This document shows positions 1-25,050 of a DNA stretch of 25,050 nt, one piece after another. Position numbers and translations under genes: made by a program. Origin of the DNA: a virus; IMG/VR virus record IMGVR_UViG_3300048033_000542, positions 1-25,050 of that record, one strand, 5' to 3'. The notes under the pieces are model-generated. The model searched no databases, was not told where the DNA came from, and saw nothing but the letters and a program-made list of their open reading frames with translations. Numbering within the stretch: position 1 is the stretch's first letter; each line of letters opens with the position of its first letter.

Positions 1-597
1 TCACAGCCGAAAGCGATGTTCTTGGTTAATCATATGGATTACGACCACAGTGGTTCAGGAAGTGCATTAGGCGGACACGGAGTAGCAGTAGACTTTAATC
101 TTCAAGATGAAGCAGGCAATTTGCATCAACTGGCACAAAACTTAGTTAAACTGAGAAATGTAACAACAGGTGGTTCAGCAGGCAGTTCAACGATAACCGG
201 GTATGATAGCGAATACACGCTCAGTGTCAAAAAGTACGGGGAAGCAGGACCAACAAACTCACTAACATCAAATAAAGATTTCACTGAAGTAGCAGAAGAA
301 TTAAGAGTAGTCAACAAGGCAGTTAACTCAGGTAACACTGATTTAAGTGGTGTCTATCTTACATATGATGGTGCTGAAACAGGAACACCATCAGCGATAT
401 TACAATTGAGAGATAAAGACGATGATGAGAACACACAAAACATTAAGTTAGAACAAGCCAGAACAACATTTGGTACTGTAACAAAACAATACAAAGCATC
501 AAGCGACCCTACTGGAGAAGCGGGCGACACATACTTTAATACGACTACAAACAAGTTTAGAGGTCACAATGGAACTGCTTGGGTAGATTTGAGTTAA
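1..597 (+). CDS. Tail fibre protein, C-terminal part (gene continues from 21846 across the circular junction)
   Basis: Bases 1-127 are identical to 24924-25050, and the reading frame entering at base 1 is the same as the frame leaving at the right end. This segment is therefore the last 198 residues of the 1,224-residue fibre that begins at 21846. The methionine at base 16 is internal and not a start. The last residues contain GDTYFNTTTNKFRGHNGTAW, a short C-terminal cap seen in many phage fibre and appendage proteins; the related form GDVYYNTGTDRVKLYTGAGW closes the gene at 13761-15143. By position and composition it is an exposed host-recognition appendage. Receptor specificity cannot be read from the sequence. 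Confidence 0.85.
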   Translation, partial: SQPKAMFLVNHMDYDHSGSGSALGGHGVAVDFNLQDEAGNLHQLAQNLVKLRNVTTGGSAGSSTITGYDSEYTLSVKKYGEAGPTNSLTSNKDFTEVAEELRVVNKAVNSGNTDLSGVYLTYDGAETGTPSAILQLRDKDDDENTQNIKLEQARTTFGTVTKQYKASSDPTGEAGDTYFNTTTNKFRGHNGTAWVDLS

Positions 598-598
598 T

Positions 599-850
599 AT
601 GATGGACACTAAACCAAGAAAAAAAAGAAAAATAACTATGATTGAAGCAAATCAAACAGAGATTGATGTTAAACAAAATACGGTGGATATTATGGCTATG
701 AAACAAGACCTAACAGAGATTAAAACAAATCAAAAATTCATCGATAGTGAACTTCGAAAAATTGATAAAAAAGTTGAAAAGATTGACGGACGACTATGGG
801 CGATAATGCTTCTCGTGGTTGGTTCAGCAGTTGCAAATTACTTTATGTAA
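599..850 (+). CDS. XhlA-like small membrane protein
   Basis: This 83-residue protein has a lysine-rich N-terminus (KPRKKRK, residues 5-11), a hydrophilic heptad-like middle (residues about 15-64) and one C-terminal transmembrane segment (about 66-83, LWAIMLLVVGSAVANYFM). That order, coiled coil followed by a single C-terminal membrane anchor, is the architecture of the XhlA/haemolysin family, which acts with holins in some phages. The start lies 1 nt after the fibre stop, and a second ATG follows immediately (602). Upstream Shine-Dalgarno pairing is weak, so translation may be coupled to the fibre gene. A lysis role is an inference from topology and place at the late-gene junction. It could equally be another membrane-associated phage protein. 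Confidence 0.55.
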   Translation: MMDTKPRKKRKITMIEANQTEIDVKQNTVDIMAMKQDLTEIKTNQKFIDSELRKIDKKVEKIDGRLWAIMLLVVGSAVANYFM

Positions 851-888
851 ATTAACCTCATACCAGAGGGGATAAAAGGGAGAAAGAT

Positions 889-1224
889 ATGAAAGAAGAC
901 AAAGAGGTTAAGAAGAAAGCAGGACGACCAAAAGCAAAGATAGATGTAGAGATGATTGAGAAGTTAGCAAAGATACACTGTACACCAAGAGAGATGGGTT
1001 ACATTATGGGCGTTGACCATAGAACAATTATTAAACATCACGGTGACGTAATAGAACGAGGAAAAGCAAACGGGCGCCTTGCGATACGAAGAAAACAAAT
1101 TGAAGTCGCTTTAAGTGGCGACAAAACACTTTTGATTTGGTTGGGTAAAGTTCTACTTAATCAAAGTGAGACACAAATGCACGATGAAGATTCTAAGATA
1201 TTACCTTGGAATGATGACATTTAA
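889..1224 (+). CDS. terS: Terminase small subunit
   Basis: The 111-residue protein opens with a basic stretch and AGRPKAKID (residues about 11-19), followed by a helix-turn-helix-like segment CTPREMGYIMGVDHRTIIKH. It ends with RRKQIEVALSGDKTLLIWLGKVLL, a pattern common in small terminase subunits of tailed phages. Such proteins bind the packaging-start DNA as an oligomer and hand it to the large subunit. It lies two genes before the large terminase, as expected. A GGGAGAAAG ribosome binding site precedes the ATG. The packaging site it recognises is not identifiable here. Confidence 0.75.
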   Translation: MKEDKEVKKKAGRPKAKIDVEMIEKLAKIHCTPREMGYIMGVDHRTIIKHHGDVIERGKANGRLAIRRKQIEVALSGDKTLLIWLGKVLLNQSETQMHDEDSKILPWNDDI

Positions 1225-1234
1225 GGAATAGATT

Positions 1235-1507
1235 ATGGCAAAGTTTAAGGGTTCAAGATGTTTAGTTGACTGTGGTGGTCACAAAGCAGGTTATTCATAC
1301 TCAAAGGGTGGGGGTTCTAAAACACCTCATCGTAATGCCAGGTCTTTTAAGAAAGGAATGAAAATTGCCGTACAAGAAAAAGAAAAAAGAAAAGAAAAAA
1401 CTTACAAAAAGAAACAAACGCTAAAAGCGTTAGCAACGGGTGTTGCGGCTGGTGTAACTTACACAATCGCAAAAGAGAACTCATCAATGGATAACATAGA
1501 CACATAA
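1235..1507 (+). CDS. Small basic protein with a C-G-G-H-x-A-G-Y motif, unknown function
   Basis: This 90-residue protein lies between the two terminase subunits. AAGGAA is 6 nt before the ATG, and its stop overlaps the large-terminase ATG by one base. Residues about 8-45 are rich in Gly, Lys and aromatic residues and contain CLVDCGGHKAGYSYSKGGG followed by SFKKGMKIA. The cysteines and histidine could bind metal or lie in a nucleic-acid-binding loop. The middle is a run of Lys/Glu, and the C-terminus has a moderately hydrophobic stretch (LATGVAAGVTYTIA, about 67-80). I do not recognise a characterised family. Tight packing between terminase genes suggests a packaging or virion role, which is inference. 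Confidence 0.7.
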   Translation: MAKFKGSRCLVDCGGHKAGYSYSKGGGSKTPHRNARSFKKGMKIAVQEKEKRKEKTYKKKQTLKALATGVAAGVTYTIAKENSSMDNIDT

Positions 1508-2742
1508 TGCCATTGAGTGAAGCACAGAAAAAAGTTGCTAGTTCCTCGGCTCGCTTTAGAACGCTCGTAGCAGGTCGTCGGTTTGGTAAGAGTTTCACAG
1601 CAGTACGTGAAATGTGTAAGGTTGCAAGTCAACCTAACAAGAAGGTTATGTATGTAGCACCAACATACCAGATGTGCAGAAACATTATTTGGGGTGACTT
1701 AAAGAGAAAACTACACGCTTTGAATTGGTTAAAGAGTGTAAATGAAAGTAGATTAGAAATAGAATTGGTTAATAATAGTTTAATTATGTTAAGGTCAGCA
1801 GACAACGAACAATCACTCAGAGGTTTAGGGGTTGACATGATTTGCATCGATGAAGTTCAAGATGTGAAGAGTGAAGCATGGACAGAAGTACTTAGACCAA
1901 CACTTTCAGACAGAGAGGGTTCTGCTTTCTTTGTGGGTACACCAAAAGGGACATCGAATTGGCTAATAGACTTGTTTCAAGCAGGTACTACAGAAGATGA
2001 TTGGGAGAGTTGGCAATTTTCGACATTGGATGGAGGGCGTGTTTCTGATGAAGAAATACAATCAGCACGTGATATGCTTGATGTAAAAACCTTTAGACAA
2101 GAGTACGAGGCGAGTTTCGAGACATCGTCCAACTTAGTGTATTATGCTTTTAATCGAGACAACAATGTAAAGAAATACGAAGGCAACAAAAAAGAATTAA
2201 AATCTATTATTGTGGGCACAGACTTTAACGTGAGTCCTTTTGCAACAGTGATAGCAGTACAAACAGCAACAGGATTACATGTTGTGGACGAAATTGTTTT
2301 GTACAGTAGTAACACAGATGAGATGGTTCAAGAGGTAAGACATAGATATCCGACACAGCATATTACTTGCTTCCCTGACCCTGCTGGCATTCAGCGTAAA
2401 ACTTCAGCAGGCGGACGAACAGACATCTCAATATTACAAAACGCAGGGTGGAATGTGAAGTACAAACCAAGACATCCTCTTGTGCGTGATAGAGTAAATG
2501 CAGTCAACTCACTTCTACTAAATAGTAATAGTGAGAGCAGATTGTTTATTGACCCGTCATGTAGAGAACTAATTAAGTGTCTAACACGATTTAGTTACAA
2601 AGAAGGTACACTAATACCAGACAAAGGTGGAAAAGATGATTACTCACACTTTCCAGATGCGTTAGGTTACGGTGTTGATTTCTTGTTCCCAGTAACGAGA
2701 GAATTTGAACCCCCAACGACACAAATATTTGGGATGTATTAA
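1507..2742 (+). CDS. terL: Terminase large subunit (packaging ATPase/nuclease)
   Basis: The 411-residue protein shows both terminase domains. The N-terminal ATPase has a Walker A variant GRRFGKS (residues 23-29), Walker B with catalytic Glu MICIDE (111-116) and a coupling motif FFVGTPKG (141-148). The C-terminal RNase H-like nuclease has acidic residues at GTDFNVSP (D239), FPDPAG (D291) and HFPDALGY (D384). It powers genome translocation into the prohead and cuts the DNA. At 411 residues it is compact but complete for the family. Start and preceding stop overlap by one base (TAATG), indicating translational coupling. Confidence 0.97.
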   Translation: MPLSEAQKKVASSSARFRTLVAGRRFGKSFTAVREMCKVASQPNKKVMYVAPTYQMCRNIIWGDLKRKLHALNWLKSVNESRLEIELVNNSLIMLRSADNEQSLRGLGVDMICIDEVQDVKSEAWTEVLRPTLSDREGSAFFVGTPKGTSNWLIDLFQAGTTEDDWESWQFSTLDGGRVSDEEIQSARDMLDVKTFRQEYEASFETSSNLVYYAFNRDNNVKKYEGNKKELKSIIVGTDFNVSPFATVIAVQTATGLHVVDEIVLYSSNTDEMVQEVRHRYPTQHITCFPDPAGIQRKTSAGGRTDISILQNAGWNVKYKPRHPLVRDRVNAVNSLLLNSNSESRLFIDPSCRELIKCLTRFSYKEGTLIPDKGGKDDYSHFPDALGYGVDFLFPVTREFEPPTTQIFGMY

Positions 2743-2757
2743 AAGGAGAAAACACAT

Positions 2758-4158
2758 ATGGCATACTTAACTAAAGAGACCATAAAAGATGTTCATTCAG
2801 TCTATGAAACACATCTCCCAAGATGGCGCTATTTTTGGGCATCATTCAATGGAGGTTTTGACTATCGTAAACACGGGTTAGAAATGCTTAGACGCTACAT
2901 GAACGAAGAACAACAACCTGGCGACCAGTACACGTCAAGACTAAACTACACTGCTTTAGAGAACAGTTGTAAATTAGTAGTAGACACATACAAGGCTTTC
3001 TTGTTTAGAAGTCTACCAGTGAGAGCGTTAGGTAATCTAAACAAACTACCATACACTGATGATTTCTTACAAGACATCGATTTAGATGGAACTGACATAG
3101 ACCAGTTTATGAAAGAAGCAAACAGTTTAGCAATGATTTATGGTCATGTATGGATTTTAGTAGACAAGCCAGAATCAGACTCGGCTCTTACATTAGAACA
3201 AGAGATTGAGCAAGGTATTAGACCATATGCTAATTTGATTACACCAGAGAATGTAATGGATTGGTCATACACAAGATTAAACGGTCGTTATGTACTTGAT
3301 TATGTAAAGATGAAAGAGTACGAAGATGACGACATTTTAATTGTAAGAGTCTGGACAAACGAAACAATCTGTCGTTATCAGTTAAACAAAAGTGGTAAAG
3401 GCAAATTAGAATTATTAGAAGAACTACCAAACACAATTGGTCAGATTCCATTTGCGATGCTTAAAGCAAACCCATCACATGTGCGTGGAATGGGCAACTC
3501 AGACATAGGTGACGTTGCGAAAATACAACAAGCAATATTCAACTTAATGAGTGAAGCAGAACAAGCCATCCGCATTAGTGGTCACCCATCATTAGTTAAA
3601 ACTGCTAGTACATCAGCAGTAGGTGGTGCTGGTGCAATTATCCAGATGGATGAAACATTACCAGGTGAATTGAAGCCATACTTACTTCAACCATCAAGTG
3701 CTAATGTAGAATCAATTATTAAGATGTTAAAAGAGCATCAAACAATGATTATGAAGATGACACACTTAGAAGCAGTGGTTGGACAAAAGACTGTTGCTAA
3801 ATCAGGTGTTGCTCTTCAAACAGAATTCTCAATGCTAAACACTCGCTTGGGTGACAAGGCTGATTCATTAGAAAGACTAGAACATAAGATTTGGAAGTTA
3901 TTCCAAATATGGACTGGTGTTAAAGCAGATGAAACATTCCTTATTCAATACAAGAAGAAGTTTGACTTGAGAGACGAGAATAACGATTTGGCAAACTACA
4001 AAACGGTAAGAGAAATGAACTTACCAAGTTTAACTCTAAACAAAGAGTTAGACAAGCAGATTGCTATGATTGTTGTGAAGAACGGTGACATGTTGGACGA
4101 CATTGTTGAAGAAATTGACAATTTCAGCCCAATATCCACCACTACCGAAGAAAGTTAA
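2758..4158 (+). CDS. Portal protein
   Basis: This 466-residue protein sits directly after the large terminase with a good AAGGAG site. It has the length and helical character of siphophage portal proteins. A long central helical segment (DIGDVAKIQQAIFNLMSEAE, about residues 247-266) and the later SGVALQTEFSMLNTRLGDKA region look like the stem/clip and wing helices of SPP1-like portals. The product forms the dodecameric ring at the capsid vertex through which DNA passes and to which terminase docks. Assignment rests on genomic position, length and general family resemblance rather than on a single catalytic motif. The precise portal subfamily is uncertain. Confidence 0.88.
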   Translation: MAYLTKETIKDVHSVYETHLPRWRYFWASFNGGFDYRKHGLEMLRRYMNEEQQPGDQYTSRLNYTALENSCKLVVDTYKAFLFRSLPVRALGNLNKLPYTDDFLQDIDLDGTDIDQFMKEANSLAMIYGHVWILVDKPESDSALTLEQEIEQGIRPYANLITPENVMDWSYTRLNGRYVLDYVKMKEYEDDDILIVRVWTNETICRYQLNKSGKGKLELLEELPNTIGQIPFAMLKANPSHVRGMGNSDIGDVAKIQQAIFNLMSEAEQAIRISGHPSLVKTASTSAVGGAGAIIQMDETLPGELKPYLLQPSSANVESIIKMLKEHQTMIMKMTHLEAVVGQKTVAKSGVALQTEFSMLNTRLGDKADSLERLEHKIWKLFQIWTGVKADETFLIQYKKKFDLRDENNDLANYKTVREMNLPSLTLNKELDKQIAMIVVKNGDMLDDIVEEIDNFSPISTTTEES

Positions 4159-4166
4159 TAAATAAT

Positions 4167-4194
4167 AGTAATAGAGCGATTTTGCTTTATTATT
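4167..4194 (+). promoter_or_regulatory. Hairpin ahead of the scaffold/capsid genes
   Basis: 4167-4177 pairs with 4184-4194 (11 bp with two G-U wobbles) around a GATTTT loop. It lies in the 64-base gap between the portal stop and the scaffold ribosome binding site (AAAGGAGG). There is no U-tract directly after the stem. A leader or processing hairpin that raises capsid-gene expression is more likely than a full terminator. I see no convincing promoter in the gap. Confidence 0.45.
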
Positions 4195-4222
4195 CAATCA
4201 CTCCAAAGGAGGTTACGTTACT

Positions 4223-4897
4223 ATGACGGACGAAACAATAGGCAACACAGCGAGCCATGAAGAAACTGAGTCTTCTGCTGAAATTAATACAACTCAGGCG
4301 GAAAGAACATTTAATCAAGATGAAGTAGATGCAATTGTAAAGGCTAGACTAGCAAAACAGTCTAAAAAATACGATGACATCAACATCACTGAGTACCGTT
4401 CTTTAAAAGCAGAACAAGAACAAGTTAAACTAGAAGAACAGAAAAAGCGAGGCGAGTTTGAACAAATACTGCAATCACAGAAAGCAGATTTTGACTCTAA
4501 ACTTGAATCAGTTAAGTCTAAACTACATAGTGTTCAAGTTGATGGTGCTTTATTAAAAGCCGCGGGTAGCAGAAATGCTGTAAACCCAGAGCAAGTTGCA
4601 ACATTGTTGCGAAATAAAGTAGCCCTTAATGACGAAGGCGATGTAAATGTACTTAACGAAAAAGGTGAAGTAATGTATGATAACGATACGGCGGCACCTT
4701 TAACTGTTGAAACTTTAGTTAATGATTTCTTAGATGCGTCACCACATTTCTTAAGAGCAGGCCCGAGTGGTTCGGGTTCAACGGGAACAGTTGGTGAAAG
4801 TACTAACAACGAATTAGACATATCTCAATTAGACATGACTAATCCTGCTCACAGGGCTAAGTATGCCGAACATAAGGCTAATCTTAGAAAACGCTAA
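4223..4897 (+). CDS. Capsid scaffolding protein
   Basis: This 224-residue acidic protein lies between portal and major capsid genes. Its N-terminus is low-complexity and Glu/Thr-rich. A charged coiled-coil (about residues 45-110) rich in Lys, Glu and Gln follows, then a small more ordered segment (about 110-175), a Gly/Ser linker (SGSGSTG) and a basic C-terminal tail ending in HKANLRKR. This is the standard layout of phage scaffolds, whose C-terminal basic helix binds the inner face of the capsid protein. A strong AAAGGAGG site precedes the start, fitting high expression. No protease motif is seen. Confidence 0.82.
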   Translation: MTDETIGNTASHEETESSAEINTTQAERTFNQDEVDAIVKARLAKQSKKYDDINITEYRSLKAEQEQVKLEEQKKRGEFEQILQSQKADFDSKLESVKSKLHSVQVDGALLKAAGSRNAVNPEQVATLLRNKVALNDEGDVNVLNEKGEVMYDNDTAAPLTVETLVNDFLDASPHFLRAGPSGSGSTGTVGESTNNELDISQLDMTNPAHRAKYAEHKANLRKR

Positions 4898-4922
4898 TTA
4901 ACCATTTAAAGGAGAAATCATA

Positions 4923-5777
4923 ATGGCTAACACTACAAATACAAACGTAGTAACCGCGGCAGACACACAAGGCTTGCTAACTAATGCTCGTCAGGACGCA
5001 ATCTTCGCCGGTTACGAAAGTTCAATCTATCTCCCAGGACAAATCATGACAGTTCATGAAGTGTCTGGAGACCAAATCACAGCACAAATTCCAAAGTTTG
5101 GCGCTGTTGCAACTTCATCAGTTTCAACTGAAACATATGATGACGGTGCTCCAATCTCAGAATTGGATTTAATCAATGTCTCAAATTCAGCAGTTAATGT
5201 TGTTGCACAGACATATGCTGCCAGAGCCCTTGTTAAGGACTTATCAGCGGCATCTTCATATGCAAACGTTGGTACAACCCTAGGTCGTGCTGTTTCAGAA
5301 AAGTTCGATTCTGACGTTGCAGGTTTATTCGCATCAGCAACTCACAGTGCTGGTACTTCAGGTGCCGCTCTAACAGTTGATATGTTAGCAACTGCTGTAC
5401 AGAAAGTACGTGCGGCTAAGTTCGGCGGTCAACTATGGATGGTTCTTCACCCAGGTCAAGTAGAAGATATTCTACAAAACATGACTGGTGCGGACTTTGC
5501 AGGTTCAGACTCAATGAATGAAGCAATGCGTGAAGGTCTAGTTGGTAAATTGTTTGGTGCAACTGTAATTCAGAGTGCGTCAGTAACAGATGACAACACA
5601 GACTACACAGGTTGTGTATGGGCTGAAAATGCATTTGGAATCGCAATGTTCAAAAACTTGGATGTTGAAATTTCGAGAAATGGCCCTGGAATTGGTAATG
5701 ACATAATTGCTAGTTTACATGCCAAAGCGGCTGTTGTTGATGCCGGTCGTGCTTGTAAAATCATTTCTGCATCATAA
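4923..5777 (+). CDS. Major capsid protein (HK97 fold)
   Basis: The 284-residue protein follows the scaffold with an AAAGGAGAA site. It has the features of compact HK97-fold capsid proteins: a disordered Ala/Thr-rich N-arm (1-25), an extended-loop segment rich in Gly/Ser/Thr (about 40-75), a long spine-helix region (SEKFDSDVAGLFASA, about 125-140) and a P-domain/A-domain stretch WMVLHPGQVEDIL (about 172-184), followed by GKLFGATVIQSASV. It ends near full length without an obvious decoration domain. It builds the icosahedral shell. A strong UUCG-capped hairpin follows the stop. Confidence 0.93.
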   Translation: MANTTNTNVVTAADTQGLLTNARQDAIFAGYESSIYLPGQIMTVHEVSGDQITAQIPKFGAVATSSVSTETYDDGAPISELDLINVSNSAVNVVAQTYAARALVKDLSAASSYANVGTTLGRAVSEKFDSDVAGLFASATHSAGTSGAALTVDMLATAVQKVRAAKFGGQLWMVLHPGQVEDILQNMTGADFAGSDSMNEAMREGLVGKLFGATVIQSASVTDDNTDYTGCVWAENAFGIAMFKNLDVEISRNGPGIGNDIIASLHAKAAVVDAGRACKIISAS

Positions 5778-5792
5778 GTGTAAATCTAATTT

Positions 5793-5814
5793 ATGTGAGA
5801 GTTCGCTCTCACAT
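5793..5814 (+). terminator. UUCG-tetraloop hairpin after the capsid gene
   Basis: ATGTGAGAG (5793-5801) and CTCTCACAT (5806-5814) pair perfectly around a TTCG loop, an exceptionally stable tetraloop. The sequence after it (TCTTAAAC) lacks a proper U-tract, and the operon continues. This is best read as a partial terminator or mRNA-end stabiliser that keeps capsid transcript more abundant than the downstream connector genes. Confidence 0.7.
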
Positions 5815-5837
5815 TCTTAAACAAAGGAGAATGAACT

Positions 5838-6248
5838 ATGGCAAACTACGCAACTAACAGTGACATAACTGATTATGTACCTGATATTTTTGAACACGGC
5901 GTTGCTGATTTCACATCCGAGTTAACAAGAGCAACAGCAACAGTTAACAAAAGATTGAAAGCAGAATGGTGGAGTAATCATCCGAATAACTTCGATGATG
6001 CGAAACTAAACGATGCTCAGTGGACAGAGACTACAGTTTATGTAGCCCTTGCTTACTTTATTCTTCCTCGTTTGAGTTCTTTTAGACCAGACGACATCTT
6101 TATGGGAATGTCATCGTTTTACAGAGACCGCTACGAATCTACTTACATGCGTGAGTTAGAAACCGGAGTGGACTATGATTCAGATGGTGATGCCTCTTAT
6201 GAAGATGCTGAAAAAACATTTACTAGAATGGATAGATTAACACGATGA
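5838..6248 (+). CDS. Head-tail connector (gp6-like adaptor)
   Basis: This 136-residue protein is the first gene after the capsid. It begins with TNSDITDYVPDIF and contains a helical bundle including ELTRATATVNKRLKAEWW and an aromatic helix TTVYVALAYFILPRLS. Proteins of this size and place form the adaptor ring under the portal in HK97-like phages. It overlaps the next gene by 4 bases (ATGA). Assignment rests on synteny and helical pattern. Confidence 0.7.
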   Translation: MANYATNSDITDYVPDIFEHGVADFTSELTRATATVNKRLKAEWWSNHPNNFDDAKLNDAQWTETTVYVALAYFILPRLSSFRPDDIFMGMSSFYRDRYESTYMRELETGVDYDSDGDASYEDAEKTFTRMDRLTR

Positions 6249-6697
6249 GTATTAGAGAAGACATCATTAAAGACATTAAGTTAAAGTTGGAAGACATTAA
6301 CAGTGTTAAGATGGGTTCTGTAACTCGTGAACCTATGTTCCGAGACCAAACAGAGTTCTATGCGTTAGCAAGAACTAACTTTCCACACGTGATTGTTACT
6401 GCCGGTAATGAAAGTCGTCAAGACTTAACTATGGGTGGTTCTAGTATTATTAGAGAAGGTTTGATGACCGTTGAGTTACGTACTTTTGTTAAGTCAGATG
6501 ACAAGACATTAGACGAAACAATTAACGGTTTAATTGAAGCGATTGAAGAGAAACTAGATGTAGACAGAACACGAGGTGGTAAAGCAAAGGATACTCAAGT
6601 GCGAGAAATCGAAATGGGTGACAATTTAGAACATCCATACGGTACATTTACCATGAAAGTAGAAGTTAATTACATTTTTAAAACAGGAGTTACATAA
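6245..6697 (+). CDS. Tail completion / tail terminator-like protein
   Basis: The 150-residue protein starts in a 4-base ATGA overlap with the connector gene. It has an N-terminal helix (IREDIIKDIKLKLEDI), a central beta-rich segment (FPHVIVTAGNE..GLMTVELRTFV) and a second helix (LDETINGLIEAIEEKL), followed by a terminal beta strand. This alpha/beta order matches tail terminator and minor tail proteins that cap the tail tube below the connector. The next gene starts on its last base. Function is by position and fold pattern. Confidence 0.65.
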   Translation: MSIREDIIKDIKLKLEDINSVKMGSVTREPMFRDQTEFYALARTNFPHVIVTAGNESRQDLTMGGSSIIREGLMTVELRTFVKSDDKTLDETINGLIEAIEEKLDVDRTRGGKAKDTQVREIEMGDNLEHPYGTFTMKVEVNYIFKTGVT

Positions 6698-6909
6698 TGA
6701 AAACAGTAAAGATGAAGAACGGTAATGGGGATTTGTATCCTCGTATTCCGGAATCAGATGTTTCATACCATCTTAAAAATGGTTGGAGTCTGGTTGACAA
6801 CAACACTCAGGATAAGCCTGAGACAAAGAAGAAGTCTATGAAGCCAAAGGTTGAAGAACCTACAGTAGAAGTAGATTTAGATTTAGACCTAACAGAGGAG
6901 AATGAATAA
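6697..6909 (+). CDS. Small acidic-tailed protein, unknown, between tail terminator and tail tube
   Basis: This 70-residue protein overlaps both neighbours by a single base. The first ~35 residues are mixed and contain GWSLVDNN. The middle is lysine-rich (KPETKKKSMKPK) and the last ~20 residues are strongly acidic (VEVDLDLDLTEENE). I do not recognise a characterised family. Short proteins at this position in siphophages are sometimes virion assembly factors. The overlapping start/stop arrangement on both sides supports its being a real gene. Confidence 0.7.
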   Translation: MKTVKMKNGNGDLYPRIPESDVSYHLKNGWSLVDNNTQDKPETKKKSMKPKVEEPTVEVDLDLDLTEENE

Positions 6910-7352
6910 TGGCACAAATCACAAAAGCAGGCACAGGTGGTGCAGTTCTGATTTCAGATGACAGTGGTACTACTTACGAGACAATCGCAGAAATGCGTTC
7001 TTGGAGTTTAGAAGAGTCATCAGATACCGTCGAATGCACAGGGATGGCTAGTAGTCAAGTACGAAAGTACAAATCAACACACAAGACTTGGTCAGGAACA
7101 ATGGATGTTTACATTGCATATGACTCGGCTGATGGTGGTGAAGAATACACTACTGGTGATACTAACGTTACAGCAATTACTGTTGGTACTGAGTACATGT
7201 TTAAGTTTTATGCAGACGCATCAACGGCAACATTTGCTCACTACGACGGAACAGGCATTGTAACTGGTATTAGTCGCTCAGTTGCTCACGACGGTATGGC
7301 AGAAATGTCAATTACTGTTCAAGGTAATTCAGCAATCACTATCGGTGCTTAA
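6909..7352 (+). CDS. Major tail tube protein
   Basis: The 147-residue protein is rich in Thr, Gly, Ser and beta-branched residues and lies just before the tail chaperone and tape measure genes. Features include WSLEESSDTVECTGMASSQV and WSGTMDVYIAYDS, a pattern common in siphophage tail tube proteins (fusion-type beta-sandwich). It ends in MAEMSITVQGNSAITIGA. It would stack as hexamer rings around the tape measure. A start/stop overlap of one base couples it to the gene before. Confidence 0.82.
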   Translation: MAQITKAGTGGAVLISDDSGTTYETIAEMRSWSLEESSDTVECTGMASSQVRKYKSTHKTWSGTMDVYIAYDSADGGEEYTTGDTNVTAITVGTEYMFKFYADASTATFAHYDGTGIVTGISRSVAHDGMAEMSITVQGNSAITIGA

Positions 7353-7371
7353 GACATAACGGACATCCATC

Positions 7372-7704
7372 ATGGGAATACGAGTTGAAATAAAGGGTGA
7401 CCTCACTAAAGAGTTTTACAAAGAAGTTCAAAAGATTTCAAAAGATTTGTATGACGAAATTAGAGATGTTACTCCAGTTAAAACTGGTGATTTACATGAT
7501 GGGTGGTCGCTACGCAATACTGGTAAAGGTAGAGCGTTAATAAAGAATCCACAACCGTATGCTTCAATTATTGACAAGGGTCATAAAGGACCAAGTCGTA
7601 ATAGTAGGGGCACATTTGCGAAAGGTGGAATGGTACGACCTTCAGTAAAAGCAATTCAAAAGAATGTTGAAAGAGGTCAAAGTAAAATGCGTAAAGGCAA
7701 ATAA
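7372..7704 (+). CDS. HK97 gp10-like head-tail joining protein
   Basis: This 110-residue basic protein contains the family's typical core: an N-terminal amphipathic helix (FYKEVQKISKDLYDEIRDV), then TPVKTGDLHDGWSLR, then PYASIIDKGHKGP and a C-terminal MVRPSVKAIQKNVE helix. These correspond to the TPVxTGxLxxS and YAxxxExG signatures of HK97 gp10-like proteins. Such genes normally lie with the connectors; here the gene has moved to just after the tail tube. Confidence 0.75.
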   Translation: MGIRVEIKGDLTKEFYKEVQKISKDLYDEIRDVTPVKTGDLHDGWSLRNTGKGRALIKNPQPYASIIDKGHKGPSRNSRGTFAKGGMVRPSVKAIQKNVERGQSKMRKGK

Positions 7705-7719
7705 ACAAAGGTAAATATT

Positions 7720-8061
7720 ATGACAGTATTAAGTAAAGCAAAAGAACATTTTAAAGAGATTGCCAATCAAGGCATGGGACACATTGAAATACCCGAATGG
7801 GGAACAACTGTGTACTGGCGTATTGGTGGTCTAAACTTTGCAAGTCAAAGTAAAATCATTGAACTACAGAACGCTGGTAAATCAGCAGAGGCTCTAGTAG
7901 AGATGATGATTATGAGAGCAATAGATTCCGAAGGGGGCAAATTGTTTAAACTTGCAGAAAAAACAGAGATTATGCGTGAGGTTGACCCGAACATAATTTT
8001 AAAGGTAGTTACAGCAATGGGTGATTCTGACGATGATGGAGGGGACCCAGTAAAAAATTAA
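7720..8061 (+). CDS. Tail assembly chaperone, short form (gpG-like)
   Basis: This 113-residue protein lies directly upstream of the tape measure, the fixed place of the G/GT chaperone pair. It has a helix-rich body (KAKEHFKEIANQ, AEALVEMMIMRAID, DPNIILKVVTAMG) and an acidic end (GDSDDDGGDPVKN). Its last codons form the heptamer A AAA AAT (8052-8058) directly before TAA, a classic -1 slippery site. Most ribosomes terminate here and make the short form that coats tape measure protein. A fraction slip into the -1 frame and make the long form listed separately. Confidence 0.85.
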   Translation: MTVLSKAKEHFKEIANQGMGHIEIPEWGTTVYWRIGGLNFASQSKIIELQNAGKSAEALVEMMIMRAIDSEGGKLFKLAEKTEIMREVDPNIILKVVTAMGDSDDDGGDPVKN

Positions 8062-8234
8062 GTAGCGACCGTGAATTGCTCACTTTGTTTCATTTAGCGG
8101 AACAATTAAAGATGAGCGTAATAGATGTGATGCGTATGCCGGGAATAGAAGTAAAATATTGGTCGGCATACTTTGAAGTGATGAGAATTGAAGCAGAGAA
8201 AAGCACACCGAGTCACGGTCGCAAGTCATACTAA
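8052..8234 (+). CDS. Tail assembly chaperone -1 frameshift extension (gpT-like part of the GT fusion)
   Basis: After a -1 slip on A AAA AAT (8052-8058), reading continues TTA AGT AGC GAC and stays open to TAA at 8232-8234. This adds 58 residues and gives a 171-residue fusion. The extension contains ELLTLFHLAEQLKMSVIDVM and KYWSAYFEVMRIEAEK, resembling the T-domain of lambda-type G/T chaperones. The reading frame fills the otherwise empty gap to the tape measure gene and has no start codon with a ribosome binding site, which argues against independent translation. In lambda-type systems the G:GT ratio matters for tail assembly. Confidence 0.85.
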   Translation, partial: KKLSSDRELLTLFHLAEQLKMSVIDVMRMPGIEVKYWSAYFEVMRIEAEKSTPSHGRKSY

Positions 8235-8248
8235 GGAGAGAGTAGAAC

Positions 8249-10555
8249 ATGAGCAATATTAAGTTAATCATAGACGCACAAGACCGTGCTACGCCCACAC
8301 TTAAGAAGATTAACAAACAAGTTGACCGCTTTGACCGTAAAGGACGTAAAGGTACTAAGTCAGCACTTGGTTTTGGCACTGCGTTAAAAGCCGCTGGTGC
8401 CGCTGCCGCTGCCATTGGGTTCGCTAAGTTAGTCACAGGTATTGTTTCAACAAACGCAATGTTTGAATCTCTTCGTGCGAGTCTAAAAACAGTAACAGGT
8501 TCATTAGATGGCGCAAGAGTAGCCATGCATCAGATTGAAGAGTTCACTAAATCAACACCATTTCAATTAGAAGAAGTAGCAAACTCTTTCATCATTCTTA
8601 AGAGAATGGGTATTGACACAACAACTGAATCACTTAAAGCATTTGGTAACATCGCAGCCGCAAACGGCAAATCATTTGAACAGTTAGCAGAAGCAGTAGC
8701 AGACGCAATGACTGGTGAGTTTGAAAGACTTAAAGAGTTTGGTATTAAAGTCAAACAAGAGAATGGCAAGTTCATCGCAAGTATGGGTTCTACTCAAATC
8801 GCAGTTTCAGAATCAGCAGAAGCAATGGTTAATGAGTTGAAGGCATTGGGTGAAGATGGTGGTCGTTATGCTTCTGGTCTTGCTGACCAAGCCGCTACTA
8901 TGGGTGGTAAGTTCTCAAATCTTAAAGACAATATGGCATCATTCGCTAAAGGTATTGGTGAAGGTGGTCTTAACACAGCATTAAAAGAAGTACTAGACAG
9001 TTTCAATGGTCTATTTAAAGGCACAGGTGACTTAGCATCACAGATTGGTGCTGGATTAGGTGCCGCTATTATCACAATAATGAAGAAGTTTAAGGGTCTA
9101 GTAACACTCGTGCAAGAGATTGGTAAAGTCATTCTAAACTTCGGTAGAAACGCAAAGAATGATGTAGCAGACAACTTTCAACGAATGAAGAACAGAATAG
9201 GAAGTATTCTTGCTGGTATTCTAGGCAAATTTGGCACAAGTTTTGAAGAAATAGCAGGAACAGTTAAAAGAATTCTTAACTTTGTTGTCAATGTGTTCCG
9301 TGCTTGGTACGAACAAGTGTGGAATATTATTACAAATCTGCCAGAAGCATTCTCAGACATATTCCAAGGTATTGGTAGACTTGCGATTGACTTTGGTAAC
9401 AGACTTGCAACACAATTTAAGAATATTGGTTCATCTCTTTTGATGGCATTCAAGGCAGGTTTCAATCTATTTGATGACAAGAGTTTTGCTGAAGCACTGG
9501 CAGAAAACTTTGAAAACGCATTTTCTGATTTCAAACTAAGCGATGCATTTGACCTTGATGAAGACATCTTTCTAACATCAGAACGAATTAAAGAAATATT
9601 TGGTCAAGATGGATTTGCAGAAGTCAAAAAATTTATTACTGGTGCGTCAGAAGAAGTCATTGCTAAACTTAAAGTGTTGGGCATCAACATTAGTAATCTA
9701 CAAACACCAGGTGAAGCGTTGAATGACTTTATGGACACATACAATCGCTTATTACAAGAGGGTGCTGATGAGCAAGAAGCATTAAACAAAGCATTGGCTG
9801 CCAACTCTGCTCAACTAGATAATAACTCAACCTCACAGAATTCGAACAATAAAAGCAAGAAAACAGGTCTTACATTACTTGAGAAGACTAAGAAAGCATA
9901 TGACGACTTACTTAAAGTAGTCACAAAGACAACTGACCAAGACTTGATTAACAGAGACTTGTTGCCAATGATTAACAAGGCATACGAAGAAGGCACACTT
10001 AATGTAGAACAGTACAGTGAAGCGTTAAACAAGATTGGTTCAAGTTATTCACCGTTAGAAGTTTCATCACTGAGAACAATAGACACAATTAAGAAAGGAT
10101 TTGCTGGTATGGCAGGTTCAATCACAGACACATTCTATGATATGTTCTCTGGTGTAACAAGTGTGTTTGATGGTTTAAGAAGCATAGCCGCATCCGTCTT
10201 TCAGATGATTGCTAAAGCAGTTATTCAAACAATGATTGTAAAACCAATATTAGCGATGATGGGTATTCCTATGTTCGCTCAAGGTGGACTAGCACCAAGT
10301 GGTAGACCAGCGATTGTCGGTGAGAACGGACCAGAACTTATTGTTCCGTCTTCTAATACAAGAGTATTTTCATCATCACAAACAAGTGGTATGCTAGGTG
10401 GAGCATCACAAGAAGAGCCATTAACAGTAAACTTTAACTTAAACGCAGTTTCAACAAGAGATGGTGTAGAGTTCTTAATAGAAAACAAAAATACAATTAC
10501 AAATGTGATTCAAGATGCTTATCAAACAAGAGGTAGGTCAGGACCACTAGGTTAA
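8249..10555 (+). CDS. Tape measure protein
   Basis: At 768 residues this is the longest gene of the tail module. The start resembles other tape measures (LIIDAQDRATPTLKKINKQV). It has an Ala/Gly-rich hydrophobic segment (about 45-70), a long helical body, a second hydrophobic stretch near 650-675 (IAKAVIQTMIVKPILAMMGI) and the conserved C-terminal FAQGGLAPSGRPAIVGENGP region. The protein sets tail length and is delivered with DNA. Using the usual ~1.5 angstrom per residue, the tail would be very roughly 115 nm (inference). No peptidase or transglycosylase domain is apparent. AAGGAG precedes the start by 11 nt. Confidence 0.95.
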   Translation: MSNIKLIIDAQDRATPTLKKINKQVDRFDRKGRKGTKSALGFGTALKAAGAAAAAIGFAKLVTGIVSTNAMFESLRASLKTVTGSLDGARVAMHQIEEFTKSTPFQLEEVANSFIILKRMGIDTTTESLKAFGNIAAANGKSFEQLAEAVADAMTGEFERLKEFGIKVKQENGKFIASMGSTQIAVSESAEAMVNELKALGEDGGRYASGLADQAATMGGKFSNLKDNMASFAKGIGEGGLNTALKEVLDSFNGLFKGTGDLASQIGAGLGAAIITIMKKFKGLVTLVQEIGKVILNFGRNAKNDVADNFQRMKNRIGSILAGILGKFGTSFEEIAGTVKRILNFVVNVFRAWYEQVWNIITNLPEAFSDIFQGIGRLAIDFGNRLATQFKNIGSSLLMAFKAGFNLFDDKSFAEALAENFENAFSDFKLSDAFDLDEDIFLTSERIKEIFGQDGFAEVKKFITGASEEVIAKLKVLGINISNLQTPGEALNDFMDTYNRLLQEGADEQEALNKALAANSAQLDNNSTSQNSNNKSKKTGLTLLEKTKKAYDDLLKVVTKTTDQDLINRDLLPMINKAYEEGTLNVEQYSEALNKIGSSYSPLEVSSLRTIDTIKKGFAGMAGSITDTFYDMFSGVTSVFDGLRSIAASVFQMIAKAVIQTMIVKPILAMMGIPMFAQGGLAPSGRPAIVGENGPELIVPSSNTRVFSSSQTSGMLGGASQEEPLTVNFNLNAVSTRDGVEFLIENKNTITNVIQDAYQTRGRSGPLG

Positions 10556-10565
10556 GGAGAATTAA

Positions 10566-11255
10566 ATGGGTATTACAAATTATGCATACTTAGACGCCAC
10601 AGACGCAACTGGTAGAGAGTTTCCAACAGCAACTAAACCGTCAAAGATTAGTGTAGCAATAGAACAGCCAACACTTACATCAACAACGAATGCGTTAACA
10701 ACACAAAGAAGAACATTAGGTGTACATCGAATTTCTTTAGAATACACATATCCACCAATGAGTGCTAGTGAGATGCAACCATTTATTGCGTTCTTTAACG
10801 CTATGCAAGGACAAACAAAAGCATTCAACTTAAAAGTACCAAAAGAATTAATCAATGATGCGACACACATAGCAGATGGCTCAACACATACATCAACGGG
10901 TTCTTATGCTGTAGGCGTAAGAGAAATAACAGCAGACGGCTTCTCTAACGGACTAACTGGCGGACCAGGGTCAAATAACCCAGCAATCAAAGGTGGCAAC
11001 TTTATTCAGTTCAGTAATCACGACAAGATTTATGTAGTAGCAGAAAACGGCGGTAGTCACGCATCAAATGGTACTTGTACTATTAGATTTGAGCCTGCTC
11101 TTCTTACAGCCATCACTTCTTCAACTACACTAAATAGTTTTGATGAAGACATTCCTTTACACGCAATATTCGCCAGTTCAACAATTGAATTTGATGTCAA
11201 TAGTGCGTTATTGTATGGCTTTAAGATTAAATTCATAGAACAATGGACGGACTAA
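10566..11255 (+). CDS. Minor tail protein (tail-tip M/Dit position)
   Basis: This 229-residue protein is the first gene after the tape measure. It has VHRISLEYTYPPMSASEMQP and FIAFFNAMQGQTKAFNLKVP, typical of phage minor tail proteins that join the tail tube to the tip complex (lambda M or Dit position). The second half is beta-rich with Gly/Ser/Thr loops. It is separated from the next gene by one base. Subfamily not determined. Confidence 0.72.
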   Translation: MGITNYAYLDATDATGREFPTATKPSKISVAIEQPTLTSTTNALTTQRRTLGVHRISLEYTYPPMSASEMQPFIAFFNAMQGQTKAFNLKVPKELINDATHIADGSTHTSTGSYAVGVREITADGFSNGLTGGPGSNNPAIKGGNFIQFSNHDKIYVVAENGGSHASNGTCTIRFEPALLTAITSSTTLNSFDEDIPLHAIFASSTIEFDVNSALLYGFKIKFIEQWTD

Positions 11256-11256
11256 T

Positions 11257-11829
11257 ATGGCAGGAAGAGGCTTTAATAGCACAGCAAAAACAGAAAGTGC
11301 TAAATCATTCAACTCAATCGCAACTCTTGTAGAAGTACTTGTAGACCCTAGTAACCCTACATACTTAACAGACTTCGGTAGAGACATCTCACACGATTCC
11401 AAGACTTGGTTATCAGCACAAGGTCTATTAAACGTAAGTGCAATTACAGAAAACAACAGTAACGGTATTGAACAAGTTTCAATCTCTCTTACAGCAATAC
11501 CAGATGACTTTGTAAGTCTTTTCTTAGACTTTAATTACATTGATAGGTCAGTTAGAATACACAAACTATTTTTAGACAAAGATGGTGCTATTGTAGGCAA
11601 CTCTATGCTTATCTTTGATGGTCGCATAGATAAACCAGTTATTAAACACGACTTTCAAGGACAAACAGCATCTATTGGTATCACAGCAAGTTCACATTGG
11701 GCTAACTTTGAAAGAAAGACTGGTCGAACGAGTAATCTTGCACACCAACAAGAACATTTTTCTACAGATGATTGTTTCAAGTTCTCAATTGATTATGAAA
11801 AAGAAATCACTTGGGGACAAGAAGATTAA
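11257..11829 (+). CDS. Minor tail / tip hub protein (DUF2163- or lambda L-like)
   Basis: The 190-residue protein holds the pattern of tail-tip hub proteins: LVEVLVDPSNPTYLTDFG near the start, a beta core with FDGRIDKPVIKHDFQGQTAS and a late SSHWANFERKTGRTSNLAHQ followed by DDCFKF. Family members usually carry this R-x-x-GRT-N-x-x-HQ block before a C-terminal Cys/Phe segment. It lies at the lambda L position in the tip operon. Its stop overlaps the next start (TAATG). Confidence 0.7.
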   Translation: MAGRGFNSTAKTESAKSFNSIATLVEVLVDPSNPTYLTDFGRDISHDSKTWLSAQGLLNVSAITENNSNGIEQVSISLTAIPDDFVSLFLDFNYIDRSVRIHKLFLDKDGAIVGNSMLIFDGRIDKPVIKHDFQGQTASIGITASSHWANFERKTGRTSNLAHQQEHFSTDDCFKFSIDYEKEITWGQED

Positions 11830-12317
11830 TGAAACTTAAATATGAAAAACTTGGTGTAAGAGATTCAAAAGAAGTCATAGAACTATGCAGAACATGGTGG
11901 TATGATGCTAAGTTTTTTGAGAAGACAGGTATGCCATTTGACACAAAAGAACAATACTGGTGGGGAATGTTTCAACAAGGCGTGATGATGGGTACAGTAG
12001 GAAGAAATGAAGATGGAGAATTAAAGAGTTGCTATGTAGCAATGAAACAACCATACATGTTCAATCATTCTTACAAGAACGCAACAGAGATTGTATGGTG
12101 TATTGACAAAGAGTACAGAAATGGTAGAAACTTAATACAGTTATTAAATGAAATAGAAGCCTGTAACAAGAGTGAGCAAACAACATTCTACAATCTTAAT
12201 CTTCCAGTATTAGAAGAAAACGACAGGCTCATAAGCAAATTAGAATCAAAGAAGTTCTTCAAGCAAGACATGTCAATGATTAAACAAACGAATTATTTGG
12301 AGAAAGCAGATGGGTAA
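11829..12317 (+). CDS. GNAT-like acetyltransferase within the tail-tip operon
   Basis: I chose the ATG at 11829, which overlaps the previous stop as TAATG, over the in-frame start at 11811 inside the upstream gene. The resulting 162-residue protein has an N-terminal helix (SKEVIELCRTWW), beta strands around GTVGRNEDGELKSCYVAM, then EIVWCIDKEYRNGRNLIQLL. The last resembles the GNAT strand 4/helix 3 acetyl-CoA region, although its R-x-x-G-x-G/A motif is only partly kept (RNGRNL). A further strand, TTFYNLNLPV, and a final helix-strand follow. The substrate is unknown. In lambda-like tip operons this slot holds the NlpC/P60 peptidase (gpK), and no such motif is visible here. Confidence 0.55.
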   Translation: MKLKYEKLGVRDSKEVIELCRTWWYDAKFFEKTGMPFDTKEQYWWGMFQQGVMMGTVGRNEDGELKSCYVAMKQPYMFNHSYKNATEIVWCIDKEYRNGRNLIQLLNEIEACNKSEQTTFYNLNLPVLEENDRLISKLESKKFFKQDMSMIKQTNYLEKADG

Positions 12318-13749
12318 AGTAGCCGCAATCGTAGCCGTAGTCGCATCAGTGTTCACAGCAGTTGGTGTTTCAGCCGCCGTTGCAACAGTAGCCGCTACTG
12401 TAACAGTTGGTGTTGTAGCAGCCGCAGGTGCTGTAGCAATCGCAAACAAAATTACAAAATCAATGACACCGCCAGAATTAGGCACATCTGCTGAATTTAT
12501 TCAACAAGGTTCACAAGGAATCATGGTCAACAAGACTGGTTCTTCACAATCAATACCAGTCATTTTTGGTAAAACAAGAACAGGTGGCATAAGAGTATTT
12601 GCTGAAACATCAGATGATTCATCTGGAGACAACAAGTTTCTACATCTTGCTTTTGTTATTGGTGAAGGCGAAATGAATAAATGTACTAAGATTTATTTTG
12701 ATGGTGTAGAAGCAGGCACAACGTCAACAAGTGGGTCATCAGACCACGGCAATTGGACAATCAATTCACCATGGTCTGGCAAAGTACGAATGTATTTTAG
12801 ACCAGGCACAGATGGTCAATCAGCAATTGGTGATTTAACAAGCAAAGCATCTTGGACAGACCCTAGATTTGCGGGCATTGCCTACGCATACTTAAGACTA
12901 GAGTTTGATGAAGACACCTGGAAAAATGGTGTACCACAAGTCACATTTGAAGTTGAAGGTGTGAAAGTACCAGCAACAAGTGATGGAACAACAATGTCAT
13001 ATTCAGACAATCCTGCGAGATGTATTCTAGGATATCTTGTTAACACTCGTTATGGTAAAGGTATCGCACCAGCAGATTTAGACTTACCATCATTTGCATC
13101 AGCAGAAACATACTGTAACACAAAGAATTTTGAGACAAGAGGCAATCTTTCAACTTCGGGAACAATCTATGCTAACTTGATTGACTTACTTTCATCTTGT
13201 CGTGGCTTTATTGCTTTCGGTAACAAGTACAGACTGTTAATTGACAAAGCAAGTAGCGAAACACCATTTGAAATAACAAAAGACAATACAGTCGGTAATG
13301 TAGATTATGTACTTGGTGATAAAACAACAATGTTCAATAAAATGACTGCGAAGTTTTTAGATGAAACAACAGAATACAAAGATAATGTTAAAGTGTTGGC
13401 GAGTTCAACATTAAAAACATACGACAACGGAATGGACTTAGAAGCAGAGATTCCTATGCCATTCACAAAGACAGCAAGTGTCGTAAATCAAATATTAATA
13501 GAAGAAATAAATCAATCAAGACAGTCACATATGATTCAGTTAAAATGTACTGTTGATGCTATTGACTTACAAGTTGGTGACTTAGTAAATGTAACCAACC
13601 AAACATTTGGCATAACACAGAAAACATTTAGAGTGTTAAATGTAATTATTGAGCCAAGTAGTGAAGTCACATTAGCATTAAGAGAGTATGATGCTGATGT
13701 TTATGGTTCTTCTATTATTACTGACGAACTTGCAGACAACAACGATTAG
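12310..13749 (+). CDS. Tail tip / host-specificity protein (gpJ- or Tal-like)
   Basis: This 479-residue protein overlaps the preceding gene by 8 bases. Residues about 4-47 are strongly hydrophobic (alternating V, A, T, G), like the hydrophobic start of tip I/J proteins. The body matches central-tip organisation: QSIPVIFGKTRTGGIRVFAE near residue 77, NPARCILGYLVNTRYGKGIA (about 235-255, a conserved J-family region), LLSSCRGFIAFGNKYRLLID, and the late DAIDLQVGDLVNVTNQTFG plus FRVLNVIIEPSSEVTLALRE. It would form the trimeric tail tip contacting the host. It is much shorter than lambda J, so receptor binding probably rests on the separate fibre proteins. Confidence 0.82.
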   Translation: MGKVAAIVAVVASVFTAVGVSAAVATVAATVTVGVVAAAGAVAIANKITKSMTPPELGTSAEFIQQGSQGIMVNKTGSSQSIPVIFGKTRTGGIRVFAETSDDSSGDNKFLHLAFVIGEGEMNKCTKIYFDGVEAGTTSTSGSSDHGNWTINSPWSGKVRMYFRPGTDGQSAIGDLTSKASWTDPRFAGIAYAYLRLEFDEDTWKNGVPQVTFEVEGVKVPATSDGTTMSYSDNPARCILGYLVNTRYGKGIAPADLDLPSFASAETYCNTKNFETRGNLSTSGTIYANLIDLLSSCRGFIAFGNKYRLLIDKASSETPFEITKDNTVGNVDYVLGDKTTMFNKMTAKFLDETTEYKDNVKVLASSTLKTYDNGMDLEAEIPMPFTKTASVVNQILIEEINQSRQSHMIQLKCTVDAIDLQVGDLVNVTNQTFGITQKTFRVLNVIIEPSSEVTLALREYDADVYGSSIITDELADNND

Positions 13750-13760
13750 GAGAAGACAGC

Positions 13761-15143
13761 ATGGCAAGATTAAAAGTAATAACACCAACAACAAACATTT
13801 CATCAGGTTCAATTGGTACAAACTTTATTAAAGATGACGCTGTAACATTAGCGAAGTTAAACACAACTGGTGCTTCAAACGGACAAGTACTAGCATACAA
13901 TTCAACATCAGGCGCAGTAGAATGGGCATCAAACGCAGTTTACACTGATGCGAACGCTGTAGATGCCTGGGAAGCAGCCGCTGGTATCACGTCAACAAGC
14001 ACAAATAAAATTCTATCATTCAACAAGAGTGTTACTCGTGGTGTAGAAGGTTACACATACTGGGATAGTGATGAGTTCTGGATTGGTGACGCTCAAGGAA
14101 TCGTTATTGAAGATAATAAAATAGCACCTTGGGGTAATAATAATCCTCCGTTAATTCTAGGGGGTGCAAATACGGGCACTGGTGGCATATCTATTGATTC
14201 ATCAGTAGAATTTGTACAAACAACACACGCAAATGCCGCGACAACATTTAATCAACCCGTAGAGTTTAATAATCCAATACAAGTTGACAGTACATCAGTA
14301 TTCAATAATACAGTAGAGTTCAATAATCCAATACAAGTTGATGGCACATCAGTATTCAATAATACAGTAGAGTTCAATAATCCAATACAAGTTGATGGCA
14401 CATCTGTCTTTAATGCCGCAGTAGATTTTAATCAAGCAATGCAAGTAGACAACAACTTGACTGTAACAGGTACAACACTATTCGATACAACCAGTCCAGT
14501 TAAGATTGAATGTGCAACAGCAGGTTTAACAAATCCAGTATTACATTTAGAAGTAGAAGAATCCAACTGGAGCAAAGCACAACTATTATTAGAAGATTCC
14601 AATGACGATGTTGTAGCGATTGTAGGCAGAAGAGATGACACTCTTAAGAACTATCAATTGAATTACACATTAGACCCGAACAATACTAAAGCGAGAACAA
14701 ATGTAGGTGGTGCAGGAACCACTTATCCAGGTGATTACTTTATGGCATTTGAGAAAGATTGGTATGACCTTGATGAGATAAAAATGGTTCAGAAAGTCTT
14801 CGGCGCTCATAACGGATTTGAGATTAGAGCATATGATGACTCAAACGGTAGTACATTTAACCCAAACGATGCAACAAATGGTAGCAGACATTACAAAGCA
14901 AAACCCATTAGACTGATGGGCAGTGAGGTTGAATTGTATGCTTCAACATCGGGGGCAACTGAAGCAACTGTAAAAGTATTAGAAGTAGAAGAGACGAGAG
15001 TAACAATAAACACCCTAACAAGATTACATAACGCTGGTAGTGACCCATCAAATCCATTAGAGGGCGATGTGTATTACAATACTGGCACAGACCGTGTTAA
15101 ACTTTACACAGGAGCAGGGTGGAAAACTCTTAGTGTAGATTAA
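13761..15143 (+). CDS. Tail fibre / appendage protein with 18-residue tandem repeats
   Basis: This 460-residue protein follows the tip gene with an AGGAGAA site. Residues 163-234 carry four tandem 18-residue units (FNNTVEFNNPIQVDGTSV and variants), probably a beta-helical or trimeric shaft. Downstream lies a more globular segment (about 245-420). The C-terminus has GDVYYNTGTDRVKLYTGAGW, related to the end of the large fibre. Asn, Thr and Val enrichment fits a secreted-type appendage fold. It is probably one of two exposed fibres. Receptor unknown. Confidence 0.75.
   Translation: MARLKVITPTTNISSGSIGTNFIKDDAVTLAKLNTTGASNGQVLAYNSTSGAVEWASNAVYTDANAVDAWEAAAGITSTSTNKILSFNKSVTRGVEGYTYWDSDEFWIGDAQGIVIEDNKIAPWGNNNPPLILGGANTGTGGISIDSSVEFVQTTHANAATTFNQPVEFNNPIQVDSTSVFNNTVEFNNPIQVDGTSVFNNTVEFNNPIQVDGTSVFNAAVDFNQAMQVDNNLTVTGTTLFDTTSPVKIECATAGLTNPVLHLEVEESNWSKAQLLLEDSNDDVVAIVGRRDDTLKNYQLNYTLDPNNTKARTNVGGAGTTYPGDYFMAFEKDWYDLDEIKMVQKVFGAHNGFEIRAYDDSNGSTFNPNDATNGSRHYKAKPIRLMGSEVELYASTSGATEATVKVLEVEETRVTINTLTRLHNAGSDPSNPLEGDVYYNTGTDRVKLYTGAGWKTLSVD
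14247..14462 (+). repeat. 54-bp in-frame tandem repeat, four units
   Basis: Units start at 14247, 14301, 14355 and 14409. Units 2 and 3 differ at only two of 54 bases; units 1 and 4 are more diverged. The near-identity of the inner pair indicates recent duplication, so copy number may vary between related phages and change shaft length. Confidence 0.9.
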
Positions 15144-15361
15144 TGAAGATTAAGTTGTACAATGAGAAGCAGTCATACACTGTAATGAAGTTAGATTGTA
15201 TGCTTCAGAAGATGGAGGTGCTTGGCTCCTGCGACTTAAATGAGTTACAGATGTTCAGAGTAGTGTTCAATACATTACCAAGGCAATCACAAATTAGATA
15301 CGAACATCTACTGGAATCAGCACAAGATTTATTAAACATAGAAGAAGAAGAATGTTATTAG
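15143..15361 (+). CDS. Small protein, unknown function
   Basis: This 72-residue protein starts in a TAATG overlap with the fibre gene and its last bases overlap the next start. It appears helical: a basic N-terminus (KIKLYNEKQSYTVMKL), a Leu/Met-rich middle, and an acidic end (LLNIEEEECY). The overlap at both ends and its place after a tail fibre suggest a chaperone or assembly factor for the fibre, but no family is recognised and this is inference. Confidence 0.65.
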   Translation: MKIKLYNEKQSYTVMKLDCMLQKMEVLGSCDLNELQMFRVVFNTLPRQSQIRYEHLLESAQDLLNIEEEECY

Positions 15362-15669
15362 ATGGCGAAAATTGGTACTTCTTTAATGATTACAAAGATA
15401 AAGAACCCTTAAAAAGAGCGTTGGCTTTTAGAGTAAGAACTTTTGATGACCGAAGAGGTTATGAATGTTTTCTATTAGCATCAGCAAAGGTAATGAATAA
15501 ATTGAGATATGAAAAAGAAGTGGGTGGATTTGCTGTACACAGTTCATTCAATAAACCATATCCCGTGTACTGTGCTAGTCTGCTAACATCTGATATTCAA
15601 CACATATTAGACAAGTACGAATTACAAGGTATCTGGTTACAGACTCCAACTGTTAAATTAACGTATTGA
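15352..15669 (+). CDS. Small protein, unknown function
   Basis: The 105-residue protein starts 10 bases before the end of the preceding gene. It is rich in aromatic residues and opens LLDGENWYFFNDYKDKEP. It reads as a compact alpha/beta protein (RVRTFDDRRGYECFLLASAK, then GFAVHSSFNKPYPVYCASLL). No transmembrane helix, signal peptide or catalytic motif is obvious. It is the last gene of the late operon, ahead of a new promoter at 15711. It is one candidate for an unrecognised lysis or host-takeover function, without direct support. Confidence 0.65.
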   Translation: MLLDGENWYFFNDYKDKEPLKRALAFRVRTFDDRRGYECFLLASAKVMNKLRYEKEVGGFAVHSSFNKPYPVYCASLLTSDIQHILDKYELQGIWLQTPTVKLTY

Positions 15670-15710
15670 TAACTTGATAAATAAAATAAGAGAATAATAA
15701 CAATAAACGC

Positions 15711-15739
15711 TTGACTTTAAACCACCATTATGTTATTAT
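15711..15739 (+). promoter_or_regulatory. Promoter P1 (sigma70-like, extended -10)
   Basis: TTGACT (15711-15716), a 17-base spacer and TATTAT (15734-15739), with an extended -10 TG at 15731-15732. The bases before -35 are CGC, as at P3 and P5. The expected start near 15746 falls at the foot of a long hairpin. It drives a ~270-nt RNA and possibly the 16034 gene by read-through. Confidence 0.85.
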
Positions 15740-15745
15740 TGTAAT

Positions 15746-16016
15746 ACAAAAGTGATTAAAATGGCGACTTTAGATTCGACACTGTGGTTTCATACAATAT
15801 CATCAGTACATAAGTCTTTATCCGTCAAAATAAGATTATCTCATATCTTAAGTCGTCATTTTAATCACTTTTGAAACGTATTAAAAAGATAGTGGTTTTT
15901 CATCCTTAAGTACTCTTGGTGAAGTTAGTTTTTTATTAGTTGTAGATATTCTGACATCGACTTGAGGTAAACATACTCCTATTTGGTTTTTCCGCTATCT
16001 TTTTAATACGTTTTTT
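15746..16016 (+). ncRNA. Candidate non-coding RNA of two back-to-back long hairpins
   Basis: Hairpin A: 15747-15770 pairs with 15850-15873 (24 bp, one G-U wobble at 15764/15856). After a single T/T mismatch it extends by AGAT/ATCT (15772-15775/15845-15848). Hairpin B: 15874-15895 pairs with 15992-16013 (22 bp, one wobble), with an inner 8-bp helix 15903-15910/15960-15967. A ends at the base before B begins, so the two helices can stack. B is followed by TTTTTT (16011-16016), as in an intrinsic terminator. P1 places +1 within one base of the foot of A. No open reading frame fills the region. Function unknown. Alternatives are a packaging or replication-origin site, since the symmetry is present in DNA too. 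Confidence 0.75.
15874..16016 (+). terminator. Probable intrinsic terminator formed by hairpin B
   Basis: The 22-bp stem's 3' arm ends ...ACGTTTTTT. The stem is AU-rich with a large loop, which is unusual for a terminator, so efficiency may be partial. The next gene begins 17 bases further with its own AGAGAGAG site and no promoter of its own, implying some read-through. Confidence 0.5.
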
Positions 16017-16033
16017 ATCTAAAGAGAGAGATA

Positions 16034-16273
16034 ATGGGTAGACATAAAGAACCGACAGTAGAGATACTCACAATTGAAGAAGCCCGAGAACGTGGCTTAA
16101 CTCAAGTCGTCAAACAGTTGGAAATAGACAGAAAAACTAGAATAGGTCTTGGTTTAGACGACTTTAACGATACAGACCCAAAGAAACGTGGTCCAAAGAA
16201 GAAAAAACACGCAAATACTGTTAAATCTTCTATCAGCAAGTTAATTCGCACGAATTTCAACGATTTAGCATAA
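16034..16273 (+). CDS. Small basic protein, unknown, possible nucleic-acid binding
   Basis: This 79-residue protein opens MGRHKEPTVEIL and has an amphipathic N-terminal helix with LTIEEARERGLTQVVKQLEI. A strongly basic linker follows (PKKRGPKKKKH, about 50-60), and the C-terminal helix is SSISKLIRTNF. The EARERG-type helix plus basic tail would suit DNA or RNA binding. No known family is identified. It lies between the P1 RNA terminator and P2, so its expression would depend on read-through. Confidence 0.7.
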   Translation: MGRHKEPTVEILTIEEARERGLTQVVKQLEIDRKTRIGLGLDDFNDTDPKKRGPKKKKHANTVKSSISKLIRTNFNDLA

Positions 16274-16309
16274 AAACCGCTAAAAACACTCAAAAAAACA
16301 CTAAAATAC

Positions 16310-16338
16310 TTGACTTTTAATAAATACTATGTTACAAT
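16310..16338 (+). promoter_or_regulatory. Promoter P2 (sigma70-like, extended -10)
   Basis: TTGACT (16310-16315), 17-base spacer and TACAAT (16333-16338) preceded by TGT. The predicted +1 near 16345 is the first base of a 7-bp hairpin (16345-16351/16359-16365, loop GAGTAAT). It drives the 16393 gene. Confidence 0.85.
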
Positions 16339-16344
16339 GGTACA

Positions 16345-16365
16345 GTAAGTTGAGTAATAACTTAC
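16345..16365 (+). promoter_or_regulatory. 5'-terminal leader hairpin of the P2 transcript
   Basis: GTAAGTT and AACTTAC pair perfectly around a 7-base loop. The stem begins at the predicted transcription start and ends 10 bases before ACTAATAGGAGAA, the leader/ribosome-binding segment of the 16393 gene. A structured 5' end of this kind can protect mRNA from 5'-dependent decay. Confidence 0.6.
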
Positions 16366-16392
16366 AAACTTTAAAACTAATAGGAGAATACA

Positions 16393-16587
16393 ATGAAATT
16401 ATCAACAGAAGAAATAGTAGCAGAATTAGACGAAATCATCTATGTAGATGGTGGTTTAGAAAACAGAATTACTCAAATTTTAGAAATGAACCCGGAACTT
16501 TCATCTTTTGATGACGTAGTAGCAGAATTAGAATATGAACTCGATGATAAAGATGTTTCTTTATTAGAAGATGCGAGTGTTCTTTAA
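16393..16587 (+). CDS. Small, highly acidic protein (possible DNA mimic or inhibitor)
   Basis: This 64-residue protein has about 19 Asp/Glu and only three Lys/Arg residues. It is predicted mostly helical (STEEIVAELDEIIYVD, then ENRITQILEMNPEL, then DDVVAELEYELDDKDVSLLE). TAGGAGAA precedes the ATG, and it has its own promoter (P2). Early, promoter-proximal, very acidic small phage proteins include DNA mimics that block restriction enzymes or other host DNA-binding proteins. That is analogy only, with no sequence match claimed. An overlapping frame starting at 16329 is rejected because its ATG lies inside P2. Confidence 0.8.
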   Translation: MKLSTEEIVAELDEIIYVDGGLENRITQILEMNPELSSFDDVVAELEYELDDKDVSLLEDASVL

Positions 16588-16625
16588 AAAACAGTCAAAA
16601 TAAGTCGTTTTATGCTCTTTTTCGC

Positions 16626-16654
16626 TTGACTTACTAAATAAAAGAGCGTACAAT
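16626..16654 (+). promoter_or_regulatory. Promoter P3 (sigma70 consensus-like)
   Basis: TTGACT (16626-16631), 17-base spacer and TACAAT (16649-16654). It shares the CGC before -35 with P1 and P5, but lacks the TG extension. It lies directly in front of ~680 bases without a credible gene, and is the best evidence that this region is transcribed as an RNA. Confidence 0.85.
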
Positions 16655-16657
16655 ACA

Positions 16658-16725
16658 ACTAATAACTAATAAAAAAACTAATACAAATCCCCCTCTTACA
16701 ACTAATACAATTCCCCTCACAGAAC
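16658..16725 (+). repeat. ACTAATA repeats and paired CCCCTC tracts at the 5' end of the P3 RNA
   Basis: ACTAATA occurs at 16658, 16665, 16677 and 16701. The last two head an imperfect ~24-base duplication that ends in a pyrimidine tract (ATCCCCCTC, then TTCCCCTC). The same ACTAATA immediately precedes GGAG in the leaders of the 16393 and 17642 genes. The segment is predicted single-stranded. Confidence 0.6.
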
Positions 16726-17275
16726 CCTTTCAAATAAGATTAAGGTTGACACGCCGACTGTTATTGTGTTACTGAATCCCATCTGATGTGTGTGGGTAGG
16801 TAAGATTGCTTATTATCTAATTCAAGTGACTACCCTGTTATGCAGGATGCCTTAAAAGAGCCCTGAACTGGGATTGCTTTTCGCTTGTCGTAATGGTTGT
16901 AATGTAGAGATACGTGAATAAAGTGAGTTGGAAAAACACGCTCGTAAGAGTAACCAACAAAAGCGTCACAATTACTGCTTAATCGGTAGTGATGCTTTGC
17001 GTTAAACAGACACGCTTGTAAAAGGAGACAGCAAAACCTGCCTTTCTCGAAAGAGTTAAGTTGATTAAGTAATGGACGAATGCTTCAAGTATTCTTTTAG
17101 TTACGCCATAATAGGCGTGACTATGGGCTCATCTTCAAGCAGTTAATAATTATTAAAATAATCATTTACTGGTTCTTTAAATATTTGTTTGTGGAAACAT
17201 AAAAATGATTTGGCTTTATTGAACGAGCAAAGCGAGTGAAATAAAACAAAGCGTTTTTGATGCCTTTGGCATCAC
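16661..17275 (+). ncRNA. Candidate large structured non-coding RNA (~600 nt)
   Basis: P3 reads into this gene-free region. Helices visible in order: 16775-16781/16869-16875 (AATCCCA/TGGGATT), enclosing 16794-16799/16830-16835 (GGGTAG/CTACCC); 16927-16931/16954-16958, enclosing a GTAA-capped CTC/GAG (16941-16950); 16960-16969/16989-16998 (10 bp, one wobble); 17021-17025/17041-17045 with an inner CAG/CTG; a GAAA-capped CTC/GAG (17046-17055); 17098-17107/17114-17123 (10 bp, one wobble, ATAATA loop); 17160-17167/17203-17210, enclosing TGTTT/AAACA (17186-17199); and a terminal TGATGCC/GGCATCA (17258-17274). The loop of the 16960 hairpin (ACTGCTT, 16974-16980) can pair with AAGCAGT (17137-17143), a possible pseudoknot. 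Size and GNRA loops recall GOLLD and ROOL RNAs; class not assigned. Confidence 0.7.
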
Positions 17276-17305
17276 ATATGAGTGTTTTATTATTTGAGTA
17301 AATAC

Positions 17306-17314
17306 TGTTATGAT
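17306..17314 (+). promoter_or_regulatory. Possible extended -10 promoter ahead of the 17339 gene
   Basis: TGTTATGAT matches the TGn-TAnnAT arrangement of P1, P2, P4 and P5, but the -35 position 17 bases upstream (TTTATT, 17286-17291) is poor. A start near 17321 would favour translation from the ATG at 17339 rather than the GTG at 17282. Confidence 0.4.
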
Positions 17315-17338
17315 TTAAGCATAATTGGGTTTACTGAG

Positions 17339-17536
17339 ATGTTACATTACAAATTTAAGAGAACAGAAGATGGTACATACGTACACATCATATTAGATGA
17401 TAACTTTCTTGCTCCGCATCCGACACCAAGACCACCAACAGAACAAGAGATACAAGTGATAATGAAAAGAGAACGAATAAAGAAAGTCAAAGCAATACTT
17501 AAGGAGTACAATGAAAGAAGAGAAACAAAAACCTAG
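17339..17536 (+). CDS. Small basic protein with a proline-rich middle, unknown
   Basis: I prefer the ATG at 17339 (65 residues) over the in-frame GTG at 17282, which overlaps the possible -10 element and lacks a ribosome binding site. The 17339 site is itself weak. The protein has a short beta-like N-terminus (LHYKFKRTEDGTYVHIILDD), a proline-rich segment (APHPTPRPPTEQE, about 24-36) and a Lys/Arg-rich C-terminal helix (VIMKRERIKKVKAILKEYNE). No family is recognised. It lies just before the radical SAM gene but is separated from it by promoter P4. A role as a substrate or partner of that enzyme is only a possibility. Confidence 0.6.
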   Translation: MLHYKFKRTEDGTYVHIILDDNFLAPHPTPRPPTEQEIQVIMKRERIKKVKAILKEYNERRETKT

Positions 17537-17574
17537 ACCATCACCATTACCACCTCTGTCACCATTCGAGTGAT

Positions 17575-17603
17575 TTGACTTTTAGTGCGTTTTATGTTAC
17601 ACT
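17575..17603 (+). promoter_or_regulatory. Promoter P4 (sigma70-like, extended -10)
   Basis: TTGACT (17575-17580), 17-base spacer and TACACT (17598-17603) preceded by TGT. Its short leader (about 30 bases) has no hairpin and contains ACTAATAGGAGAA. It drives the radical SAM gene. Confidence 0.8.
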
Positions 17604-17641
17604 AAATACTACAATAGACATAAACTAATAGGAGAAATACA

Positions 17642-18757
17642 TTGAACCACAACTTTATTACAAACAAACCTTTTCCACCTAGCAAAAAAATTAAACCATT
17701 GGGCGCAACTTCGCCGGTTGTATGGAGCATAGAACCTGCTTTCGGTTGTAATTTGAGATGCTCCCACTGTTGCGCCGACCTTATCGATAAGAAAGATAAT
17801 CATCTGATGAAAGAAGATGTATGGAGAGCGGCTTTTACAATTCTGAATGAAGTGTCTCCGTATGTTAGAGTTGATTTGTGTGGTTTCGTGGGCGAGCCAA
17901 CACTCAATGACGAACTAATGAAATTCATACCGATAGCACGTGAGTTAGCACCTCATTGTCAAATTCAAATTACATCTAATGGTACAAAACTTTTAACAGG
18001 CAAGTACAAGATGAAAGATTTGCTTGATGCTGGAGTGAGTATTCTGTATGTTGACCAATACGGCAAGCACGAAAGATTTGAAAAATTAGCAGAGGAATCT
18101 GGTTATCCTTGGTATCAGTATTATGATAAACCTGATAACGCACCGACTCCTTGGATGTATTATGGTCCAGAACAGAAGATGATTGTCTTAATGGATGAGC
18201 CAGCAACTTGGCCAGAGTCCAGAAAGAAGGCTGGTCTTTTAGGTAATTGGCTTGGTAATATGAATTGGGAACGAGGAGACGCACAAGAACAGTTCGGTAT
18301 GTTCCCGTTAGAGCATCCTCTTAAACGAAGATGTAATCAACCATTCTTGTATGTAACTGTTGCTTCTTGTGGAGAATATTTACTTTGTTGCCAAGACGGG
18401 CTTCAGACAACAGCAGGTAAATTTGGTAATGTACTAGATGGTGTTGAAGGATTTAAGAAGTTTTGGTATGGTGAAGAAATGCAAACTATTCGCCGTAGAT
18501 TGAGATACAAAAATCGGGCTGATACTGATTATGCTTGTGCTAAATGTAATATTACATTTTCCCGAAGTGACTTTAAACACTGGACTATTGAAGAAATTGA
18601 AAATCATTACGATGGTAAAGAATGGAAGCAACTAAAAGAAGACCCGACTGTAGAACGCTTTGATGCACAAGTATTTGATAAGTTATTCGATGCGAATGAA
18701 CTAAAAAAGAAACGAAACGTCAATAACGTCTTTAAATTACAAAATATTACAAAATAG
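17642..18757 (+). CDS. Radical SAM protein with C-terminal SPASM/twitch-like cysteine region
   Basis: The 371-residue protein starts with TTG, supported by AGGAGAA 6 bases upstream. The radical SAM cluster motif is CNLRCSHC (C36, C40, C43), with C44 adjacent. The SAM-binding GGEP-like motif is GFVGEP (81-86) and QIQITSNGTKLL (107-118) is a typical later strand. The C-terminal part has further cysteines at C231, C243, C249, C250, C299 and C302 (CNQP, ASCGEYLLCC, CAKC), the layout of SPASM/twitch domains that hold auxiliary iron-sulfur clusters. Such enzymes often modify peptides or proteins, some act on other substrates. It has its own promoter (P4). Substrate unknown; 371 residues is normal for this class and argues against a short QueE-type enzyme. 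Confidence 0.88.
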   Translation: MNHNFITNKPFPPSKKIKPLGATSPVVWSIEPAFGCNLRCSHCCADLIDKKDNHLMKEDVWRAAFTILNEVSPYVRVDLCGFVGEPTLNDELMKFIPIARELAPHCQIQITSNGTKLLTGKYKMKDLLDAGVSILYVDQYGKHERFEKLAEESGYPWYQYYDKPDNAPTPWMYYGPEQKMIVLMDEPATWPESRKKAGLLGNWLGNMNWERGDAQEQFGMFPLEHPLKRRCNQPFLYVTVASCGEYLLCCQDGLQTTAGKFGNVLDGVEGFKKFWYGEEMQTIRRRLRYKNRADTDYACAKCNITFSRSDFKHWTIEEIENHYDGKEWKQLKEDPTVERFDAQVFDKLFDANELKKKRNVNNVFKLQNITK

Positions 18758-18785
18758 TCGTTAATGAAAATAACTCTTGTTTCGC

Positions 18786-18814
18786 TTGACATTTAACATT
18801 AAATATGTTAATAT
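18786..18814 (+). promoter_or_regulatory. Promoter P5 (sigma70-like, extended -10)
   Basis: TTGACA (18786-18791), 17-base spacer and TAATAT (18809-18814) preceded by TGT. The predicted +1 (18821) is exactly the first base of an 11-bp hairpin. It drives the 18904 gene. Confidence 0.85.
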
Positions 18815-18820
18815 GATTAA

Positions 18821-18878
18821 GACGGTAGAGATTTAATCTTATTTTAATTAGGTAATGTTATGTTCACTCTCTATCGTC
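18821..18878 (+). promoter_or_regulatory. 5'-terminal leader hairpin of the P5 transcript
   Basis: 18821-18831 pairs with 18868-18878 (11 bp, one G-U wobble at 18825/18874) around a 36-base AU-rich loop. The 3' arm reads into CGTCATTTTAA (18875-18885), an 11-mer also present in the 3' arm of the P1 RNA hairpin A (15854-15864). The ribosome binding site follows 13 bases later. Confidence 0.65.
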
Positions 18879-18903
18879 ATTTTAAATGAAACCAGGAGCC
18901 AGT

Positions 18904-19434
18904 ATGAGCAAAGATAAAGACAACGATGATATTTTAGATATTAAACATTATCAAAAACTAGATAACGCACCAATTGAATTTGACCAAGATTTATTCGGTC
19001 CACAAGAAACAGTTGAGATTGGTGAATACGATTTAATCTGTTTAGAAAGAGAACAAGAAAATCTTAGAAGATTACAGATTTATCTCTTAACAGAGAAAAA
19101 GATGACTATGGAAGAAGTACACGACTTACAAGATATGAAAATAGAATATCTTTTATTAGACTTAATCAACTTTCAAAAGGTGGAAAACGAAGACTTAAAT
19201 GAAGAACTTGAAGCAGAAGAACGAGGTCGTGAAGAAATCGCTAAACGATGGCACGCAGATGTAACAGCCGTAGAATCAATTCACGTAGCGTTAAAAGAGT
19301 TCTTCAACAAAACTAATCCTAAAGACTTTAAGAAGTATGAAAGGCAAGAGAAAAAGAGAATAGACGCTTTGAAGCCTAAGCCTGGTACAACAGCAGATAT
19401 TTTACAAATGATTAGAGAGCGAAAATTTGACTAA
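18904..19434 (+). CDS. Acidic helical protein, unknown function
   Basis: I place the start at 18904 (176 residues), which has CAGGAGC 6 bases upstream. The in-frame ATG at 18886 directly abuts the leader hairpin and has no site. The protein is Glu/Asp/Lys-rich and probably mostly helical: LICLEREQENLRRLQIYLL, then MTMEEVHDLQDMKIEYLLLD, then EELEAEERGREEIAKRWHAD, ending in basic FKKYERQEKKRIDALKPKP. A coiled-coil or helical bundle is likely. No family is recognised. Having its own promoter suggests an early or regulatory role. Confidence 0.72.
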   Translation: MSKDKDNDDILDIKHYQKLDNAPIEFDQDLFGPQETVEIGEYDLICLEREQENLRRLQIYLLTEKKMTMEEVHDLQDMKIEYLLLDLINFQKVENEDLNEELEAEERGREEIAKRWHADVTAVESIHVALKEFFNKTNPKDFKKYERQEKKRIDALKPKPGTTADILQMIRERKFD

Positions 19435-19481
19435 AACCACCCGTTTTAGAAGTGTTTTTGATGAATATGATAAATAAAATA

Positions 19482-19514
19482 GTAAGCAGATAATAGTTAT
19501 TGTTGTCTGTTTAC
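19482..19514 (+). promoter_or_regulatory. Wobble-rich 15-bp leader hairpin before the 19534 gene
   Basis: 19482-19496 pairs with 19500-19514 through 15 consecutive pairs, four of them G-U, closed by a TTA loop. Many wobble pairs favour RNA folding over DNA symmetry. The AAAAAGGAG site follows within 10 bases. A TATGAT at 19466-19471 could be a -10 but has no good -35, so the promoter is uncertain. Confidence 0.55.
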
Positions 19515-19533
19515 GACAAAAAAGGAGTATGTA

Positions 19534-19710
19534 ATGATAGATTATGAGAAGATTAAAGAAAGAGAAGAAGCACGTCACAGAGAAGAGTATTACAGTGATA
19601 GAAATAAACTAATAAGACACAATAAGATGTTAGAACACGACAAAAAAACCGCAGAGAAGACAGGAAATGTTAAAATTATGTGGTCAAGTTGTAACAACGA
19701 TTGGTCTTAA
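19534..19710 (+). CDS. Small charged protein, unknown (58 residues)
   Basis: ATG at 19534 follows AAAAAGGAG with good spacing. The protein is mostly one charged helix (IDYEKIKEREEARHREEYYS, then RNKLIRHNKMLEHDKKTAEK) with a small distinct end (KIMWSSCNNDWS). It may form a coiled coil or pair with a neighbour. No family is recognised. The clean start signal, dedicated leader hairpin and tight distance to the next gene support a real gene. Confidence 0.65.
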   Translation: MIDYEKIKEREEARHREEYYSDRNKLIRHNKMLEHDKKTAEKTGNVKIMWSSCNNDWS

Positions 19711-19730
19711 CAAATAGGAGAATACAACAT

Positions 19731-20246
19731 ATGTTAAATAATTTATTTGAAGAAGAGTACATAGAAACAATTTCAACAAAACCTGTAACTGGTGTAGAGT
19801 TAAGTGAGATAAGAAATCTAACACAAGCACACAAAGAATATCTATTGAGTGTCGTGTACAGAGATTGTCCAGGGCCAGATGAGATGACTAAAAGAATAAA
19901 CTTACAAAATAAGATAGACCAGATTGATGAAAAAAATCGTAAAGGTGAATACGAAGAGTGGATGAAAGAGGGCTTTAAGTATCAACAGAAAGACTGGTGG
20001 CTCGCTCAAGCAATAAGATGGGATAATATCGTTCTGAACAGAATAGCAAAGGGCACATTCACAGCAGGTTGTCTTAAGAAATTACAAGCGAATAGCACAC
20101 ACATAACTTTAACAAAGACTGAAAAAGTTAAAAAAGACAAGATAAACCCAATCAAACAAGACTGGATTAAACTATTAGAAGACAACAACTTTAACTCAGA
20201 ACTGTTTAATACAGCATCAATAGAAGGCATCATTTATGATATCTAA
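19731..20246 (+). CDS. Hypothetical protein, helical with a basic C-terminal part
   Basis: The start at 19731 (171 residues) has TAGGAGAA 9 bases upstream. An in-frame TTG at 19701 overlaps the previous gene and has no site. The N-terminus includes VELSEIRNLTQAHKEYLLSV and a segment YRDCPGPDEMTKRINLQNKI. The middle is rich in Trp/Lys (EEWMKEGFKYQQKDWWLAQA), and the C-terminus has KTEKVKKDKINPIKQDWIKL. No characterised family or catalytic motif is recognised. The Trp-rich helix could mediate protein interaction. Confidence 0.68.
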   Translation: MLNNLFEEEYIETISTKPVTGVELSEIRNLTQAHKEYLLSVVYRDCPGPDEMTKRINLQNKIDQIDEKNRKGEYEEWMKEGFKYQQKDWWLAQAIRWDNIVLNRIAKGTFTAGCLKKLQANSTHITLTKTEKVKKDKINPIKQDWIKLLEDNNFNSELFNTASIEGIIYDI

Positions 20247-20260
20247 AGAATGTTACAAAA

Positions 20261-20405
20261 AGTCCTACGAGTGTAGGCATCCTACGAGTGTAGGAACCCT
20301 CTCACTGAATGAAGAGTCGATTGTATTAGTTAACGGTTAACGAGAGCATTTAGTGAGATTTAGTCCCGTCAGGTTTTTTGCTGCCAAGTTATCCCTGACG
20401 GGATT
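20261..20405 (+). ncRNA. Four-hairpin structured element before the 20430 gene
   Basis: After the two small palindromic hairpins, 20300-20311 pairs with 20347-20358 (12 bp, one wobble). Its loop carries an inner GTTAA-CGG-TTAAC hairpin. Then 20362-20373 pairs with 20394-20405 (12 bp, one G-U, GC-rich CCCGTCAGG core) around a 20-base loop starting TTTTTT. No U-tract follows the last stem, so it is not a standard terminator. The ribosome binding site AAAAGGAGATAG is 13 bases later, making a cis-regulatory leader or a processed small RNA the main options. Confidence 0.65.
20264..20294 (+). repeat. Tandem palindrome CCTACGAGTGTAGG, two copies
   Basis: The 14-base palindrome-like unit occurs at 20264-20277 and 20281-20294, a 17-base period, each with CCTAC/GTAGG arms around GAGT. 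It could be a pair of operator half-sites for a dimer pair or two small RNA hairpins. It lies 18 bases after the 20246 stop. Confidence 0.8.
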
Positions 20406-20429
20406 ATCTTATTAAAAAAAGGAGATAGT

Positions 20430-20720
20430 ATGAAAGTACAGATACACAAAGATAAACATTCACCAACAATCGTTGTGAAGTTAACGTCACAGCCAAATCA
20501 ACGCAAAGACTTCTTCACATTCGATGTTGCTTCTAAAGATATTTTAGATTCATTGTACTGTGTTGTCAACCAACATAATCTGAACACAGAGACAATTGAT
20601 GAGGCACACGGAATACACGAAAGAGCAGGTGCAGTAACAAGAAAAGTCGTCATTAAAGATGTAACAGATGCTTTTGAGACAGACTTACAACACTGGGTAT
20701 TTACAGGAGATATCAGATGA
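20430..20720 (+). CDS. Small protein, unknown function
   Basis: This 96-residue protein has AAAAAAAGGAGATAG before the ATG. It looks like a compact alpha/beta protein with strands KVQIHKDKHSPTIVVKLTSQ and DFFTFDVASKDILDSLYCVV, then VTRKVVIKDVTDAFETDLQ and WVFTGDIR. No family is recognised. Its stop overlaps the HNH-like gene start (ATGA), so the two are probably co-translated. Confidence 0.7.
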   Translation: MKVQIHKDKHSPTIVVKLTSQPNQRKDFFTFDVASKDILDSLYCVVNQHNLNTETIDEAHGIHERAGAVTRKVVIKDVTDAFETDLQHWVFTGDIR

Positions 20721-21169
20721 CCATACACAATTACGCTAAAACAATAGAAGAAAGATGCGAGAAAGACGAAGAAACAGGATGTTGGAATTGGACAAGAGCA
20801 AAACACGTTCAAGGATATGCATTTATGCGCCACGGTGGTACTATGAAAACTGTACAACGAATAATGGCTATTGAAATGAATCTATTTGACGATATCAACT
20901 TCTACACACGAATAACAACGTCTTGTGGTAATAAGTTGTGTGCTAATCCAGACCATATTATTTGTATGACTCATACTGAATGTAATAATAGAAGATATGA
21001 TAGATTGGGTACTGGTGGTTTATTAGAAGGTAAAGAACAAGCCTTATTGACAGAGTACAATCATATGAAAGCAAACGCTATTCCGAGAACGATAAACATT
21101 CTAGCAGAGAAGTATGACTGTCATACGTCATTACTGTACAGAGCGTTAAAGAAAGCAAGAGAGATGTAA
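20717..21169 (+). CDS. HNH-like zinc protein with C-terminal helix-turn-helix
   Basis: The 150-residue protein has the layout of phage HNH endonucleases: CWNWTRAKHVQGYAFMRHGG (about 22-41), VQRIMAIEMN, then SCGNKLCANPDHIICMTHTE (about 72-91) with paired cysteines and the NP-x-H core. The first catalytic His, usually just before the first of these cysteines, appears replaced (ITTSCGN), so cleavage may be weak or lost. The C-terminus (INILAEKYDCHTSLLYRALK) resembles a helix-turn-helix as in homing or regulatory proteins. It may be a free-standing homing endonuclease, a packaging-associated nuclease or a DNA-binding regulator. Confidence 0.72.
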   Translation: MTIHNYAKTIEERCEKDEETGCWNWTRAKHVQGYAFMRHGGTMKTVQRIMAIEMNLFDDINFYTRITTSCGNKLCANPDHIICMTHTECNNRRYDRLGTGGLLEGKEQALLTEYNHMKANAIPRTINILAEKYDCHTSLLYRALKKAREM

Positions 21170-21217
21170 ATGAAAACAAAGAGAGATGCAAGAATAAGAC
21201 CGATTAGAGACTTTTAA
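21170..21217 (+). CDS. Possible 15-residue basic micro-ORF
   Basis: ATG at 21170 directly follows the HNH-like stop and encodes MKTKRDARIRPIRDF before TAA. Such an abutting start could be reached by termination-reinitiation. Nothing else supports it. Confidence 0.2.
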   Translation: MKTKRDARIRPIRDF

Positions 21218-21219
21218 AA

Positions 21220-21333
21220 ACTTACACTTCTCTTTGATTTTCACCAAACATGGCTACATGTTTTGACAGCATACCGAAGCATGTAAGTCTATTTATTTTA
21301 AATCTAATGATATTACTGTTCATACTGAACAGA
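21220..21333 (+). ncRNA. Hairpin cluster in the 21170-21362 gap
   Basis: ACTTACA (21220-21226) pairs with TGTAAGT (21282-21288), enclosing AAACATG/CATGTTT around GCTA (21246-21263). A second perfect hairpin CTGTTCA/TGAACAG with a TAC loop follows (21317-21333). The gap is 193 bases and ends at the 21363 start. A TTGACA at 21263-21268 overlaps the first hairpin but has no -10 at normal spacing. Leader or terminator-antiterminator roles are both possible. Confidence 0.5.
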
Positions 21334-21362
21334 TAAATAAACATAACAGGAAGAAAACCACA

Positions 21363-21485
21363 ATGAATAAAGAAATAACAACACTATTAACAAGAATGTT
21401 GAACATGGTTAACGGCTTATTAGCAATTGCCTATGTTTCTTTCTTTGCTTGGGTAGGTGTACAACTATTCAACATACTATTTTAG
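21363..21485 (+). CDS. Single-pass 40-residue membrane peptide (holin-like candidate)
   Basis: ATG at 21363 is preceded by CAGGAAGAAAACCAC. The product has a short polar N-terminus (MNKEITTLLTRMLNMVNG) and a hydrophobic segment (LLAIAYVSFFAWVGVQLFNI, about 19-38) filling the rest. Its stop TAG overlaps the GGAG used by the next gene. A small hydrophobic protein next to the late fibre genes could be a holin or a membrane-targeting toxin-like peptide. Nothing in the sequence decides. It is too short to align meaningfully by eye. Confidence 0.65.
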   Translation: MNKEITTLLTRMLNMVNGLLAIAYVSFFAWVGVQLFNILF

Positions 21486-21494
21486 GAGCATCAA

Positions 21495-21830
21495 ATGTCA
21501 GCAAAATATGACCTCGTTCTTTACCAAGGAGCGACATTCAACCGAACATTAGAAGTTAAAGACAACAATTCCGCCGCTGTAGACATCACAAACTACACAT
21601 TCGCTGGTCAGATAAGAACATCTGCTCTTAGCGGTACAGTAGCAGGAACATTTACAATCACCATTACAAGTGCCGCCAATGGCAGAGTAACTTGGACAAT
21701 GAGTGCAACAAATACAGCATTATTACCAGCACAACAATGTGTTTATGACTTAGAGATGACTCAAGCAAACGGTGATGTTGTAAGATTACTTGAAGGATAC
21801 GTAGACATCAAGCCGAATGTAACACGTTAA
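21495..21830 (+). CDS. Tail appendage protein with BppU-type N-terminal domain
   Basis: The 111-residue protein reads KYDLVLYQGATFNRTLEVKD, then VDITNYTFAGQIRTS, then a beta-rich end with VYDLEMTQANGDVVRLLEGY. The DLVxYQGATF start plus the INxY.AxxQIR strand is the pattern of N-terminal domains of upper baseplate/BppU proteins, which connect fibres to the baseplate. Here the domain is a whole protein. It lies immediately ahead of the long fibre gene and probably forms the fibre's attachment collar. AGGAG precedes the start. Confidence 0.78.
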   Translation: MSAKYDLVLYQGATFNRTLEVKDNNSAAVDITNYTFAGQIRTSALSGTVAGTFTITITSAANGRVTWTMSATNTALLPAQQCVYDLEMTQANGDVVRLLEGYVDIKPNVTR

Positions 21831-21845
21831 TAATAGGAGAACACA

Positions 21846-24800
21846 ATGTCAGGAGAAGTATTAAATCTAACTGTCACAGAACAAACTCTCTTTAATTTAA
21901 CAATTACAGCAGATGATTCTACAGTAACAGAAGTACAAACAACAACAGATAACATAATCATTAACACATCAATGGATGAAATTGATGCGACAATGGTTAA
22001 TAACGGTACAGGTCTAGGCGTTTACAAACAAAAAGACATGACCAAATTCATCATGAGGTCTATTACCGATGATGACAAAACAATAGACACATCGTTACAA
22101 AACAGTAATGATGAAATAAGAATTAAACTACCCGATGCGGGCATCTCAACACCTGACAACTTCCAGATTAACGCAGATAGCGACAGTTCAGCGAAGATAG
22201 AACTGCCTGGTCCGACTGTAGACCTTAGTAAAGCGAAACTATTAACAGATTTAGATGTAAACAGTAAAGATTTAGACAGTGTAGCAACAATAACAGCAAC
22301 AACAGGCGCAATTACAACTGTAAATGCGACAACAATCAACACAAGTGACTTAAATGTGAGTGATGACTTAGTTGTCACTGATGATTTAACTGTTCATGGT
22401 GGTGTTCAGATTGCTGAAAACCTAGATGTGTATGGTAATGCAACATTCAATGAAAACATCAATCAATCTATTGGCAAAACAGCAACATTGCCAACATTAA
22501 ACTCATCTAACATATCCGGCGGCAATGTAACAATCTCAAATGCGAATATTAATGGTGGTGAGATTGACAATACAACAGTGGGCGCTGGTGGTTCATCTTC
22601 AGGACGATTTACAACACTTGAATCAGCATCAGTTGATATTAATGGTGGTGCTATTGACGGAACAACTATTGGTGCTACGACACCATCAACAATCGTAACA
22701 ACAGATTTAACAGCAACAACAGTAGACATCAACGCTGGTACAATAGACAATACAACAATAGGTGCAACGACTCCTTCAACAATCGTAACAACGAATTTAA
22801 CAGCCACAACGGCTGATATCAATGCAGGTACAATTGATAACACAGTTATCGGAGCAACAACTCCTGTAGCAGGAACATTCACAACAGCAACAGCAACAAC
22901 TGGTGTTATTACAACAGTTAACGCAACAGATGTAAATGTGAGTGACGATTTAGTCGTAACAGATGACGCTTCAGTTGGTGGTGACCTAGGGGTTACTGGA
23001 AACACAGTCTTAACAGGCAACTTAACTGTTAACGGTACTACAACAACTGTCAACACAGAAACAATTAATCTAGCAGACAATAACATTCTTATTAACTCTA
23101 ATCATACAGGTTCACCAACACAAGATGGTGGTATTACGATTGAAAGAGGAACAAGTGATGATGCTTTATTCCAATGGAATGAAACAACAGACGTATTTGA
23201 GTTCAAAGAAGGTTCATCGTACGCAGACATTAAAGCAGACAAAGCCGAGTTCACAGACACAGTTTCGATTGGTGGAACAACACCAAATGTAGTTGGTGCT
23301 GTTGATTTAGCAGTAGCAGACAGTTTCACAGTTGGCGGTGATATGACTGTTAACGGAACATCACACTTTAGTGTTCTAGGATTTACAAATAGAATTAAAG
23401 TTGACTGTAACACCCTAGCAACAACGAGTGGTCACGGTATTGTTCTTTGGGACTCAACTCGTGCAACCAATGATTTAACAACATCAAATAATGCTGATGA
23501 TATCTTACATCCTAATGGAACAGCCCCTACCTTTGACAGTGGTGACAGTCCAGTTAATTACATAACAAATGAATCTATTGAGATGCATTTAGATGCAATA
23601 GGTACTGGTGGACCTGGCGAAACACATACAAACATCACAGCAGGCAAATTAAATGTTCAACTTGGCGACACAACAGAAGATGGTGAGACAACCATTTATG
23701 GTGGTAACATCGGAGCAACTCGTTCAGTTGTTGTAGGTGGCACAACACCATACATTTCATCAAACAGTTTCTCAAATCCAGGTGGTTTCTTCACAACTGT
23801 AGTTCCTTCTATTGCGACAGGCGAACCTTCTCAAGACCGTCACTGGCATGGTTCTTTTCTTGGTTCAGCAGGCAAAGAATTTGCACAACTCCATGTCAAA
23901 GAGATTTATGGCACAGAGATGCATGGTGATTTAATACCGGGAGAAGATAACGAACATAGTCTAGGTTCAGCAAGTAAACAATGGAAAGAAGTATTCGTTG
24001 GTCCTGGTTCACTGTACATTGATGGGCATAAAGTATTAGGGTCAGATGATTCCGGCACAATCAACATCTCCACGGACACTGGTCAGACACTTGATATCTT
24101 AGCCGGCGGTGGTTCTGGAACAGCGGGTGCTGTAAATATCGCTTCTAGAAGCAATGTAACAAACTTAAACGACACGACAGTTAATCTCGGTCCATCTGTT
24201 GGCGGTGGTTCAATTAACGCTCGTGGAACATTAGAAGCACCAGACCTTCATAACGGTGCATTAGAATTTAGTGGCACACTGATTAACCAAACAGACACCA
24301 ATCAAAACCTAGAGATAAGAACAAATGGTACTGGTTATCTTCACGCAAATGTGGCTGACTTGTATGTTGGTCCTTTAACTGGCGCAGTTAAGATTGATGA
24401 GAGTAGTATCTCTGTATCAAATACAAACGGTGACTTAAATCTAACATCAAACGGTACAGGTACTGTTAACATAGATGACTTTGAGATATCACATTACAGT
24501 CAATTTGGCGAAAACTTTGGTAAGATTAACGCAACTGGAACAGACCAAAACTTATGCTTACAAGCAACCAACGGCACAGGCTACTTCGTAGTCAACTCAC
24601 CTAATCAATACTTTGGTGCCGCATCTGGTGTTAAAATTACGAATGCCCCTGGGTCAGCAACAACACTTAGTGGACATGGTTATCAAGGCGAAGCACTTAA
24701 CATAACTGGTAACTTAAGTGGTAACTTAACAGCAAACGCAACAACAGAGAATTTAACAACAAAGAATGTTAAAGCAAATCCATCAAGTGTAACTATTCCT

Positions 24801-25050
24801 GCGGCACCTAATATGGGCAATTGGGATTATTCAGCAGATACAGGACACGCATTAGTTGGTATCGGAAAATTTATGACTGGGCATCCGATTGTAGGAATAA
24901 CACAAACAGATAATGTTAACGAATCACAGCCGAAAGCGATGTTCTTGGTTAATCATATGGATTACGACCACAGTGGTTCAGGAAGTGCATTAGGCGGACA
25001 CGGAGTAGCAGTAGACTTTAATCTTCAAGATGAAGCAGGCAATTTGCATC
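21846..25050 (+). CDS. Long tail fibre protein, N-terminal and central parts (continues at 1-597)
   Basis: ATG at 21846 follows TAGGAGAA. The frame stays open to the right end and rejoins the left end at the 127-base duplicate. The full protein is 1,224 residues (3,675 bp including stop, counted once across the overlap). It is rich in Thr, Asn, Gly and Val, with many short beta-repeat motifs such as GTIDNTTIGATTPSTIVTT, NLTVNGTTTTVNTETINLAD and later LGSASKQWKEVFVGPGSLYI, all common in trimeric phage fibres. The N-terminal ~100 residues probably bind the virion. No intramolecular chaperone or peptidase is seen at the C-terminus. Confidence 0.85.
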   Translation, partial: MSGEVLNLTVTEQTLFNLTITADDSTVTEVQTTTDNIIINTSMDEIDATMVNNGTGLGVYKQKDMTKFIMRSITDDDKTIDTSLQNSNDEIRIKLPDAGISTPDNFQINADSDSSAKIELPGPTVDLSKAKLLTDLDVNSKDLDSVATITATTGAITTVNATTINTSDLNVSDDLVVTDDLTVHGGVQIAENLDVYGNATFNENINQSIGKTATLPTLNSSNISGGNVTISNANINGGEIDNTTVGAGGSSSGRFTTLESASVDINGGAIDGTTIGATTPSTIVTTDLTATTVDINAGTIDNTTIGATTPSTIVTTNLTATTADINAGTIDNTVIGATTPVAGTFTTATATTGVITTVNATDVNVSDDLVVTDDASVGGDLGVTGNTVLTGNLTVNGTTTTVNTETINLADNNILINSNHTGSPTQDGGITIERGTSDDALFQWNETTDVFEFKEGSSYADIKADKAEFTDTVSIGGTTPNVVGAVDLAVADSFTVGGDMTVNGTSHFSVLGFTNRIKVDCNTLATTSGHGIVLWDSTRATNDLTTSNNADDILHPNGTAPTFDSGDSPVNYITNESIEMHLDAIGTGGPGETHTNITAGKLNVQLGDTTEDGETTIYGGNIGATRSVVVGGTTPYISSNSFSNPGGFFTTVVPSIATGEPSQDRHWHGSFLGSAGKEFAQLHVKEIYGTEMHGDLIPGEDNEHSLGSASKQWKEVFVGPGSLYIDGHKVLGSDDSGTINISTDTGQTLDILAGGGSGTAGAVNIASRSNVTNLNDTTVNLGPSVGGGSINARGTLEAPDLHNGALEFSGTLINQTDTNQNLEIRTNGTGYLHANVADLYVGPLTGAVKIDESSISVSNTNGDLNLTSNGTGTVNIDDFEISHYSQFGENFGKINATGTDQNLCLQATNGTGYFVVNSPNQYFGAASGVKITNAPGSATTLSGHGYQGEALNITGNLSGNLTANATTENLTTKNVKANPSSVTIPAAPNMGNWDYSADTGHALVGIGKFMTGHPIVGITQTDNVNESQPKAMFLVNHMDYDHSGSGSALGGHGVAVDFNLQDEAGNLH
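22674..22853 (+). repeat. 90-bp in-frame tandem repeat within the fibre, two units
   Basis: Units begin at 22674 and 22764 and each encode 30 residues (ATTPSTIVTT, a variable NL/DL, TATT, INAGTIDNT). A further partial copy follows. Synonymous differences between units show they have diverged under selection for the protein repeat, unlike the nearly identical 54-bp units of the other fibre. Confidence 0.8.
24924..25050 (+). repeat. 127-bp exact terminal duplication (matches 1-127)
   Basis: The last 127 bases equal the first 127. The repeat starts and stops inside a coding frame, and 127 is a common largest k-mer in short-read assemblers. It most likely reflects overlap closure of a circular (or circularly permuted) genome rather than a physical terminal repeat. 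Confidence 0.93.

Follow-up and report, generated by a model that had tools for sequence, protein, structure and literature searches.

A structured noncoding RNA common to small tailed phages and to tRNA-integrated islands of Polynucleobacter and its relatives

A stretch of the + strand of a small aquatic phage genome, positions 16729-17126, is near certainly the core of a new class of structured noncoding RNA, because two independent homologue sets both show strong covariation and a match to it is absent from Rfam. The window, that is, the whole stretch of DNA analysed here, is a 25,050-base virus record that begins and ends with the same 127 bases (1-127 and 24924-25050); this direct terminal repeat makes the record probably a complete genome of ~24.9 kb. 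The list of large phage RNAs is very short, and the new class joins it well supported, with a comparative secondary structure that includes two pseudoknots. It differs from GOLLD and ROOL in having a genetic context that hints at timing and cultured hosts such as Polynucleobacter sp. MWH-HuK1, so that its function is testable by deletion. Should the islands of freshwater bacteria that also carry it be satellites, it would be, to our knowledge, the first structural RNA common to phages and satellites.

The RNA is located in a noncoding stretch between a 64-aa gene that ends at 16587 and a small gene at 17339. The initial annotation had proposed that a consensus-like sigma-70 promoter fires here into a structured RNA of ~600 nt with no credible gene. 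The promoter is indeed present as a sequence match, TTGACT-17-TACAAT (10/12), at 16626-16654 on the + strand, and the three forward frames of the core offer stop-free runs of only 25-32 codons, with no frame conserved among homologues. The length was an overestimate by about a third, since the conserved core, delimited by alignments, covariation and a match to covariance model R1 (see below), spans ~400 nt. Upstream of it on the same strand is a 5' leader (16661-16728), its start predicted from the promoter, that carries CTAATAC repeats and a ACAGAACCC box and is conserved in phage copies and missing from bacterial ones. The 3' tail (17127-17281, + strand) is outside the conserved RNA and aligns only among the closest relatives, alignment 3' of ~17155 being confined to close relatives; a search of this tail found no intrinsic terminator. 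ARAGORN and Rfam models found no tRNA or tmRNA in the window.

The surroundings of the RNA gene hold two further features. On either side of it, at two neighbouring small transcription units, are similar promoter-like repeats at 16310-16338 and 17575-17603 (TTGACTTTTA...TATGTTACA, 78% over 27 nt). Adjoining the RNA, window 17642-18757 encodes a radical SAM/SPASM protein that is 75% identical to one on L001, a viral contig of 305,782 bp; such a gene would not be expected in a phage of 25 kb. As a partner of the RNA this gene was rejected, since L001 is without the RNA and the link is not conserved.

Homologues of the RNA were recovered by several routes. A tail-protein search led to a 26.5-kb phage contig (L012) with a copy of 16701-17205 at 71.5% identity, set among intergenic sequence and accessory genes that are not alignable to the window. 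Three patterns taken from conserved blocks yielded more copies on viral contigs, a fourth added two, and a profile search confirmed the RNA in 18 viral contigs besides the window. When a 17-base pattern was run against 85,000 bacterial and archaeal genomes, one real bacterial copy emerged, in Polynucleobacter sp. MWH-HuK1 (E 4e-42), and a search of the genus placed the RNA in 33 of 186 Polynucleobacter genomes. R1, a covariance model of the 5' domain whose E-values are rough, matches the window, one of its own seed sequences, at 16728-16895 (E 6e-31); beyond the Polynucleobacter sample it found copies in a genome of the same order (G875) and in one of the same phylum (G1439). Within a class-wide sample of 369 genomes the RNA occurred only in Polynucleobacter itself, none was found in the plasmids searched, and BLAST of the window, L023, L026 and L107 copies against 50,697 deposited phages returned nothing real. 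In a tree, the RNAs of phages and those of islands fall largely into groups of their own, L027 standing between the two, so the sharing is old or rare and not the result of recent transfer.

The phage alignment (A2, 12 copies) and the bacterial alignment (A3, 26 copies) were each folded independently, and the same succession of helices was obtained from both. Among the 12 phage homologues, with 92 pairs counted, 97.4% of cells are paired and 38 pairs have changed on both sides, against 18.7 in shuffles, while slid controls are 35-43% paired; the bacterial set is 97.5% paired, with 38 double-changed pairs against 23.1 in shuffles and slid controls at 28-42%. Covariation among collected homologues had been proposed at the outset as the check on a structured RNA, and compensatory changes are found in the phage and bacterial sets alike. 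In a tree-based null test of our own, 11 column pairs reached significance, 10 being canonical; the test also revealed a helix that had not been predicted, pseudoknot A. Pairs on the + strand frequently alternate with G-U, which identifies the + strand as the RNA. Folding energy was not decisive (z = -1.74 and -1.42) and is insufficient alone to reveal a structured RNA.

Along the + strand, the core comprises helices P1 (16747-16752/16766-16771) and P2 (16778-16783/16790-16796), both backed by pair counts, P3 (16803-16806/16815-16818), in which 4/4 pairs covary, and the long-range helix P4 (16823-16829/16881-16887; CAAGTGA/TCGCTTG), which, like hairpin P5 (16834-16838/16842-16846), is supported by pair counts and the tree-based test. 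A closing helix, P7 (16893-16897/17120-17124), is kept in phages and covaries weakly. Hairpin P8 (16902-16915) corresponds to bacterial helix 7 and is capped by the GNRA tetraloop GAGA (16907-16910); such a tetraloop, its N and R varying, is found in 37 of the 47 copies with a locatable hairpin. Pair counts also support helix P9 (16927-16931/16954-16958), hairpin P10/P11 (16961-16969/16989-16997 and 16973-16976/16985-16988), the invariant GCGT/ACGC hairpin P12 (16999-17015), hairpin P15 (17046-17055; CTC-GAAA-GAG, with GAAA at 17049-17052) and hairpin P16 (17078-17084/17088-17094), joined by the alignment itself in the case of helices P13/P14 (17021-17045), with their near-invariant AGCAAAACCTGCCTTTC sequence. 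The 3' hairpin P17 (17102-17107/17114-17119) has a bacterial counterpart of nine pairs. Two hairpins of close to 10 bp and two GNRA-capped stems had already been called in the window; both hairpins are real and show covariation (16961-16997, and 17102-17119 with its neighbours), and the stems are P8 and P15. Window 16924-16962 and 16998-17036, both within the core, form a 39-nt direct repeat (72%) that is possibly an internal duplication.

Two pseudoknots are conserved on the same strand. Pseudoknot A pairs 16733-16738 (AATAAG) with 16809-16814 (CTTATT) in the loop of P3; its pairing is 100% in bacteria, where three pairs change on both sides, and 98.6% in phages. A helix that RNAalifold placed at 153-156/318-321 of A2 competes with it and is probably wrong, pseudoknot A being better supported; the pair 16939/17117 flagged by the tree-based test is probably an artefact of alignment or clade. 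Pseudoknot B joins loop 16978-16984 (CTTAATC) to 17063-17069 (GATTAAG), with 7/7 pairs covarying and 100% paired in phages, and 98.5% of cells paired in bacteria. The initial annotation was right that this loop pairs at a distance and wrong about its partner: 16974-16980 with 17137-17143 is 64% paired, not above shuffles, and is not conserved. Nor is the long-range AATCCCA/TGGGATT pairing that it listed, which at 69% paired again does not exceed shuffles.

None of the copies tested, phage or bacterial, matches a family of Rfam 15. The window found no match among Rfam families at E up to 5, the RNA region alone gave chance hits only against all families at E up to 10, and tRNAs were recovered as internal controls in one Rfam search; RNase P, self-splicing introns, 6S and tRNA/tmRNA (ARAGORN or Rfam models) gave no match either. 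A divergent GOLLD or ROOL had been offered earlier as the alternative to a new class. GOLLD (RF02032) is likewise a large, structured RNA of phages and prophages, but nothing in sequence or structure matches, and the present RNA is about half as long; GOLLD is often found beside phage tRNA genes, of which the window has none, though the islands integrate into tRNA genes. At a threshold of 150 bits its covariance model found nothing in G000, G001, G002, G080 and G131, and its best score elsewhere was 13.7 bits, away from the RNA locus. ROOL (RF03087) is also a large ornate phage RNA with pseudoknots, and it too is unmatched at its threshold of 99.1 bits in a targeted search run without a positive control, the cmscan covering the same model. 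A homo-oligomeric RNA cage is a further hallmark of both classes. Comparable size range, a phage or mobile-element context and an ornate pseudoknotted fold would all suit a very divergent homologue of either; with neither model matched in the targeted searches or in the cmscan against Rfam that had been suggested as a check, and with no tRNA gene in the window, such kinship is very improbable, and it is the new class that covariation in both sets upholds.

Three other known systems invite comparison. The pRNA of phi29 (RF00044) has in common with this RNA a late role near packaging genes, proposed here by inference only, yet the present RNA is more than twice as long, matches no pRNA model, and belongs to a phage that is not of the phi29 type. 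Polynucleobacter-1 RNA (RF01718), named from the same genus (PMC2864571), is in Rfam and found no match in the window, L107, L148 or L157. A parallel comes from the phage ICP1, with its orf-less transcript, and the satellite PLE, in both of which the most abundant transcripts are noncoding (PMC7567579); R1 found nothing in ICP1 at 60-105 kb, including the ~1-kb orf-less gap at 80.1-81.1 kb.

In the phages, the RNA has the same orientation as the structural genes and is encoded 3' of the tail-hub genes, between tail and terminase genes. In five divergent phages (L027, L031, L033, L036 and L068) it is followed by a few small genes and then by a homologue of the protein encoded at window 889-1224, a candidate, by position only, for the small terminase subunit; in L031, L036 and L068 the large terminase is also downstream. 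A sigma-70-like promoter scoring at least 9/12 is close upstream in 10 of 17 phage copies, against 4.2 expected, and L021, L023 and L068 have 12/12 promoters at the equivalent place. The RNA is accessory in phages, being absent from related tail-gene contigs, L004-L011 among them, of which L006 covers the equivalent region. No recombinase or DUF6641 homologue was found near the phage copies; the RNA is all that phages and islands have in common.

The bacterial copies (L134-L164 and L180-L183, from Polynucleobacter and other Pseudomonadota) belong to tRNA-integrated islands that form one family, each with DUF6641, DUF6876, a pair of tyrosine recombinases and the RNA; the family is apparently undescribed, as a literature search for DUF6641 found no paper. 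Of 31 Polynucleobacter loci, 29 have a divergent DUF6641 gene upstream of the RNA, and 29 have a small tyrosine recombinase (149-237 aa) downstream on the same strand, with variable genes between it and the RNA. The aligned small recombinases retain the R, HxxR, H and Y residues, a larger integrase is 2-4 kb away in most loci, and for DUF6641 and cluster 8 no relative of known structure was found. Eleven islands of 5,643-13,702 bp are bounded by exact direct repeats of 39-73 bp, and these att repeats are mostly within, or adjacent to, annotated tRNA genes (Met, Phe, Lys). The island of G1439 (Pseudomonadota), 10,869 bp with a 45-bp repeat in tRNA-Cys, has homologues of the same genes and carries a restriction-modification pair of type II. 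Type III systems adjoin two further RNA loci, and restriction-modification was present in all three cargo sets scanned for defence. One island, L152 (G184), seems to be inserted between a pair of similar genes (462 and 447 aa) that share stretches of 49-69 bp, a mode of insertion that differs from the tRNA sites.

Site-specific integration with att repeats and an integrase, a mark of satellites, is thus found in the islands; a search of them for packaging or capsid genes found none. PICMI and other small phage satellites are similar in size (~6 kb), integrase, specific chromosomal site and anti-phage cargo, and those of the PICMI type are without packaging genes as well (PMC10803314). Unlike PICMI, the islands target tRNA genes and carry a second small tyrosine recombinase, DUF6641 and a structured RNA, with dependence on a helper only presumed. 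From size, gene poverty and the PICMI-like defence cargo, we infer that the islands may be phage satellites; they could also move by conjugation or by themselves.

A simple sigma-70 promoter was found upstream of only one of 35 island RNAs, with nine expected by chance, and this absence prompted the search that led to a different element. In all 11 of the delimited islands a [CA]TAAATA box precedes the RNA by 4-11 nt, where 0.22 would be expected per 40-nt stretch, and TAAATA with any preceding base occurs 39-121 nt before the small recombinase in eight of the 11, both counts being inflated by sequence relatedness; the distant L181 has the box too. These boxes match the late promoter consensus of T4 (TATAAATA) and Aeh1 (CTAAATA), which is located at -13/-12 to -6 (PMC1524935), and with this spacing the island RNA is predicted to start roughly where the conserved fold begins. 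Immediately upstream of the box, islands such as L157 and L162 have inverted repeats (for example ACCAAATAA-21 nt-TTATTTGGT or GAACAG-25 nt-CTGTTC), possibly the operator of a dimeric regulator, whose arm sequence varies between lineages.

The best explanation, to which we give a probability of roughly 45%, is a trans-acting RNA of the late phase, serving packaging or assembly, that is common to small phages and satellite-like islands. Window 16661-17126 would act as a folded RNA, either a scaffold or the core of an RNP, and not as mRNA or antisense. If the box is read as a T4-type late promoter, the island RNA would be made once late transcription begins in a helper phage, and the phages would make their own RNA at that same stage. 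The RNA would then act in trans, as a component or scaffold in genome packaging or particle assembly, and the islands, as phage satellites, would have a copy of their own because their mobilisation depends on that function too. What suggests packaging or assembly is position and timing only. Against this explanation, the sigma-70-like promoters of the phages need not be late, phages and islands have only the RNA in common and the islands no packaging or capsid gene, and the RNA is accessory, missing from some sister phages. A bolder version, in which an assembly- or packaging-stage RNA of small tailed phages was adopted by satellites under the helper's late promoter, and satellite DNA enters particles through a hijacking factor that is this RNA and not a protein, is possible but doubtful.

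An abundant anti-host or decoy RNA, inactivating the ribosome, RNA polymerase, a nuclease or a defence effector on behalf of phages and islands alike, is a tentative alternative that we think decidedly weaker than a late role. Very high abundance is known for large phage RNAs, ROOL reaching the level of 16S rRNA and GOLLD pulling down with ribosomes (PMC12286853), and some phage copies have perfect sigma-70 promoters; yet conservation of the whole ~400-nt fold with two pseudoknots exceeds the needs of a simple sponge, and the predicted island promoter is of late and not early type. The type II and type III restriction-modification systems of the islands might instead suggest an RNA carried as cargo, as part of a defence or anti-defence system. 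This is improbable, for the RNA is core where defence genes are variable, and the smallest islands (5.6 kb) retain it without identified defence genes. Somewhat less unlikely is an RNA of island mobility or regulation, a partner of the small recombinase or DUF6641 in excision or copy-number control that phages later captured: RNA and small recombinase have the TAAATA box in common and co-occur in 29 of 31 loci and in the distant L181. The phage copies, however, have no recombinase or DUF6641 homologue nearby, and the G-U pairs and strand-specific pairing favour an RNA over a folded recombination site.
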